A stretch of 64,000 bases of DNA from the NCBI RefSeq assembly GCF_027023865.1, contig NZ_JALVUC010000025.1, positions 73,826 to 137,825 on the forward strand, in the 5' to 3' direction. The notes below the pieces were generated by a model that saw only the letters and a program-made list of their open reading frames with translations, was not told the origin of the DNA and ran no database searches. The translations under genes were made by a program, and so were the position numbers. Shown here one piece after another: positions 1-64,000 of the stretch. This DNA comes from Thermococcus sp. Its GTDB lineage: Archaea; Methanobacteriota_B; Thermococci; Thermococcales; Thermococcaceae. Numbering within the stretch: position 1 is the first letter of the stretch; each line of letters opens with the position of its first letter.

Positions 1-2
1 TG

Positions 3-1391
3 ATGCCGGGAATGGAGTACTCAACCGTTAGCAAGATTTATGGGCCGCTCATGATCGTCCAGGGAGTTAAGGGAGTTGCCTATGGTGAGGTCGTTGAAGT
101 AGAGACCCAGAAAGGGGAGAAGAGAAAAGGACAGGTTCTTGAGGCAAGGGAGGATCTCGTGATAGTCCAGGTCTTCGAGGGAACACGCGATTTAGACGTC
201 AAGAGCACGCGCGTCCGCTTCACCGGTGAGACCCTCAAGGTTCCAGTTTCAATGGATATGCTTGGGAGGGTATTCAACGGTATCGGTAAACCCATAGACG
301 GTGGACCGGAGATCATCCCCGAGGACAGGAGGGACGTCCACGGTGCACCACTCAACCCGGTCGCGAGGGCCTACCCAAGGGACTTCATCCAGACCGGTGT
401 CTCTGCCATAGACGGAATGAACACCCTCATCCGCGGTCAGAAGTTACCCATATTCAGCGGTTCCGGTCTTCCGCACAACATGCTGGCGGCCCAGATAGCA
501 AGGCAGGCAAAGGTTCTCGGCGATGAGGAGCAGTTCGCCGTTGTCTTTGCGGCGATGGGTATCACCTACGAGGAGGCCAACTTCTTCAAGAAGAGCTTTG
601 AGGAGACTGGAGCCATAGAGAGGGCTGTCCTGTTCCTCAACCTCGCCGATGATCCTGCCATCGAGCGCATCATCACCCCGCGTATGGCCCTTACCGTCGC
701 CGAATACCTCGCCTTCGACTACGACATGCAGGTGCTTGTCATCCTCACTGACATGACCAACTATGCGGAAGCGCTCCGTGAGATTTCCGCGGCTAGGGAG
801 GAGGTTCCCGGAAGGCGCGGTTACCCCGGTTACATGTACACCGACCTAGCGACCATCTACGAACGTGCAGGTCGCGTCAGGGGCAGGAAGGGTTCAATCA
901 CGCAGGTGCCCATCCTGACGATGCCCGACGACGACATCACCCACCCGATCCCGGATTTGACAGGCTACATCACCGAGGGCCAGACAGTCCTCAGCAGGGA
1001 ACTCCACAGGAAGGGTATCTACCCGCCCATAGATGTCCTTCCGTCACTCAGCCGTCTGATGAAGGATGGTATCGGTAAGGGAATGACGAGGGAGGACCAC
1101 CCACAGCTCAGCCAGCAGCTCTACGCAGCCTACGCAGAAGGCAGATCCCTTAGAGACCTTGTGGCAGTTGTTGGTGAAGAGGCATTGAGCGAGACCGACA
1201 GGAAGTACCTCAAGTTCGCGGACCGCTTTGAGAAGGAGTTCGTTGCCCAGCGCTACGATGAGGACAGGAGCATCTTCGAGACACTGGACCTAGGCTGGGA
1301 GCTTCTTGCGGAGCTTCCGGAGAGCGAGCTCAAGCGTGTCAGGAAGGAACACATCCTCAAGTACCATCCCAAGTACAGGAAGAGGGCTTAA
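3..1391 (+). CDS. atpB: A/V-type ATP synthase subunit B
   Basis: Regulatory, non-catalytic B subunit of the archaeal A1Ao ATP synthase head, alternating with catalytic A subunits. The 462-residue length is normal for the family. The sequence has the N-terminal beta-barrel, then a RecA-like nucleotide fold in which the P-loop is replaced by the B-subunit form [11 protein letters not shown], so it lacks the GKT of the catalytic subunit. The window opens two bases before the ATG, so no ribosome site can be checked and an upstream start is not excluded. A second in-frame ATG lies at 12. Subunit D follows after 27 bases, the usual A-ATPase operon order; the preceding genes are outside the window. 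Very confident. Confidence 0.97.
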
Positions 1392-1418
1392 CGCCCTTCA
1401 AAATTTTAGGTGGTCGAA

Positions 1419-2072
1419 ATGGCAGAGTTGCTCAACGTGAAGCCGACGCGGATGGAACTCCTGAACCTCAAGAGACGCATCCAACTGGCCAAGAAGGGAC
1501 ACAAGCTCCTCAAGGACAAGCAGGACGCCCTTGTAATGGAGTTCTTCACCATCTACGACGAGGCCCTTCAACTCAGGGAAGAGCTCGGAATGAAAATGGA
1601 GGAAGCTTTCAAAGCCCTCCAATCGGCCGAAATAGACGTGGGGACGCTCCACCTTAAGGAGATAAGCCTCTCGGTGAAGCCAAACAGGGAAGTCAACGTC
1701 AAGAAGAGAAACGTCATGGGCGTTCCGGTCCCGCTCATTGAGGCCAAATCATTCAGAAGGGGTGCAGAAGAGCGCGGATACGCGTTCGTATCAAGCTCGT
1801 CCAGGGTAGATCTCGCCGCCGAGAAGTTTGAAGAAGCACTTGACCTGACGGTTCGCCTTGCAGAGGTTGAGGAAACCCTCAAAAGGCTCGCAAAGGAGAT
1901 AGAGACAACCAAGAGGCGCGTCAACGCGCTCGAATACATCATAATCCCACGCATGGAAGCCACCGTCAAATTCATAAAACAACGCCTCGACGAAATGGAG
2001 CGCGAGAACTTCTTCAGACTCAAGAGAGTTAAGGCGTTAATCGAGGCAAGGAACCGGGCTGAAGGTTCCTGA
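1419..2072 (+). CDS. atpD: A/V-type ATP synthase subunit D
   Basis: Central-stalk rotor subunit D, coupling rotation to catalysis in the A1 head. The protein of about 217 residues is a long antiparallel coiled coil, with heptad-rich ends and a short central globular part carrying VPVPLIEA. The start is set at ATG 1419 ([15 protein letters not shown]) because AGGTGG at 1408-1413 lies just upstream; the GTG at 1410 is inside that ribosome site. It is the last gene of the ATP synthase operon, followed by a T-rich terminator-like tract. Confidence 0.96.
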
Positions 2073-2081
2073 AGCCCAAGC

Positions 2082-2096
2082 CCTCTTTTTTCTCCA
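2082..2096 (+). terminator. T-rich transcription terminator after the ATP synthase operon
   Basis: Pyrimidine tract CCCTCTTTTTTCTCC just after the atpD stop, the usual archaeal oligo-T termination signal. The next gene has its own TATA box. Confidence 0.55.
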
Positions 2097-2124
2097 GACG
2101 TTTATGTAAGTGGTTGTGTAAGCA

Positions 2125-2137
2125 AATCACTTAAATA
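2125..2137 (+). promoter_or_regulatory. BRE/TATA promoter of the diiron MBL gene
   Basis: AAATCA followed by CTTAAATA (2130-2137) matches the Thermococcales BRE/TATA. Transcription would start about 22-25 bases downstream, near 2158. The ATG at 2137 would therefore not be transcribed, which favours GTG 2161 as the start. Confidence 0.55.
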
Positions 2138-2160
2138 TGGCTTTCTCGGAATCCTCTCAT

Positions 2161-2937
2161 GTGGTGACGGTGGGAGAATACTTCATCGAAGCAGGCCTAG
2201 ATCCAAGGAAGGGCCACGTTCTCTATAAAGACGAGGATCACATGGTGGTCTACCTCGGAACCCAGGAGGGAAGAGAGGAGATAGACATCAACAGTTACCT
2301 CATAGTCAGTGGGGGCAAGGGCATACTCATCGACCCCGGAGGATACAAGATATTTTCGAAAGTGCTCGCTAACTCCTCCAAATACATCGACCCTAGGGAC
2401 ATAGAGTACGTTTACATCTGCCACCAGGACCCGGATGTTGCCGGGAGCCTACCGCTATGGAGAGAAGTGAGCAACGCCAAAATACTCGTCCACTGGCTCT
2501 GGACGAGGTTTCTGCCGCACTTCGGTTTTGAGGACGCGGGGGCGGTTACATACCAGCTCCCCGACGAGGGGGAGAGTATGAGATTTGGTGCAACAACGCT
2601 GGAGTTCATACCAGCTCATTTTCTTCACAGTCCCGGGCACTTTACGCTGTACGACCACAGGAGCAAGTTTCTTTTCTCCGGCGACATAGGTATAGCCCTC
2701 CTCGATGAACCATACATCGTCGTTGACAGTATGGAAAGGCACATACAGGCGATGAAAGCCATCCATGAAAGGCTCATGCCAACGAGTGCCGCCATAAAAC
2801 TCTGGCTTGGCCGCGTAAAGTACCTCGAGGTAGAAGCCATACTGCCACAACACGGTGCCATAATCCCCAAGAAGCACGTTGGAAGGTTCTTTGACTTCCT
2901 GGCCAACCTCAAAACGGGAATAGACGTCATGAGATGA
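2161..2937 (+). CDS. Diiron MBL-fold protein, ODP/flavodiiron-like oxygen sensor
   Basis: Metallo-beta-lactamase-fold protein of the flavodiiron (FprA) branch without a flavodoxin domain. Numbering from GTG 2161, the metal ligands read H88-x-D90-x-D92 (HQDPD), H156 (HFLHSPGH), D175 (SGDIG) and H231 (PQHG). The spacing mirrors the flavodiiron set, but the second His of the first cluster is Val93. Single-domain proteins of this type (ODP) are known in Treponema denticola as iron/oxygen sensors feeding a soluble chemoreceptor. Here a soluble chemoreceptor-like gene follows directly, so a sensor role is inferred. An ATG at 2137 in the same frame adds 8 residues but overlaps the TATA box. Enzymatic O2/NO reduction is the alternative. 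Confidence 0.78.
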
Positions 2938-2947
2938 GGTGGTGGGG

Positions 2948-3715
2948 GTGCAGATAAGGAGCATCGAGAAGGCATCGAGTGCACTGGCCCAGTCGGTGAG
3001 GATAAAAACCTCCAGTAGAGAGTCAAGCAAGATAATAGACGAGCTGGCAGACCAGATAAGCGGAAAGTTCATGAGGAACAACACGATAATTATCGAGAAC
3101 ATAGGCAAGCTCTCCCAGGTTATGAAGGAGATGGAACGCTTTCAAAAGGATTTCTTACCCTTTTTTCAGCGCTTTGAGGTCTTCGCCCGGGAGTTCAACA
3201 TGCTGGTGGAAAACTTAGAGTACATATCAAGGATAAGCGATTCAATAGGCAGCGTGGCCAAGCAGACCAACCTTGTAGCCCTCAACGCCTCGATTGAAGC
3301 GGCACGAGCGGGGGAAGCCGGGAGGGGCTTCGCCGTTGTTGCCGACGAGATAAGGAAGATGGCGATTCAGACCATGAACCTTGCCCGGGAGATCAAGGAC
3401 TTCAACGCAAAGGTCATGGAGCAACTGGACACACTGAGGGATGCACTCACGGTTATGGATAAGATAAAGGAGGGAACAGACGTCCTCGGGAGGGACATAG
3501 GAGCAATGGTGGAAATAAGTGCTGTTTTAAACGAGATATCCCGCAAGCAGGAGGGGATAGTCACCGACATCAAGAGGTTGAACGGTATAGCCCTCGCCCT
3601 CAGGAAGTTCGCGGACATGCAGGACCGCTACAACAAGGATATGGCCTCGCTACTGAGGATGATGGCCAGCGAATACGCGCGCGAGATGAAAGGATCGGAG
3701 GAGTGGGGTGGTTGA
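2948..3715 (+). CDS. Soluble methyl-accepting chemotaxis-like transducer
   Basis: Cytoplasmic protein of about 255 residues with no membrane segment, no HAMP and no separate sensor domain. It is an almost entirely helical coiled coil. The hairpin tip of methyl-accepting chemotaxis proteins is clear ([18 protein letters not shown] followed by [10 protein letters not shown]), the part that binds CheA/CheW. The start is taken as GTG 2948 after GAGGTGG at 2937-2943; GTGs at 2939 and 2942 are inside that site. It lies about 10 bases after the diiron MBL gene and overlaps the start region of the AlaX gene. With no sensory domain of its own, it probably receives its signal from the MBL partner (inference from the Treponema ODP pair). 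Confidence 0.85.
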
Positions 3716-3716
3716 A

Positions 3717-4931
3717 GTGACCGAGCTTCTTTTCTACAGGGACCCGTACCTTAAGGAGACTACCTCAAAGGTGGTTGACGTTAAAAACCTCAGAAACGGT
3801 TTCGTTGAGGTCCTGCTTGACAGGACGATATTCTATCCCGAGGGAGGGGGCCAGCCCTCGGACAGGGGACTTATCGAGGGCAATGGATTTACCATCAAGG
3901 TGACCAAAGTTAAGAGCCGCGAGGATGTTTGGCACGAGGGAATCATAGAGGACAGGATTCCGGAAAAGGGGGAGGAAGTGAGGCTAAAGCTCGACTGGGA
4001 CTGGAGATACGAGAACATGAAGAACCACACGGGTCAGCACATCTTATCTGCGGTTCTCAAGAGGCTTTATGACTTAGACACAACAGGGTTCCAGATATTC
4101 GAGGAACACAACAAGATAGAGGTCAATGGTAAACTCGACTGGAGTATGATAACAAGGGCTGAGATAGAGGCCAACGACATCATCAGAAGGGCCATCCCCA
4201 TTGAGACTGAGGAGTTTAAGTACCTTCCTGAGGATATCGCCAAGACCCTTCGGAAGCACGTCAGCAAGGTCACGGACAGGGTGAGGATAGTAGAGATTGA
4301 AGGTGTAGACAGAACTCCCTGCGGCGGAACCCACGTTAGTAACACCTCCGAGATAGGGCTGATAAAGGTCCTCAGGTTCTACAGGAAAGCAAAAGGCCTC
4401 TGGAGGATAGAGTTCGTCTGTGGCAACAGGGCACTGAAAAAGCTCAACGGGATTCTCGAAGACTACTGGAGCGCCCTCAACGACATGCCCAACAAGAACC
4501 CACCCCTAACGGAGAGGGTAATGGAATTTAATGAAAATATCAAGGCACTTGAAGGGCAGATAGACGACCTTAGAAGGGAGCTGTGGCACTGGAAGGGCCG
4601 TGCCCTCATCGACAAGGCGGTAGAGATGGGGAACTACAACGTCTTCTCCCTCGTCGAGAAGTGGGAGATGAAAGACGCTCAAGCCTTCGCTATCAACTTC
4701 GTCAAGGAGAATCCCGGGTCGATACTCCTGCTTGCTGGGGAGAACTATGTTGTATTCGCCAAGAACGAGGAAGTCGATGTCTCGATGAGGAAACTCCTCA
4801 GGGAGGTCATAGAAGAGCTTGGGGGCAAGGGGGGCGGCACCGACAACCTCGCAAGGGGGAAGGTAGATGCGGAGCCTGAAGATGTCATAGAGGTCGCAAA
4901 GGACGCCCTCAGGAGAACCATTGGGCTATGA
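3717..4931 (+). CDS. AlaX-type alanyl-tRNA editing protein (long form)
   Basis: Trans-editing hydrolase that removes Ser or Gly mischarged on tRNA-Ala, related to the AlaRS editing domain. From GTG 3717 the zinc-site motifs are HTGQH (H104, H108) and CGGTH (C202, H206). The N-terminal beta-barrel carries FYPEGGGQPSDRG. After a coiled-coil linker, the C-terminal part has the DHHA1-like glycine-rich GGKGGGTDNLARG. About 404 residues fits the AlaX-L class. Start: GGGTGG precedes GTG 3717; GTG 3708 would overlap the previous stop. It ends tail-to-tail against the PP-loop gene. Confidence 0.9.
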   Translation: MTELLFYRDPYLKETTSKVVDVKNLRNGFVEVLLDRTIFYPEGGGQPSDRGLIEGNGFTIKVTKVKSREDVWHEGIIEDRIPEKGEEVRLKLDWDWRYENMKNHTGQHILSAVLKRLYDLDTTGFQIFEEHNKIEVNGKLDWSMITRAEIEANDIIRRAIPIETEEFKYLPEDIAKTLRKHVSKVTDRVRIVEIEGVDRTPCGGTHVSNTSEIGLIKVLRFYRKAKGLWRIEFVCGNRALKKLNGILEDYWSALNDMPNKNPPLTERVMEFNENIKALEGQIDDLRRELWHWKGRALIDKAVEMGNYNVFSLVEKWEMKDAQAFAINFVKENPGSILLLAGENYVVFAKNEEVDVSMRKLLREVIEELGGKGGGTDNLARGKVDAEPEDVIEVAKDALRRTIGL

Positions 4932-5780
4932 GCCTTTACCTTTTAACACCATCCCAGAGCAGGAAACGTTAAGCCCAAGTTTCCCAAAGACGGTCCTCCT
5001 CTGCTCCTCCGGAACTGAGGGCCTTTCAAGCTCCCTCTCGGCCCTCTCCCTGCTCATAAGCCCGTACCTCACAAGGGCCGCTATTCTTCGTTGTTCGAAG
5101 CTGTGGCCGTGTTTCTCCCAGTAAAGCTCAAGGGCCGGACCCAAAACCAGACAGTTAGTAGTGTACCCCGGTAGCTCCGGGAACCGGAAGGGGAGCTTTT
5201 TCAGGATTTCAAAGCGCTCCTCCTCCGTCATCATTGAGAGGAGTCTTACCTGGGTTATTCCCCCGGACATTTTCTTGTAAGGATGGTGGCCGAAGGGAAG
5301 CTCATGGCCGGTTATGATGTAGTGGTAATTGTTCTTCAACGCGTACTTCCTAAGCTTCTCCATCATCCTTTTGGAGCAGGCTCTACACGGGCTTTGGGCC
5401 TTGAGAAGGGCCTCGCGGAAGATGTACAAGTAGTCGTATTTGAGGAGCTTGAACGGAACTCCAAGGTGCTCTGCTATTCTTTCCGCGTTCTCTATGGCCT
5501 CCTTTGCCATGAGTCCGTGGTCTATCATCACCGCCTCGAGTTCAGGGATTTTGTAAACTTCCTTCGCGAGGTATAGGGCCACAACACTGTCCTTTCCGCC
5601 GGAGTATGCGACAACCGCCCGATTAACGTTTTTCATAAGCTCATCTAACTCCTTGCGAACGGCGTTTCTATCGATTGGATGTCTGAGGTAGACTTGGCAC
5701 TCCCGGCAGAGGGGCCTCCCGTTGATTACGTCGATCTTCGCGGTCCTCTCGTCGTGAACGCAGAGTGAGCACTTGAGCAT
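4926..5780 (-). CDS. PP-loop ATPase, TtcA/TtuA/Ncs6-like (predicted tRNA 2-thiolation)
   Basis: Adenylating N-type ATP pyrophosphatase with PP-loop AYSGGKDS. N-terminal CSLC and CREC pairs form a probable zinc finger, as in TtuA/Ncs6 tRNA sulfurtransferases, and a central CRAC lies before the conserved IITGHE. At 284 residues it is a little shorter than typical TtuA, so the exact tRNA target is uncertain. The start is ATG 5780 (MLKCSLC); an upstream in-frame extension is basic, low-complexity and lies across the promoter. A TATA-like CTTTTTAAAC at about 5801-5811 puts the transcript start next to the ATG, so it is probably leaderless. Confidence 0.8.
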   Translation of the reverse strand: MLKCSLCVHDERTAKIDVINGRPLCRECQVYLRHPIDRNAVRKELDELMKNVNRAVVAYSGGKDSVVALYLAKEVYKIPELEAVMIDHGLMAKEAIENAERIAEHLGVPFKLLKYDYLYIFREALLKAQSPCRACSKRMMEKLRKYALKNNYHYIITGHELPFGHHPYKKMSGGITQVRLLSMMTEEERFEILKKLPFRFPELPGYTTNCLVLGPALELYWEKHGHSFEQRRIAALVRYGLMSRERAERELERPSVPEEQRRTVFGKLGLNVSCSGMVLKGKGS

Positions 5781-5811
5781 GGTGGAAGAAAAGGGGAGAC
5801 GTTTAAAAAGG

Positions 5812-6501
5812 TTATTTGCGCGTTTTTGATGTCCTTGGGAGGAGCTTTTCAGGGGCTTTTTTGACTGCCTCGACTGTCTTGTCCGCCTTGGATTTGCCCT
5901 TCCTAATCGTGAAGAAGCCAACGGTTGCTATGGCGTTCCTAAGGAGAATTCCGCGGTTGTTCCTGGCAATGAACCATCCAAAGAGCAAGCCAAAGAGCAA
6001 GCCGGAAAGCCAAAGATAAACTATGAAGGTGTTGGCCCCAACCCCCGGTCGGATTGCAACGGAGAGGGCCTTGTACGTCAGTGCAAAGGCCAGAACAAGA
6101 ACAGTCTCCAAAAGAAGCGAGAGTTCGGTTGCCCTGGCCACTACGCCGAGAACCTTTCCTCCACTATCCTGCTCCTTGATAATCCTTCTGTCATGCAGGC
6201 CGTAGACGAGGGTTCTGGTTACGTTGGCACCGCTCCTGAAGGAGAGGAAGCCAAAGATGGCCCCGATGATCCTCATCAAACTCCAGCCCCAGAGGGTGAT
6301 GAACGCCCACAGCCCAACGGCGAGCCAAATGAGGGCGTGCAACCTCTCCCAACCTTTTTTCTCATTCTCCGGAAGGTCGAGACGGAGAACCGTTCTCCAT
6401 GCCATCCCCGTAAGGCTCCCTACCGTCCTGGCGAAGAGCACCACTATGTTGAAGATGATGAACAGACTCAGCAGGAACAGCGATAATAACTCCGATAGCA
6501 T
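5812..6501 (-). CDS. Multi-pass membrane protein of unknown function
   Basis: A protein of about 229 residues with about five hydrophobic segments: one at the N-terminus (LLSLFLLSLFIIFNIVVLF), a pair near residues 70-100, and two after residue 135. A basic cytoplasmic tail rich in Lys/Arg follows. No family is recognised. The start is set at ATG 6501 (MLSELLSL); the frame stays open upstream to 6561 but that stretch overlaps the radical SAM gene end. Its 3' end lies about 30 bases from the start of the PP-loop gene, close to that gene's promoter. Confidence 0.7.
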   Translation of the reverse strand: MLSELLSLFLLSLFIIFNIVVLFARTVGSLTGMAWRTVLRLDLPENEKKGWERLHALIWLAVGLWAFITLWGWSLMRIIGAIFGFLSFRSGANVTRTLVYGLHDRRIIKEQDSGGKVLGVVARATELSLLLETVLVLAFALTYKALSVAIRPGVGANTFIVYLWLSGLLFGLLFGWFIARNNRGILLRNAIATVGFFTIRKGKSKADKTVEAVKKAPEKLLPRTSKTRK

Positions 6502-6532
6502 CGTTACCACAGACAAAATAGGGCGGAAGGAC

Positions 6533-7450
6533 TTAAACGGTTTTTCCGTCTTCCCGCTCACGCTTCATTGCAGGTGCAACGTCCCTTGCAACGCGCCTCG
6601 CGCCGAAGAGCGTTAGCGGGTCCATCGTCCTGTATACCGCGAGCTGACAGCCGCTTATCCTTACGTCAATGTATTTCTTCGCCTCCATCGCCACCTTCAG
6701 GAACTCCCTCACGCTCTCTGCCCTCTCAAAGTCGAGGCCAGCCTCCCTCAAGCGCTCAACGTTGAGTTCGTGGATAGTTAGAGGTTGAAGCATCATCTCA
6801 TCTATTCCGAGCGAAGCGGCAAGCTCCGCTATCTTTGGAATATCCCCATCGTTTATTCCGGGCATGAAGATCGTCCTCACGACGGAGCGGGCGCTTTTGT
6901 CACATCCGACTATCCTTAGAGCGTTCATCACTGCGTTAAACGTGTCCGCGTTCGTTATCTTCAAGTGTTTTTCCCGTGAAGCGGCGTCGAGGCTTATCAT
7001 CACGAGGTCAAAGTCAAGTTTGCTCCATAGCTCCTCCGTCAAGAGCGAACCATTTGTCTGGAGATCGAGCCTCGCCTTCGGAAAGCGCTCGCGGAGCATT
7101 TTATTGACCTCGACGATGCGAGGGCTGAGCAATGGCTCACCGTACTGGGAGACGGTTATCGCGTACGGGTCACTCCCGCCGTAGTATCCGGGTTTGGGAG
7201 CCTTCCCAAGCTTTACTGCGACGTTTGAGTAGCAGAATATGCAATCGTGGTTGCAGGCTGGGGTCAGCTCGTAGCTTGGGTGGTGGACTGGATTGGGGTT
7301 GCTTAAATCCAGTCCCTGGCAGCCCCTGCAGTGGGTAGGGAACTTCAAATCCATGACGAACTCCTTTAAAAGTCTCGCCTCCCTGTTCTCGAGCCTCCTC
7401 GGCTCGACGCCCATGCTCCTTGCAAACTCCTCCCAGCTCATCCTCTTCAT
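6533..7450 (-). CDS. Radical SAM protein
   Basis: Radical S-adenosylmethionine enzyme of about 305 residues. The [4Fe-4S] motif is CNHDCIFC (C-x3-C-x2-C), with a GEPLL-type SAM motif following. Extra cysteines before it (THCRGCQG) and a late conserved Cys (ISGCQLAV) may bind a second cluster or substrate. The reaction is not recognised. The start is ATG 7450 (MKRMSWEEF), preceded by GGTGAG; an upstream open frame has no ribosome site. A TATA-like CTTTTTAAAC lies about 35-45 bases upstream. Confidence 0.85.
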   Translation of the reverse strand: MKRMSWEEFARSMGVEPRRLENREARLLKEFVMDLKFPTHCRGCQGLDLSNPNPVHHPSYELTPACNHDCIFCYSNVAVKLGKAPKPGYYGGSDPYAITVSQYGEPLLSPRIVEVNKMLRERFPKARLDLQTNGSLLTEELWSKLDFDLVMISLDAASREKHLKITNADTFNAVMNALRIVGCDKSARSVVRTIFMPGINDGDIPKIAELAASLGIDEMMLQPLTIHELNVERLREAGLDFERAESVREFLKVAMEAKKYIDVRISGCQLAVYRTMDPLTLFGARRVARDVAPAMKREREDGKTV

Positions 7451-7497
7451 TCTCTCACCGACCGGGACGGATTCCCGGGGTTTAAAAAGTTGACTGG

Positions 7498-8199
7498 TTA
7501 GAGGAGTCCCCTGAGCTGGGAACCGCTGAAGACCGGGCCGTCCCTGCAGACTAGATACTTCCCAAGGGAGCAGGATCCACAGACACCTATTCCGCATTTC
7601 ATGTAACGCTCCGCGGATATCTGGACGTTTCTGTAGTCCATCGCCCGAAGAACGGCCTTCAGCATCGGCTCCGGACCGCAGGCGTAGACTTGGTCAAACT
7701 CATCCTTCCTCTCGGCCAGGACGTCGGTTGGAAAGCCCCTCCTCCCCAAGGAGCCGTCGTCGGTGGTTATAACAACCTCGTCGACGTAGTCCTCGATATC
7801 CATGAGAGCCAGCTCTTCCTTAGAACGAGCACCGTAGATAAGGGTTATCTCCTCAAAGCCCCCCCTGTAAGCCCTGGCCAAGGCATAGAGCGGAGGTATC
7901 CCTATCCCTCCTGCAACGAGGGCGACCTTCTTCCCCACGGGTTCAAAACCCTTTCCGTAAGGCCCGCGGAGCCACAGCCTATCACCGGGTTCAAGCTCGA
8001 AGAGCCTCGAAGTGAAGGATCCAACGCGCTTGACCACTATTAGGTCTTTCCACGCTAGGCTGAAGGGTTTCTCCCCAACTCCAGGAAGCCAGACCATGAC
8101 GAACTGGCCAGGTGAGAAATCGAAACGCTTTTTCAGCCTGAAGGCCTTAACATCCCTTGCCGCGCTTAGAATCTCATCAGTCTCAACCATCGTGTACAT
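7498..8199 (-). CDS. pyrK: Dihydroorotate dehydrogenase electron transfer subunit, PyrK-like
   Basis: FAD/[2Fe-2S] oxidoreductase of the PyrK/sulfhydrogenase-gamma family. The N-terminal ferredoxin-reductase barrel has FSPGQFVMVW and the flavin site EKPFSLA; the NAD-binding half carries ALVAGGIGIPPLYALA. The C-terminal cluster ligands are CGIGVCGSC plus a later Cys. It overlaps the end of pyrC by about 17 bases, which supports a pyrimidine role: passing electrons from dihydroorotate dehydrogenase to NAD. pyrD is not in the window. The start is ATG 8199 (MYTMVETDE); ATG 8190 is possible. Confidence 0.85.
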   Translation of the reverse strand: MYTMVETDEILSAARDVKAFRLKKRFDFSPGQFVMVWLPGVGEKPFSLAWKDLIVVKRVGSFTSRLFELEPGDRLWLRGPYGKGFEPVGKKVALVAGGIGIPPLYALARAYRGGFEEITLIYGARSKEELALMDIEDYVDEVVITTDDGSLGRRGFPTDVLAERKDEFDQVYACGPEPMLKAVLRAMDYRNVQISAERYMKCGIGVCGSCSLGKYLVCRDGPVFSGSQLRGLL

Positions 8200-9406
8200 C
8201 AAGCCTAACCCCCATAGGTTTTCCGATGATTTCATCGTCCTCCATAACCACCCTTCCGCGGAGGATCGTCATCACGACCTTTCCCCTGATTCTCTTCTCC
8301 TCCCAGGGGCTCCACCTCGCCTTCGTGTAAAAGTCTCCGGGTTTAACGGTCCACTCCTTGTTAAGGTCCACCACCGTAAAGGTGGCCTCCTCCCCAGCTT
8401 CAAAGTGGCGTCCAGTTATCCCAAAGATTTTCACTGGGTTGTCATGCATCTTCTCCACGATATCAAAGACCGTAATTAGACCCCTGTTCACGGCATCGAG
8501 GAGAAGCGCCACTCCAGTCTCCAGCCCCGGAATCCCTGCCGCGCCATCCTCCTTGTCCCCCAGAGTGTGCGGCGCGTGATCGCTCGCTATAATTGGGATC
8601 CTTGAAAAGTTCTCCCAGAGCGCTTTTCTGTCCCTTTCATCCCTGAGCGGTGGATAAACCTTGAGCAGGCGGTTCCTCTCGTAGTCTTTCTTCGTGAGGA
8701 AGAGGTGGTGTGGTGTAACTTCAAAGCTCACCCATGGCAGTCCCACTTCCAAGATGGTTCGTATTCCTTCCTCCGTGGAGACATGGCAGATGTTCAGCGG
8801 TTTTTTAAGTCTCTTAGCGGCTTCCAAAGCACGCTTTACCGCCGTGATTTCCGCCTTGGGCGGCCTCTCCGGGTCTTTCCTGATTACTCCTGGGTCTTCA
8901 GCGTGAACACTCACAATACCCGGAGAGCAGGAGTAGTCCCCCTCAAAATCCTTGGAAAAGATTCCTCCAGTGGATGCGCCCATGAAGATCTTGTAGAAGT
9001 CGGCCTTCGACTTTTCTGCCTCACCACAGTTTCCACTGAGGAGAAAGCCGATGGCGTAGTCTGTGTACGCTTTCTCCCAGAGGAGTTCCTCCCTCCTCTT
9101 AAAGGTCCGCGCGTCCATGACTGGGGGTTTCGTGTTGGGCATGTCAAAGACCGCTGTTATCCCCCCGTGAAGCGCAGCCTTGGATCCACTCTCAATTGTT
9201 TCTTTGTCCCTCTGCTCGAAATCCCTGAGGTGAACGTGCGTATCGACGAGCCCCGGAAGGATGAGCCTACCATGAAGGTCTATTACCCTTTCACCCTTCA
9301 GTTCACCTACAGAAATCTTGGAGATTACCCCATTGGAAATGCCAATTGAACCGTTCAGGATGCGGTTCCTAAAAACAAATTTACCTCTTAGGACAAGCTC
9401 ATGCAT
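8183..9406 (-). CDS. pyrC: Dihydroorotase
   Basis: Third step of pyrimidine synthesis, cyclising carbamoyl aspartate to dihydroorotate. The amidohydrolase signature is complete: HVHLRD for the binuclear metal site, DMPNTKPP for substrate, a lysine in FYKIFMGAS, metal His in SVHAED and NICHVS, and the catalytic Asp in SDHAPHT. The 407-residue length is typical. A TATA-like AGTTTAAAA lies about 30 bases upstream. It forms an operon with pyrK. Confidence 0.95.
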   Translation of the reverse strand: MHELVLRGKFVFRNRILNGSIGISNGVISKISVGELKGERVIDLHGRLILPGLVDTHVHLRDFEQRDKETIESGSKAALHGGITAVFDMPNTKPPVMDARTFKRREELLWEKAYTDYAIGFLLSGNCGEAEKSKADFYKIFMGASTGGIFSKDFEGDYSCSPGIVSVHAEDPGVIRKDPERPPKAEITAVKRALEAAKRLKKPLNICHVSTEEGIRTILEVGLPWVSFEVTPHHLFLTKKDYERNRLLKVYPPLRDERDRKALWENFSRIPIIASDHAPHTLGDKEDGAAGIPGLETGVALLLDAVNRGLITVFDIVEKMHDNPVKIFGITGRHFEAGEEATFTVVDLNKEWTVKPGDFYTKARWSPWEEKRIRGKVVMTILRGRVVMEDDEIIGKPMGVRLDVHDG

Positions 9407-9753
9407 AGTGCCCGCCCGCCGTTGAAGTGAATAACGTTTTAAACTTTTCTATGATTTCATAATGGTTAGTATGAGGGCATGGTTTTTTCAGATTTCTACA
9501 GCTCGCTAACTCGGTTGATCACGGAACATAATAGTTAATGAAGTCTTAATTAATGTTCCACCCCAAATAGCGTCGCAATTTTATATACAAACCCACGTGA
9601 TCCTGTTAAAGGATAAAGAACGCCGAATACATCTTTTTACATTCTAGCACTTTTACAATAACGTAACCCTTAAATAGGCTCTCGCTGTATAAGTCCATGC
9701 CATTATACCCCGTAGATGGCAATATTGCCAAAAAGTGAAGGAGGCAATGGAGT
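9407..9753. promoter_or_regulatory. 347-base divergent regulatory region between pyrC and the ABC binding-protein gene
   Basis: No convincing gene. It holds the pyrC promoter on the minus strand, two plus-strand TATA boxes (TTTTATATAC near 9579-9588 and CTTAAATA at 9669-9676), an inverted repeat at 9523-9559, and the ribosome site GGAGG just before ATG 9754. Two promoters suggest regulated expression of the transporter. Confidence 0.5.
9523..9559. repeat. Inverted repeat GGAACAT / ATGTTCC
   Basis: Seven-base arms GGAACAT (9523-9529) and ATGTTCC (9553-9559) are perfect inverse copies with an AT-rich 23-base centre. It sits just upstream of the first TATA box of the binding-protein gene, so it could be an operator (inference). 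Confidence 0.4.
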
Positions 9754-12279
9754 ATGAATCGGAAGGCTTTGGGATTGTTTGTTATGGGTTTGATGTTGTT
9801 TAGTGTTTTCTTAGTTTCCAAGCCTGCAAGCGCTGCCAGCACTCCTCAGGGCGATGTTCTTAAAATCGTCCAGCTGGCTTCGAGCAACAACCTCTTCATG
9901 GGTGTCTTCAACCCATCACCGAGTGGAATGACCGACGTTTACACCCTTAGAGTCTGGTACTTCCTCAACGACCCACCCTACGCGGTAGGCGCGGACGCCC
10001 AGTACCACAACTACAGGTGCCAGCTCGTCAGTGTCAAGTACAACGTCCAAGTCCCGAACGATGCTTACATCTGGAACGGGACTCAGAAGACTTGGGTTGA
10101 CCCGTACGCCGGCAAGACTGCAAAGAGCGCAGTCACCTGGAAGTGCGGTCTCGGCCAGTGGGTTGATGGTCAACCCATGACCCTCGCAGACTTCATGTTT
10201 GACCTCGCCATGAACTTCGAGTGGGCCTACCAGAACGGTAAGAACGATAAGTACTACGACCAGACTTGGGGCAACGACCTCCAGCAGGTCCTCGCCCAGT
10301 TCTGGGGTATAAAGGTTAACAAGCTCACGAACGATTACGTCGAGTACACCATCTACCAGAACTACGTTGTTCCATACAGCGAGTGGGGAACCGCTGTTGG
10401 AAACCTCATGGAGTACCCGTCCATCCCATGGGAACTTTACAACGTCCTCAGTCAGGCCGTTGCCAACGGTGTTGGAGGGAAGAAATTCTCCTGGAGCCAG
10501 CAGCCGCAGAACGGTTACCAGCTTGACATGATAAGCCCGAGTCAGGCGCCATACTTCAAGCAGGAGGCTCAGTCACTCCTCAACAGCGGGACCATCCCAA
10601 TCTGGCTGAGCACCCTCAAGCCTGTCCTCCAGAAGTGGGGCATAACAATGGACCAGGCAGGCATCACCGAGAGCCTTGCGAAGCAGGGTTACCAGGACGT
10701 CATCAAGTGGGTTGACAACTACAAGAACGTCATCATCAGTAACGGCCCGTACTACGTTGCAAGCTACAACCCGAAGGCCCTCACCGTGGTCCTCAAGCTC
10801 GCTGGCAACAAGAGGATTGGTTTCGCCACCGGTAAGATCAACGGCGTCCCAATCCCGTGGCAGCCGCACTGGAAGCAGGTCGACATTTACGGTACCGCCA
10901 ACGCGCAGACCGCAATCCTCGCCGTTGCAAAGGGCGACTACGACTTCTACTGGTACGCTACCCCGTATACTCAGCTTTCTAAGGTCGTTCAGAACTACGG
11001 TCAGGACGTCAGCCTTATCAAGTCCATTGGCGTCTGGTGGGCGCTCGACCTGAACCTTGTCGGCAACCCGCAGACTGGTCTCGTTAACTCGACTGGTACC
11101 GTTAAGTTCAACCCGTTCGCCCTCCGTGGTGTTAGGTACGCCATGAACTGGCTCGTCAACAGGAACTACATCGTGAGCAACATCCTCCAGGGCGGTGGAT
11201 ACCCGCTCTACGGTCCTGAGGTTAGCGGTCAGGTTGACGCTGCCAAGAGGATTGACATTGTTGCGAAGGCCCTCGGCTTCACCCCGCAGGGTGATGAGCA
11301 GTACGCTATTAAAATGATCGACCAGGCTATGAACAAGGCTGCTCAGGCGCTTCAGGCCAAGGGTCACACCCTGAAGCAAGTCAACGGCAAGTGGGAGTTC
11401 GACGGCCAGCCGGTTACGGTCAAGGTTGTTGCCCGTGTTGAGGACCAGAGGCTTGACGAGGGCAAGTACATCGGCCAGCTTCTGCAGAAGGCTGGTTTTG
11501 ACGTCCAGGTTCTGAAGTGGAGCAGGACCCAGGCGAACAAGGTTGTTTATGGTAGTAGCCCAACGACCCTTCAGTGGAACGTTTACACTGAGGGTTGGGT
11601 TAGCAGTGGCATTCAGCCGCTGAGTTCAATTGCCTGGGATTACTGGTTCTTTGACTACTACGTTGACCCGAACTGGGGTACCGCCTACAAGAACCCAATG
11701 ACCATTAACGACCTTATTCAGACGGTTGCTAACGGTAACGTTAACAAGTTCATCCAGGAACTCAACCTCAAGTACTACAACACCCCTGCCAAGCTCAAGC
11801 CGCTTGAGGACTGGACCGGTTACGACCTCGCCATGGTGCTCGCGTACAACAGCTGGAAGGGGCCGGACAACATGACCGTCAGCATCAAGAACGCCAACCA
11901 GTTCTGGGATCTTTATGAGCTTGCTTACGGCACGCACATGCTGAACTCGCCGCGTGTTTACACTGTTGAGACCTGGAACTTCTTCCTAGCCAACAAGAAG
12001 AAGATTAAGGTTACAATGCCCGACCCGATCAGCGGTCTCGGAAGCTTCTTCGCAGCAAGGTCAGTCGAGCCGGTTACACAGCAGACCACCACTTCAAGCC
12101 CCACAACCACGACAACCACCAGCAGCCCCACAACCACGACAACCACCAGCAGCCCCACAACCACGACAACCACCAGCAGCCCCACAACCACCTCAAGCAG
12201 TGGACACAGCATCTGCGGTCCGGCTTTGATCGTCGCCCTTGCGGCACTCCCACTCCTCTTCCTGAAGAGGAGGGAGTGA
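9754..12279 (+). CDS. ABC transporter family 5 substrate-binding protein with CGP-CTERM anchor
   Basis: Surface-anchored solute receptor of the oligopeptide type (SBP_bac_5) for the permease/ATPase genes that follow. A Sec signal peptide ends near residue 28 (SKPASA). The large bilobed binding domain is followed by a Thr/Ser stalk of SSPTTTTTT repeats. The end is SICGPALIVALAALPLLFLK, the Cys-Gly-Pro plus transmembrane plus basic tail of the Thermococcaceae CGP-CTERM sorting signal. At 841 residues it is longer than typical family members. Related archaeal receptors bind peptides or beta-linked oligosaccharides (CbtA of Pyrococcus), so the substrate is open. The start ATG follows GGAGG. Confidence 0.88.
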   Translation: MNRKALGLFVMGLMLFSVFLVSKPASAASTPQGDVLKIVQLASSNNLFMGVFNPSPSGMTDVYTLRVWYFLNDPPYAVGADAQYHNYRCQLVSVKYNVQVPNDAYIWNGTQKTWVDPYAGKTAKSAVTWKCGLGQWVDGQPMTLADFMFDLAMNFEWAYQNGKNDKYYDQTWGNDLQQVLAQFWGIKVNKLTNDYVEYTIYQNYVVPYSEWGTAVGNLMEYPSIPWELYNVLSQAVANGVGGKKFSWSQQPQNGYQLDMISPSQAPYFKQEAQSLLNSGTIPIWLSTLKPVLQKWGITMDQAGITESLAKQGYQDVIKWVDNYKNVIISNGPYYVASYNPKALTVVLKLAGNKRIGFATGKINGVPIPWQPHWKQVDIYGTANAQTAILAVAKGDYDFYWYATPYTQLSKVVQNYGQDVSLIKSIGVWWALDLNLVGNPQTGLVNSTGTVKFNPFALRGVRYAMNWLVNRNYIVSNILQGGGYPLYGPEVSGQVDAAKRIDIVAKALGFTPQGDEQYAIKMIDQAMNKAAQALQAKGHTLKQVNGKWEFDGQPVTVKVVARVEDQRLDEGKYIGQLLQKAGFDVQVLKWSRTQANKVVYGSSPTTLQWNVYTEGWVSSGIQPLSSIAWDYWFFDYYVDPNWGTAYKNPMTINDLIQTVANGNVNKFIQELNLKYYNTPAKLKPLEDWTGYDLAMVLAYNSWKGPDNMTVSIKNANQFWDLYELAYGTHMLNSPRVYTVETWNFFLANKKKIKVTMPDPISGLGSFFAARSVEPVTQQTTTSSPTTTTTTSSPTTTTTTSSPTTTTTTSSPTTTSSSGHSICGPALIVALAALPLLFLKRRE
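12094..12201 (+). repeat. 27-base tandem repeats coding the Thr/Ser stalk
   Basis: Two identical 27-base units (12121-12147, 12148-12174), a near copy before them (12094-12120) and a diverged one after. Each encodes SSPTTTTTT. The number of units may vary between strains by slippage, changing stalk length. Confidence 0.9.
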
Positions 12280-12298
12280 GGCTTTTTCCTTTTCTCAT
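12280..12298 (+). terminator. T-rich terminator-like tract after the binding-protein gene
   Basis: GGCTTTTTCCTTTTCTCAT immediately after the stop. A new TATA box (ATTTAAAG, about 12360-12367) precedes the permease genes, so the receptor is probably transcribed as a separate, more abundant unit. Confidence 0.5.
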
Positions 12299-12428
12299 TC
12301 TTTCTAAGTAATGTTCATTCTGACAAATGTGTGCATCCGTGCATTTTTTAGAGAAAACTATTTAAAGTTTAACTAGCACGTAAAACCTGTTATCCTGGTG
12401 ATTTAGAGACGTGCCCGGAGGGGATACA

Positions 12429-13469
12429 ATGGGAATGAGCTTTGGAAAGTACGTTGCGTACAGAACCGTGAACGCCATTATAATCCTGTTTCTGGCAGTG
12501 CTGCTAATGTCAGCACTGTTCACAAAGCTGGCCACCATCCAGCTTGAATCGCAGGTTCAAAGCACAGTCGTTCAGGAGGTCAGGGCATACTCCCAGCATC
12601 ATGGTTCGGCTCCATCACAGGAGTGGATAGACCAGAGGACAGCCTATTGGAGGCACTACTACGGTCTTGACCAGCCATACTGGGAACGAGCATGGCATTA
12701 TACAGTGAACACGTTCCTGTTCCGGTGGGGGCGATCTATCGTTCCGCTGTTTGGAACCCACAACGTTAAGGATCAGATATGGACAGCACTCTTGAGGACA
12801 ATACTACTCTTCACCACGGCTGAGATACTGGTCATCCTAATCGGTGTGAGTCTCGGTGTCAAGAGCGCCCAGAGCCCGGGAAGCCTCCTCGACAGGACAA
12901 TATCCATCCTTGCAATGGTCACCACCAGCCTTCCGATGTGGTGGCTCGGAATGCTGATGATACTCCTATTCGTCGTTTACCTGGGCTGGCTGCCGATAAC
13001 GCTCTACTCTCAGGTTGAAGTCAACGGATGGATCAACATACTGAAGAAGATGAGCCTTCCGGTTCTCACCATAGTCATCAACCTCTTCGGTGGATGGGCA
13101 TGGCAGACCAGGAACATCATGATAGGGACCATGCAGGAGGACTTCATCATGGTCGCCAGGGCCAAGGGCGTCCCCGAGAGGAAGGTCATCTACGGTCACG
13201 CCCTCAAGGCCGCCTCACCACCAATCATAACCATGGTTATCTTTGGACTCATAGGCTCGCTCGGTGGAGCAATAATCACTGAGATAGTCTTCAACTGGCC
13301 GGGAATGGGCAGGCTCTACTGGACTGCCCTCGGAATGAACGCAGTAAGGACGATGATGGCACTTAACTACATGTTCGCAATAATCACCGTCTTCGCAATG
13401 GTGCTCGCAGACATACTCTACGCATACCTCGACCCGAGGGTCAGGATTGGTGCGTCGGCAGGTTCATGA
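12429..13469 (+). CDS. ABC transporter permease, DppB/OppB family
   Basis: First membrane subunit of the oligopeptide-type importer, about 346 residues. It has an N-terminal TM, an extracytoplasmic segment of about 85 residues, and then a five-TM permease domain. The coupling motif is present (DFIMVARAKGVPERKVIYGHALK) in its usual place before the last TM pair. The start is ATG 12429: GGAGGGG at 12417-12423 precedes it, and the GTG at 12411 is upstream of that site. The gene order permease-permease-ATPase-ATPase matches Dpp/Opp operons. Confidence 0.9.
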   Translation: MGMSFGKYVAYRTVNAIIILFLAVLLMSALFTKLATIQLESQVQSTVVQEVRAYSQHHGSAPSQEWIDQRTAYWRHYYGLDQPYWERAWHYTVNTFLFRWGRSIVPLFGTHNVKDQIWTALLRTILLFTTAEILVILIGVSLGVKSAQSPGSLLDRTISILAMVTTSLPMWWLGMLMILLFVVYLGWLPITLYSQVEVNGWINILKKMSLPVLTIVINLFGGWAWQTRNIMIGTMQEDFIMVARAKGVPERKVIYGHALKAASPPIITMVIFGLIGSLGGAIITEIVFNWPGMGRLYWTALGMNAVRTMMALNYMFAIITVFAMVLADILYAYLDPRVRIGASAGS

Positions 13470-13480
13470 GGTGGTGAAAG

Positions 13481-15013
13481 ATGAGATGGGTAGACTTCAA
13501 AGACAGCGTCAAAAGGTTCTGGGACGATTACAAGCACCAGAAATCCGGTATAACCGGTTTAATCCTCCTCATATTACTCTTCGTATTGGCCATTGGAGCA
13601 CCTTTCATGACGAGCCCCAACGTCCCCGTCAAGTGGCAGACGGGCACAGCATGGATTACCAACCCAAAAAACGCCCCACCCTCGTGGGAGAACTACTTCA
13701 CCTCTCAAACCAGAGCCCCCCAAAAGGAGTACACTATCAATAACCTCCACCTTGAAACCCTAACCAACGGTTCCTACAAGGTTTACAAGCTGGCCCTAAC
13801 ATACGACATGAAGTACGACATTCCACCGGCGGATATCGTCATAATTGGCCTGAACTCCACGGCTACAAACCCAAAGGAAGTTCCCGTCGTTGCTGTGGAG
13901 CTTATAAGACCGCCTGAGAAGGGAGTCAAGGACAACAACCTGCAAATCATCTCAGGCATAACTCTGCCCAACGGCAATGCCATCCAGATTGGACCGCTTG
14001 GACAGACAAAGAACCACATCCTCTACTGGCTCTATGTAAACGGCATACTCCATCTCCCCAACGTTCCCCCCCAGATGGTTAACCCCAACAACATCAACAT
14101 GTTCGCCATGGCCAACTCCACCCTCTACCAGCTGGTAGCCGCAATGGATCCGATGAGGGTAATGTTTGGAAAGATGACCAATAACGGCAACAAGCTTTCA
14201 GTTAACCAAATCCTCTCAAACCCGGTGTCCCTCAAGGGCACCTACGGACTAGTGATCACGATAACCGTTCCTAAGGATGTTAAGCTCGACTTTAGCAACT
14301 TCAAGGTGGCATTCGTTGGAAGAACCTATGGAATCCTTGGAACCGACCAGTACGGCAGGCCCATTGCCCTTGGTATCCTCTGGGGAACCAGGGTTGCCCT
14401 AGCGATAGGTCTGGCAGTTTCAATAAGCTCCGTTCTCATCGGAATACTCATCGGAGTTACGAGCGCCTACCTTGGCGGCTGGGCCGATGAAGCTATACAG
14501 AGGTTCACGGAGTTCATGATGACCCTTCCAATGCTCCCAATGCTCATCCTCCTTTCACTGTACTTTGGAGGCAGGATTGATCTCACGCAGCTGGTTTTGA
14601 TCTTGGTCCTCTTCGGATGGATGGGCACCACGAAGGTCTCAAGGAGTATGGCTCTCCAAATCAAGGAGCAGACCTACGTTGAGGCGGCGAGAGCGCTCGG
14701 TGCCAGCACCGGAAGGGTTGTCTTCAAACACATAGTTCCCCAGCTCCTACCGTACGCCTTTGCAAGCATAGCCCTCAGCGTTCCGGGAGCAATCCTCTCA
14801 GAGGCTGGACTGAGCTTCCTCGGTTTGACCTCACAGAACCTCATCACCTGGGGTCAGATGCTTAACGCGGCACATCAGAACGGAGCCACGATAAACGGCT
14901 ACTGGTGGCAGGTCATACCGCCCGGACTGGCAATATCGTTCGTCGGCCTGGTGTTCGTCCTGCTCGGTGTCTCGCTCGACACAGTGCTCAACCCGAGGCT
15001 CAAGCGCACGTGA
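13481..15013 (+). CDS. ABC transporter permease, DppC/OppC family, with large extracytoplasmic insertion
   Basis: Second membrane subunit of the importer. The core is canonical: TM1 near residues 25-45, and a C-terminal permease domain beginning at LGTDQYGRPIALGILWG near residue 285, with coupling motif TYVEAARALGASTGRVVFKH. At 510 residues it is roughly 200 longer than usual. The extra residues, about 46-280, form one soluble extracytoplasmic domain between TM1 and the permease core. The domain is unrecognised and may contact the receptor. Start ATG 13481 follows GAGGTGGTG. Confidence 0.88.
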   Translation: MRWVDFKDSVKRFWDDYKHQKSGITGLILLILLFVLAIGAPFMTSPNVPVKWQTGTAWITNPKNAPPSWENYFTSQTRAPQKEYTINNLHLETLTNGSYKVYKLALTYDMKYDIPPADIVIIGLNSTATNPKEVPVVAVELIRPPEKGVKDNNLQIISGITLPNGNAIQIGPLGQTKNHILYWLYVNGILHLPNVPPQMVNPNNINMFAMANSTLYQLVAAMDPMRVMFGKMTNNGNKLSVNQILSNPVSLKGTYGLVITITVPKDVKLDFSNFKVAFVGRTYGILGTDQYGRPIALGILWGTRVALAIGLAVSISSVLIGILIGVTSAYLGGWADEAIQRFTEFMMTLPMLPMLILLSLYFGGRIDLTQLVLILVLFGWMGTTKVSRSMALQIKEQTYVEAARALGASTGRVVFKHIVPQLLPYAFASIALSVPGAILSEAGLSFLGLTSQNLITWGQMLNAAHQNGATINGYWWQVIPPGLAISFVGLVFVLLGVSLDTVLNPRLKRT

Positions 15014-15023
15014 GGTGATGTGA

Positions 15024-15983
15024 ATGACGGACTATGCTCTTGAAGTTAAGAACCTTAAGATGTACTACTTCACCAGCAAGGGCGCTGTCAAGGCCGTGGA
15101 CGACCTCACCTTCAACCTCAAGAAGGGTGAGGTTATGGGGCTTGCCGGAGAGAGCGGATGCGGCAAGTCCTCCCTCGGCTTTACCCTTTTGGGCATGCCC
15201 ACCCCACCCGGAAAGATAGTCGGCGGGAGCATAAAGGTCGACGGAAGGGAGATAGTCGGTCTTCCCGACAACGTCCTCAGAAAGGAAATCCGCTGGGAAA
15301 AGATAGCTATGATCTTCCAGGGTGCAATGAACGCTATGAACCCGGTTTACACCGTCGGCTACCAGATGACTGAGCCGCTCGTCTATCACAAAGGCATGGA
15401 GCATGAAGAGGCCCTTGACAGGGCGCAGAAATACCTCGAACTCGTTGGTCTCGACCCCGAGATAGTTTACCGCTACCCGCACGAGCTTTCCGGAGGTATG
15501 AAGCAGCGTGTCATCATTGCAACGGCTCTCCTCATGGAGCCGAGCGTCGTTATAGCGGACGAGCCGACCACGGCCCTCGATGTTATCGTCCAGGCCCAGA
15601 TTATCAACCTCATGAAAAAGCTCAAGAAGGAGCTTAACCTGTCAATGATATTCATCACCCACGACCTCAGCATCCTCGCGGAGATAAGCGACAAGATAGC
15701 GGTAATGTACGCTGGAAAAATAGTCGAGCTTGGCCCGAGTGAGAAGATTTACTACGAGCCTGCCCACCCGTACACCCAAAAGCTCCTTGCAGCTATACCA
15801 AGACTTCACGAGGACGTTGACAGACTCGAGTTCATCCCAGGACAGCCACCCAACCTCGCCCACCCGCCGAGCGGATGCCGCTTCCACCCGAGGTGCCCGT
15901 ACGCGATGCAGGTGTGCAAGGAGCAGGTTCCCGAGCTTAAAGAAGTTGATAAGGACCACTACGCCGCATGCTGGTTGCTGTGA
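15024..15983 (+). CDS. Oligopeptide-type ABC transporter ATP-binding protein, DppD family
   Basis: First of two cytoplasmic ATPases of the importer, 319 residues. Walker A is GESGCGKSS, the signature LSGGMKQRV, Walker B VVIADEPTTALD and the switch His ITHD. The C-terminal oligopeptide-ABC extension has the cysteine motif GCRFHPRCPYA, typical of the family. It begins 10 bases after the permease stop with a GAGGTGATG ribosome site. Confidence 0.93.
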   Translation: MTDYALEVKNLKMYYFTSKGAVKAVDDLTFNLKKGEVMGLAGESGCGKSSLGFTLLGMPTPPGKIVGGSIKVDGREIVGLPDNVLRKEIRWEKIAMIFQGAMNAMNPVYTVGYQMTEPLVYHKGMEHEEALDRAQKYLELVGLDPEIVYRYPHELSGGMKQRVIIATALLMEPSVVIADEPTTALDVIVQAQIINLMKKLKKELNLSMIFITHDLSILAEISDKIAVMYAGKIVELGPSEKIYYEPAHPYTQKLLAAIPRLHEDVDRLEFIPGQPPNLAHPPSGCRFHPRCPYAMQVCKEQVPELKEVDKDHYAACWLL

Positions 15984-15993
15984 GGTGTGAGAA

Positions 15994-17001
15994 ATGGCGG
16001 AGCCAATACTCAAGGTTGAAAATCTCAAGAAGTACTTCCCGCTCAAGAGAGGAATCATGGACTCGCTCCGCGGACTTCCCCCGAGGTTCGTCCATGCCGT
16101 CGACGGAGTCAGCTTTGATATATACAAGCAGCAGGTATTCGCCCTCGTTGGTGAGAGCGGCTGTGGTAAATCGACCACAGGAAGGCTAGTGGTCAAGCTC
16201 CTTGAGCCAACCGACGGAAAGATATACCTCGAGGGAACGGACGTTACCGAGATAACCACCAAAGAGGAGCTTCTTGCATACAAGAAAAAGGTTCAGATAA
16301 TATTCCAGGATCCGTTTGCCTCCCTGAACCCGCGCTTCAGGATATTCGACGTCCTTGAGGAACCCCTCCTGATACATGGTATAGGTGAGACTAGGGCGGA
16401 GCGCGAGGAGCTTATCTACAAGGCCCTTGAGATGGTCAAGGTAACCCCGCCCGAGGAGTACGTCAGCAGGTTCCCACACATGCTCTCCGGCGGTCAGAGG
16501 CAGCGTGTTGCCATAGCCCGTGCCCTCATCCTCAACCCAACGTTCATTGTCGCCGACGAGCCTGTCTCAATGCTCGACGTTTCAATAAGGGCAGAGATAC
16601 TGGAGTTGATGAAGGAGCTCAAAGATAAGATGGGTGTTACCTACCTCTACATCACCCACGACATGTCCACCGCCAGATACTTCGCCGACTGGATGGCAGT
16701 CATGTACCTCGGTAGAATAGTGGAGATGGGTCCGGCGAAGCGTGTCATCGACAATCCACTCCATCCGTACACTAGGGCACTTCTGGCAGCGGTTCCAGAG
16801 CCGAAGCCAGAGCGCAAGAACGTCATAAAAGAGCTGCCTATCAGGGGTGAGGTCCCGAGTGCAGTCAACATACCACCCGGATGCCGCTTCCACCCGAGGT
16901 GTATCTATGCCCAGAAGGGACTCTGCGATGTCAAGCAGCCAAAGCTAGTCGAGTACGAGCACAAGCACTTTGCGGAGTGCCACCTCGTGGGCAAGTTCTA
17001 G
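15994..17001 (+). CDS. Oligopeptide-type ABC transporter ATP-binding protein, DppF family
   Basis: Second ATPase of the importer, 335 residues. Walker A is GESGCGKST, the signature LSGGQRQRVAIARAL, Walker B FIVADEPVSMLD and the switch ITHD. The C-terminal extension again carries GCRFHPRC. It follows the DppD-type gene by 10 bases, completing the operon. Confidence 0.93.
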   Translation: MAEPILKVENLKKYFPLKRGIMDSLRGLPPRFVHAVDGVSFDIYKQQVFALVGESGCGKSTTGRLVVKLLEPTDGKIYLEGTDVTEITTKEELLAYKKKVQIIFQDPFASLNPRFRIFDVLEEPLLIHGIGETRAEREELIYKALEMVKVTPPEEYVSRFPHMLSGGQRQRVAIARALILNPTFIVADEPVSMLDVSIRAEILELMKELKDKMGVTYLYITHDMSTARYFADWMAVMYLGRIVEMGPAKRVIDNPLHPYTRALLAAVPEPKPERKNVIKELPIRGEVPSAVNIPPGCRFHPRCIYAQKGLCDVKQPKLVEYEHKHFAECHLVGKF

Positions 17002-17016
17002 CCTCGGGGTGGTCCC

Positions 17017-17475
17017 ATGTCCTCTTTCAACCCTTTTTCTTTCTGGCCCATAAAATTCGGTCTGACCTTTCTATTCCTGGCGCTTTTTCTCTCGGTAATA
17101 GGCCTCCATAAGGTCCCCATAACCTACGAACAGTCTGGAAAGCTCGGTCCTGGATATCACCTCCTCGGAAACGATAGCTTTGAGAACAACTACCTCTACG
17201 CCAATAGGACACTCCAGCTTTCCTCCAGCAACGCTTCCCTTGAAATTTACTGGGGCAGTCAGGAATACCCACTCAATCTAACCACCAGTGTGACCCTGAA
17301 GCCTGCTGGAAGGCCCGCGGTTAGGGTTATTTCAGGAGAGGTTTCTTACAGGTACAAGGCCAGTTCTTGGAGGTATCCCTACGCCTTTCTGGCAATTCCT
17401 GCCCTCTTCTCCGTGATGATTGGCTCGGTCCTTGTCTTTGTTGGATACATAAAGTTCAAACAGGGGGGTGCCTGA
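17017..17475 (+). CDS. Membrane-anchored hypothetical protein
   Basis: A 152-residue protein with an N-terminal membrane segment (about 14-32), an extracytoplasmic domain of about 85 residues with several N-x-S/T sequons, and a C-terminal membrane helix (about 119-143). No family is recognised. It starts 15 bases after the ABC operon (GGGGTGG before ATG) and its stop overlaps the nadE start by one base, so it is probably co-transcribed with both. Confidence 0.72.
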
Positions 17476-18239
17476 TGCGCCGGTTAAACTACCCAAAAGT
17501 AATCTCGGAGATTAACAGGTTCATCCTGGAAAAGACCAGCGAGGTAGGGGGAAATGGAGCCGTTATCGGCGTAAGCGGCGGGGTAGACAGCGCCACCGTT
17601 GCGTACCTTGCCGCGAAAGCCTTAGGAAAGGAAAAAATCCTGGGCCTAATAATGCCGTACTACATGAACGGAGACGTTGAAGACGCCGAACTCGTCTGCG
17701 AGAGCCTTGGGATTGAGTACAAAGTAATCAATATAAAACCCATCGTTGACGCCTTCGTCTCCAAGCTCGGCTTCCAGCCGGACAAACGCTCCCTCGGCAA
17801 CATAATGGCCAGAACGAGGATGGTTCTGCTCTACGCCCATGCAAACGTCAAGAACTATCTCGTCCTTGGAACGAGCAACAGGAGCGAGCTCCTCACCGGC
17901 TACTTCACCAAGTGGGGGGACGGTGCGAGCGACTACGCGCCTCTGGTAAACCTCTACAAGACAGAGGTATGGGAAATAGCCAAACTCCTTGGTGTCCCAG
18001 AGAAGATAATCAAAAAGAAGCCAACCGCTGGCCTCTGGAAGGATCAAACGGATGAGGATGAGCTTGGCATGAGTTATCACCTGCTTGACGAGATACTCTG
18101 GAGGCTGGTTGACCTTAAGAGGCACAAGGATAAAATCGCGGAAGAGCTTGGAATCAGCGTGGGGAAAGTTGAATATGTCGAGGGGCTTGTTAGGAGGAGC
18201 GAGCACAAGAGGCGTCTCCCCCTCGGTCCGTCATTCTGA
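17475..18239 (+). CDS. nadE: NH3-dependent NAD+ synthetase
   Basis: Last step of NAD synthesis: ATP-dependent amidation of nicotinic acid adenine dinucleotide with ammonia. The N-type PP-loop is [16 protein letters not shown], with conserved NIMARTRM and the ATP/substrate segment [19 protein letters not shown]. There is no N-terminal nitrilase glutaminase domain, so it uses free ammonia. Start ATG 17475 follows GGGGGGTG; the frame is open upstream but overlaps the preceding gene. Confidence 0.95.
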
Positions 18240-18248
18240 GGTGAGCCG

Positions 18249-19124
18249 ATGAGGCGTGGCTACCTCTTCATTTTTCTCGCGGCAAGCATGTGGGGAACTC
18301 TAGGGATATTTGCAACCTACATCTATCGCTACGGTGTTGACTCTTTCACGATGGTGTTCTGGCGCGTCCTCTTCGCCCTCTTGATACTAGGCACTTACAT
18401 AGTGCTCTTCCTGCGAGAGAATCCCTTCACCCGTGAGAGGTTGTGGTTCTACGCCCTCTACGGCCTCGTTGGCGTCTTCGCATTTTACACCCTCTACTTC
18501 TACACGGTAAAGATATCATCCGTTGGATTCGCGGTCCTCTTAGTGTACACTGCCCCGGCATTTTCCGTCATCCTCGGGAGGCTGATTTTCGGGGAACCCC
18601 TGATCAGAGAAAAGATGGTAGCGCTCTTTCTCGTCCTGACCGGGGTTGTCCTTGTTGCAGGAAATGTGGACTTCCACGTGGGTTATCTAGCCCTCATAAC
18701 GGGCATCACTACAGGATTTACTTACTCCATCTACAGTATTCTGGCCAAGTTTGGGGTGAGAAACGAGAGACCGGAAAGGGTGCTCTTCATGATCCTCTTC
18801 TTTGGACTGCTCTTCTTGGCGCCGTTCTCTAAGTTCTCCGTCCCTGGAGGAGCCATACCATATCTCCTCGGCCTTGCCTTCTTCCCTACATTCTTGGGTT
18901 ACATCCTTTACAACCATGCCCTCAAGGAGGTTGAGGTGAGCAGGGCGAGCATAGTGGCGACGGTCGAGCCGGTTGTCGCAATAATCCTTGCGTTCCTCCT
19001 CTTCGGGGAGAAGCTGACGACTGAGCAGCTCATCGGTGCGACCCTGATAATAGGGGGATCCATCATAGTGCACTTGAGGGGAGAAGAAAAACCAGAGGAG
19101 AACCTGCTGGAAGAGACCCACTAA
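18249..19124 (+). CDS. EamA/DMT-family transporter
   Basis: Ten-TM drug/metabolite transporter of 291 residues, built of two EamA repeats. The end of repeat 1 has GRLIFGEPLIREK and the end of repeat 2 FLLFGEKLTTEQLIGA, the family hallmark. The substrate is unknown. It starts 9 bases after nadE (GAGGTGAGCCGATG), same operon direction, and converges on glnA with a 4-base overlap. Confidence 0.9.
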   Translation: MRRGYLFIFLAASMWGTLGIFATYIYRYGVDSFTMVFWRVLFALLILGTYIVLFLRENPFTRERLWFYALYGLVGVFAFYTLYFYTVKISSVGFAVLLVYTAPAFSVILGRLIFGEPLIREKMVALFLVLTGVVLVAGNVDFHVGYLALITGITTGFTYSIYSILAKFGVRNERPERVLFMILFFGLLFLAPFSKFSVPGGAIPYLLGLAFFPTFLGYILYNHALKEVEVSRASIVATVEPVVAIILAFLLFGEKLTTEQLIGATLIIGGSIIVHLRGEEKPEENLLEETH

Positions 19125-20446
19125 ACGTGGAAGTACCTCTCCAGCTCCCACTCCGTTACTTTCTTGGTGTTTTCAGGCAGGTTCATGGACTCTAGGTACT
19201 CCACGTAGGCTTCCCACTCCCTTTCCTTGTATGTGACAAAGTTCTCGTAGGCACCGCCGAGGGCCTCCCTGACAATCCTGTCCCGCTTCAGCCCCTCAAG
19301 TGCCCCCCCAAGGTTCTCGGGTAGCGTCTCTATACCCACCTTCTTCCTGGTAGTATCGTCCATCTCGTAGACGTTTGTCTCAGCGTAAGCCTCAGGTTCC
19401 AGTTTTCTCTTTATCCCGTCGAGACCTGCCATCAGGATTGTCGCGAATGCCAAGTAGGGGTTTGCACTAGGGTCAGGACAGCGGTACTCTATTCTAGCAC
19501 CGTTCCCCCAGAAAGCAGGGACCCTTATCAGCGTGCTCCTGTTCCTGTAGCCCCAGCTTATGTAAACCGGTGCCTCATATCCGGGGACGAGGCGTTTGTA
19601 GCTGTTGACAGTGGGATTGGTTACCGCTGTAAGGGCCTTTGCGTGCTTGAGTATCCCTCCAACGAAGTGGAGTGCCGTTTCGCTCAGCCCTCCTTCTCCT
19701 ACGAAGATATTCTCTTCCTCCTTCCACAGGCTAATGTGAAGGTGCATGCCGTTGCCGGGAAAACCGTAGAGGGGTTTTGGCATAAATGTGGCGTGTAAAC
19801 CATGCAGCTCGGCAACTGCCTTCACCGTGTACTTGAAGCTCACGATGTTGTCGGCTGTTCTCAATGCCTCGTTGTAGCGGAAGTCTATCTCATGCTGTGC
19901 ATTCCCAACCTCGTGATGTAGAACCTCTGGAACGAGGCCGAGGGCTGGCATGTAGAGCGCTATCTCCCTCCTCACTTCCCTCACCCTGTCGAGGGTTACT
20001 AGGTCAAAGTAACCGCCCCCATCGGGCAGGTGAAGCTCCCATGTACCGTTCTTTTTGAAGAGGTAGAACTCCGGTTCTGGCCCTATGTAGGCCTTAAAGC
20101 CCTCTTTCTCGAGTTTTTCAATTGTCTTTTTCAAGACCCCCCTTGGATCGGCCTTATACGGCTTTCCGTCCTTGTAGACGTAGCCGTAAACCCTCGCTAT
20201 CCCCTCCCAGGGAACCTCAGCGTATGTATCAGGATCAGCTTTGAAAATCAGGTCGCTGTCCGCTATTCCCTGGAAGCCCGGTATGGATGAACCATCAAAG
20301 GCTATCCCTTTCTCAACTGCCTCTTCGTACCTGCCCGCCGGTATTTCCATCCCCTTGGGGACACCGTTTATGTCGACAAAGATCAGTTGGATGAAGCCAG
20401 GCTTCTTAGCCTCTCCAGTACGGGACGCCGTGGAAACTTCGTTCAT
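19121..20446 (-). CDS. glnA: Glutamine synthetase, type I
   Basis: Makes glutamine from glutamate, ammonia and ATP. GSI length (about 441 residues). The beta-grasp domain has DINGVPKGMEI, the catalytic core DGSSIPGF, the glutamate/metal segment GPEPEFYLF, HHEVGNAQHEIDF, and the ATP site GNGMHLHISLW. The start is ATG 20446 because GGTGAT precedes it; the GTG at 20455 lies inside that site. The TATA is TTTATTAAAT on the minus strand near 20493-20502. Confidence 0.96.
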   Translation of the reverse strand: MNEVSTASRTGEAKKPGFIQLIFVDINGVPKGMEIPAGRYEEAVEKGIAFDGSSIPGFQGIADSDLIFKADPDTYAEVPWEGIARVYGYVYKDGKPYKADPRGVLKKTIEKLEKEGFKAYIGPEPEFYLFKKNGTWELHLPDGGGYFDLVTLDRVREVRREIALYMPALGLVPEVLHHEVGNAQHEIDFRYNEALRTADNIVSFKYTVKAVAELHGLHATFMPKPLYGFPGNGMHLHISLWKEEENIFVGEGGLSETALHFVGGILKHAKALTAVTNPTVNSYKRLVPGYEAPVYISWGYRNRSTLIRVPAFWGNGARIEYRCPDPSANPYLAFATILMAGLDGIKRKLEPEAYAETNVYEMDDTTRKKVGIETLPENLGGALEGLKRDRIVREALGGAYENFVTYKEREWEAYVEYLESMNLPENTKKVTEWELERYFHV

Positions 20447-20469
20447 TTTTATCACCGTTTAACAGTTTA

Positions 20470-20479
20470 ATGTTCATTT
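20470..20479. promoter_or_regulatory. AATGTTCATT element in the glnA promoter
   Basis: This ten-base sequence sits between the glnA TATA box and its start. The same ten bases occur at 12310-12319 upstream of the ABC permease TATA, and a related TTAATGTTCC ends the inverted repeat at 9523-9559. A shared nitrogen/peptide regulator is possible but unproven. Confidence 0.3.
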
Positions 20480-20664
20480 TTTTGATGATTTAATAAACAA
20501 ACAGTAAAATAAAAGCCTTTTCTCTGAGAATTTGTCATTATGACGGAAGAAATGGGAGGGAATGCTCCTTTGCTATGGAGAAGGTTAAACTTTTGACAGC
20601 CACACACTGGATATACATTTTTATGTCAAACAAAGCTTTTTGTGCTACCACCTTAAACCCAAAC

Positions 20665-21072
20665 ATGCCTACTGCAGATGATGTTTTGAAGATGGAGATA
20701 GCAAGGGTTAACCTGCACTTACCCACGGTTAGGCCCACACTCTCTCAACTCTTGGCAGAGGAAAAGCCTAGGGTCCACCTCAGGGATGGAAGCGAGAGCC
20801 ACTTCAAGCGCTCGGAGCTAGAATACGTAGAGAGCCTGCTCGATGATAAAGAGGTAAAACTCCTCCGGCTCCCGATAATCCTGGAGATAAGCACGGTTTA
20901 CAGGGGTTACTTCCGCGTCCGTGGGAGGATTGAGGTCAAAGTCGTCGAGAAGATCCTGGAGACCTACGACGAGCTCGAAGAGAAAACAGAGGGTCTCTAT
21001 CCAAGGTACCTCCTGCCTCGGGTTAGGCGGGTCCTCCCGACGACGACAACCTACGCCTTCATAGCGGAGTGA
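20665..21072 (+). CDS. UPF0216/DUF61 family protein
   Basis: Small conserved archaeal protein of about 135 residues and unknown function, recognised by IARVNLHLPTVRPTLSQLL and the ELEYVESLL segment. The start is uncertain: ATG 20665 (MPTADDVLKMEIARV) is chosen, but ATG 20692 is possible because a TATA-like CCTTAAACC lies at about 20650. The open frame upstream of 20665 looks non-coding. The next gene overlaps its stop. Confidence 0.75.
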   Translation: MPTADDVLKMEIARVNLHLPTVRPTLSQLLAEEKPRVHLRDGSESHFKRSELEYVESLLDDKEVKLLRLPIILEISTVYRGYFRVRGRIEVKVVEKILETYDELEEKTEGLYPRYLLPRVRRVLPTTTTYAFIAE

Positions 21073-21077
21073 TGAGT

Positions 21078-21353
21078 ATGGACGAAGACATGAGGGTGTT
21101 CAGGGACTACCTAGCCTTCACGGTCCCCCACATTACGATCCTGGCCGGGGCGATACTCGGTGTCCTCATAATAGCCAGACTCCCAACGAACCTGGCACTG
21201 GGGATATTCGCACTGATCTACGGGATTATGCTGACTGTTCTGGGGCTAGTGATCCGGCCCCACGCATCACACCTGCTCGCCTACAGGTTTATGATGGCAT
21301 TTTCGACAGGCCTGACGGTGGTAGGGGCGTTTCTGATTGTGGCAGGAAGGTAA
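21078..21353 (+). CDS. Small membrane protein
   Basis: About 91 residues with three hydrophobic segments (HITILAGAILGVLIIA, GIFALIYGIMLTVLGLVI, and a C-terminal one). No family is recognised. Start ATG 21078 follows GGAGTGATGAG; ATG 21072 is possible. It begins at the stop of the UPF0216 gene and its end holds the TATA box of the next gene. Confidence 0.72.
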   Translation: MDEDMRVFRDYLAFTVPHITILAGAILGVLIIARLPTNLALGIFALIYGIMLTVLGLVIRPHASHLLAYRFMMAFSTGLTVVGAFLIVAGR

Positions 21354-21393
21354 GTTTATATTAAGAAAGGGCAAGGTTATACGGTGGGAGGGC

Positions 21394-23037
21394 ATGAAAA
21401 AGATAACGGTCTCTCTGGTCATAGCCCTCATTCTGCTCACGATTCCACATGTTCTTGCGCTATCCCCCCCCGTCAGGCCTGAGGGGGGGATAACCGTTCT
21501 GACCGGGGATTACAGTTCGGGGGCCATAACCCTAATCAATCAGGATGAAATAACGTATAGGATAACGGGCTACCAGCGTTTTTGGGTTGAAGATAAAAGC
21601 GGAAAAACCGTTAACGGGTTCAACCTAACGGTGTTCCCAAAAACTATCTCTGACTGGGGTCCGGGAACGGGTGTCGTGCTCAACTACAACCTGTCCTGCC
21701 CTGAGAACATAAAAGGCGGCAATTACACACTCTACCTAAGATTTCTCGCGGTCGTATCGGGAGATTCGAGCTACCATATCATACAGGTCGCGGTTCCACT
21801 CCGTGTTATAGGGCATCCACTTAAGTTCGGTGTTGCTGGGGCATACGTTGTTGAGAACCCCAACTCCCCTTATGTCCTAAACGGACAGACCATAACGGTT
21901 TTCTCCAACGTCAAAAACCTAGGCCACAAACCGGTGGTGGTGAACGCGAGCGCTGAACTCTCCCAGGGTGGGAAGAACTACTTCGAGGATACTAAAACGG
22001 TCATCATAGAACCGGGGAATGTGCTTATACACTTCCAAATTCCCATAAGCTATAACCTCCCAGAGGGAACTTACAGGGTCAAATATACCGTAAGATACCC
22101 TGGAGGAGCCTTTACGTACTCAAAAGACCTCCCAGTTAAGTTCGGCGTCTCAGTGCTGGCGGCTTCGGTAGAGCGGAGTGAAGTAGTTCCAGGCGTGAAA
22201 AACGAGGCGTACTTAACCGTGGTCTCCGTCAGGAGAATAGTCATGAACCTTAGTGTTCGGGCAGAGGTTCACAACATCACAGTAGAGAGGAGGGAAAAGG
22301 TCGTGGTAACCCCAGGAACATCTGTGCTGAGGGTCAGCCTGCCAAGCGAAAGGCCGGGGAACGTAACGGCGATACTGATACTGAACTATGGGGAGAGAAC
22401 AGTGGGGAAAGCGGAAGTTGAATACAAAGTGCTCTCACCACCCAAGTTGGGGAACGTGAGCTACACCCTCCAAGGAGACATGGCGAAGTTCAACGTTGTT
22501 CTGTCCAATCCCGAGGGGCATCCTGTGGACGGAAGACTCACGTACAACCTCTCGTCAGGTGGAGAGAGCCTGTATCTTGATACGATAACACTGGAAATTC
22601 TCCCCGGGGAGAAAACTCTAAACATGAAATTCCAGCTCCCAAAGGGGAAAAACGTGAACTACTCCTTCACACTCTCCGCTTGGGGAAGGATCTGGGATAG
22701 AAAAAGCGGGGTTATGAGGGTACCCCTACCCACACCACCAACGACCACCCCGACGTCAACGAGCACGGTGAGCACAACAGCAGAGCCATCCACCTCAATC
22801 ACCACGGTTATCCAGACGAGTACGACCCCCCAGGAGGGGAATTCAGTACTGTGGAAAGTTGTTGCTCTTACGGGCCTTCTACTAGTGGTCTCGGCAGCTA
22901 CATGGTACTACCTCAATGGAGACACCAAGAGGAAAAAGCGCACCCGCTCAAAACCGAAGAGGCATTCGCCCTTAGGGAGGTTCAAGAGACCTAGAAAGCC
23001 CGAGGTTAAAGAACCAAACGGACTGCCCAAAAGGTAG
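21394..23037 (+). CDS. Secreted, membrane-anchored surface protein with Ig-like repeats
   Basis: 547 residues. A signal peptide (about 1-22) is followed by several beta-sandwich repeats rich in V/T/N of CARDB/NEW3 style, then a Thr/Ser/Pro stalk near residue 450, one TM helix (VVALTGLLLVVSAATWYYL) and a strongly basic cytoplasmic tail. It lacks the CGP-CTERM Cys-Gly-Pro. The start is ATG 21394 after GGTGGGAGGG; the frame is open upstream but overlaps the previous gene. TATA AGTTTATATTAAG lies at about 21352-21364. The binding partner is unknown. Confidence 0.78.
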   Translation: MKKITVSLVIALILLTIPHVLALSPPVRPEGGITVLTGDYSSGAITLINQDEITYRITGYQRFWVEDKSGKTVNGFNLTVFPKTISDWGPGTGVVLNYNLSCPENIKGGNYTLYLRFLAVVSGDSSYHIIQVAVPLRVIGHPLKFGVAGAYVVENPNSPYVLNGQTITVFSNVKNLGHKPVVVNASAELSQGGKNYFEDTKTVIIEPGNVLIHFQIPISYNLPEGTYRVKYTVRYPGGAFTYSKDLPVKFGVSVLAASVERSEVVPGVKNEAYLTVVSVRRIVMNLSVRAEVHNITVERREKVVVTPGTSVLRVSLPSERPGNVTAILILNYGERTVGKAEVEYKVLSPPKLGNVSYTLQGDMAKFNVVLSNPEGHPVDGRLTYNLSSGGESLYLDTITLEILPGEKTLNMKFQLPKGKNVNYSFTLSAWGRIWDRKSGVMRVPLPTPPTTTPTSTSTVSTTAEPSTSITTVIQTSTTPQEGNSVLWKVVALTGLLLVVSAATWYYLNGDTKRKKRTRSKPKRHSPLGRFKRPRKPEVKEPNGLPKR

Positions 23038-23043
23038 CCTCAA

Positions 23044-23053
23044 CCTTTTTATT
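23044..23053 (+). promoter_or_regulatory. TATA box of the RNase P RNA gene
   Basis: CCTTTTTATT lies about 25 bases before the predicted 5' end of the RNA. Confidence 0.55.
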
Positions 23054-23069
23054 CTTCATACCCGACATG

Positions 23070-23402
23070 CATCAGGCGAGGGAGTCGGGGACTCCCGGGG
23101 CGCTCCCGAGGAAGTTCCGCCCACCACACCGGGGCCGCGGTGCCGCAAGGCATCTCCCGAGAGGGAGGGCAACGGCGCAGAAACGACACGGCCTCCGGGG
23201 GATGTGGATGAAGCGCGCGAAGGACCCGGCGACGGGTTCCGAGCTAACCCGTAGACTATCCCGGAGGATGCGGTGAAACGGCCGTCCCGCGGGGTGCAAG
23301 GCCGAGGGAGGGGCTATGAGTTCCCGGTGCGAGCCCCGTGGTAGGCCGCTCAGTCGAATGTCCCCTCCATACAGAAGGCGGGCTACGACCCCCTCGCCTC
23401 AC
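23070..23402 (+). ncRNA. rnpB: RNase P RNA
   Basis: Catalytic RNA that matures tRNA 5' ends. The GC-rich 330-base stretch has the conserved RNase P core: GAGGAAGTTCCGCC followed by CACAC near the 5' end, AGAAACGACACGGCC, GGTGAAACGG, GGGGTGCAAGGCCG and the 3' ACAGAAGGCGGGCTACGA. Helix P1 is closed by GGCGAGGG (about 23075-23082) with CCCTCGCC (23391-23398). Open frames across it are by-products of high GC. Its protein partner Pop5 is at 50201. Ends are set from P1 and are approximate. Confidence 0.95.
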
Positions 23403-24245
23403 CTCCTCAGGACGTCAAGGGCAGAAGCAAGGAGTATAAGAACACCCCCCCAATTGCCGTTGTAGCACCTGTACCTCTCCAAAAACAAGAAAGGCGTAGA
23501 TTATCGCGCTCATCGGATCGAGATAGCTGAGCAAAGCCGCTTCGTTCACCTCAACCGTTTTGAGGCCGTCCATATAGAGGAAGAGTGCCAGAACAGTATG
23601 AACCACCACCAGAACCAGAATCGCTCACCAGACCAGGTCTCCGATGTTTTGAACTGCAGCGAAGGGCAGGAGAACAATGGAGGCCATCCCCCAGCTGGAG
23701 GGGTGTTAGAAGCTTTCCATCAACTTCCCTGAGGAACCGGCCGAAGTTAGGAATCAATGCGTAGAAGAGCGCCACTACAAAAGCCAAGAGTACCCCAATG
23801 AAGTCCCTGTTTTCCAGGCTACATTTCTGGCCACTTATTATCAGAGCCAGCCCTAGAAGGCCAGCCCAATTAACGCCCATCACTTCCTGGAAATTCTCTC
23901 GCCTAGGAAACGCCATGAGATCAGAGTGGCTAAAATCGGTGTCGTGTAGTAAACGAGAACCGCGTTCGCTATGGTTGTGTAGTTAAAGGCGGTGAACAGG
24001 AACGTCCAGTTAAGGACCAGGGCAACGCCAAGACCCAAAAGTGGCCTCCACCTCTTCCTAATCAGGCCAGGTAATCTCTCAAGTTCCCTCCCCTTGGGAA
24101 AGTAGACCACCGGTAGGAGAACGAAAAACCCCAGGAAAACCCTGACAAATGCCACTCCGGTTCCTGAAAGCCCCGAGAACCGCCCAAATATTCCCACGCT
24201 ACCCCAGATGAGCATCGCGGTTGCTATCTTGATCCTACCGTCCAT
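23399..24245 (-). pseudogene. Decayed EamA/DMT-family transporter
   Basis: The N-terminal part is intact from ATG 24245 (MDGRIKIATAMLIWGSVGIF) to ISWRFLGERIS. The frame then breaks near 23885, continues as NWAGLLGLALIISGQ, breaks again in a G5 run near 23690 and in a G7 run near 23447 (minus-strand reading), and has an in-frame TGA before AILVLVVVHTVLALF. Restoring the frames gives a full ten-TM EamA protein ending LLASALDVLRR. Three frameshifts and a stop argue for a true pseudogene, although two lesions lie in homopolymers and should be verified. The ancestral stop overlaps the 3' strand of RNase P helix P1. Confidence 0.85.
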
Positions 24246-25275
24246 CCCCGTGCTCCTCTTTCCATTCCTTATAAGCCTCCTCAACCTCCCTTTTCCTGAA
24301 CTCCGGAACGGCATCCTTAAGAGGATCGAAGCGCTCGAGCTTTCTTTCATCAGAACCTATATAAGTCGTCACGAGGCTTACCTTTGAGTGCAAGCCGGAG
24401 GGAACGCGCAGGATCCTCTTCACGTCGACCGTGACCCTGCCGTCGAAGTATGCCTTAGAAAAGGTGCTTGAGAGTGCGAATAGCCTCGTGAGGCTCTTGT
24501 AGCCTATTCCCTGTGGGAAGGCCGTCAGGAGGCCCCTCCTCACAAAATTCTCATATACCTCCTCGCGCTTCTCCAGCAGTTTCTCCACCTGGGATCTGTT
24601 GAGTCCGATGTTGAGGAGGTGGTTCGCGTTCATCCTCCTGAGGAAATAGCCGAAACGGAGGCGAAAGACCCTATGATAACCAGAGGAGAGCATTATCCTC
24701 CTGCTCCTGATGTCATCAAATGTTATCTCCTCGGCTGCGCTTATGTAAGAGAGTACCTTCTCCCTCGCCTTTCCATCAAGCTCCATCGCCCAGTCGTCGA
24801 GAACCCTTATGTGGTATCCCCTGCCAGAGTATATTGCATGAACATCTTCGAAACCGAAGTCCTCTTTGAGGACGATCAGCGTATCCCTCGCGAGTTCCTT
24901 CGCGTCTTCAAGGCAGAGGGGGCAGACCTTGCCATGCTCGTGGAGGTTCTGACACCTTCTGAGCGGTAGATCCTTTGCGTCTATATCAAAGACAAGCTCT
25001 GCTCCGAGCCAGCCCTCCATGTTCTGGGGGTTCTCATAGAGGGCAACACTCGAGAACATCGCGTAGGGGGCGGTGGCCTTGACGTAGTCCTCCAAGTCGC
25101 GGACGTCCATAAAGACGTTCTTCCTATCGCTCGGTCCCTCGCCGGTGTGATCGAAGCCGAACTCCCTGTTCTCCAGGGTCTTCACTATGAACTCCGGCAG
25201 CTTCTTCACGCTCCACTCCCTCCTATAATACCTCGCGCGCTCGGTCTTTGTGGCCTCCCTGAAGAGTTCACTCAT
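24235..25275 (-). CDS. priS: DNA primase small (catalytic) subunit PriS
   Basis: Archaeo-eukaryotic primase catalytic subunit making replication primers. About 346 residues. The metal-binding carboxylates are in LVFDIDAKD, the zinc-knuckle-like Cys/His segment is CQNLHEHGKVCPLCLED, and the conserved YSGRGYHIRVLD follows. It overlaps the end of priL by about 8 bases, so the two subunits are translationally coupled. The ATG at 25278 and GTG at 25281 are alternative starts. Its 3' end overlaps the first codons of the decayed EamA gene. Confidence 0.95.
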   Translation of the reverse strand: MSELFREATKTERARYYRREWSVKKLPEFIVKTLENREFGFDHTGEGPSDRKNVFMDVRDLEDYVKATAPYAMFSSVALYENPQNMEGWLGAELVFDIDAKDLPLRRCQNLHEHGKVCPLCLEDAKELARDTLIVLKEDFGFEDVHAIYSGRGYHIRVLDDWAMELDGKAREKVLSYISAAEEITFDDIRSRRIMLSSGYHRVFRLRFGYFLRRMNANHLLNIGLNRSQVEKLLEKREEVYENFVRRGLLTAFPQGIGYKSLTRLFALSSTFSKAYFDGRVTVDVKRILRVPSGLHSKVSLVTTYIGSDERKLERFDPLKDAVPEFRKREVEEAYKEWKEEHGDGR

Positions 25276-26500
25276 CATCACTCACCCCCTCTTTCTCGGA
25301 GTTCCCCCCGGAGCTTTCTCCGGATTTTCCCTTCCTACCCTCGAGGTAGAGCTTCCTGAGGTAGTAAGTGAGGGGGTTTTTGATGTTCCTGCAGTCCCTG
25401 TCGGGTTTGCACAGCTCTGGAGCGTTGGCCCTTATCTTGGAGCAATTGGGCGGGAAGTACCAGGGCGAGTTCCCGCTGTTCTCCAAGGTGGGATTGTCTG
25501 TTAAGCCAAAGCCGAGGTGGTACCAAATGTTTTTTACCTCATGCGGCTGGTCCTCAAAGAGCGACGGCTTGCAACGGTTTCCGGCTTCAATGATAAGGGG
25601 AAATATTTCCTTCTTTATGACATCTAAACTTTCCACGCAGTCCTTGATGCGGATGTCCTTTCTAGGTGGATTTGGGCAGAGCCTCGCGTAGCTCAGGAAG
25701 CTCGTCAAAAGGACGGTTATCGCGTAGTTCCTCAGGCCGGAGGGGACGCCGCCGAGGGCGGTTTTAATGCAGGGGGGAAACAGGTCGAAGCGAAGTGGCC
25801 CGGCTTTGGCGCTTCCGAGCTTCTCAAGCCTCTCCTTGAAGTGCTTCCTGGCAAGCTCCCCGAGTCTCTCGTAGAGTTCCCTGTAGAAGTCCGGCAGTTC
25901 GTCACGAACATCATACAACAGGTTCACGGCCCGCTCAAAGTTGCGTTCAAATGCGCGCTTCCAGAGTTCGAGGGCCTGCTCTCCCGTGACATAGGCGTAA
26001 CTCCTCCTCACATAGACCTCCTTAAGGGAACCGTCCCAGAGCTGAAGGAAATCATCCAAGCGAATTTTGTAAGACAACCTCAGCTTCCGCCTCTCCTCCT
26101 CAGACATCTCCCTGTATTGGGTCCTCTCAAGGATTGCCCTATCCCTTTCCGGGACATCATTTTTTCCCACCGGCTCGAGGGACACCGAAATGCCCTCCAA
26201 AGAGTTCGCCATTCTTATTCTCTCAAGGTATATCCTCGAGTTAGACTCCTTCACAAGTTCCATCTCAATACCGTAAGGTGAGAGGGCGATGGCACCAAGG
26301 AGTGCGTAGAAGGTGAGGATATCCCGAACATCATCGAGTTCAACGACTTCCTCTGGAGGTTTTTTGAAGTCAAGCCAGCTAACCCTCTTCAGGACGATAT
26401 CAACGCCAACGTACGACGGGATGATTGAAAGCAGTTTGATTATACCCCCAAACTCTTCACTCACAATTTCCTTGGCCCTTTCGCCAAACGGATCCAACAT
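25268..26500 (-). CDS. priL: DNA primase large subunit PriL
   Basis: Regulatory subunit of the archaeal primase, about 410 residues. The C-terminal iron-sulfur domain has four likely cluster cysteines (FPPCIKTAL, the Cys in RLCPNPP or NCSKI, ELCKPDRDC). The start is ATG 26500 (MLDPFGERAKEIV); a TATA-like ACGTTTTTCTAA lies about 45 bases upstream. The C-terminus is charged and rich in Ser/Glu/Asp. It forms an operon with priS. Confidence 0.94.
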   Translation of the reverse strand: MLDPFGERAKEIVSEEFGGIIKLLSIIPSYVGVDIVLKRVSWLDFKKPPEEVVELDDVRDILTFYALLGAIALSPYGIEMELVKESNSRIYLERIRMANSLEGISVSLEPVGKNDVPERDRAILERTQYREMSEEERRKLRLSYKIRLDDFLQLWDGSLKEVYVRRSYAYVTGEQALELWKRAFERNFERAVNLLYDVRDELPDFYRELYERLGELARKHFKERLEKLGSAKAGPLRFDLFPPCIKTALGGVPSGLRNYAITVLLTSFLSYARLCPNPPRKDIRIKDCVESLDVIKKEIFPLIIEAGNRCKPSLFEDQPHEVKNIWYHLGFGLTDNPTLENSGNSPWYFPPNCSKIRANAPELCKPDRDCRNIKNPLTYYLRKLYLEGRKGKSGESSGGNSEKEGVSDDE

Positions 26501-26733
26501 TTGACATCCCCCAAGTGGTTGGGTATGCACCCAACATTAGAAAAACGTTTTGCCGAGGTCAGGTTCGTTTCGGGGCATTGCTCATCTAGGGAAGGCTCTC
26601 TTGAACTTTATCCATTCCCGGTGGATATCTACGGCCGAAATTCCAAAAGTTTTATATTCTTTCCCATCCAGAAATAATATCAGAGTGGAACAGTCGGCCA
26701 GTGTTCACGGACTAACGCTCAAGGGTGATTTAA

Positions 26734-27480
26734 ATGGAGAGATATCATGTGGAGAGGGTGAAAAGTGGCATCCCTGGGTTCGATGATTTAATCCAGGGTG
26801 GGTTCCCCAAGGGAACTACCGTCCTCGTCACAGGTCCCACGGGAAGCGGTAAGACCACTTTTGCAGTTCAGTTTGCTTATAAGGGTGCCGCGGAGTATAA
26901 CGAGCCTGCCGTCATAGTTACCCTCGAGGAGAGGGCACAGGACCTCAGGAAGGAGATGCAGGCGTTTGGATGGGATTTCGAGCGCCTTGAAAGGGAGAGA
27001 AAGCTCGCAATAGTCGACGGTGTAAGCGCCGTTGTTGGACTCCCCTCCGAGGAGCAGTATGTCCTCGAGGGCAACCTCAACACGGAGGACTTCCTCCGCT
27101 ACATCTACCGCGTGGTGAAGGCAATCGACGCAAAACGGCTTGTTATTGACTCGATTCCATCGATAGCCTTCCGCCTCCAAGAAGAGTCAAAGATAAGGGA
27201 GGTCCTCCTTCAGCTCAACACGATACTCCTCGAGATGGGCGTCGTCTCAATACTCACCACCGAGGCCCCCGATCCGGCTAGGGGCAAAATAAGCCGCTAT
27301 GGAATAGAGGAATACGTCGCGAGGGGCGTTGTTCTCCTAGACTTCGTTGAGAAGGAGGTCGAGCTTAAGCGCTACCTGCTCATAAGGAAGATGCGCGAGA
27401 CCAAGCACTCGATGAAGAAGTACCCCTTCGAGATAACCGAAGAGGGCATAGTCGTATATCCGAGTGGAGAAGTCTACTGA
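26734..27480 (+). CDS. KaiC-like RecA-superfamily ATPase
   Basis: Single-domain KaiC/RadA-related ATPase of 248 residues. N-terminal SGIPGFDDLIQGGFPKG and Walker A TGPTGSGKTT, a Walker B-like hydrophobic stretch ending in D (RLVIDSIPS), and ILTTEAPDP. Pyrococcus has close relatives of this single-domain KaiC type; their role is unclear, possibly signalling. A TATA-like AGTTTTATATT lies at about 26646-26656 and GGGTGAT precedes the ATG. Confidence 0.85.
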   Translation: MERYHVERVKSGIPGFDDLIQGGFPKGTTVLVTGPTGSGKTTFAVQFAYKGAAEYNEPAVIVTLEERAQDLRKEMQAFGWDFERLERERKLAIVDGVSAVVGLPSEEQYVLEGNLNTEDFLRYIYRVVKAIDAKRLVIDSIPSIAFRLQEESKIREVLLQLNTILLEMGVVSILTTEAPDPARGKISRYGIEEYVARGVVLLDFVEKEVELKRYLLIRKMRETKHSMKKYPFEITEEGIVVYPSGEVY

Positions 27481-27534
27481 CTTCTTTATCTTCCACTAGA
27501 GTAACACTTTTAAAGGGTAGGGTTATTATTTTCC

Positions 27535-28707
27535 ATGATGCAGCGATGGAAGCTTATCATCCTTCTCATGATCGGAATCTTCCTCGTTTTTTCAGTCCTC
27601 GCAAGGATAGATAAGCCCGGCGATGAGTCATTCGTGGGGCTTTGCGTCTACTCCTCAGATGGATTTTCCGTCATGACAAACGGGAAGACGAGCCTCGGTG
27701 TCTACGCGGAGCTAAAGCTCGGGGGGATTTACAATGTTACGGGAGGCGTTTTCAACACTTCCTCAGGTTTGAGGATGAGGCCAAAATACATCAGACCCTC
27801 CCTTCCAACCTTTCCAACCTCAGATATCAAGGGTTTTTACTGGCCCTCACGCGGGTACTACCTTCTCATTCCCGATTCCGAAAAGAGGACTAAGCTCGCC
27901 CTCCCACTTAACATCTCAAAAGGTGACATGGTGAATGTCAAGGGGCTTTTCTACCGCGGTAGGTTATATCCTGTGGCATACTCCAAGTTAACTCCCCCCT
28001 CGAACCCGCGGGATGGTATGCCATGGCGAGTTGAAGGGGTTGTCCTTTATTCCAGCAGAAAACCTATCCTCTGGAATGGAAGTGATAAAATCGTTCTCTA
28101 CCTCCCATACAGCCTCCGGCTGAAGCCAGGGACTGAGGTAAAAGTTCTCGGAATATTCAGGCGCTACTCGATGCCCTCTCTCATCGTGGATTCCCAGGAT
28201 GACGTAACCGTCATCGGCATGGCACCCAGAGTCCCCTTTATGGAAGCAGGGATTGGGAAGATAGCAGTAGGAGCCTGCATGGTAGTTGGGAGGGGAAAAT
28301 CCTCATTGAGGTTGGACTGCACGAAGCTGAGACTTACCGGCTTTAACGCCCGCATGGGGGACACCATCCGCTTTGAAGCCCTCGTGAGGAAGTCCTCGTT
28401 GCTGTGCTTGAACTGTTCAGTCCAAGAAGGGAGGGAGGAACTGCCAAATGGGATATGCAACTTCTCCCCAGGAGAATTCGTTAAGGTTCATGGAAGGGTT
28501 GAGTGGGTTAGAATATATGGAAACGGCTTCGGCCTCGCTAACGTCACAAAAGACAATTGCTGGGTCCTTTTAAAGCTCAGGAAGTCTCTAGGAATTTCTC
28601 TTACCACCAACGAGGCGGTGACGGCCTACGGCACTTTCAAAACATACCATGGAATGCCCGCCCTCAATATCGAATCGGGTGATGACGTTTGCTTTGGGAA
28701 CTGCTGA
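27535..28707 (+). CDS. Secreted/anchored OB-fold repeat protein
   Basis: 390 residues with an N-terminal membrane or signal segment (LIILLMIGIFLVFSVLA) and then an extracytoplasmic region. Repeated beta-rich units follow with the pattern V-x-V-x-G-hydrophobic-Y/F-R-G (VNVKGLFYRG, VKVLGIFRRY, VTAYGTFKTY), typical of OB-fold strands. Several Cys occur late (CLNCSVQEG, ICNF, CFGNC). No enzyme signature. It overlaps the next gene by 19 bases, so the two are coupled. Function unknown. Confidence 0.7.
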   Translation: MMQRWKLIILLMIGIFLVFSVLARIDKPGDESFVGLCVYSSDGFSVMTNGKTSLGVYAELKLGGIYNVTGGVFNTSSGLRMRPKYIRPSLPTFPTSDIKGFYWPSRGYYLLIPDSEKRTKLALPLNISKGDMVNVKGLFYRGRLYPVAYSKLTPPSNPRDGMPWRVEGVVLYSSRKPILWNGSDKIVLYLPYSLRLKPGTEVKVLGIFRRYSMPSLIVDSQDDVTVIGMAPRVPFMEAGIGKIAVGACMVVGRGKSSLRLDCTKLRLTGFNARMGDTIRFEALVRKSSLLCLNCSVQEGREELPNGICNFSPGEFVKVHGRVEWVRIYGNGFGLANVTKDNCWVLLKLRKSLGISLTTNEAVTAYGTFKTYHGMPALNIESGDDVCFGNC

Positions 28708-29822
28708 TTGGGATAGCCGGGGGAACGCTGAGCGGAATCTCGCCGGGGATACACGTCAACACACTAGCGGCGCTGATATCAAATTTAGGCCTTAGGAACA
28801 ACCTAACACTCTTTACCCTGGGTTTAACTCACACCTTCATGGACGTCGTTCCCTCAGCCTTCCTAGGTGTTCCCGATGAGGGGAGTGCTCTCGGTGTCCT
28901 TCCTGCCCATAGGCTCGTCCTCAATGGAAGAACCATGGAAGTCGTCAGGATAGCACTGTGGGCGAGTTTCCTCTCGGTTTTCCTCGCCGTTCCCCTCATT
29001 CCGCTTTACTCCAAGATAGCACCGCTTTACAGACCGACCTACGGCAGGATCGCGGTGCTTCTCCTTGCCCTCCTCCTCATGCTGACTGAGAGGGGAGTCA
29101 AACGGTTCTACGCTCTGATCGTCTTCTTGCTCGCTGGCATCTTGGGAGCACTGACCTTCCACCTCACCCTCAGCCAGCCCTTCTATCACCTCTTCACGGG
29201 TCTCTTCGGGGTTCCGGTTATTGCAACGGCGTTTTTAGCGGGAGGGAAGCTTCCAGAAGTGAGGGATGATGGGGACATTGAGATGGATGGAGTGAGGTTC
29301 CTCGTGTTTTCAGCCATCGGAACAGTCCTTGGAGGAGTTGCCTCCCTTATCCCTACCTTCACGGCGTCCCAGGCAGCTCTGATAGGATCCTTCTTCTCAA
29401 GGGACGAGCGCTCCTTCCTTACGGTGGTCTTCTCGGTCAACACGGCCAACTTCCTGTTCTCAACGGCCAACTTCCTCATGACGGGGAGGCGGAGGAACGG
29501 GATAGTGGTTCTCATGGAGCCGCAGTCCGGGAGTGCCATCGCATTCTACATCCTCGTCGCGCTCTTTGTTTCAATGGTGGTTCTCCTCTACGGGGAGCCA
29601 CTGGCGGGGTTGATGCTCTCACTCTCTGAGAAGGTTAACTACCGCGCCCTGAACGCCTCGGTTTTAACCTTCCTCGTGGCCATATCATGGGCTTTTGATG
29701 GTCTCATTGGACTTTTGGTTCTCGTGGGAGCGTCAATGATCGGCTTCCTTGCTCAGGAGCTTGGGGTGAAAAGAACGAACTGCATGGGCGTCATAATGAT
29801 TCCAATACTCATCGAAGAATAA
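28689..29822 (+). CDS. TctA-like (COG1784/DUF112) multi-pass membrane protein
   Basis: A 377-residue protein with about ten TM helices. It opens with GIAGGTLSGISPGIHVNT, the glycine/proline motif of the TctA family of tripartite carboxylate transporters, but no TctB or TctC partner is near. The second half repeats a similar loop (GGVASLIPTFTASQAAL), consistent with an inverted two-fold structure. The start is TTG 28689 with GGTGAT eight bases upstream, inside the end of the OB-fold gene. Substrate unknown. Confidence 0.8.
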   Translation: MLWELLIGIAGGTLSGISPGIHVNTLAALISNLGLRNNLTLFTLGLTHTFMDVVPSAFLGVPDEGSALGVLPAHRLVLNGRTMEVVRIALWASFLSVFLAVPLIPLYSKIAPLYRPTYGRIAVLLLALLLMLTERGVKRFYALIVFLLAGILGALTFHLTLSQPFYHLFTGLFGVPVIATAFLAGGKLPEVRDDGDIEMDGVRFLVFSAIGTVLGGVASLIPTFTASQAALIGSFFSRDERSFLTVVFSVNTANFLFSTANFLMTGRRRNGIVVLMEPQSGSAIAFYILVALFVSMVVLLYGEPLAGLMLSLSEKVNYRALNASVLTFLVAISWAFDGLIGLLVLVGASMIGFLAQELGVKRTNCMGVIMIPILIEE

Positions 29823-29843
29823 TGAACGGAAAGGAAATGGGAG

Positions 29844-30152
29844 TCAAGAGGATTTCTCCTTCAGGATGCGCTGGAGTTCGGGGTAATCGGTTACTATCCT
29901 CTTGTTGTCGAGGGTCGTGAAGTAGGCCTTTTTGACCTTCACCTTTTTCAGTTCGGTGTACTTCATCTCGGGCGGATCGTAAGAACCCGGCTCCACCACT
30001 TCGTCCTCAACGGTGTATGTCTCAAGCTCCGGCTGGCCGACGTACTTCCAGACCTTGTAGAACACCTCCGGCTCGAGGTGGATTTCCCCGTCAACCTCTA
30101 TCCAATCCGCCCCAATCTCCTCCAGAAACTCCTTCACTACCTCGAAGTTCAT
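29844..30152 (-). CDS. Conserved hypothetical protein
   Basis: 102 residues, acidic, soluble, no recognised family. A ribosome site GGTGAT lies 3 bases before ATG 30152 on the minus strand. It lies between a convergent membrane gene and the divergent methyltransferase. Confidence 0.65.
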   Translation of the reverse strand: MNFEVVKEFLEEIGADWIEVDGEIHLEPEVFYKVWKYVGQPELETYTVEDEVVEPGSYDPPEMKYTELKKVKVKKAYFTTLDNKRIVTDYPELQRILKEKSS

Positions 30153-30220
30153 AGAATCACCGATTATAAGGTGGGGCTAAAGGGTTATATACCTATCGCC
30201 GAACTTCGACCGGTGAAAAG

Positions 30221-31411
30221 ATGGCGAGGGTAACCGTGGACGCACAGGCGGCGAGAGCTATAGGAAAGGGTGCGATGATAGTCTTTAAAAAGGGTGTCGT
30301 GAGGACCGAGGGCGAGTTTTCCCCTGGAGATGTAGTGGAAGTCTACACGCGTGGGGGCAAGTTCCTCGGCAGGGGCTTCGTCAACCCCAACTCTAACATA
30401 ATGATAAGGCTCATCACCCAGGATAGAAAAACAGAGATAAACAAGGAGCTCTTCCGTGAGAGAATTAAGAAGGCCAACGAGTACAGGAAAAAGGTTCTCG
30501 GCTATGATAGGGCCTACAGGATGGTTTACGGCGAGGCCGATTATCTTCCGGGTCTCATAGTCGACCGCTTCAACGAGATAGCCTCGGTTCAAATTTCGAG
30601 CGTCGGTATGGAGCGCTTCAAGATGGAAGTTGCAGAGGCCATAATGGAAGCTGAACCCGAGATAGAGACGGTCTTCGAGAAGAACACCGGCCGTTCGAGG
30701 AAAAGGGAGGGTCTACCTGAGATAGAGCGTATCCTCCTCGGAAAGGAGAAGTACCGCACGATAATCAGGGAAGGAAAAGCCAAGTTCATCGTTGACATGC
30801 GGGGGCAGAAAACCGGCTTCTTCCTCGATCAGAGGGAGAACCGGATCGCTTTGGAAAAGTACATCAAGCCCGGGATGAGGGTTCTTGATGTTTTCACGTA
30901 CACGGGCGGCTTCGCAATACACGCGGCCGTGGCCGGTGCGGATGAAGTTGTTGCTGTGGACAAGTCTCCCTGGGCTATCAACATGGTCAAGGAGAACGCC
31001 AAGCTAAACGGTGTCGAGAACAGGATGAAGTACATCGTTGGGAGCGCATTCCCGGTAATGGAGAAGATGATAAAGCGCGGTGAGAAGTTCGACGTGGTAA
31101 TTCTAGACCCGCCCGCCTTCGTCCAGCATGAAAAGGACCTTAAGCGTGGCCTCAGGGCCTACTTCAACGTGAACTACGCCGGCCTTCAGCTTGTGAGGGA
31201 GGGGGGAATACTGGTTACCGCCTCATGCTCCCAGCACGTTGATATGAAGGCCTTCAAGGACATGGTAATAGCGGCAGCCGCCAAGGCCGGAAAGTTCCTC
31301 AAGCTTCTTGAACCCTACAGGACACAGGCGCCGGATCACCCGATACTCATGGCCTCCAAGGACACGGAATACCTCAAGGCGCTCTTCCTCTACGTTGAGG
31401 ACATGAAGTGA
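30221..31411 (+). CDS. PUA-domain class I SAM-dependent rRNA methyltransferase, RlmI-like
   Basis: 396 residues: an N-terminal PUA RNA-binding domain (about 1-75), a central linking domain, and a Rossmann methyltransferase with SAM motif LDVFTYTGGFAIHA, DEVVAVDKSP, motif IV LDPPAF and a cysteine in TASCSQH. This is the RlmI/YccW (23S rRNA m5C) architecture; the exact site is not known for archaea. TATA GGTTATATA at about 30183-30191; GGTGAAAAG precedes the ATG. A candidate C/D box sRNA begins 5 bases after its stop. Confidence 0.9.
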   Translation: MARVTVDAQAARAIGKGAMIVFKKGVVRTEGEFSPGDVVEVYTRGGKFLGRGFVNPNSNIMIRLITQDRKTEINKELFRERIKKANEYRKKVLGYDRAYRMVYGEADYLPGLIVDRFNEIASVQISSVGMERFKMEVAEAIMEAEPEIETVFEKNTGRSRKREGLPEIERILLGKEKYRTIIREGKAKFIVDMRGQKTGFFLDQRENRIALEKYIKPGMRVLDVFTYTGGFAIHAAVAGADEVVAVDKSPWAINMVKENAKLNGVENRMKYIVGSAFPVMEKMIKRGEKFDVVILDPPAFVQHEKDLKRGLRAYFNVNYAGLQLVREGGILVTASCSQHVDMKAFKDMVIAAAAKAGKFLKLLEPYRTQAPDHPILMASKDTEYLKALFLYVEDMK

Positions 31412-31415
31412 TTAA

Positions 31416-31482
31416 CGGGACGATGAGGAGAAAGCACCTCCACTGAACCCGGCAGATGATGAGGAAACGGGTCCGAGTCCCG
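31416..31482 (+). ncRNA. Candidate C/D box sRNA
   Basis: A 67-base element with every expected part in order: terminal stem CGGGAC (31416-31421) pairing with GTCCCG (31477-31482), C box ATGAGGA (31423-31429, one change from RTGATGA), a 13-base guide, D' box CTGA (31443-31446), C' box ATGATGA (31456-31462), a 10-base guide, and D box CCGA (31473-31476, variant). Such RNAs direct 2'-O-methylation of rRNA or tRNA. The targets were not identified. The D variant and degenerate C box lower confidence. Confidence 0.6.
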
Positions 31483-31634
31483 CTTCATCCCTTTACTTTC
31501 CTGTCTGAATTTACCCGTATTCTTGTACGGTGGGATCAAAAACTCGTAAATCCCATGGAGAAAGAAAAGTCATTACTCTATATAAGCAGGAATATTTATA
31601 AGATTTTATGCATTATTTACTGTGAGGGATTGGC

Positions 31635-31895
31635 GTGCACGATTCGGGCACCGTTCGGGACATCTCCATACCTCTCGGTGTTACCTTAGTTTACGGGCTG
31701 ATTGCCGGGATACTGGCCGGAGATCGTAACTCGGGGGTTATCCTGCTGTCACTCATCATTGGTTACTCTATGCTCTTTACGGCATTGCTTCAAAAGTTCG
31801 GGGGCAGATCTGTTAAGGATGGACTTGGCATTGGGCTGATCTCCATCCTTGGGGCTGCGCTCGGCTGGTTAATTGCCGCGATGTTGGGAGGGTGA
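31635..31895 (+). CDS. Small membrane protein
   Basis: 86 residues, three hydrophobic segments with glycine-rich packing (LGVTLVYGLIAGILAG, VILLSLIIGYSMLF, IGLISILGAALGWLIAAML). The start is GTG 31635 after GAGGGATT. TATA AATATTTATAAG lies about 40 bases upstream. It heads a group of three small membrane genes of unknown function. Confidence 0.65.
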   Translation: MHDSGTVRDISIPLGVTLVYGLIAGILAGDRNSGVILLSLIIGYSMLFTALLQKFGGRSVKDGLGIGLISILGAALGWLIAAMLGG

Positions 31896-31930
31896 CGCCA
31901 TTAGCGGAATCTTCCTGGGGGATGATTTCA

Positions 31931-32123
31931 ATGGATGATATCGCGAAGGAGGAGCTGCTGAGGGGCGTGCCAATGTTTCTCTTGCTTTTTATGACCCCTT
32001 ACGTTTTTGTGGGGAGCGGCTGATGGAAGGATACCCGCCGTCTGGGTGCCGGTTACATCACTTCTCATCACAATAATAGTGGTGCCCTTGCGTATCTGGT
32101 ATCGGCACAGGAGGGGGTGGTGA
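31931..32123 (+). pseudogene. Small membrane protein gene with a frameshift
   Basis: ATG 31931 opens a 30-codon frame (MDDIAKEELLRGVPMFLLLF) ending at TGA 32021-32023. Shifting by +1 at that stop continues as IPAVWVPVTSLLITIIVVPL and a basic end, stopping at 32121-32123 directly before the next gene. The two pieces together look like one two-TM protein of about 64 residues. A sequencing error is the main alternative. Confidence 0.55.
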
Positions 32124-32124
32124 C

Positions 32125-32442
32125 GTGAGGATGATTCTGGGCGTTGCTGGTCTCTTCCTCTACGCTCTCTTTGAGGTGGCGGGTTCCTACCTAACCAACC
32201 CGCTCTGGAGGGCGGTACTCTTCGTGCTGAGCCTTGTTCCTGTAACGATGATGGCCTTCCTCTTCGTTGACCACTTGAGTGAGTTTAAGGATTCTAAAAA
32301 GTTCGCCTCTTTCGTAACTCTCCTAATCATCCTGACCCTTATAGGCTCCGCTTACCACGGGACTGCCAGTAAAGAGAACGTAACCGGACTACTGCTGTTC
32401 GCGCTATTCGTTTGGGCACTGGTTCCGCTAAGCGGGAGATAG
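32125..32442 (+). CDS. Small membrane protein
   Basis: 105 residues with three to four hydrophobic helices. Start GTG 32125 after GGTGGTGA; ATG 32131 is the alternative. It follows the frameshifted small membrane gene directly, likely the same transcript. No family is recognised. Confidence 0.65.
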   Translation: MRMILGVAGLFLYALFEVAGSYLTNPLWRAVLFVLSLVPVTMMAFLFVDHLSEFKDSKKFASFVTLLIILTLIGSAYHGTASKENVTGLLLFALFVWALVPLSGR

Positions 32443-32446
32443 CCGC

Positions 32447-33190
32447 TCACAATTTGAGGATCAAACCGTGCCTCCAGCGGGTTCCGGCTTTAAAGCGGAC
32501 GTCCATGACGGAGTAGCCCAGCTCTTCTCCCTTCTCCATTATGGTGTTTATCAGCGGCTGCTTATCGGGCAGGAACAGCGCGACCCTTCCAGCTGGCTTC
32601 AAATAGTCTGTTGCTTCCTCGATTAGCCCCACCGAGAACGCCTCGCCGTACTTCCCGCCACCAACACCTTCCTTCTCCGTTAGAACCCCTCTTGTCGGCC
32701 TCTCGTAGTAGGGCGGAGCGGAAAAGATGACATCAAAGCGCTCACCTTCGGGAATCACACCCCTTATCATCCCCCCGGTGCTCTTGATGAGCCTTATCCT
32801 CGCGCGGTTCTTCTCAACGTTCCTCCTCGCGTATTCGAAGAACTCATCATCGAGCTCGGTTGCAGTAACATCACAGTTGAATATCTTCTCCGCCATAAGG
32901 GACATTAAAGCCGTGTGCCCGGTCCCTATCTCCAGAACCCTTTCATCGCCCCGGAGGAAGGTCTTCAGAAAGAGATAGCGTGAAATGGGGGTGGTCACGA
33001 GGCCCCGTGGGTGGTACTCGATGTCCAGTCCGAAGACCGCTTTGGCAATTACCCTGTTGTAGAGTATCCTGGCCTCCCTGTTCGAGAGGTCGAGCCTCCC
33101 ACGCTCGTCCATGTACCTTTCAAGCTCGGGGAAGAGTCTCACGGCTTCAGCTATGGGCAGTCCAAGCTTTCCATCCTTCCAGGTCGGCAT
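32447..33190 (-). CDS. Class I SAM-dependent methyltransferase, RlmF/METTL16-like
   Basis: 247 residues. SAM motif LEIGTGHTALMSLMA, acidic loop ATELDDEFFEYA, and motif IV SAPPYY, similar to the NPPF/Y of N6-adenine methyltransferases. The arrangement and C-terminal GTRWRHGLIL resemble the RlmF/METTL16 group. The substrate (rRNA or other RNA) is inferred only. The ATG lies about 18-28 bases from a TATA-like CTTTTAAATTT at 33208-33218, so the message is probably leaderless. Confidence 0.72.
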   Translation of the reverse strand: MPTWKDGKLGLPIAEAVRLFPELERYMDERGRLDLSNREARILYNRVIAKAVFGLDIEYHPRGLVTTPISRYLFLKTFLRGDERVLEIGTGHTALMSLMAEKIFNCDVTATELDDEFFEYARRNVEKNRARIRLIKSTGGMIRGVIPEGERFDVIFSAPPYYERPTRGVLTEKEGVGGGKYGEAFSVGLIEEATDYLKPAGRVALFLPDKQPLINTIMEKGEELGYSVMDVRFKAGTRWRHGLILKL

Positions 33191-33416
33191 GAAAAAAGTT
33201 GAAGGGGAAATTTAAAAGCTCACCCCTTCGGGTTCATTAGCCTGCCCACAAAGGAGCATTGCTCCGGGTTTCCCTGTCGTGGATGAGGAATATATAGAGT
33301 CCGCGTTGAACACCTTGAGCTTCTCTCATATCAAAGTGCTCAGGGTTATCGTGACACCGCTCGCCCCCATACGCAATATCAGGGCGATCTCAACGTTGTG
33401 AAAGATAGAAAAGGCC
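33191..33416. other. Spacer with a two-sided TATA and an unexplained short open frame
   Basis: The near-palindromic AAATTTAAAAG (33208-33218) can serve as TATA in both directions. On the plus strand a frame is open from 33216 to a TGA at 33399-33401; its best start is GTG 33279 (40 codons, ending IRNIRAISTL). No ribosome site or family is recognised. A small hairpin GGAGC-ATT-GCTCC lies near 33252. It may be a gene remnant. Confidence 0.3.
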
Positions 33417-34682
33417 TCAGAGAAGCGCCAAAGCGGCCATCACCTTAGCGTCTTCAACCATGTTGTCTATCTTGGCATACTCGTTGGGCTGGTGGGCGGT
33501 CTCGTCAAGGGTCGCCCAGACAACCGCTGGAATTCCTAGCCTCCTGAAGTGGGCCGCGAATGTTCCCCCGCCTATTCCACCGGCTATGGCCTCCTTCCCG
33601 CGGAGCTTTTTGAGAGCCTCCTTCAACAGGGTCACTATCTCGCTCTTCGGGTTCGTTGGTGGGGCGGCATCTCCGCGCTGGAGGACTTCAACGCTTATCT
33701 CCGGGAGGGTCCTTCCATCAAGCTCCTTCCTGTACTTCTCTTTCACCTCATTGGAGAGCCTTTCAACGTCGCTCAGAATCTCGTCGAGGTCATACTCCGG
33801 GAGGGTCCTGCAGTCAAAGACGACCTCATGCTCTCCAGGGGCTATGTTCGGACTGTCTGCGGGGTTTCCACCCATCGTTGGCTCGAAGGTGCTCTCAGGA
33901 GGGTAGAAAAGTTCGTTTCTCTTGTCGTACTTCTCGTGGAGGTGTCTGTCGAGATGGTAGGTCAAATCGAGTGCGACACGGTGCGCGTTCAGTCCCATGT
34001 CGGGCATGCTCGCATGAACCTGTCTACCTTTGACTTTGAGCTTGAACCAGAGGATGCTCTTCTCAGCCACCTCGATGAAGGTTCCGTCCTCGTTTCCGCC
34101 GTCTGGAACGAGGACGAGGTCATCTTTTCTGAAAAGCTCGGGATGGCTGTTCATCAGCCACTCAACGCCGTACTTGCTCCCCGTTTCCTCGTCGCTGACG
34201 AAGGCTAGGATAATTGTCCTCTTCGGCCTTATCCCAAGGTTCATTAAAGCTTTGACGGCGTAGAGAGAGGAGACCAAGCTCTGCCCGTTGTCCTCGCTAC
34301 CGCGCCCGTAGACCTTCCCATCCTTGACAACCGGTTTAAACGGTTCAGTAACAGTCCACTTGCTCAGATCCCCGGGTGGGACAACGTCCATGTGGGTTAG
34401 AATCCAGAGACGCGGGCTTTTATCGCCATCCTGACCGTAGTAGTAAGCCAGAATGCTCGGCCTGACGCCGTTCTTGGCCCTCTCGTCGGGCGCTTCATAA
34501 ACCTCAACCTTATCAAATGGCCAGTCCCTGATTATCTCAAGGAGCTTTTGTGCCTTGTCGTATTCCCCTTCGTAGCCGTAGTCTGGGCTTATGGCTGGAA
34601 TCCTTATCAGCTCCACAAGGGTCTGGACTATGTCATCGCGGAGCCTTTCTACTTCCCCCGCAACTTTCTCGAGTTCCACCAT
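33417..34682 (-). CDS. M20-family metallopeptidase (ArgE/DapE/carboxypeptidase type)
   Basis: About 421 residues. Di-zinc motifs are complete: THMDVVP, GRGSEDN, the catalytic Glu pair in SDEETGS, the metal Asp in VPDGG, and the late His in DETAHQPNEY. The dimerisation lid lies between. Family members hydrolyse acyl-amino acids or dipeptides, so the exact substrate is open. The start is ATG 34682 after GGTGGT; upstream open frame overlaps the promoter. TATA GTTTAAGG is on the minus strand near 34708-34715. Confidence 0.88.
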   Translation of the reverse strand: MVELEKVAGEVERLRDDIVQTLVELIRIPAISPDYGYEGEYDKAQKLLEIIRDWPFDKVEVYEAPDERAKNGVRPSILAYYYGQDGDKSPRLWILTHMDVVPPGDLSKWTVTEPFKPVVKDGKVYGRGSEDNGQSLVSSLYAVKALMNLGIRPKRTIILAFVSDEETGSKYGVEWLMNSHPELFRKDDLVLVPDGGNEDGTFIEVAEKSILWFKLKVKGRQVHASMPDMGLNAHRVALDLTYHLDRHLHEKYDKRNELFYPPESTFEPTMGGNPADSPNIAPGEHEVVFDCRTLPEYDLDEILSDVERLSNEVKEKYRKELDGRTLPEISVEVLQRGDAAPPTNPKSEIVTLLKEALKKLRGKEAIAGGIGGGTFAAHFRRLGIPAVVWATLDETAHQPNEYAKIDNMVEDAKVMAALALL

Positions 34683-34797
34683 TTGGACCACCGTGGACTC
34701 TACGATTGGAACCTTAAACGGTTTTCCTTTACCTCTCGAATGCCTTATATACCCTCCTACCGATACTCCCTCGTCTGAAAAAGAAGGGGGGCGGAAG

Positions 34798-35613
34798 TTG
34801 GTAGAGATCACATTCCTAGGAAGCGGCGGCGGGCGGTTTATAACCATAACCCAATTCCGCTCTACCGGCGGCTTCCACATCATGGCGAGCAGGAATATAC
34901 ATGTTGACCCCGGGCCCGGAGCACTGGTGAGGAGCTGGCGCTACAAGCTCGACCCGAGAAAGCTTGATGCGATATTTGTCTCCCATAGGCACGTTGACCA
35001 CTGTAACGACCTGGAAGTGATGATAGAAGCCATGACTGGGGGGGCGCTGAAAAAGTACGGGACGCTTATCGCATCAAAGAGCGTCATCTACGGTGATGAA
35101 ACTCACACGCCGGCAGTGAGCAGGTACCATCTGAACGTCCTAGAGAGCGTTCACATACCAGAACCCGGAAGCAGAATACCCATTGGAGATAACGAGATGC
35201 TGATAACACCCTGCCAGCACTCCGACTCGACGACGATAGGCTTTCGACTGAAGACCGCCAATGGGGACATCTCCTACATCCCGGACACAGCCTATTTCGA
35301 TGGCCTAATGGAATGGCACGAGGGAACGAGGCTTCTGATAGCGGCCATAACGAGACCTAGAGACATGGGGATTCCCTACCACCTCAGCACCGATGACGCC
35401 GTGGAGATGCTCAAGGGTATGGAGAAGAAACCTGAAGTCCTCATCATGAACCACATAGGCATGAAGATGCACTTCGCGAACCCCTACAAGGAGGCCAAGT
35501 ACATCGAGAACGTCACCGGTGTCAAGACCTATGTGGCGAAGGAAGGCTTTAGAGTGATAATGGAAAAGGGCAGTATATCAGTGAGAACGCTGAGGCCTGC
35601 GAGGTTCGTTTAG
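34798..35613 (+). CDS. MBL-fold hydrolase, RNase Z-like core
   Basis: About 271 residues. The metallo-beta-lactamase metal motif is HRHVDH (H63, H65, D67, H68), with later ligands in TPCQHSDS, PDTAYF and NHIGMK. Opening EITFLGSGGGRF resembles the RNase Z/PhnP group, but there is no exosite arm, so a tRNA role is not claimed. Start TTG 34798 follows GGGGGGCGG; TATA CCTTATATA lies about 45-55 bases upstream. It ends directly against the convergent phosphomutase gene with no spacer. Confidence 0.8.
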   Translation: MVEITFLGSGGGRFITITQFRSTGGFHIMASRNIHVDPGPGALVRSWRYKLDPRKLDAIFVSHRHVDHCNDLEVMIEAMTGGALKKYGTLIASKSVIYGDETHTPAVSRYHLNVLESVHIPEPGSRIPIGDNEMLITPCQHSDSTTIGFRLKTANGDISYIPDTAYFDGLMEWHEGTRLLIAAITRPRDMGIPYHLSTDDAVEMLKGMEKKPEVLIMNHIGMKMHFANPYKEAKYIENVTGVKTYVAKEGFRVIMEKGSISVRTLRPARFV

Positions 35614-36981
35614 TTATCTTTCCCCTTTTTTGAGGTATTCAACCGCCTTTAAAACCGTGGAGTAGGCCAGCTCAAAAAGTTCATCACGCCTCTTCTTGTT
35701 AGGTGCCTCGACGACAACCCTTATCTTCGGCTCGGTCCCGCTCGGCCTCACAAGAACCCACGAACGGTCTTTGATGTTAAATCGGTAGCCGGAAATCGTC
35801 AGGGTTTCCTTAATCTCGTCCCCAAGCTTGTCCCCGAGAACCTTCGCGGCGCTCTCGACAGCCTTTGCCTTCAGCCCATCCGGGCAGGGGACGTTCTCCT
35901 TTGTGAGGTAGAACTCAGGGACATTCTCCTTTACTATCCCTGAGAGCGGCTTTCCCTCCTCATCGATCATCTTTATGAGAAGGCCCATTGTGACGAAGCT
36001 GTCTATCCATGGGCCAAACTTCGGGTGAACGAGCTTCCAGGGTTCGGCCGCAAAGATTGCCTCATACCTCCTCATTCCGTCGTGGGGTTGGCCGAGAGGG
36101 ACCCTGATAACCCTTCCACCGGCTTCCTCAACGACGTGGTCTATCCTTGAGCCTGTGTCTATTGATACAACAACCGTCCCGCCGCCGTGTTCTTCAACGT
36201 AGCACTTCGCGAAGAGCGCTATCACCGTGTCCTCGGTCAGGTAGTTCCCCTTCTCATCGAAAACCGCTATCCTGTCGGCATCGCCATCCTGCGCTATTAC
36301 AAGGTCAACACTGAGTTCCCTTGCAAGAGGCCCAAGGTAGGCCATGTTCTCGTATCTAGGCTCGGGCTTCCTCCCCGGAAAGTGGCCGTCGACGTGGGCG
36401 TTGACGCTTATTACCTTGGCCCCCATCCCGCGGAGGAGGTACGGGGCCAAAACGCTTCCCACCCCGTTGGCCCCATCATAGAGGACTTTAAGGCTTGTCT
36501 CGTGATTTACAAAGTTGAGAACCGCATTGATGTAGTCATCGATAACTTCGACGGGCTTAACCGATTTTATCTCATCCCAGCTTGCCTTCGTGAAGTCCCC
36601 TGAGAAGTAAAGCCCCTCGAGTTCGCGCTCCTGCTCGACGTAGAACTCGGTTCCGTCGCCGTTGAAAACCTTTATCCCGTTATCGGTCGGGGGGTTGTGA
36701 GAAGCGGTTATCATAACGCCGCCGTCCGCATGTTCCCTCGTCGCCCACGCCAGGGCAGGCGTCGGAATCAGGCCGAGGTCAAGAACATCCTTGCCGGTGC
36801 TCAGGAGACCAGAAAACATGGCCCTCTGGAGCATTACGCTCGACGTCCGCCCGTCCCTCGCGACCGCAATTATATCTCCATCAACGTAAGTTCCGATTGC
36901 CCTCCCCATCCTCATCGCAAGCTCTGGAGTGACCTTGTCCCAGAGGGTTCCGCGTATTCCCGCGGTTCCGAAGAGTGCCAT
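35614..36981 (-). CDS. Phosphohexomutase (phosphoglucomutase/phosphomannomutase/GlmM family)
   Basis: About 455 residues, alpha-D-phosphohexomutase fold. The phosphoserine loop is ITASHNPP (Ser94), metal loop DGDADR, and the phosphate-binding loop RPSGTEPK. It interconverts hexose or glucosamine 1- and 6-phosphates; archaeal paralogs differ in sugar preference, so the substrate is not fixed. Start ATG 36981 follows GGTGTTC. It follows the UPF0146 gene by 14 bases on the same strand. Confidence 0.9.
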   Translation of the reverse strand: MALFGTAGIRGTLWDKVTPELAMRMGRAIGTYVDGDIIAVARDGRTSSVMLQRAMFSGLLSTGKDVLDLGLIPTPALAWATREHADGGVMITASHNPPTDNGIKVFNGDGTEFYVEQERELEGLYFSGDFTKASWDEIKSVKPVEVIDDYINAVLNFVNHETSLKVLYDGANGVGSVLAPYLLRGMGAKVISVNAHVDGHFPGRKPEPRYENMAYLGPLARELSVDLVIAQDGDADRIAVFDEKGNYLTEDTVIALFAKCYVEEHGGGTVVVSIDTGSRIDHVVEEAGGRVIRVPLGQPHDGMRRYEAIFAAEPWKLVHPKFGPWIDSFVTMGLLIKMIDEEGKPLSGIVKENVPEFYLTKENVPCPDGLKAKAVESAAKVLGDKLGDEIKETLTISGYRFNIKDRSWVLVRPSGTEPKIRVVVEAPNKKRRDELFELAYSTVLKAVEYLKKGER

Positions 36982-36995
36982 GAACACCACCGGGG

Positions 36996-37403
36996 TTATT
37001 TCCTCCTCGGATTATAAACGTATATCGCCAGCCCCCTGAAGTTGACGAGCCTCATGCTTTTCGGCATGCTGTCCCCAGCTAACGGAAGGACGTAGAGGGA
37101 AACGCCCAACTTCTTAGAGAGTTCGAGGATCGGTTTTACTATTTCCGGGGTCGGTCTCACGGAGTAGAGGGCTTTGACTCCCCGGTAGAGTTCGAAGTTT
37201 GGGCTGAAGAGGTCGTCCCTCACTGCTTTGATGCCCAGCTCCCTGGCCTTCTCGATGGATTCTGGGTTCCAGTCGACGGCTGTAACTTCCCTCCCCAGCT
37301 CAATAAGCCTCAGCGCCACCTTGAACTGGAAGCCTATCCCAAGCTCCATCAGTTGTCCGTTGGTATTTTTCAGTAGAAAATCTGCGAAATCTTCGATCGG
37401 CAT
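36996..37403 (-). CDS. UPF0146 family protein
   Basis: 135 residues. It resembles a minimal Rossmann methyltransferase: MELGIGFQFKVALRL in the SAM-binding position and TAVDWNPESIEKA as the acidic loop. It belongs to the archaeal UPF0146 family of unknown function. It lies upstream of the phosphohexomutase gene, 14 bases apart, and is probably co-transcribed. Confidence 0.8.
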   Translation of the reverse strand: MPIEDFADFLLKNTNGQLMELGIGFQFKVALRLIELGREVTAVDWNPESIEKARELGIKAVRDDLFSPNFELYRGVKALYSVRPTPEIVKPILELSKKLGVSLYVLPLAGDSMPKSMRLVNFRGLAIYVYNPRRK

Positions 37404-37471
37404 GAGGTACCCTGGGGGTTGTTTCTTAAAACCTTACCTCACGGGATCCATTAGAAAAGAAGGGGTAAAGG

Positions 37472-38590
37472 TCAAAATACTGCCGTTTGAGTTTTCTTGT
37501 TGAATATGTGAGCTTTCTTCATGTCAAAAATGATATTGACATCGGTGTTTTCCAAGACGCGTGACTCAGCCGGGAACTTAGCTAGGAGTGTTAGGTTGTC
37601 GACCCTGAGATGGATGATCTTCTCCCCACCAAGGTTTTCGATAATCTCTATTCTAGCAGTGGCCATGTTCTCCCCGGGGACCTTCACCTGCGCGAACATC
37701 GCATCGTAAACGTCCTCGGGTCTTATTCCGAATATAACATCTCCCCCAAGCAACCCCTGCTTCCTGAGTATCTCCACCTGGTCGGGGAGGAGCCTGAGTT
37801 TGAATCCTCCAAAATCCAGGAAACCTTCCTCAGTAACTGTCGCGTCTAGGAAATTCATCGGTGGGGAGCCGATGAATCCACCGACAAACACGTTCGCTGG
37901 TCTGTCATAGACATCCTCGGGGGTCCCAACTTGCTGGAGCTCTCCGTGGTTGATTATGGCTATTCTATCACCCATTGTCATCGCCTCAACCTGATCGTGA
38001 GTCACGTATACCGTCGTGACCCCAAGCTGACGCTGCAGTTTCTTAAGTTCAGCGCGCATTTTCACCCTCAACTTTGCGTCAAGGTTACTCAGCGGCTCGT
38101 CCATGAGGAAAACCTGCGGTTTTCTGATTATGGCCCTTCCAAGGGCCACACGTTGCCTCTGGCCGCCGGAAAGTTCCCTCGGTTTCCTCCTTAACAGTTC
38201 CGTGAGACCCAACATTTCGGCAACTTCCTTCACACGCTGTTCTATCTCCTCCTTCCGTATCTTCCTGAGCTTGAGCGGAAAGGCTATGTTGTCATAGACC
38301 GTCATGTGGGGGTATAACGCGTAGCTCTGGAATACCATAGCAATGTCCCTATCCTTCGGAGGGACGAAGATTCCCTCCTCTGGGTCGGCTACGAGCTTAT
38401 CTCCAACGTAGATCTGCCCCTTCGTTGGTTCCTCAAGGCCAGCAATCATTCTGAGTGTTGTGGTCTTACCGCAGCCACTCGGTCCGAGGAGTATCATGAA
38501 TTCTCCGTCTTTTATGTGGAGGTTCATGTCTTTAACGGCTGTAACCTCCCCAAACTGCTTCCAGATTCCAACGAGCTTAACCTCCGCCAT
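37472..38590 (-). CDS. malK: Maltodextrin ABC transporter ATP-binding protein
   Basis: Cytoplasmic ATPase of the maltodextrin importer, 372 residues. Walker A LLGPSGCGKTTTLRM, signature LSGGQRQRVALGRA, Walker B VFLMDEPLSNLD, switch VTHDQ, and a C-terminal TOBE region (FGIRPEDVYD). Last gene of the malE-malF-malG-apu-malK unit, 27 bases after apu with a GAGGTGG ribosome site and no promoter of its own. Same order as the Thermococcus kodakarensis and Pyrococcus furiosus maltodextrin loci (established knowledge). Confidence 0.95.
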   Translation of the reverse strand: MAEVKLVGIWKQFGEVTAVKDMNLHIKDGEFMILLGPSGCGKTTTLRMIAGLEEPTKGQIYVGDKLVADPEEGIFVPPKDRDIAMVFQSYALYPHMTVYDNIAFPLKLRKIRKEEIEQRVKEVAEMLGLTELLRRKPRELSGGQRQRVALGRAIIRKPQVFLMDEPLSNLDAKLRVKMRAELKKLQRQLGVTTVYVTHDQVEAMTMGDRIAIINHGELQQVGTPEDVYDRPANVFVGGFIGSPPMNFLDATVTEEGFLDFGGFKLRLLPDQVEILRKQGLLGGDVIFGIRPEDVYDAMFAQVKVPGENMATARIEIIENLGGEKIIHLRVDNLTLLAKFPAESRVLENTDVNIIFDMKKAHIFNKKTQTAVF

Positions 38591-38617
38591 GCTACCACCT
38601 CAAAATTAAATAAAAAA

Positions 38618-41600
38618 TCAGCGCCTCCGCCATCTAATGAGGAGGGGTATGAGTACAAAGACGAGCAGCGCAGCCGGACCGCAGATGCTTCTGCCGGAGC
38701 TGGTGGATGTTGAGCTCGGCGTTGCCGAGGGGCTGTTGCTTCCCGCTCCACTGCCACTTCCACCGGTAGATGGCGAGGTTGTGGTTGATGTTGGAGAGGT
38801 CGTTGAAGTCATAGTCTGGCTCGGTGTGGTGGTTGTAGTGCTGGACGATGTCGTTGATGTGACTGCCCCTGCTCCAGTTCCATTTATGAGAGTCACCATC
38901 CTCACTGTGGCAAGACTACCTGTTGTGGCGTTATATGAGCTGAGCTGCTGTTCTTGGGTTGGTTTGAATCCCGATGGGACCAAGAGGTCCATAACCCTTG
39001 GGGCGACTCCAGCTATTATTGCATTCGGGTCTCCCCCCCCAATCTTCCACTGTGAGGCTTTAACGGCCACATCACGCCAGTGGTCTATTCCATAACCGTC
39101 CTGGGAACCAACCAGTATTGCCCCGTAGAGGCCGTATGTAAAGTTTATCTTCATGTACTTTTTGGGCATCATTACTATGATGGCGTTCTTCGTCGGGTCA
39201 ACTGAAACCTTGAGGGCGTTCTGTATCTTTGTTCCGTTGGGCAACACTATGTAGTCTGCCCACCCCTGAACCCTTATTGCTACGTCCCAAGGGTGCTTGG
39301 GGTCGAGTTTGACGTTTGATCCCGGCCCGTTTTTGTAGATTTTTATTGCTGAAGTGTTACCTCCCTTTTTGAAGTCGAAGTATGCCTCGATCATTTGCAG
39401 GCTGAAACCGTTCGGCCCGTTCCACGGGTTACCACCCAGATTCCTGAAGTAGAATATCATCATGTAGTCGTCTTCCTGCTGTATGAGCTGGAACCTAGTG
39501 AGGTCAAATACTCCGGGTTTAAACACCTTGTCAGTTGGATAAGTGTAGTTCCCAGGCCCATGATCATCACCGACCGGGTCTTTGATGTCGACGAGAACCA
39601 CTCCTTTAACCTGCTTTGGCAGTTTCAGTTCCACGGGTGTTGTTATAACGGAGAGGTTGCCGTTGTGGAGTGTTGAGGCCGCGAAGTAAACGTCGGTTGG
39701 GTTCTCAAGGTACTTGAAGGGCACGGTGACCTCTATCCCGTCGCCAGTCTTCGTGGCGTTCAGCTTTGCCATGGGTTTGTATGTGTCATACCCGGTGGCG
39801 TTGTAGATCGTCACCGTCCCGTTTGCATAGCTCACGTGCGTAGTTATCATGAGGCCGACACTCTGGGCGCTGTACGGGAACGTTGTGTATGTAAGCTCCT
39901 TCGGAATCGGCTGTCCCACTGTGAACGTGTTTCCTATGAACCTGTCGGGGTTCCACAGGCTTATCTCGAAGTTTGAAACGTTCCCGTTCACGATAAAGTG
40001 GAAGCCCTTGCTGTCGAAGTAAACACTCACGTTCTCAGCATACGGGCTCAGGCTTGAGTACGTTACCTTCTTATCTTTGGTTAGCCCAACGGTTGCTCTG
40101 ACCACGTATGGCTGGCCGTCCGGGAAGTAGTTACCGTAGAGGTAGCTCGGTGGGTTTACCCCTGCAAGTTTGTACATCTCATAGAGGTTGTCCTTGAAGA
40201 GCCTTCCGAACCCTTGGTCGAAGCCGCTGTTCTCATCGTCTCCATACCACCAGAACCAGTCGCTACCCTCGGCACGCATGAGATACTCGAACGCTCTGTT
40301 CCATTCCGAGGCGGACATGTTGGACTTGTGCTCGAAGAGGGTTTTTCTGGCTAGGTACAGCCAGTACCAGCCCATATTTTCCTGCCTTTCACCAATCCAT
40401 GTGGAGAGCGTTCCGTCCACCCAGCTTGACTCAGGCCAGAGGTGCTCGCCTTTGACGCCTGCAAGTTTGTAGAGTTCGCTGAGGCCCGTGGCCTCCTTGA
40501 GGGCGTTGAGGTGGTCTTTTAGGTCGAGGTAGTCCATCGGCCTCGGTTTAAGGACATTAGCCTTGTTCCCATACATCTGGATGTACTCATCGGGGGTCAC
40601 CGTCCTTATCAACCCCAACCTCTGGAGTTGCTCAAGCTTCTTGTAGAGCAGGTTCAGAAACATATCTCCTTCATATGGGTAGTTTTCCCACGGGTTCTCT
40701 CCGTCAAGGGCGATGACATAAACTAAACTGCCGTCGTAGTTCTGTTTCTGTACTTCGAGGAGCTGGTTTACAAAATCGTTGACGGCTTGATACTGATTCA
40801 TACCTGCGTAGTTGAAGCCAATACTGTCGCTCAGTTCGTGATCCCTTGGGAATATGTATATCTTGGTGCCATTGAAGTCCGCCACCCACGGCCTGAAGTA
40901 GTTGGTAACGTTGTACTTTATCCCCATCTCACCGAGCACTTTCTGATCACTTATTACCCATTCCCACCCGTTTTCTGCCAAGAGCTTGAGGGTTTCATCG
41001 TTCAGGGTGCATTCCGCTTCCCATCCACCGTTTGGCAAGGCTGTTCCGTTTCCGAGGTATTCCTTGTACAGCTGCTCTCCTTTCTTTATCTGGGATACAA
41101 AATCGCTCTCCCATCCGAGATCGTTAAGTATTGGCCCTATTGGGTGTGCGTACGGAACGAACGTTATGGCATCCGAACGGTTTCCTCCGAGGTACTTGTT
41201 TATGTCCCTGTAATATGCGAAGGTGTGATTTAAGAGGTACATTTGTGCGTCCAGCACCGTTTTCAAGTCGTTTCTTGTGTATCCACCGGTGTTAATCCTC
41301 TTGTAGATTGCATCGAGGGCGCTGTTGTTTACTATATAATCATGGGGCAACCAGGCAAGGTTGAAGAGGACTGCGAGATCCAAATAATCCTGAGAGCTTA
41401 GGCTGGAGGTTATTTTGACTTCCTGCTCGTTCAGGGGAAGGTTACCGTACTTCTTAAAGAGGGAGTTTCTCTCGTTTAATATCTGTGTGTATCTCTGCCA
41501 GAATACTCTGATTGGATTGCCATTTTTATCGGCCACGGGTTCGCCGTTCCATGGGATGGTATTGTCAAAGAAGCCCCCAGGAACCTGAAGCATTATCCAT

Positions 41601-41977
41601 TTCTCCTTGGTGGTTAGAGGTTTTCCATCGGCGATGTTCCAGCTTATTCTCTCTCTGACGTCCATCGAACCGTTCATATACATGGCCATCTGCTGGATCA
41701 GCGAACCGGAGAGGTCTATCGTTACGTGAATATCGGGATACTTTGAAAGGATCTCAGCCATCCTCCAGTAATCCCTAGCCGCATGCAACCGGACCCAGGG
41801 AAGTACAAACTGCTTGGATATCGGGTCGTAATAAAAGGGTTGGTGCATATGCCAGACTATCACCACGTTCAAGGGCTTTGCCTGCTGGCTATCCCCCGCC
41901 GTGGTGTAAGGGGCCGCCATTATACTGGCCACGACTATCATCATAGCCAGCATAGAGATTGTCTTTCCTCCTTTCAT
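38618..41977 (-). CDS. apu: Amylopullulanase, GH57, cell-surface anchored
   Basis: Extracellular enzyme cutting alpha-1,4 and alpha-1,6 bonds of starch and pullulan, about 1119 residues. The signal peptide ends near residue 28. The GH57 catalytic domain opens with VVIVWHMHQPFYYDP, and later has GGWEAECTLNDE and LDGENPWE regions expected around the active site. C-terminal beta-domains, a Thr/Ser-rich stalk and RSICGPAALLVFVLIPLL plus RWRRR follow: a CGP-CTERM anchor like that of the ABC receptor at 9754. Start ATG 41977 follows GGGGTGG; upstream frame is spurious. It sits inside the maltodextrin import operon. Confidence 0.94.
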   Translation of the reverse strand: MKGGKTISMLAMMIVVASIMAAPYTTAGDSQQAKPLNVVIVWHMHQPFYYDPISKQFVLPWVRLHAARDYWRMAEILSKYPDIHVTIDLSGSLIQQMAMYMNGSMDVRERISWNIADGKPLTTKEKWIMLQVPGGFFDNTIPWNGEPVADKNGNPIRVFWQRYTQILNERNSLFKKYGNLPLNEQEVKITSSLSSQDYLDLAVLFNLAWLPHDYIVNNSALDAIYKRINTGGYTRNDLKTVLDAQMYLLNHTFAYYRDINKYLGGNRSDAITFVPYAHPIGPILNDLGWESDFVSQIKKGEQLYKEYLGNGTALPNGGWEAECTLNDETLKLLAENGWEWVISDQKVLGEMGIKYNVTNYFRPWVADFNGTKIYIFPRDHELSDSIGFNYAGMNQYQAVNDFVNQLLEVQKQNYDGSLVYVIALDGENPWENYPYEGDMFLNLLYKKLEQLQRLGLIRTVTPDEYIQMYGNKANVLKPRPMDYLDLKDHLNALKEATGLSELYKLAGVKGEHLWPESSWVDGTLSTWIGERQENMGWYWLYLARKTLFEHKSNMSASEWNRAFEYLMRAEGSDWFWWYGDDENSGFDQGFGRLFKDNLYEMYKLAGVNPPSYLYGNYFPDGQPYVVRATVGLTKDKKVTYSSLSPYAENVSVYFDSKGFHFIVNGNVSNFEISLWNPDRFIGNTFTVGQPIPKELTYTTFPYSAQSVGLMITTHVSYANGTVTIYNATGYDTYKPMAKLNATKTGDGIEVTVPFKYLENPTDVYFAASTLHNGNLSVITTPVELKLPKQVKGVVLVDIKDPVGDDHGPGNYTYPTDKVFKPGVFDLTRFQLIQQEDDYMMIFYFRNLGGNPWNGPNGFSLQMIEAYFDFKKGGNTSAIKIYKNGPGSNVKLDPKHPWDVAIRVQGWADYIVLPNGTKIQNALKVSVDPTKNAIIVMMPKKYMKINFTYGLYGAILVGSQDGYGIDHWRDVAVKASQWKIGGGDPNAIIAGVAPRVMDLLVPSGFKPTQEQQLSSYNATTGSLATVRMVTLINGTGAGAVTSTTSSSTTTTTPSQTMTSTTSPTSTTTSPSTGGSGSGAGSNSPSATPSSTSTSSGRSICGPAALLVFVLIPLLIRWRRR

Positions 41978-42068
41978 ACCATTCCACCCCCCTCTAGGAA
42001 TTCCAATTGCGTGCACCTTTCGGATGCACGTGTACTGTACAGCATGACAAACGGACATCCTAAGTATA

Positions 42069-43334
42069 TCATTCCTTGAGTCCCCCCAGTGTCAGTCCGC
42101 TCCTTATGTAGTTCTGTGCCAGCATGAACAGTATAAACACTGGCAATGCAAAGAGGAGGGCTGCCGCTGCAAAGTAGCTCCACTGTATTCCCCTGTTTAC
42201 CCCGCTCAGTAGAGACCATATCCACACCGCAAGGGGTTGGTTGCTCTGTTCCAGCAACAGGTTAGCCAGGATGAACTCGGTCCACCCGCCTATAAACGCG
42301 AATATTGAGACGGTGGCTATACCCGGAAGTGCCAGGGGCAGGAGGACATAGCGTATTATCTGAAGGTAACTGGCGCCGTCTATTATGGCAGCCTCATCGA
42401 AGTCGGGGCTTATGGAGTCTATGTAACCCTTAAGCAACCATGTGTTGAAGGGGACACCTCCCGCGGCGTATATAAGTGAAAGAACCGGTAGTTTGTTGTA
42501 AAGACCTATCTTGACGACGATACCGTACAGGGCTATAAGACCCGCTATTCCGAGGCCCCCTGCGACCTGGGTAAACATGAGGTAGAAGTAGAGGACGTAT
42601 CCCCTTCCCGAGAACTTCATCCTGGAGAACGCATACGCTGCCGGTACCGCGAACAGCCACGTCAACAGTACGGCCAGTCCTGCCAGGATAAGGCTGTTCA
42701 CTAGGTAGTGGAAGAACGTTGAGTTGACAAACTTCCCCAGTGTGGTAAAGTGCACGACGGTACCGGTCCCCCTCAGGAGGATAAACCTCTGTGCCAGCGG
42801 GCCGGAAACCGTTACCGACTTCACCTTACCCCCTGTCAGCATGAGGTTCCTGATCAGCCCAAACCCGACCGTACCGTTACTGGAAACACTTGTTAAGACC
42901 ACCAGCCCGTGTACTTTTCCACTGAAGATCTGGGGAGTTGCGGTTTGTCGGACGCCCCCGCCACTGAGTTTAAAAGAGATCCCCGACACGGGGACTGAAA
43001 ACGTGAACCCGATGAAGGGCCCGTATTTAACCACCCCCCTGAGGACTCCGTGTTCAATGTAGAGCATACCGTCTTTCAACATGGCGGTTCCCTCTACTGT
43101 CCCCGTGAAATTCTTGTTTATCGTGCTACCGGACAGCCCAAACAGAACCTGTTCGTACGAGTTGAAACTGGGGTGTTTAGGCGTCAGCTGGATATGAGTG
43201 GTTGCGAGGGTCGAGCCCGGCTCAAGTGATACTATGAATATATAGTACACCGGAAACAGTATTACCCCCATAACCACTATTGCTAGGGTTGTCATAGCGA
43301 TGCTCTTGAGCAAAAAACGTCTTTGAACCCTCAT
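42069..43334 (-). CDS. malG: Maltodextrin ABC transporter permease MalG, with large extracytoplasmic loop
   Basis: 421 residues. TM1 lies near 12-36, then an extracytoplasmic insertion of about 170 residues with several N-x-S/T sequons, then the permease domain with coupling motif DEAAIIDGASYLQIIRYVLL. Typical MalG is about 280-300 residues. The start ATG overlaps the malF stop by 4 bases. It is followed by apu after about 90 bases; that gap contains short inverted repeats (GTGCAC/GTGTAC type). Confidence 0.92.
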   Translation of the reverse strand: MRVQRRFLLKSIAMTTLAIVVMGVILFPVYYIFIVSLEPGSTLATTHIQLTPKHPSFNSYEQVLFGLSGSTINKNFTGTVEGTAMLKDGMLYIEHGVLRGVVKYGPFIGFTFSVPVSGISFKLSGGGVRQTATPQIFSGKVHGLVVLTSVSSNGTVGFGLIRNLMLTGGKVKSVTVSGPLAQRFILLRGTGTVVHFTTLGKFVNSTFFHYLVNSLILAGLAVLLTWLFAVPAAYAFSRMKFSGRGYVLYFYLMFTQVAGGLGIAGLIALYGIVVKIGLYNKLPVLSLIYAAGGVPFNTWLLKGYIDSISPDFDEAAIIDGASYLQIIRYVLLPLALPGIATVSIFAFIGGWTEFILANLLLEQSNQPLAVWIWSLLSGVNRGIQWSYFAAAALLFALPVFILFMLAQNYIRSGLTLGGLKE

Positions 43335-44233
43335 CCCTTAGCTCCCTCCTGGAGGTGGGTTAACCTGAAGTTTACGTACATGTACACCGCCAGTATTACC
43401 GTCGCTATTACCATCACGGCGGCCGCCCTTCCGTAGTAGGGTATCCCTCCAAATGCCTTGAGGAAGCCGTACAACAGTATGAACCTGTTCTGGAACAGGC
43501 CCGCGTTGTAGATATATGGAACCATGAAATACTGAAAGCTCGCCGCACTTGTGAGTATGGTTGCAAACGCTATCGGTTTTCCAACAATTGGAAGGATAAC
43601 GTGCCTCAACCTCTGCCAGTAACTGGCACCGTCTATTATCGAGGCTTCCACCAAGTTGCTGGGAACGGACTGGAGGGCTGCAATTATTACGGTCATCATG
43701 AACGGGTACGCCAGCCATACCTCTATGAGGTTTAACGCAACGAAACCCCAGTTTGGATCGTTAATCCAGTTGGGCGGGTGGACCACACCGAGGGAAGTTA
43801 GTATCATGTTCACCGGCCCAAACACCGGATCAAACATGAACCTCCACACCGTTACCGAGAACAGGAGGGGAAGCGCCCACGGAATTATGAGCAGGGATCT
43901 GTATATTATCTTCCCTTTAACGTATTTGCTATTGTACAACAGGCTCAAGAAGATTCCCACAATCACTTTGAGGGTGACACTGGTCATCACGAAAAGCCAT
44001 GTCCATAAAAATGCTTCCCTAAACCCAGGATCACTTAGGATCCACTCATAATTGGCCAAGCCGATAAAGTGCAGGGGGGCAACACCCGAATGACTGTAGA
44101 CAGGAAAATTGCCCAGTTTGGCGTTCGTGAATGACAGGTAGATCGAGTATATTATGGGCCACAGGTTGAAGAACAGGAAAGCTACCATCCCTGGGGTTAT
44201 TAGGGCTATCACGGTCAGAGTTCTCCGCCTCAT
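43331..44233 (-). CDS. malF: Maltodextrin ABC transporter permease MalF
   Basis: 300 residues, six TM helices, coupling motif VEASIIDGASYWQRLRHVIL. It forms the membrane channel with MalG. It lacks the large P2 loop of enteric MalF; here the big loop is in MalG. It follows malE by 47 bases and overlaps malG by 4. Confidence 0.93.
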   Translation of the reverse strand: MRRRTLTVIALITPGMVAFLFFNLWPIIYSIYLSFTNAKLGNFPVYSHSGVAPLHFIGLANYEWILSDPGFREAFLWTWLFVMTSVTLKVIVGIFLSLLYNSKYVKGKIIYRSLLIIPWALPLLFSVTVWRFMFDPVFGPVNMILTSLGVVHPPNWINDPNWGFVALNLIEVWLAYPFMMTVIIAALQSVPSNLVEASIIDGASYWQRLRHVILPIVGKPIAFATILTSAASFQYFMVPYIYNAGLFQNRFILLYGFLKAFGGIPYYGRAAAVMVIATVILAVYMYVNFRLTHLQEGAKG

Positions 44234-44280
44234 TATCCTCCCTCCACGCTCACGAGAAATAAGAAAAGAAGGAAAGCCCT

Positions 44281-45720
<1,440 letters not shown>

Positions 45721-45747
45721 CTACGATGGCATGTACTCTAATGTACC

Positions 45748-47712
45748 CTAAGGTGTATGGCTGGCGGCGCGTCTCAAGATGAGAAACGAGATAGGAGCAA
45801 TCCGTTTTGGTTTCATATGCTCTCCATACCCGCCCGGGGGCACCACCTCAACAGTGCTGTTCGAAAGGTTTATAGCTATCATAATCCGTTCCGAGGTCCA
45901 TATCCTCTCGTAGATAAGCAACTTTCCGCTGAATTTTAAGGGTCTGAATTCACCGATCTGCAGTGCCCTACTGGTCCTTCTCAGGTTGATCAGTTCCCCT
46001 GTTACTGTGAGGATTTCCCTACTCCACCCTTCCTGATTCCAGTCCATTGGGGTTCTGCCCCCGGACATATCCCCAACGCTTCCCCTGAGTCCTATTTCGT
46101 CGCCGTAGAATATCGAGGGGATGCCCTTGTACGTCATCAGAAACGCAAGGGCGCAGAGGTACTTTCTCCTGTCACCCTCAACCAGGTCTAGGAAGCGTTC
46201 TGTATCGTGGTTGTCGAGGAAGTTGTAGGTGAGGTATTCCGCCGGTCCGTAGTACGCGCTTAGAAGCTCCAGTTCATTTAAAAACTCCTCCGCATCGATT
46301 TCCTCCGTAACGAAGAACCTCAGCACTGCATCGTAGAGACGGTAGTTCATGACTCCGTGGAAGGCATTGAAGAGCCAGGGTCTTGCGTCGTCCATGACCT
46401 CACCTATAAGGTAGGCCTCGGCGGGCATCTTTCTCCTCACCTCATTCCAGACCTCCGGAGGGACGCCGTGAGCAACGTCGAGGCGCCAGCCGTCTGCACC
46501 CCTCTCAAGCCAATGCTTCATGGTCTCGACTATGAGCCCGCGCACCCTTGGATTATCGTGGTTCAACCTCGGCATCAGCCACACAGAGAAGAAGCTCTCA
46601 TAGTTTCTCCCCATCCCCTTCGGCCGGAGGTACTTCTCCACCCATGACAGCTTTGGGTTGCTGAGGACGTCTAAGAACTCCCTTGGAACCACTGGGAACC
46701 CCCTTATCCTGTAAAACTCCCGGTACTTGCTTTTCTCTCCGTTCCTGATTAAGTCCTGGAAGTACGGGTGGAAGAAGCTTGTATGGTGGAAAACACCGTC
46801 GAGGATCAGCCTGATGCCCATCCCCTTAAGCTCCCTCACGAGGGCATCGAACTCCTCATCGCCCCCCAGTCTCCGGGCGACGTGGAAATAGTCTTCAACG
46901 TCGTAGCCATGATAGGTCTTTGATTCAAATATGGGAGTGAGGTAAAGGCCGTTTACGCCCAGTTCAAGGAGGTGATTGAGGTGATCCCTTATACCTCTCA
47001 GGTCTCCCCCATGGAAGTTCTCCCCCTTCGCGGGGAGCCCCTTCCGTTCAAGTCCTATAGCGAACCTGTCCGGCATTATCTGGTAGAAAACGCTCTCCAG
47101 AACCCAGGATGGTGCACTGATCTCTGAGGGGATGGCCTCAAATGGCCCTAAGTACTCAATCCTGCCGTCCTTCATCTGGGCTTCAAAGGAGTACTCCATC
47201 CTTTTTTCGGCCGGAACAACGGCCTCGAAGTAGTCAAACAAGCCGTCACTTCCCTTCTTCTGCATCGGCACCTTCTCGTTGGTGATCAGTGCTACCCCTT
47301 CCATCCTGCCCCCTTTTGCCCTCAGCAGCACGTGGGTTCTAGTGGAGAAGGTGTACAGATAGAGTAACGACGGGACGTGGAAGACCTCTTCATCCCCCGT
47401 GATCCTGGCCACACTTGCAGTGCGCTCGAACTTGTAAGAGCGGCGTTTGTACGTCGTTTTTTCCGGGTTCTCAGGGTCGGTTGTGTAGCTCCCGTCCACC
47501 GAAAACGCGTAGTGCCAGAGGCCCTCGGGAAGTTCTGTCTCTATCTTCCATCGGCCTCCAGCTTTTGACATCCGGAAGGAGCCCTCGTTGAAGGCGTTGA
47601 AGCTCCCGAGGAGGTACGCGTATTTCTCCTCCCTCTCCACGGGCGTTGAAAACTCGACGAGCGTCACCCTCCCAAGGGCTTTATCCTTTCTGAACCCGAA
47701 AATTTTATACAC
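45748..47712 (-). CDS. GH13 neopullulanase/cyclomaltodextrinase-type enzyme
   Basis: Cytoplasmic alpha-amylase-family enzyme of about 654 residues that processes imported maltodextrins or cyclodextrins. N-terminal carbohydrate-binding beta-domains come first. The four GH13 regions are DGVFHHT, GWRLDVAHG (nucleophile Asp), LIGEVMDD (acid Glu) and FLDNHDTE. No signal peptide. The start is GTG 47712 (MYKIFGF), since GAGGTG lies six bases upstream; the GTG at 47733 would put the start inside the operator. Divergent from tgr. Confidence 0.92.
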   Translation of the reverse strand: MYKIFGFRKDKALGRVTLVEFSTPVEREEKYAYLLGSFNAFNEGSFRMSKAGGRWKIETELPEGLWHYAFSVDGSYTTDPENPEKTTYKRRSYKFERTASVARITGDEEVFHVPSLLYLYTFSTRTHVLLRAKGGRMEGVALITNEKVPMQKKGSDGLFDYFEAVVPAEKRMEYSFEAQMKDGRIEYLGPFEAIPSEISAPSWVLESVFYQIMPDRFAIGLERKGLPAKGENFHGGDLRGIRDHLNHLLELGVNGLYLTPIFESKTYHGYDVEDYFHVARRLGGDEEFDALVRELKGMGIRLILDGVFHHTSFFHPYFQDLIRNGEKSKYREFYRIRGFPVVPREFLDVLSNPKLSWVEKYLRPKGMGRNYESFFSVWLMPRLNHDNPRVRGLIVETMKHWLERGADGWRLDVAHGVPPEVWNEVRRKMPAEAYLIGEVMDDARPWLFNAFHGVMNYRLYDAVLRFFVTEEIDAEEFLNELELLSAYYGPAEYLTYNFLDNHDTERFLDLVEGDRRKYLCALAFLMTYKGIPSIFYGDEIGLRGSVGDMSGGRTPMDWNQEGWSREILTVTGELINLRRTSRALQIGEFRPLKFSGKLLIYERIWTSERIMIAINLSNSTVEVVPPGGYGEHMKPKRIAPISFLILRRAASHTP

Positions 47713-47727
47713 TCCGCTCACCTCAAG

Positions 47728-47744
47728 TATCACTAACGATGATT
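47728..47744. promoter_or_regulatory. TGM-like operator between the GH13 gene and tgr
   Basis: TATCAC-TAACG-ATGATT matches 10 of 12 positions of TATCAC-N5-GTGATA. On the minus strand it lies downstream of a TATA-like AGTTTAATC for the GH13 gene, a repressing position. On the plus strand it lies upstream of tgr, so it may also mediate autoregulation. Confidence 0.65.
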
Positions 47745-47792
47745 AAACTTTGATTGGTGAACTTAGAACTTAAAGACTTTGGGGGTATATCC

Positions 47793-48815
47793 ATGAGAGA
47801 GGATGAGATTATTGATAAGCTTCAGAAGCTTGGCCTGACCAAGTATGAGAGCGTTGCCTACATAACCCTTCTCAAGCTGGGTCCGAGCAAGGCCACCGAC
47901 GTAACCAAGGAGAGCGGAATCCCTCACACGAGGGTTTACGACGTCCTCAGCTCCCTCCACAGAAAGGGCTTCGTCGACGTGATGCAAGGTTCACCAAGGC
48001 TCTACAAGCCCGTCAACCCGGAAGTCGTCTTGGAGAAGATAAAGGAGGACTTCATAGAAGACATTGAAAAACTCAAGGGAGCGTTCCTCGACCTCTACCG
48101 CGAGGCCCACGGCGAGGATCTGCCGGAGATATGGACGATACAGGGCTTTGACAATACCGTTGAGAGGGCGGAGTACGTTATAAGGACGGCAAAACACGAG
48201 GTTCTAATCAATACGCCCTTCGAGTTCCTCACACTCCTCAAGAGTGAAATCCGAGCAAGGAAAGATATCCTTTTCGTTATAATCAGCAACTTCGACGAGG
48301 CTCCAGACTGGCTCAGGGGGAGCAACGTGATCCTCTCAAGGTCTGGGGGTGCACCCTGGCTTATGGCCAGCTGGATAATAGGAGACATTGACTACGCCCT
48401 CTTCTTTGGGGCGCTTCCAAAGGACAGGAGGAGGGAGAAGTTCTACTCCTTCTGGGCCAAGAGTCCCAAGATAATCCAGAACTACATGCACTGGTTCTAC
48501 ACCATATACTTCGACAACAGCGAGGTCATAAAACCCCTTGACTACGAGAAGCTGCCCAAGCCTTTCTCCCTTGTCAACATAAGAACTCTCATAACTGCCC
48601 TAAAGAGAGTAGGAACCCCACGGAGAGCCGAAGTGGTTGGCAAGATGATCGATAGCAAGGAGCCGGTAACGCTAAGCGGCACCATAGTAGATTATGAGTA
48701 CACTCCGTTGACCGCGAACATAACCTTCCGCTACAACGGAAGGAAACTCAAGGTCGGCGGCATAGGCAGCTACTTTGAGGACGTCGAGGGGGAGAAGTTC
48801 ATCCTCCTCGAGTGA
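47793..48815 (+). CDS. tgr: TrmB-family glycolytic regulator Tgr/TrmBL1
   Basis: Sugar-responsive transcription regulator of about 340 residues. The N-terminal winged helix (LTKYESVAYITLLKLGPSKA, recognition segment GIPHTRVYDVLSSL) is followed by the TrmB effector-binding domain. In T. kodakarensis and P. furiosus this protein binds TGM sites, repressing glycolytic and maltodextrin genes and activating gluconeogenic ones, with maltotriose as effector (established). Start ATG 47793 follows GGGGGT; the upstream TTG/GTG lie near the operator. It is followed by glgA after 36 bases. Confidence 0.93.
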   Translation: MREDEIIDKLQKLGLTKYESVAYITLLKLGPSKATDVTKESGIPHTRVYDVLSSLHRKGFVDVMQGSPRLYKPVNPEVVLEKIKEDFIEDIEKLKGAFLDLYREAHGEDLPEIWTIQGFDNTVERAEYVIRTAKHEVLINTPFEFLTLLKSEIRARKDILFVIISNFDEAPDWLRGSNVILSRSGGAPWLMASWIIGDIDYALFFGALPKDRRREKFYSFWAKSPKIIQNYMHWFYTIYFDNSEVIKPLDYEKLPKPFSLVNIRTLITALKRVGTPRRAEVVGKMIDSKEPVTLSGTIVDYEYTPLTANITFRYNGRKLKVGGIGSYFEDVEGEKFILLE

Positions 48816-48851
48816 CCCCCTATCATTTTTGGACTTCTCAGAGGTGAGCGA

Positions 48852-50204
48852 ATGCGGATTCTCATGCTCGGCTTTGAATACCTGCCCGTCAAGGTTGGTG
48901 GCCTGGCCGAGGCGATAACGAACATAGCTGAGGGACTTGCGGAACTCGGTCACGAGGTCGTCGTTTTTACCCCAGATCACGGAAGAAACCTCGGGGAGCC
49001 TGTGGAGAGGTTTAAGATAACCGCGTTTGGTGAGGAAGTCGAAATCGAGGCCAAAAAGCGCGAGGGAAATGGTGTAACCGTTTATTCCCTCGCCGGCGGT
49101 CTCCTGAGCGAGCCTGACGTCTACGGCCCCAGTTGGGACGGCCTCCTGAGGAAGACCGTTCTCTTCGGAAAGGCCAGCGCCGGTCTACTGAACGGGCTCA
49201 TCGGTGAGTTCAGGCCCGACATCGTCCATGCCCACGACTGGCACACCGTCTTTGCACTGGGTCTGATAAGGAAGTATTTCGGGATAAGGAGTGTCTTTAC
49301 AATTCACAGGCTCAACAAGGCTAAAATCCCGGCCTCCCTCTTCCAAGAGACCAACCTGGATGAACTTGCCCCCTACCCTGAGATAGACCCGGAACACACC
49401 GCTGCATACACAGCCGATATGGTTACAACGGTGAGCAGAAGCTACCTCTTGGAGGAGTGGGACTTCTTCAGGCACTTCGAGGGCAAGGTTACCCACGTCT
49501 TCAACGGCATTGACTGCTCCTTCTGGAACGAGGAGTTTTTGGAGAACGCTCGACTCCCCAGAGAGGAGCGTAGAAGGCTCATCTTAAAGCGCTTCGACCT
49601 CTCCGATGGCAAGGCATTCATGTTTATAGGCCGCTTCGACAGGGCACAGAAGGGCGTTGACACCCTCCTCCGGGCCATCGAGATACTCTCAAAAGACCCG
49701 GCTTTCAGTGACATGCGCTTCCTCATCGTCGGCAAGGGTGACCCAGAGCTTGAGAGATGGGTGGGAACCGTCCAAAACCGCTTCCCCGATAACGTTAGAG
49801 CCATCACTGAACTTCTGAGCAGGGAGACCGTCCGCGAGCTTTACGGTTCGGTGGACTTCGTGATAATCCCATCTTACTTCGAACCCTTTGGCCTAGTTCA
49901 GCTCGAGGCCATGTGCCTTGGAGTGGTTCCAATAGGTAGCGCCGTCGGCGGGATAAAGGATACCGTGATAGACTTGGATAAAGATCCCAAAAACGCCACT
50001 GGAATACTCGTTCCGCCAAAAGACGCATTTGTACTGGCTAGATCAATGATACGGGCAAAAGGCATTGATGAGAAGACCCTGATGAGGCTCAGGGAGAACG
50101 GGAAGAGGCGCGCAAGGGAGAACTTCACCTGGGAGAAAGCCTGCAAAAGGTACGTTAGGGTTTACGATGGCCGTGTGGACAGAGCCATCTCCTTCCTCCG
50201 CTAA
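48852..50204 (+). CDS. glgA: Glycogen synthase
   Basis: GT-B fold glucosyltransferase of 450 residues making alpha-1,4-glucan from NDP-glucose. The N-terminus has the [16 protein letters not shown] loop binding the sugar nucleotide, the acceptor site HAHDWHT, and the C-terminal Rossmann half has [15 protein letters not shown] and the [11 protein letters not shown] motif. Start ATG follows GAGGTGAGCG. It is on the same strand as tgr and links import to storage. Confidence 0.93.
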
Positions 50205-50563
50205 CGCCATCCATACTCGGCCAGAAACTTCCTTTTCAGCCTTTTTATCGTCCCGGAAGTGCCGAGCGTCCTGAAGATTGCCCTCGAGCCATTTATCTGG
50301 GTGATCAGAGTTAAGGCAAAGCGCAGCTCTTCAACGTGTTTCCTGTCGACCCTAACGATGCCTGTCTGACTCTTCTCGTCGAATTTTATGAACCAGGGTT
50401 TAGCTTTGGCAGAGCCGAGCACTCCCAAGGCCAAGAGGCTCGCGTCCCATATCGTTCTCTTTACCTCATCCTTCGTGAATTGTCTCTCCCCGAGGATCTG
50501 AAACGCTATATAACGGTGCTTGTCCCTCAGAGTCGGCGGCAGGTACTTCGGCTTCTCTCGCAT
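50201..50563 (-). CDS. rnp2: RNase P protein component 2 (Pop5)
   Basis: Archaeal RNase P protein of 120 residues, binding the catalytic domain of the RNA. Recognised by [38 protein letters not shown], and the C-terminal [16 protein letters not shown]. Start ATG 50563 follows GGTG; the GTG at 50569 is inside that site. It shares a promoter region with the divergent radical SAM gene. Its RNA partner is at 23070. Confidence 0.95.
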
Positions 50564-50593
50564 ATTCACACCTTCACGAATTTGGTCACCAAC

Positions 50594-50602
50594 CTTTTTA
50601 AG
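50594..50602. promoter_or_regulatory. Two-sided TATA box between Pop5 and the radical SAM gene
   Basis: CTTTTTAAG reads as a usable TATA in both directions, about 28 bases from the leftward Pop5 ATG and about 25 bases before the probable rightward transcript start. Confidence 0.45.
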
Positions 50603-50636
50603 CCATGCCCAGAGTTGAGTTAGCGAGGTGAATCAG

Positions 50637-51722
50637 TTGGTTTGGGAGACCCCTTACTTCTCATACGCAGTGCGCGAGTTACCGAAGGGCTGTCAGCTCT
50701 GCGTTAGGGGTGAAAAGCTCGTCCTCTTCACCACTGGAAAATGCCCGAGAGACTGCTTTTACTGCCCACTAAGTCCATGGAGGAGGGAGGATGTTGTCTA
50801 CGCCAACGAGAGACCGGTTAAGAGTGCTGACGACGTCATAGCGGAGGCCCTCCTCCAGGAAGCGAGGGGTGCCGGCGTTACAGGTGGAGACCCGCTCGCG
50901 AGGCTCGACAGAACGGTAAAGTACATAAAACTCCTAAAAGAGAATTTTGGGGAAGGCTTTCACATCCATCTTTATACCACCGGCACGTTAACCACGGAGG
51001 AGAACCTAGAAAAGCTCTACGATGCCGGTTTGGATGAGATACGCTTCCATCCAGACCTATTTAATCCGAATTCAAAGTTTTTTAACATTGAAATAGAGAA
51101 CATAAAGAACGCCTTCGATTTCAACTGGGACGTTGGGGGTGAGATTCCCTCGATTCCCGGTCAGTTCGAGAGGATGAGATGGTACGCGGAGTTTTTAGAC
51201 GGTCTCGGCGCGAAGTTCCTCAACGTCAATGAGCTTGAGTACAGCGAGACGACCCTCAAGACGCTCCTGGAGAGGGGCTACCAGCCTGTCAGCGATGAGA
51301 GCGCGGCAATAAAAGGCTCCCTCGAACTCGGCCTTAAGCTACTCCAGTGGGGTGAGGAGAACACCTCCCTTAGTTACCACCTCTGCACGGCGAAGCTGAA
51401 GGACGCTGTCCAGCTCAAGAACCGCCTTAAGAGAATGGCAAGGAAGGTCGCAAGGCCCTACATGGGGATGACAGAGGAAGGAACACTCCGCTTCGGAATA
51501 GCTGAGTACGATGACCTGGATGAACTCTACAGCTTCCTCGTGGAGGAGGCAGAGGTTCCACCTGAGTGGCTCTACATCAACCGCGAGAGGGGCAGGATAG
51601 AGATGCCTGAAGAGGTTGCCGCTGAGCTGGCGGAGGCAATAGAAGGGAACGTTAAGTTCTTTATCATAGAGGAGTATCCCACTTGGGACCACCTTGAGGT
51701 GGAGAGGATTCCACTTCCGTAA
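50637..51722 (+). CDS. Radical SAM protein (COG2108-like)
   Basis: About 361 residues. The radical SAM cluster motif is CPRDCFYC, preceded by a CQLC pair (GCQLCVRGEKLVLF) that could bind another metal. The GVTGGDPL SAM motif and LYTTGTL follow. It is related to pyruvate formate-lyase activating enzyme-like proteins of unknown substrate. The start is taken as TTG 50637 after GAGGTG (50625-50630); GTG 50628 lies inside that ribosome site but is possible. Confidence 0.85.
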   Translation: MVWETPYFSYAVRELPKGCQLCVRGEKLVLFTTGKCPRDCFYCPLSPWRREDVVYANERPVKSADDVIAEALLQEARGAGVTGGDPLARLDRTVKYIKLLKENFGEGFHIHLYTTGTLTTEENLEKLYDAGLDEIRFHPDLFNPNSKFFNIEIENIKNAFDFNWDVGGEIPSIPGQFERMRWYAEFLDGLGAKFLNVNELEYSETTLKTLLERGYQPVSDESAAIKGSLELGLKLLQWGEENTSLSYHLCTAKLKDAVQLKNRLKRMARKVARPYMGMTEEGTLRFGIAEYDDLDELYSFLVEEAEVPPEWLYINRERGRIEMPEEVAAELAEAIEGNVKFFIIEEYPTWDHLEVERIPLP

Positions 51723-51750
51723 TTTTGATTTTCTAAGTTGTTTCTGGGGA

Positions 51751-51777
51751 CGTAAGTAAACTTACGGGGGCATAAGT
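51751..51777 (+). repeat. Direct repeat, left copy, with CGTAAGT palindrome
   Basis: CGTAAGT-AA-ACTTACG palindrome followed by GGGGG and CATAAGT. The same composite occurs in the same orientation at 52838-52863 (one-base spacer and A for G changes). This left copy overlaps the ancestral stop codon of the ATPase pseudogene. Confidence 0.85.
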
Positions 51778-52828
51778 CAGTCGAGGAGGGCAGCCTTTGT
51801 CAGGGGATCCGTTAGCTTGTATACCCCTTTCTTTTCTGTAATCCAGCCATCTTTCCCAGGTTTTTGAGGAGTTCATAGAGCCTCAGCTCCGGGGTTCGCA
51901 TGCCTTTTATATCAAGGTAGTCCCTTAGGATGCTCCACCTGTTGTATCCGAGAGCGATTGCCCTGAGGATCTCAACATAGCGGAGGGGTTCTCACCTCAA
52001 GTTCCCGAAGCTCCCCCAGGATTAACCCTCTGGCCGTCTCGAGGGTTCTATTGATGGCCTTTTCAAAGTCCCCCCTTCTTAAGTATTCAATCCCAAAAAA
52101 CACGAGCCAGCCGGGGATACCGCCCAGTGTCTCAATGGCACGGTCTATGACTTCTTTCGGGACATCAACACCCGCTTCCGTAAACCCTGTCCTTAAGAAT
52201 TCCTTCGATATCTCTGGCTCGAAGGGTTCAATGTAGACCTCCCCAGTCGCCCTTCCATAGAGGGGGCTCTCGTAGTTTCCTATGCCCAGAAAATCATGGA
52301 GAAGGCCAACCTCCGAGCCGGTGAGAACAATCCTGAGGTTCGGAAGGCTGTCGTATGCGTGGGCGAAGAGTGCCAGCAGTTCCCTTCCACCTCTGGAGCC
52401 GTAAAAACGGAGGTACTGAGCCTCATCAAAGGCGATGATAAATCTCCCTGTTTTTTCACCGATTTCGTTGGGCTCCCTGAAGATCTCTCTCAAGGACGCT
52501 TCCTTGGGTTCCATTTTGAGAAACTTCAGATCAAGGGGAACCTTAAACTTTGAGAGGATTCTCTGTAATAAGTTTCCTTTTGACTGAAGCTCCCTGATGA
52601 GGGCCTCCTTTGTGATGTGGCCGCTCTCCGCGTAGAGTTCCCTGCAGTCGATCAGTATTCCAGGGTTCCCGCTGAGATATGCCCTGAGAACCGAGCTTTT
52701 GCCAACCTTCTGATGCCAAGGAGGAGGGTCATCGGATAAGTACTAATGCTCCTTTCAAGCTCCTCAAATTCTTTCTTCCTGTCAAAGATGTCTTCCCGCC
52801 TCTGCTTGGGTCTCAGATCGAACAGCAC
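51777..52828 (-). pseudogene. Archaeal ATPase (PF01637 type), frameshifted three times
   Basis: Reading from GTG 52828 (after GGTGG) gives VLFDLRPKQRREDIFDRKKE to LLLGIRR. A one-base loss near 52711 breaks Walker A, restored as VGKSSVLRAYLSG in the next frame. The frame then runs through Walker B IIAFDEAQYLRFYGS and a sensor VLTGSEVGLL to ELRELEVRTP, where an extra base near 51983 shifts it. A winged-helix end follows with a third shift near 51858, restored end KLTDPLTKAALLD. Repaired, it is about 350 residues, typical of this family of AAA-like ATPases. Three independent lesions suggest real decay. Confidence 0.85.
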
Positions 52829-52863
52829 TTACGCCACCGTAAGTAACTTACGGGGACATAAGT
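52827..52863 (+). repeat. Direct repeat, right copy, over the ATPase start
   Basis: ACTTACG (52827-52833), then the palindrome CGTAAGT-A-ACTTACG (52838-52852), then GGGG and ACATAAGT to 52863. It covers the ribosome site and promoter side of the ATPase pseudogene and matches the left copy at 51751. Confidence 0.85.
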
Positions 52864-52922
52864 TACAAGGGTTTCGAAAGGTTTATCTATTTCGTGCATG
52901 CATGCATGAATAGGTGGTGTCC

Positions 52923-53153
52923 TTGGGCAAGACGATAACCATAGCCGATGACGTCTACTATGAACTCGTGAAGATGAAGGGCAAGAAGAGCTTTTCAGAA
53001 CTCCTCAGGGAGCTGATAGGTAAGAAAAAGAAAGGCAACCTCGACGTGCTCATGATAGCCTTCGGAACAATGAGTGAGGAAGAAGCCAAGGAGTTCGAGA
53101 AGGAAATGAAGGAGGTTGAGGAATGGCTCAACTCCTGGACACCAGTGTCGTAA
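52923..53153 (+). CDS. vapB: VapB-type antitoxin
   Basis: About 76 residues. The N-terminal beta-strand [18 protein letters not shown] and helix [11 protein letters not shown] form a DNA-binding fold of the kind seen in DUF217-type antitoxins; the C-terminal acidic helix ([19 protein letters not shown]) would wrap the toxin. The start is TTG 52923 after GGTGG; GTG 52914 is in the ribosome site. It overlaps vapC by 31 bases. It probably represses its own promoter together with the toxin. Confidence 0.85.
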
Positions 53154-53494
53154 TTGAACTGTTCAAGGGGAACATGAAGGTTTTCGCCCAACTCCCCTCA
53201 GAGGGGGAGTATGCTCTCCCCTCTATAGTCCTCTTTGAGCTCCTCTGTGGCAGACTTAAGCCCAGACAGAGACTTACCCTCGAAAAGATGCCCGTTGTAA
53301 ACTTCGACAGAGCAAGCGCGGAAGTTGCAGGGGAGATATTTAAAGATTCGGCCTCAAAGGGGCAGAGGCCTCCAACGAAAGACCTGCTAATCGCGGCAAC
53401 TGCAATAGCCCACAATATGACCCTTTATACCTGCGATAGGGGCTTTGAGAGGTTCAAGGAATACGGGCTCAGGGTGAAAACCTTGGAAAAGTAA
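53123..53494 (+). CDS. vapC: VapC-type PIN-domain ribonuclease toxin
   Basis: 123 residues. PIN catalytic acids are complete: D6 (LLDTSV), E39 (FELLCG), D87 (TKDLLIAA) and D105 (CDRGFERF). It would cleave RNA when freed from the overlapping upstream antitoxin. The ATG lies inside the antitoxin gene, indicating translational coupling. The pair sits next to a repeat-flanked ATPase pseudogene in an accessory island. Confidence 0.92.
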
Positions 53495-53548
53495 CCCCTG
53501 TGTTCCCGTTTGCATGATGATGAGTTTGGCCTTCCGAGGTGGTGGGGG

Positions 53549-53740
53549 TTGAGATTGGGGAAATTTCTCCTTCTTCTAAGCTTCTTTGTGGGGACGGTCT
53601 TTCTGGCAATGCTATTTGGCTATGCACTCTCACTTTCGCCGGAAGAAAGCCTCTCATTCGCGGTTATTCTGGCTCTTCTCTATACTCTGGCCCATGTTAT
53701 TCGGGAGGAACCAGATAAATGGAGAAAGTCTAGCTCTTAA
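53549..53740 (+). CDS. Small two-TM membrane protein
   Basis: About 63 residues, two hydrophobic helices (LGKFLLLLSFFVGTVFLAML and LSFAVILALLYTLAHVI) with a charged end. Start TTG 53549 after GAGGTGGTGGGG; an upstream TTG at 53510 adds 13 residues before the ribosome site. No family is recognised. It precedes a broken membrane gene and may be its partner. Confidence 0.55.
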   Translation: MRLGKFLLLLSFFVGTVFLAMLFGYALSLSPEESLSFAVILALLYTLAHVIREEPDKWRKSSS

Positions 53741-54492
53741 AATCCAAGGGTTTAAGGTATCTCATCTTTTTCCTAGGCTCGTTTGGGTTCAGTGTGCTCT
53801 TATTCGGGCTTATATATCTGGTCTTTGCAAAACCGGGAACTTCGTTCGTTTCCCTCGTCAAGGTGCTTGGCGCTCTCTTTGCAGTCGGTTCTTTTCTGAT
53901 GTTCCTCGCCTCGGTGTTTTATAGCAAGAATAAGACGTCTGAGAAAATCACTTACTCCTAGCAGAACTTTCTGAGAGAACTTTCGGCGTCTCTCCTCCTC
54001 TTTACAGTTGCGTACCTCTCTGGTGTTGAGCTGGAGAAAAGCATCTCGATGGCGTTTTACGTTTTTGTTATGGCCGGGTGGTACTACTCCATGATGGCGC
54101 ATAGATATATCATACCCGAGCGGATACTTAAAATCCGGACAGTTGTCAATTTCGTGGCCATCAGCTCGGGACTTTACCTTTTTGTAATCAAAAACGCGCT
54201 CATAAGTGTTTTAATGGGAGTGCTGTTTGCGTTTGCCTCAGAAAAAGGCTACAGGATAACCAAGAAGCTCGTGGAAACGGGACTGCTGGAGAGGAGATAC
54301 GCCGAGAGCGGGGCGGGGAGCTTGTTTTACATCATCTCTTATGGGTTTGGAGCTATGGTAGCTTTGATTATGGTCACCGGAAATTATGACACCTCTTTCA
54401 TCAGGGAATCCCTGTTAACGATGTTCAGGCTACTTTATCTGTTCACGGCGATTTTCCTTCCCTTTGGGACGCTTCTCGGGTGGGTTAGTTGA
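53734..54492 (+). pseudogene. Multi-TM membrane protein gene interrupted by an in-frame TAG
   Basis: One frame reads LRYLIFFLGSFGFSVLLFG, a second TM near ALFAVGSFLMFLASVF, then an in-frame TAG at 53959-53961, and continues without shift through LRELSASLLLFTVAYLSG and three or four more TMs to GTLLGWVS at 54492. No start codon is seen at the 5' end of the frame. The 3' part could be translated from ATG 54049 (147 residues). TAG where CAG (Gln) would fit suggests a single point mutation. No family is recognised. Confidence 0.6.
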
Positions 54493-54505
54493 GGGTTCAT
54501 GGGGA

Positions 54506-54601
54506 ATGAACTGGAAAATAGACTTTTGTGTTCTTTTGTTCGCTCTTTTACTCTCCCTTCTTTTGGCCCGTTCTCATCGTGTTGATACGGTTGTAAATTG
54601 A
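54506..54601 (+). CDS. Possible 31-residue membrane peptide
   Basis: ATG 54506 preceded by GGGGA; one hydrophobic helix (CVLLFALLLSLLLA) then a short polar end. Very short, with an unspaced ribosome site, so it may be chance or a remnant. Confidence 0.25.
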   Translation: MNWKIDFCVLLFALLLSLLLARSHRVDTVVN

Positions 54602-54651
54602 AAATCCTACGAAAAAAAAACGTTAGTTAATCCAACTAGTAAAAAGAAAGA

Positions 54652-54660
54652 TTTATATAG
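54652..54660 (+). promoter_or_regulatory. TATA box of the halocin-like precursor gene
   Basis: TTTATATAG with purine-rich BRE (GAAAG) upstream; transcript start expected near 54684, leaving a short leader with AGGTGG before ATG 54704. Confidence 0.7.
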
Positions 54661-54703
54661 TTTCATATACTATTAAGAGTGACCAACTGGTCAGGTGGTA
54701 GCC

Positions 54704-55681
54704 ATGAATTGGAGGAAGACTGCTTTCGGGGTTTTTCTTGTGGCCATGGTGTTGAGCCTGCAGTTGATTGTGGCTCCCCAAGCAATGGCGATGAGCACGA
54801 ATAACGCCAGCATTACCTTCCGCAGGGCTGTTGTTGCCTGGTATGACGACAGGGGCAGGCTCCAGATGAACGTTACATGGGTGAATAAGGTCGTTAACTT
54901 CACTAACCTGACTAAGGGCTGTCCGCTCCACAAGTCCAACGTTACTCCCAAGGTCAACGTTTCAATAGTTACGCTTTACAACATGAGCGAAAAGCACGAG
55001 CAGTTGCTGTTCTTTAGACTGAACTTCTACAACAGCACGTTCAATTACACAATGTACGCGCTCGTTTACCGTGCCGAGCGGAGCCAGTACAACTTTACTC
55101 TCGTCACGAGGATATTTACTGACCTTAAGACTGGTGAGTACAGGGCTTACCTGACTGGAATGAACATTGCTCCTGATGATAAGAACAAGGCAGTTCCTGT
55201 TGGGGATGTTATACTCATTGCTAACAACTTGACTCTCTCGCAGTATTACTGGACTCTTAACAGGGTTCTCATGAAGCTTAGAAAGCACGATGAGACGAAC
55301 TGGATTTGGGGCAGGAGTGCTTACGAGCTGAGGCACTTATCGCACTTGGTGAGGCTCAAACTGCCAGAGTACAACCAGGAAAAAGCAGTGGGAATGACAG
55401 CAACTATGGACCTTAACATCGGTTGTAGCGCTTGTGTCGCATTGGCTGGTTATTTATGTGGTGTTTTAGCATCAGGGGTATCAGGGTATGTAGCATGCAC
55501 AGAAGCATGCGGAGAGTTTTGTGTAGTATTTATCGAGGCTGGAGGCATTGGGTATTTTATATGCTTGGGAACATGTGAAGTGACTTGTAACGCCCTGTTA
55601 AGAATTATTGTTGGAGCAGGGACATATACAGCATGCGCATTAGGAGGATATTACATATGTGAAAAAGCAGGTTTGTGTTAG
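54704..55681 (+). CDS. Secreted halocin C8-like cysteine-rich archaeocin precursor (predicted)
   Basis: 325 residues. A Sec signal peptide (about 1-29, ending QAMA, no twin-Arg) is followed by an extracytoplasmic domain to about 235 with 11 N-x-S/T sequons and one Cys. A Cys-rich domain D236-C325 has Cys at 241, 244, 252, 265, 269, 273, 287, 291, 295, 311, 319, 325 and no sequon. It opens NIGCSAC and ends AGLC, as does mature halocin C8 (opens with GCSAC, ends with AGLC, 10 Cys, 76 residues). In halocin C8 one precursor carries an N-terminal immunity domain and the C-terminal peptide; the same layout is inferred here. The Cys-rich part is more AT-rich than the N-terminal part. Start ATG follows AGGTGG. 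A non-antimicrobial surface protein is the alternative. Confidence 0.75.
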   Translation: MNWRKTAFGVFLVAMVLSLQLIVAPQAMAMSTNNASITFRRAVVAWYDDRGRLQMNVTWVNKVVNFTNLTKGCPLHKSNVTPKVNVSIVTLYNMSEKHEQLLFFRLNFYNSTFNYTMYALVYRAERSQYNFTLVTRIFTDLKTGEYRAYLTGMNIAPDDKNKAVPVGDVILIANNLTLSQYYWTLNRVLMKLRKHDETNWIWGRSAYELRHLSHLVRLKLPEYNQEKAVGMTATMDLNIGCSACVALAGYLCGVLASGVSGYVACTEACGEFCVVFIEAGGIGYFICLGTCEVTCNALLRIIVGAGTYTACALGGYYICEKAGLC

Positions 55682-55732
55682 AATAGTAGCTTTTTAAAAT
55701 TTTTATTTCGACAAATTTCAGGGGGTGTTAAC

Positions 55733-56044
55733 ATGGTTTATTGTTTAGTAGTTTTCGCTTCCCTGCTAGGTCTCTCTTTGGCTTTGCTTACCATTGGGAC
55801 ATACAAGTACTACTCAAAACCAAGGATTCGTAGGAGTGAAGGAGTCATTATGTTAAACCCTAATAGTACAAACTTTGAGGGAATACATGAACTTCCAGAG
55901 GATTTCAAACGTACTGCTGATGTAGTGGAACATGAATTGGCTTTGAAATTCAAACAAAAACAACAAAAGAGTGCAATTTTGTTGATAAAAATTGCTCTTA
56001 TCGGGATTATTATATCAATTATAGGATTGTTTTTGTTTGACTGA
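55733..56044 (+). CDS. Small two-TM membrane protein, candidate immunity or export partner
   Basis: 103 residues: an N-terminal TM (LVVFASLLGLSLALLTIGTY), a cytoplasmic or surface loop of about 50 residues with charged helix, and a C-terminal TM (ILLIKIALIGIIISIIGLFL). GGGGGTG precedes the ATG. AT-rich, with TTA/ATA codons unlike the core genes. It lies 51 bases after the halocin-like gene, same strand; function inferred from position only. Confidence 0.6.
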   Translation: MVYCLVVFASLLGLSLALLTIGTYKYYSKPRIRRSEGVIMLNPNSTNFEGIHELPEDFKRTADVVEHELALKFKQKQQKSAILLIKIALIGIIISIIGLFLFD

Positions 56045-56115
56045 AGACTAAATTCAGGGAATAAAGAGAATGGTGAAACCATGGACATAATAACTAGATT
56101 TTTCCAATCCCATTC

Positions 56116-56400
56116 ATGATCTCGGCGGTTGCATACGGCATATATGCAAAAGAGTTGTTACCTATTATTGCTGGGGTAGTGGGTATGGCGATTTATGTTC
56201 TAAGCCTTAGGAATGATAAAGAGGAGACCTTAATAAAACTAACAGGCCTTGTCGCTATGTTTTCCTCAATCTTCGCCCTCTGGGAGAATTCGATCAGATA
56301 CCTCTCAATAGTGGGGGTCGTAGTAATGGCAATCCTTGAATTTTTAGCAGAAACGAGACGAAGAGAAATAAAAAGGGCGACAGGTGGAGTTCAAAATTAG
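56116..56400 (+). CDS. Small three-TM membrane protein, possibly with a shifted start
   Basis: 94 residues, three hydrophobic helices and a basic end. ATG 56116 has no ribosome site. A better-placed start, ATG 56081 with GGTGA, opens only a 12-codon frame (MDIITRFFQSHS) that ends overlapping ATG 56116, so either a frameshift separated the true N-terminus or the short frame is a leader. AT-rich, third gene of the halocin-like unit; the stop overlaps the convergent ileS end by 4 bases. Confidence 0.5.
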   Translation: MISAVAYGIYAKELLPIIAGVVGMAIYVLSLRNDKEETLIKLTGLVAMFSSIFALWENSIRYLSIVGVVVMAILEFLAETRRREIKRATGGVQN

Positions 56401-59400
56401 CTATCAACCTTCTCAATCCCTATCTTCGCCCGAACCTCGGGCCACTCAACGACGTAGCCCTTGGCTTCGTCAAAGACCACATCCACAGCCCTTGTTTCTC
56501 CCTTTATGTAGTCGAGGTTCTCCCCGAGCAGCTCACGGTTTTCTTCGCTCGTCTCTATGGTAACCTTAATGCGGTCGTTGACGTCTAAATCCAGGCGCTT
56601 GCGCATCTCCTGTATTCTCCTCACGAATTCTCTGGCGAGGCCTTCCGCTAAAAGCTCCCTTGTTAGTGTCTTGTCGATAAAGACTTTTCCACCCTCGAAC
56701 TCCTCAGCGACAAGGAAGTCTGGTAGTTTCTCCTCTACGCTCAGGTGCTCCCTCGTGAGGTGGAAAGTCTTGCCCTCAATTTCGACATCCCTCTCCCCGA
56801 CCTCGTAGAGTTCCCTGCCATGTTCACCTATCCAGGCTATGACCTTCTTTGCGTCGCCCTTGAACTCCGGACCGACCTTGGCGAAGTTCGGCTTTATGAC
56901 GAGTTCGCGCTCGACCTTGCCAACGGCCACTTCCTTGGCGTTGAGCTGGTCCTTCAGCAGGCGGTTAAGCCTCTCGACGGCCTTCGCGACGGTATCCCCC
57001 CCGGTCTCAATGATTATCTTCCTTACCGGGTAGCGGAGCTTTATCCTGGCCCTCTGCCTCGCTGATGAACCGGCCTCGACGATCCTCCTGACATACTCCA
57101 TCTCGCGCTCAAGATCCACGTCTATGGCCTTCTCATCCGGCTCGGGCCAGTCGAGCATGTGGACGCTCTCCACTCCAAGGAAAGGTCTCAGAAGATTCTG
57201 GTATATCTCCTCGGATATGTAGGGTGTAAACGGTGCCATCAACCTCAGTAGCACGTCGAAGACCTTCCAGACGGTGTAGTAGGCCGCTAACTTGTCCGGG
57301 TCGTTACTTTCAACCCACATGCGCTTCCTGATGAGCCTCACGTACCACCTGCTGAGGTCTTCAACCACGAAGTTGTAGATTGCCCTCGTTGCCCTCGTGA
57401 GCCTGAAGGTCTCTACCCCCTCCGTGACCTCCCCTATGAGGCTGTTGGCCCTGCTGAGTATCCATTTGTCCTCCTCTCTGAACGGAAGTTCCTCTGGAAC
57501 CTTCGTCGGGTCAAAGCTGTCGAGGCTCATGTAGGTGGAGGAGAGCACGTAGACGTTCCAGAGTATGTTCAACATGCGCTTGACCTGTTCAAGGCCCTTC
57601 CAGCTGAAGCGGAGGTTCTCCCAGGGGTTGGTGGCCCAGAGCATGTAGAACCTGAAGGGGTCGCGCCCTTCCTTCTGGACGACCTCCTCCGGGCGGATGA
57701 TGTTGCCGAGGCTCTTACTCATCTTGTCGCCCTTTTCATCGAGGACGTAGCCGTGCATGGCAACCTTCCTGTAGGGGACGGTGTTGAAGGCTATAACCGA
57801 GGCGGCCTGCTGGGAGTAGAACCACTTGGTGACCTGGTCCTCACCCTCAACTATGAAGTCCGCCGGCCAGAGCTTTTTGAAGTTCTCCTCAGTCCTCGGA
57901 TAATCAAGGGAGGCCCAGCTGGCTATTCCGCTGTCAAACCACACGTCCACGACGTCCTTAACACGGCGCATCTCCCTGCCGTTGACCTCTATTATGAACG
58001 CATCAACGTAGGGTCTGTGTAGATCTTCAGGACCGAGCTTCTCCTCGATGACCTTGAGCTTCTCTTCGTAATCTTCCGGGAGTTCAATGCGCTCGCTGCC
58101 CACCTCAATGGCGACGCTCTTCTCGACCAGCTCTCTGAAGGAACCAACGACGTATATTTCGCCGTCATCGGCCTGCCATATCGGGAGCGGGATTCCCCAG
58201 TAGCGCTGCCTGCTTATGACCCAGTCGCCGCTGTTCATGACACCGTTGTCATAGCGCACCTTGACCCAGTCAGGATACCAGGTGACCTTCTCGTCGTTCT
58301 CCTTTATGATATCCTCTTTGACCTTGCTTACCTTGAGGAACCACTGGTCTGTGGCGCGGAAGATGAGCGGGGTCTTGCAACGCCAGCAGTGGGGGTACTT
58401 GTGTTCTATCTCGCCGGCCTTGAGGAGGTAGCCCTTCCCGCGAAGGTGCTCTATTACCTCTCTATCGGCGTCTTTAACGTAGGTTCCCTTCCACTTCCCC
58501 TCAGTATACCTTCCAGCTTCGTCAACGGGGCTGTATATTGGCAGTCCGTAGCGCTTTCCGACCTCGAAGTCCTCCTCACCATGGCCCGGAGCGGTGTGGA
58601 CGAGGCCAGTTCCATCCTCAAGCGTTACGTGCTCGCCGAGGATAACCCTGTGCGCCCATTCATACTTCTCGCGGAACTCCTTTTGAGCCGGATACTCGTC
58701 CATGAGGATATGAACGTAGCGGATTCCCTCAAGCTCTTTGCCCTTGAACTCCTCAATGATTTCACCCTTGACGCCTGCCTCACTGAGAACGCGCTCGATG
58801 AGGGCTTTCGCTATTATCCAGTACTCCTCACCGTTATTGGTCTTCACTCTAACCTTGGCATAGTCGTACTCCGGGTGGACTGCTACGGCCAAGTTCGCCG
58901 GGAGCGTCCAGGGTGTTGTTGTCCAGATGATGAGGTACTCGTTGGTTTTTCCTTCCACAGGGAACTTGACGTAGATGCTCGGGTCCTCCCTGAGCTTGTA
59001 CTCGCCGCGGACCTCGTGCTCTGCCAAAGCCGTCTGACAGCGCGGACACCAGTGGAGGACGCGCTTGTCTTTTTTGAGTAGACCCTTCTCGTAGGCCCGC
59101 TTTAGAGTGAACCAGCCGGACTCGATGTACTCGTTCTTTATGGTCATGTAGGGGTTGTCCCAGTCCATCCATATGCCCAGTTGCTTGAACTGCTCTGTCA
59201 TAACCTTGAGGTTGTTGAGGGCGAACTCCTTGCACTTCTTTATGAAGTTGTCCACTCCAATTTCGGTCTCTATGTCCCTCTTTGTCTTAAGGCCGAGGGC
59301 CTGCTCGACCTTAACCTCTATCGGAAGGCCGTGCATGTCGAAGCCCGGCTGTCTGCGCACGTTGTAACCCTGCATCGTCCTGAAGCGTATTATCATGTCC

Positions 59401-59597
59401 TTGATTATCTTGTTCCACGCGGTTCCAAGGTGTATCGCACCGCTGACGTAGGGCGGCCCATCAAGGAAGTAGTACTTCGGACCGTTGGTCCTACTGGCTT
59501 TGACCTTCTCGTAGGTGCCGTTCTCCTTCCAAAAGCGCTCTATCTTCTCCTCAAGCTTACCCGGGTCATACTCTCTGAACTCAGGCTCTTTAATCAT
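56397..59597 (-). CDS. ileS: Isoleucyl-tRNA synthetase
   Basis: Charges tRNA-Ile. 1066 residues, class I. HIGH-type motif GAIHLGTAWNK, editing domain (WTTTPWTLPANLAVAV, GTGLVHTAPGHGEED), zinc-like CPRC and CWRC pairs, and KMSKS near residue 620. The archaeal/eukaryal-type C-terminal anticodon-binding region is present. Typical length. A leftward gene with ATG 59597; it marks the end of the accessory island. Confidence 0.97.
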   Translation of the reverse strand: MIKEPEFREYDPGKLEEKIERFWKENGTYEKVKASRTNGPKYYFLDGPPYVSGAIHLGTAWNKIIKDMIIRFRTMQGYNVRRQPGFDMHGLPIEVKVEQALGLKTKRDIETEIGVDNFIKKCKEFALNNLKVMTEQFKQLGIWMDWDNPYMTIKNEYIESGWFTLKRAYEKGLLKKDKRVLHWCPRCQTALAEHEVRGEYKLREDPSIYVKFPVEGKTNEYLIIWTTTPWTLPANLAVAVHPEYDYAKVRVKTNNGEEYWIIAKALIERVLSEAGVKGEIIEEFKGKELEGIRYVHILMDEYPAQKEFREKYEWAHRVILGEHVTLEDGTGLVHTAPGHGEEDFEVGKRYGLPIYSPVDEAGRYTEGKWKGTYVKDADREVIEHLRGKGYLLKAGEIEHKYPHCWRCKTPLIFRATDQWFLKVSKVKEDIIKENDEKVTWYPDWVKVRYDNGVMNSGDWVISRQRYWGIPLPIWQADDGEIYVVGSFRELVEKSVAIEVGSERIELPEDYEEKLKVIEEKLGPEDLHRPYVDAFIIEVNGREMRRVKDVVDVWFDSGIASWASLDYPRTEENFKKLWPADFIVEGEDQVTKWFYSQQAASVIAFNTVPYRKVAMHGYVLDEKGDKMSKSLGNIIRPEEVVQKEGRDPFRFYMLWATNPWENLRFSWKGLEQVKRMLNILWNVYVLSSTYMSLDSFDPTKVPEELPFREEDKWILSRANSLIGEVTEGVETFRLTRATRAIYNFVVEDLSRWYVRLIRKRMWVESNDPDKLAAYYTVWKVFDVLLRLMAPFTPYISEEIYQNLLRPFLGVESVHMLDWPEPDEKAIDVDLEREMEYVRRIVEAGSSARQRARIKLRYPVRKIIIETGGDTVAKAVERLNRLLKDQLNAKEVAVGKVERELVIKPNFAKVGPEFKGDAKKVIAWIGEHGRELYEVGERDVEIEGKTFHLTREHLSVEEKLPDFLVAEEFEGGKVFIDKTLTRELLAEGLAREFVRRIQEMRKRLDLDVNDRIKVTIETSEENRELLGENLDYIKGETRAVDVVFDEAKGYVVEWPEVRAKIGIEKVDS

Positions 59598-59812
59598 TCA
59601 AATCCCTCCAGAAATGATAGTAAAGACTAACCCAGAACAGGGAAGACTAAGCCTCGAAACGGGCGAAGCGACGGATAAAACACTCCCCCCTCATGGGTAT
59701 CGGGCCAAAGTTGGGGAGTAGGCTTATAAGGTTTTCCCCAGTTAACGATGAGAGAAAACGAAAGGATTTAATACCCAAAAAGATTTTAATTATTCAACCG
59801 TGGTGGAACTGA

Positions 59813-60886
59813 ATGAACGGGGTTCTTTTGCTCACCGGTATGTCCCTCAGCCTCGGCGCCAAGCTGGCCGCGTTGGCTTACCTTACCCTTGTATACTCCC
59901 GAAGCAAAAGACGCTCTGCCCTCCTCTTCGGACTGACCTTCCTGTTCGCTTCCATCCAGGTCCTTGGGGACATGATTGAGGTAGACTGGCTGAGCGCCAT
60001 CACTGAGGCCCTCATGGCATCGACGTTCTTCTACGCCTCCATCCACCTCGTTGAAGAGGAGTTCTCAACCCCCGCCCCCGTTAGGAACTACCTTGCCACC
60101 ACTCCTTTTATACTGATCGCATACTTTCTCATCGCTGGTTACCTCGACCCTTCTCCATCATGGCTGGCAACAATTGGGGTGGCCTACGCGGTATCAGGGC
60201 TGTTCCTTGTTTTTTCTGGTGGACTAACGTGGAGCCTCCTGCGCATCTACCCCGGAACTGTACGCCTCCTCTCAATCTCCACCGTTCTTTACGGCCTTCA
60301 TGAGATGGACTATCCCCTTCTGAGGCCCGTCCAGTGGTTTGCACCGATTGGATTCTTAATCAGCGCCCTGCTGACGGTTCTCATAGCCCATGCGATGGTG
60401 GCCTTCGTCAGAAGCGAGAGATTCCTAAGCCTCAGCATAAATGTGAATACGAAAGACGAGCAGTATGCAATACAACCGGGGATCACGTTTATGCCCCCCG
60501 AGCACTACGGGGTCTTCGTTTCTAACATGGCGGAATTCCCAGCACTAGCCTTCGTGAGGAACCCTCACGCCGTTCCCAAGGAATGGCAGTCTTACCTGCT
60601 CAGCAACACACCCACCGCAGGAAGCATATCCCCAACAAACCTCCCGAAGATAACCGAGCTGATAAACGTCTACCTGCACTCGCTCAAGGAGAGGGGCGCG
60701 CATGGAGTGGTTGTGCTCGACGGGATTGAGTACCTCCTCATCTACAACAGTTTTGAGACGATAATCAAGTTTCTCAACAACGTCCGTGATATAGCGATGC
60801 TTCACGGAGGAACTGTCGTCGTCTCCACCGACAGAAAAGTGTGGGATGAAAGACAGTGGGCACTCCTCGATCGCCTAATGGACTAA
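59813..60886 (+). CDS. Seven-TM membrane protein with C-terminal DUF835 domain
   Basis: 357 residues: seven hydrophobic helices in the first 200, then a cytoplasmic alpha/beta domain (about 215-357) with GVFVSNMAEFPALAF, VVLDGIEYLLIYNSF, and TVVVSTDRKVWDERQ, the pattern of the DUF835 family of Thermococcales. This domain resembles a degenerate RecA-like signalling fold. A receptor role is inferred. GGTGG precedes ATG 59813; TATA-like GATTTTAATTAT is about 25-35 bases upstream. Confidence 0.8.
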   Translation: MNGVLLLTGMSLSLGAKLAALAYLTLVYSRSKRRSALLFGLTFLFASIQVLGDMIEVDWLSAITEALMASTFFYASIHLVEEEFSTPAPVRNYLATTPFILIAYFLIAGYLDPSPSWLATIGVAYAVSGLFLVFSGGLTWSLLRIYPGTVRLLSISTVLYGLHEMDYPLLRPVQWFAPIGFLISALLTVLIAHAMVAFVRSERFLSLSINVNTKDEQYAIQPGITFMPPEHYGVFVSNMAEFPALAFVRNPHAVPKEWQSYLLSNTPTAGSISPTNLPKITELINVYLHSLKERGAHGVVVLDGIEYLLIYNSFETIIKFLNNVRDIAMLHGGTVVVSTDRKVWDERQWALLDRLMD

Positions 60887-61710
60887 CTCCCGCGGAGCTC
60901 GTACCAGATCGCCGCTAGGATGAGAAGCGCCCCAAGGTAGCCCGCTGGCGAGAGAACCTCTCCCAGCGCAATAAAAGAGCTTATGTAACCAAATATTGGC
61001 TCGGCGGAGTAAATAAGTGCCGCTCTGTGAGCCTTGGTGTACCTCTGAAACTTTGTCTGAAGGGTGAAAGTGAGGACAGTGGCGAAGACACCCGTGTAGA
61101 TTATCCCTCCCCATGCGATGGCAGCCTTTGGAACATAGAATCCTTCCTTTACAGAAGCGTAGGCAAGGGCCAGGATAAAATTCCAGAATATCTGCCAGAA
61201 GGCAAGGCTGAGGTAATCCTCCCCCCTGAACTTCTCAACAAGGACTATCTGGAAGGCAAAACTGACGGCACAGAGGGAGGTGAGCAAATCCCCATAGCCG
61301 AAGTTCATACTGGTCCCGGAGATTAAATAAAGGCCTAACAGGGCAATAGAAAGAGCTGCAAAGTCCCTTCCCTTAACCCGACTACCCAAAACATAGTACG
61401 CTATGAACGGGGTGAAGACAACGTAGAGGGACGTTATGAAGGCAGAATTTGAAGCCGTTGTGTACTTCAAACCGATTATCTGAAGACCATTGCCGAAGAA
61501 GAGGGTCAGGCCGAGGAGGAAGCCTTCCAGGAGTGTTTCCCTCTGCAAAACTCTACCCCTAAAGAGGAGGAGCATTAAAGCGGAGGCTATCCCAAAGCGG
61601 TAAGCCAAAAAAAGAATTGGAGGAATATACTCAAGGCTAACCTTCATCACAGGAAAGGTGGTCCCCCATATAACGGTGATTCCGAGGAGCACTGCCTCCG
61701 AGCGGTTCAT
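60883..61710 (-). CDS. EamA/DMT-family transporter
   Basis: 275 residues, ten TM helices in two EamA repeats. N-terminal VIWGTTFPVMKVSLEYIPP and the second-repeat end ALIYSAEPIFGYISSFIALGE are family hallmarks. Substrate unknown. It overlaps the convergent DUF835 gene by 4 bases. Intact, unlike the decayed copy at 23399. Confidence 0.9.
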   Translation of the reverse strand: MNRSEAVLLGITVIWGTTFPVMKVSLEYIPPILFLAYRFGIASALMLLLFRGRVLQRETLLEGFLLGLTLFFGNGLQIIGLKYTTASNSAFITSLYVVFTPFIAYYVLGSRVKGRDFAALSIALLGLYLISGTSMNFGYGDLLTSLCAVSFAFQIVLVEKFRGEDYLSLAFWQIFWNFILALAYASVKEGFYVPKAAIAWGGIIYTGVFATVLTFTLQTKFQRYTKAHRAALIYSAEPIFGYISSFIALGEVLSPAGYLGALLILAAIWYELRGS

Positions 61711-61741
61711 GAGCGGAGCTATCCGCCCGGATTTATAAACC

Positions 61742-62047
61742 TCACTCCCCAGGCCCGTTGACGCAGGACATGTTCATGGTTAGAAGCATCTCAACGTAGC
61801 CGCTCTCCAGATTACGCTTTATCTCCTTCGCCAGAAAGTGAAATTCCTCAGCTGTCAGGGGCCTCTTGGTTCTAAGCCACTTCACAAGGCCATCTCGCTT
61901 GTCCAGCACCACAATCTCTTCCCCTGTTACAAGCGGGACGTAGTTTATCTTGATCCCGTAAAGCTCCTCTGCAAAGGCCATCTTAGCCCTGAGGAGTTCG
62001 AGGTAATTAACTAGATCCCCCCCAAGGAGTTTCCTTACCTCCTTCAT
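61742..62047 (-). CDS. Conserved hypothetical protein
   Basis: 101 residues, soluble, mixed helix/strand, with VTGEEIVVLDKRDGLVKWLR in the centre and a single Cys near the end. No family is recognised. It lies 31 bases upstream of the EamA gene on the same strand. Confidence 0.6.
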   Translation of the reverse strand: MKEVRKLLGGDLVNYLELLRAKMAFAEELYGIKINYVPLVTGEEIVVLDKRDGLVKWLRTKRPLTAEEFHFLAKEIKRNLESGYVEMLLTMNMSCVNGPGE

Positions 62048-62134
62048 CTTCCCACCAAAAGTAATTCCATGTACACCCTTATTAACTTATCGGACATTTC
62101 TGTATAAAAGTGCTCAAATTTTTGGGACGAAACC

Positions 62135-62159
62135 GTGATAAGGGAAATTGATGTATCAC
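62135..62159. repeat. Inverted repeat GTGATA-N13-TATCAC before the GH57 gene
   Basis: GTGATA (62135-62140) and TATCAC (62154-62159) are perfect inverse half-sites of the Tgr/TGM type but in the outward arrangement with a 13-base spacer. It lies just before the ribosome site of the downstream GH57 gene. Confidence 0.4.
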
Positions 62160-62172
62160 CCATGGTGAGATT

Positions 62173-63912
62173 ATGTTCATGAAGCATGCCCATCACTTTC
62201 ACGCCTACCAGCCCGGTGATATAGTCTACATCAGGGATGGTAATGGCTCAAAACCCATAGAATATGAGGAAAGGAAAAGTCCGGTAGCGGTCAAAATCCG
62301 CGGGGAGGAAGTCAGGGGTGAGAACTGGACGAGGGCAATGCTCTATTCCTACAGGTATATATCCGATACCCTTTCGCGGATGAGAGGAGTGAGCGTCGAT
62401 GTTGAGCCTTTCACCTTCCTCATGCTCCTCCGCTACCACAGAAAAGCTTTTGAGGACGCTGTGAATCTCTTCGGGAGTATTGATGCGGTTCCTACAACGC
62501 CTTTCCATCCAATAGTTCCCCACCTTAATGAGTTCGAGCAGCGGGTTCTAGCAAGGGTTTCCTTCGACTTTTATGCACCCCTGCTCGGTGAAAGAGATAT
62601 TATCGGATACTGGCTTCCCGAGGCTGTGATAACGAGGGAGAGTGCCTCGATAGCTGAATCTTCGACGGACAAAAGGCTAATTTTTCTCCTCGATGGGAGG
62701 CAACTCCTCTACGATATTCCTCAGGCAAGGCACTCATGCAACCGTTATCTTAACTCCTTCGTTTTTGGGAGGGAGTGGTCTCTGAGTGATTCCTTTGCCT
62801 TTAACACCCTTGACGTTTCTGGCCTCGTTTCAGCCACTTTGAGCTACCGCGACGATTACAAAGAGGACGGGGGAATTCCGTACCTGGTCCTTACAGCAAG
62901 TGATCTGGAAAGCCTCCTCGGCAATCCGCAACAGCTCGACCGCTTCACCGCATGGATGAGGGATCTTGAGGGGAGGGGTATAGAGCGCGTCTCGGTGATG
63001 GACTTTGTTCAGAAAAAGCTCTCTGGAGAGTTCAGAAGCATTGATGGAGAGTGTTACTTTGAGATCGGCGTCAAGGATTATTCCTCCTGGAGCGATTACT
63101 TTGATTTGAGCACGGGCGGTAAGACGAGCGACTCTCGGTGGCTTGGATACCGCAGGTCTGATGGAAGGGTCTTCGCGAGGGAAGTCAACGGGCAAAAAAT
63201 CTCACAGATATGGAAAGTGACCTTCACGCGCCTGTTTACCGAGCTTAACCGTGTGGTGAGGCTCGGCGTGCTGAGGGGCCTTGGAGACCTTGGCGTTGAA
63301 CCTTTAGAAGCTGAAGAGTTCCTCGTTCGCTACGCAAGGATCTTCTTCAAGGATTACTATGATCACTTTGGGACGGAGACCTCACTGGACTACGTTCTTG
63401 AGCCGGCTAATGGTGAGAGGGATGCCCTGAGGCTTGGGAGGGCCTATTACCTCATGCTCCTCGCCAACCACTCCTGCCCGCGCTTCTGGGAGAACCTTGA
63501 CACGAGGGTTGCCTTCGGCAATGTCTCGGTCATAGCCAAAGCCCTTATTGAGCTCATAAACTACTTCAACGGAAGCGAGCTTAGAAGCCTCTTCATCGAG
63601 ACTTATTTAAAGCTCCTCAATTTTAAAGAACTCTATCACACTTGGAACCTCGGCTCGATGGAGGGTCTTGAGGGTTGGGAGACGACCGAGAAGGCCTGGA
63701 AGGAAGCGCTTAAGCCGGAGGTCCCCAACAGCGGCTACAACGTGGTTGCTAGGGCGGCCCTCTACGTCGGAAAGCGCAATTTGAGGGGTGAACTAAGCTA
63801 CCTTCTTGAACCCTATCGCCTCGAATGGGCCGTCGCGGATACCGGCCATATCCCCGGGGAAGTTCATGGACTCTGGGACAATCCGAAATGGTGTGAGCAC
63901 AGAGAGTTGTAA
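62173..63912 (+). CDS. Uncharacterised GH57-family protein
   Basis: 579 residues. The N-terminal HAHHFHAYQPGDIVYI is the GH57 strand-1 signature, followed by LLRYHRKAFEDAVNL and VPTTPFHPIVPHL, typical of GH57 barrels; LGERDIIGYWLPEAVIT gives the expected catalytic Glu region. No signal peptide, so cytoplasmic. Specificity is unknown; alpha-glucan metabolism is likely from the family. GGTGAGATT precedes ATG 62173. TATA-like TGTATAAAAG lies at about 62101-62110. Confidence 0.78.
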   Translation: MFMKHAHHFHAYQPGDIVYIRDGNGSKPIEYEERKSPVAVKIRGEEVRGENWTRAMLYSYRYISDTLSRMRGVSVDVEPFTFLMLLRYHRKAFEDAVNLFGSIDAVPTTPFHPIVPHLNEFEQRVLARVSFDFYAPLLGERDIIGYWLPEAVITRESASIAESSTDKRLIFLLDGRQLLYDIPQARHSCNRYLNSFVFGREWSLSDSFAFNTLDVSGLVSATLSYRDDYKEDGGIPYLVLTASDLESLLGNPQQLDRFTAWMRDLEGRGIERVSVMDFVQKKLSGEFRSIDGECYFEIGVKDYSSWSDYFDLSTGGKTSDSRWLGYRRSDGRVFAREVNGQKISQIWKVTFTRLFTELNRVVRLGVLRGLGDLGVEPLEAEEFLVRYARIFFKDYYDHFGTETSLDYVLEPANGERDALRLGRAYYLMLLANHSCPRFWENLDTRVAFGNVSVIAKALIELINYFNGSELRSLFIETYLKLLNFKELYHTWNLGSMEGLEGWETTEKAWKEALKPEVPNSGYNVVARAALYVGKRNLRGELSYLLEPYRLEWAVADTGHIPGEVHGLWDNPKWCEHREL

Positions 63913-63949
63913 ATCTCCTAGAAATTTTCCTCTCTGTTAACAAACTGTA

Positions 63950-63960
63950 AGCTTTTTTGG
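63950..63960 (+). terminator. T-rich terminator-like tract
   Basis: AGCTTTTTTGG about 40 bases after the GH57 stop. Confidence 0.45.
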
Positions 63961-63973
63961 CAGTCCGAAAAAA

Positions 63974-63983
63974 CTTAAAAATA
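63974..63983 (+). promoter_or_regulatory. TATA box for a gene beyond the window
   Basis: CTTAAAAATA preceded by CGAAAAAA (BRE-like); any gene it serves starts past position 64000. Confidence 0.45.
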
Positions 63984-64000
63984 TCAAGCTGAAAACCATC

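What the first reader, a model, noticed from the sequence alone, without database searches (positions are those of the whole stretch)
54704..55681. Halocin C8-like archaeocin precursor in a hyperthermophile
Residues 236-325 form a 90-residue, 12-Cys, hydrophobic, Gly/Ala-rich domain. It starts NIGCSAC and ends AGLC, the start and end pattern of halocin C8, a peptide antimicrobial of haloarchaea. Two C-x3-C-x3-C clusters (265/269/273 and 287/291/295) are striking. The precursor layout (signal, long N-terminal domain, C-terminal Cys-rich peptide) also matches halocin C8, whose N-terminal part is its immunity protein. Thermococcales bacteriocin-like peptides are poorly known, so this could be a new antimicrobial or signalling system. 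The homology is from memory of the family, not a search.
Basis: partly seen in the sequence, partly recalled or inferred. Interest (0 to 1): 0.92.

Follow-up and report, generated by a model that had tools for sequence, protein, structure and literature searches.

The report
Swappable-tail archaeal toxin with matched immunity
This hyperthermophile gene (Thermococcus genus) makes a secreted protein whose cysteine-rich tail is related to a known archaeal antimicrobial peptide; related species carry the same front half with at least a dozen different tails, each followed by its own matching small membrane protein, which points to an unrecognised family of interchangeable toxins and antidotes used by heat-loving archaea against each other.

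Summary
Window 54704-55681 encodes a 325-aa secreted precursor whose last 90 residues hold 12 Cys and match the curated halocin C8 domain (TIGR04449, 33.1 bits, cut-off 24; 0 of 10 shuffles match). The larger finding is around it. In Thermococcaceae the N-terminal domain (residues 1-235; homologues in 29 of 94 genomes) is conserved while the tail is swapped: 12 tail classes, with even Cys counts in intact copies, only some recognised as halocin C8-like. DNA identity falls from 85-89% to about 41% at the junction. Each tail is followed, within about 5-115 nt, by a small membrane protein whose family depends on tail class: 0 of 878 different-class locus pairs share it, 103 of 112 same-class pairs do. 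One chromosomal site (next to ileS, as in this window) carries six tail classes in different species, another (next to rpsM) eight. Orphan immunity genes accumulate at these sites; ten genomes keep one with no precursor. So the tail-matched membrane proteins, not the N-domain, are the likely immunity factors. Best reading: a polymorphic, disulfide-rich (saposin-like model), membrane-active archaeocin system. Killing is inferred, not shown.

The parts
54641..54659 (+). BRE/TATA-like promoter (AAAAAGAAAGATTTATATA) upstream of the precursor gene
   Evidence: read directly; the 150 nt upstream are mostly 76-88% identical between precursor genes with different tails; promoter identity inferred
54680..54693 (.). 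inverted repeat TGACCA-AC-TGGTCA at the presumed transcription start, kept in most precursor genes of this family
   Evidence: aligned upstream regions; the only exact TGACCANNTGGTCA in the genome; function unknown
54704..54790 (+). Sec-type signal peptide, residues 1-29 (PQAMA|M), with A29 invariant among homologues
   Evidence: sequence; invariant A29 in alignment A1
54791..55408 (+). conserved N-terminal carrier/pro-domain, residues 30-235; 11 N-glycosylation sequons; mostly beta model followed by two helices
   Evidence: conserved across species regardless of tail; 11 sequons against 2.7 in shuffles; model and fold search without a match
55391..55411 (+). junction G-x5-D (G230 and D236 invariant in 32 homologues); proposed processing site just before D236
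   Evidence: alignment A1; cleavage position inferred
55409..55678 (+). C-terminal toxin-like tail, class T7 (halocin C8-like, 12 Cys, residues 236-325)
   Evidence: TIGR04449 33.1 bits; helical bundle model, pLDDT 84.9; weak but consistent saposin-like matches
55733..56044 (+). proposed cognate immunity protein, I7 type, 103 aa, hydrophobic segment at each end
   Evidence: first gene after the tail; profile of the gene family that follows the T7 tail in another species (L064) matches it, hmmsearch 22.5 bits, hhalign 91.7%
56116..56400 (+). orphan immunity gene, I8 type (cognate of tail class T8); apparent one-base frameshift in a T run near its start
   Evidence: same family follows T8 tails in L044 and L052 and lies as an extra gene in L070 and L073
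53698..54489 (+). orphan immunity pseudogene, I5 type (cognate of the 20-Cys tail class T5), with internal stops (e.g. TAG at 53959-53961)
   Evidence: tblastn 75% identity over residues 40-302 of a T5-linked I5 protein; internal stops
56397..59597 (-). ileS, the conserved right flank of the polymorphic site
   Evidence: same flank beside six tail classes in other species
52914..53494 (+). VapB-like antitoxin and PIN-domain toxin genes, conserved left flank of the polymorphic site
   Evidence: Pfam VAPB_antitox and PIN; synteny

Best explanation
The gene is one allele of a polymorphic archaeocin system of Thermococcaceae. A conserved Sec-exported, probably N-glycosylated carrier domain (residues 30-235) brings an interchangeable C-terminal tail to the outside. 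The tail (here class T7, halocin C8-like) is probably released by proteolysis just before the invariant Asp236, is held by disulfides, and acts on the membrane of related archaea that lack the matching immunity protein. The producer is protected by the small membrane protein encoded directly downstream (here 55733-56044), whose type is fixed by the tail type. Recombination replaces tail plus immunity gene as a unit at a few fixed chromosomal sites; older immunity genes stay behind as orphans and presumably still protect against former tails until they decay. Shown here: tail swapping, tail-immunity linkage, site polymorphism, orphan stacks, halocin C8 domain homology. Inferred: secretion, cleavage site, disulfides, membrane action, immunity, killing.
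For: Halocin C8 domain above curated cut-off, shuffles negative. 46 homologous ORFs; tails fall into 12 classes at E<1e-8 or 10 at E<1e-3 on one N-domain. Cys counts even in 11 of 12 classes (6, 8, 10, 12, 16, 20), class T3 being 8 with one exception of 7. Mosaic DNA: N 85-89% with tail about 41%, and the reverse, N 63% with tail 94%. First downstream ORF family against tail class: 102/112 same-class pairs share (103 after merging the two I7 forms), 0/878 different-class pairs, 0 of 2000 permutations; at the same site with different tails 0/86, at different known sites with the same tail 14/14. Nearly all N-T(x) units are followed by I(x), with orphan stacks such as L078 N-T1-I1-I1-I1-I11-I2c-I2a. 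The ileS site holds T1, T2, T3, T4, T7, T9 and the rpsM site T3, T4, T5, T6, T7, T9, T11, T12. Immunity-only alleles at the same sites in genomes lacking the precursor. A related tail recurs behind an unrelated N-domain, followed by a similar-looking immunity-type gene. Proposed immunity proteins are small, with 1-7 hydrophobic segments, and have no Pfam match above its cut-off. Tail model pLDDT 84.9, top seven PDB matches all contain saposin-like domains, including NK-lysin.
Against: No activity, secretion or processing is shown. No dedicated protease or exporter was identified in the locus. Saposin-like matches are individually not significant (E 0.9-3.5). The N-domain fold is unassigned. 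T2 tails have three different immunity families (I2a, I2b, I2c), and the two T10 loci have dissimilar ones, so linkage is finer than the 12 classes or imperfect. Several copies, including a paralogue in this genome, carry stop codons. The loci are related by descent, so pair counts are not independent.
Confidence: 0.78

Rival explanations
1. Self/non-self recognition rather than killing: the variable tail is a displayed ligand and the linked membrane protein its matching receptor, used for kin recognition or control of cell contact or DNA exchange.
For: Tail-partner matching, polymorphism at fixed sites and surface localisation would look the same. A hypervariable Thermococcales surface module with such hypotheses is published (VARTIG, PMC8416519).
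Against: The T7 tail belongs to a family whose founder is an antimicrobial peptide; orphan partner genes are kept without a tail in 10 genomes, expected of immunity and not of a receptor; tandem duplicates of partner genes (I1).
Confidence: 0.12
2. Classical halocin C8 arrangement: the N-terminal domain is itself the immunity protein and the tail the toxin; the downstream genes are unrelated.
For: Same layout as halocin C8, in which one gene gives toxin and immunity (Sun et al. 2005 as cited in PMC8628083).
Against: The N-domain does not change with the tail, has no detectable similarity to haloarchaeal N-domains, and the downstream gene changes every time the tail class changes.
Confidence: 0.05
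3. The tail is a hydrophobic membrane anchor or antigenically variable end of a surface protein, diversified to escape viruses.
For: Tail is hydrophobic and helical; N-domain is sequon-rich.
Against: A plain anchor would not need matched partner genes, 6-20 Cys, or orphan partner genes; halocin C8 homology.
Confidence: 0.05

Closest known systems
Halocin C8 (haloarchaeal archaeocin; NCBIfam TIGR04449)
   Same: Tail domain homologous (33.1 bits); eight shared Cys columns; toxin as the C-terminal part of an exported precursor; an Asp at the start of the mature peptide (from memory of halocin C8).
   Different: Different N-domain; Sec-like signal rather than the twin-arginine type; tail is one of 12 interchangeable classes; proposed immunity is a separate tail-matched membrane protein.
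Bacterial/archaeal polymorphic toxin systems (CDI, Rhs and similar; Zhang et al. 2012, cited in PMC8416519 and PMC6393860)
   Same: Conserved N-terminal delivery part, variable C-terminal toxin, adjacent matched immunity gene, orphan immunity genes and truncated orphan tail modules, recombination at the junction.
   Different: Tails are short disulfide-rich hydrophobic peptides, not enzymes; N-domain is small with no filament or secretion-machine parts; immunity proteins are membrane proteins.
VARTIG modules of Thermococcales (PMC8416519)
   Same: Same organisms, secreted protein with recombining C-terminus, PTS-like locus.
   Different: VARTIG proteins are large Ig-domain proteins; no Ig model reached its cut-off here; no Cys-rich tail.
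Class II and circular bacteriocins with membrane immunity proteins
   Same: Small hydrophobic toxin next to a small membrane immunity protein; stacking of immunity genes (general knowledge).
   Different: No peptidase-transporter found, no double-glycine leader; long carrier domain; tail swapping on one carrier.

Membership tests
Halocin C8 family (TIGR04449) | C-terminal domain scores above the curated cut-off | tested here: met
   33.1 bits against 24; 0/10 shuffles
Halocin C8 family (TIGR04449) | Shared Cys framework with haloarchaeal members | tested here: met
   8 Cys columns invariant between Thermococcus and haloarchaeal tails
Halocin C8 family (TIGR04449) | N-terminal domain homologous to the halocin C8 precursor N-domain (immunity part) | tested here: not met
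   hhalign probability 0.1% against three haloarchaeal N-domains; shallow profile
Halocin C8 family (TIGR04449) | Proteolytic release of an active antimicrobial peptide | not testable with these tools
   needs mass spectrometry and inhibition assays
Polymorphic toxin system | Conserved N-terminal part with variable C-terminal effector | tested here: met
   12 tail classes on one N-domain; DNA mosaic
Polymorphic toxin system | Effector-specific gene directly downstream (immunity position) | tested here: met
   0/878 against 103/112 pairs, 0/86 same-site different-tail pairs; protective function itself not shown
Polymorphic toxin system | Orphan effector modules and orphan immunity genes | tested here: met
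Polymorphic toxin system | Enzymatic or otherwise recognised toxin domain delivered by a dedicated system | tested here: not met
   no Pfam domain above cut-off in any of 32 precursors; no delivery machine identified in the locus
VARTIG | Immunoglobulin domains | tested here: not met
   Pfam scan, only a sub-threshold Big_4 match in two members
Saposin-like proteins | Disulfide-linked helical bundle of the saposin fold | tested here: inconclusive
   model pLDDT 84.9; top seven PDB matches saposin-like, TM-score 0.40-0.63 on the query, E 0.9-3.5

The most novel reading that the evidence does not exclude
Hyperthermophilic archaea have a polymorphic peptide-toxin system: one conserved secreted carrier on which at least 12 disulfide-rich, saposin-like membrane-active tails are exchanged by recombination at fixed chromosomal sites, each with its own membrane immunity protein, leaving stacks of immunity genes that record past tails. 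Most tail classes and all the immunity families tested belong to no curated family.
Probability: 0.65. Interest if true: 0.87.

Novelty: new variant of a known kind. Interest (0 to 1): 0.8.

Why it matters
I found no description of an antimicrobial peptide from Thermococcales in the library held here, and how hyperthermophiles compete at vents is little known. If right, this gives a ready set of at least 12 heat-stable disulfide-rich toxin candidates, their immunity proteins, and natural experiments (one chromosomal site, many alleles) in a group that includes genetically tractable species. It moves the role of immunity from the precursor's N-domain to a separate matched membrane protein, and it unites bacteriocin-like peptides with polymorphic toxin logic. 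Each claim can be tested with one deletion or one swap.

Tried and rejected
N-domain as immunity (HalI-like): rejected by hhalign and by its invariance across tails. N-domain fold by Foldseek against PDB: nothing significant; PDB sequence search: nothing significant; Pfam: nothing above cut-off. Mobile element origin: no match in plasmid, phage or IMG/VR collections. Dedicated protease or exporter: none identified. First tail clustering linked everything through the shared junction peptide and was redone from the conserved Asp. One boundary script failed on its pattern. Prior art: the key paper, Makarova et al. 2019 mBio, which I recall as expanding the halocin C8 family to diverse archaea, is not held, so I cannot exclude that some Thermococcales members are listed there; searches of the held library found no account of the tail swapping or the matched immunity genes.

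Full report
Observation. The ORF at 54704-55681 encodes 325 aa with a signal peptide ending PQAMA, an N-terminal domain, and a 90-residue tail with 12 Cys. The tail matches NCBIfam TIGR04449 (halocin_C8_dom) with 33.1 bits against a curated cut-off of 24, over the whole profile. Ten shuffles of the tail, five with cysteines kept in place, give no hit to that model. Twelve Cys in 90 residues has p about 5e-14 at the Cys frequency of nine neighbouring proteins. Haloarchaeal halocin C8-like proteins (Haloferax, Halobacterium) share eight Cys columns. So the recalled homology is real.

Family. A search of 94 Thermococcaceae genomes finds homologues of the protein in 29 but TIGR04449 in only 7. The reason is: the N-terminal domain is conserved and the tail differs. 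Cutting after the conserved junction and clustering from an invariant Asp (D236 here) gives 12 tail classes at E<1e-8, or 10 at E<1e-3. Cys counts are even in 11 classes (6, 8, 10, 12, 16, 20); class T3 is 8 with one exception of 7. Of 32 precursors only 8 have any match to TIGR04449 and none has a Pfam domain above cut-off. At DNA level, this gene and its close relatives with other tails are 80-89% identical over the N-domain and about 41% over the tail, while pairs with the same tail can show the reverse (L049 and L051: N 63%, tail 94%; L078 and L047, from different genera: N 72%, tail 92%). In the N-domain tree the nearest relatives of the window copy carry tails T2, T3, T9 and T11. The N-domain family was not found outside three genera of one family, and not in plasmids, phages or viral contigs.

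Matched downstream gene. The first codirectional ORF behind each tail, about 5-115 nt away, belongs to a family fixed by tail class: 102 of 112 same-class locus pairs share it, 0 of 878 different-class pairs do, and no permutation of 2000 reaches this. Synteny does not explain it: at the same site with different tails 0 of 86 pairs share, at different known sites with the same tail 14 of 14 share. Exceptions are T2, which splits into three sub-types with their own partner (I2a, I2b, I2c), and T10. These proteins are small, with 1-7 hydrophobic segments, and have no Pfam match above cut-off. In the window the partner is 55733-56044; a profile of the gene family behind the T7 tail in another species matches it (22.5 bits; hhalign 91.7%).

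Sites and orphans. The window locus (radical-SAM gene, VapBC-like pair, then ileS) holds tails T1, T2, T3, T4, T7 or T9 in different species; a second site (methyltransferase, rpsM) holds T3, T4, T5, T6, T7, T9, T11 or T12. Behind the cognate immunity gene lie immunity genes of other classes, for example L078 N-T1-I1-I1-I1-I11-I2c-I2a and L073 N-T4-I4-I7-I8, and truncated modules, for example L052 N-T2-I2c, then a truncated N-T8-I8, then a T7 remnant and I7. The window itself has an upstream I5 pseudogene, then the T7 precursor, I7, and an orphan I8. I5 occurs in 25 genomes, 21 of which lack a T5 tail and 10 of which lack any precursor of this family; in those examined the same two sites carry immunity-type genes and remnants only. 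This genome has three further precursors or remnants of the family and a second precursor type with another N-domain. In G070 and G018 that second type carries a tail related to a T2 tail, followed by a gene that by eye resembles the I2c gene.

How it probably works. Signal peptide and 11 sequons (2.7 expected) indicate an exported glycoprotein. G230 and D236 are invariant at the junction. By analogy with halocin C8, from which a toxic peptide is cut (PMC8628083), I infer cleavage just before D236, perhaps by general extracellular proteases as reported for a haloarchaeal precursor (PMC12893001). The tail model is a confident helical bundle (pLDDT 84.9) whose top seven PDB matches are all saposin-like, including NK-lysin, though none is significant alone. 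Together with membrane-type immunity proteins this suggests membrane disruption. Activity is untested.

Comparison. It is a halocin C8 relative by its tail, not by its N-domain, and works like a polymorphic toxin system built from disulfide-rich peptides. It is not VARTIG, the known hypervariable Thermococcales module with Ig domains (PMC8416519). The paper most likely to hold partial prior art, Makarova et al. 2019, could not be read. I therefore call it a new variant of a known kind.

Noticed in passing
L046:4955-5719 (-), L062:4716-5498 (-), L011:952-1734, L012:940-1731, L098:1411-2220 (-): A second Thermococcus precursor family (255-270 aa) with another N-domain and its own variable Cys-rich tails, found beside a purine-nucleoside-phosphorylase-like gene in three genomes and followed within the locus by a conserved 169-175 aa secreted-looking protein; also in this genome near C25:190000.
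   Followed up: partly
window 54680-54693: TGACCA-N2-TGGTCA inverted repeat at the presumed transcription start of most P0001-type genes; single exact copy in this genome. Could be a regulator site.
   Followed up: partly
window 56105-56120: Apparent one-base frameshift in a T run at the start of the orphan I8 gene; real decay or a sequencing error.
   Followed up: no
L052:9237-9815, L065:4612-5223, L069:6423-7052, L070:2442-3056, L073:330-935, L116-L118, L120, L125: A distant relative of the I1 immunity family (28-30% identity where measured) sits at the radical-SAM/VapB end of the ileS site in many species, without a tail.
   Followed up: no
L092:3329-4021, L093:3304-3510: Haloarchaeal halocin C8-like genes are also followed by an unannotated ORF (230 aa and 68 aa); the shorter one looks like a small membrane protein, so a separate immunity gene may exist there too.
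   Followed up: no
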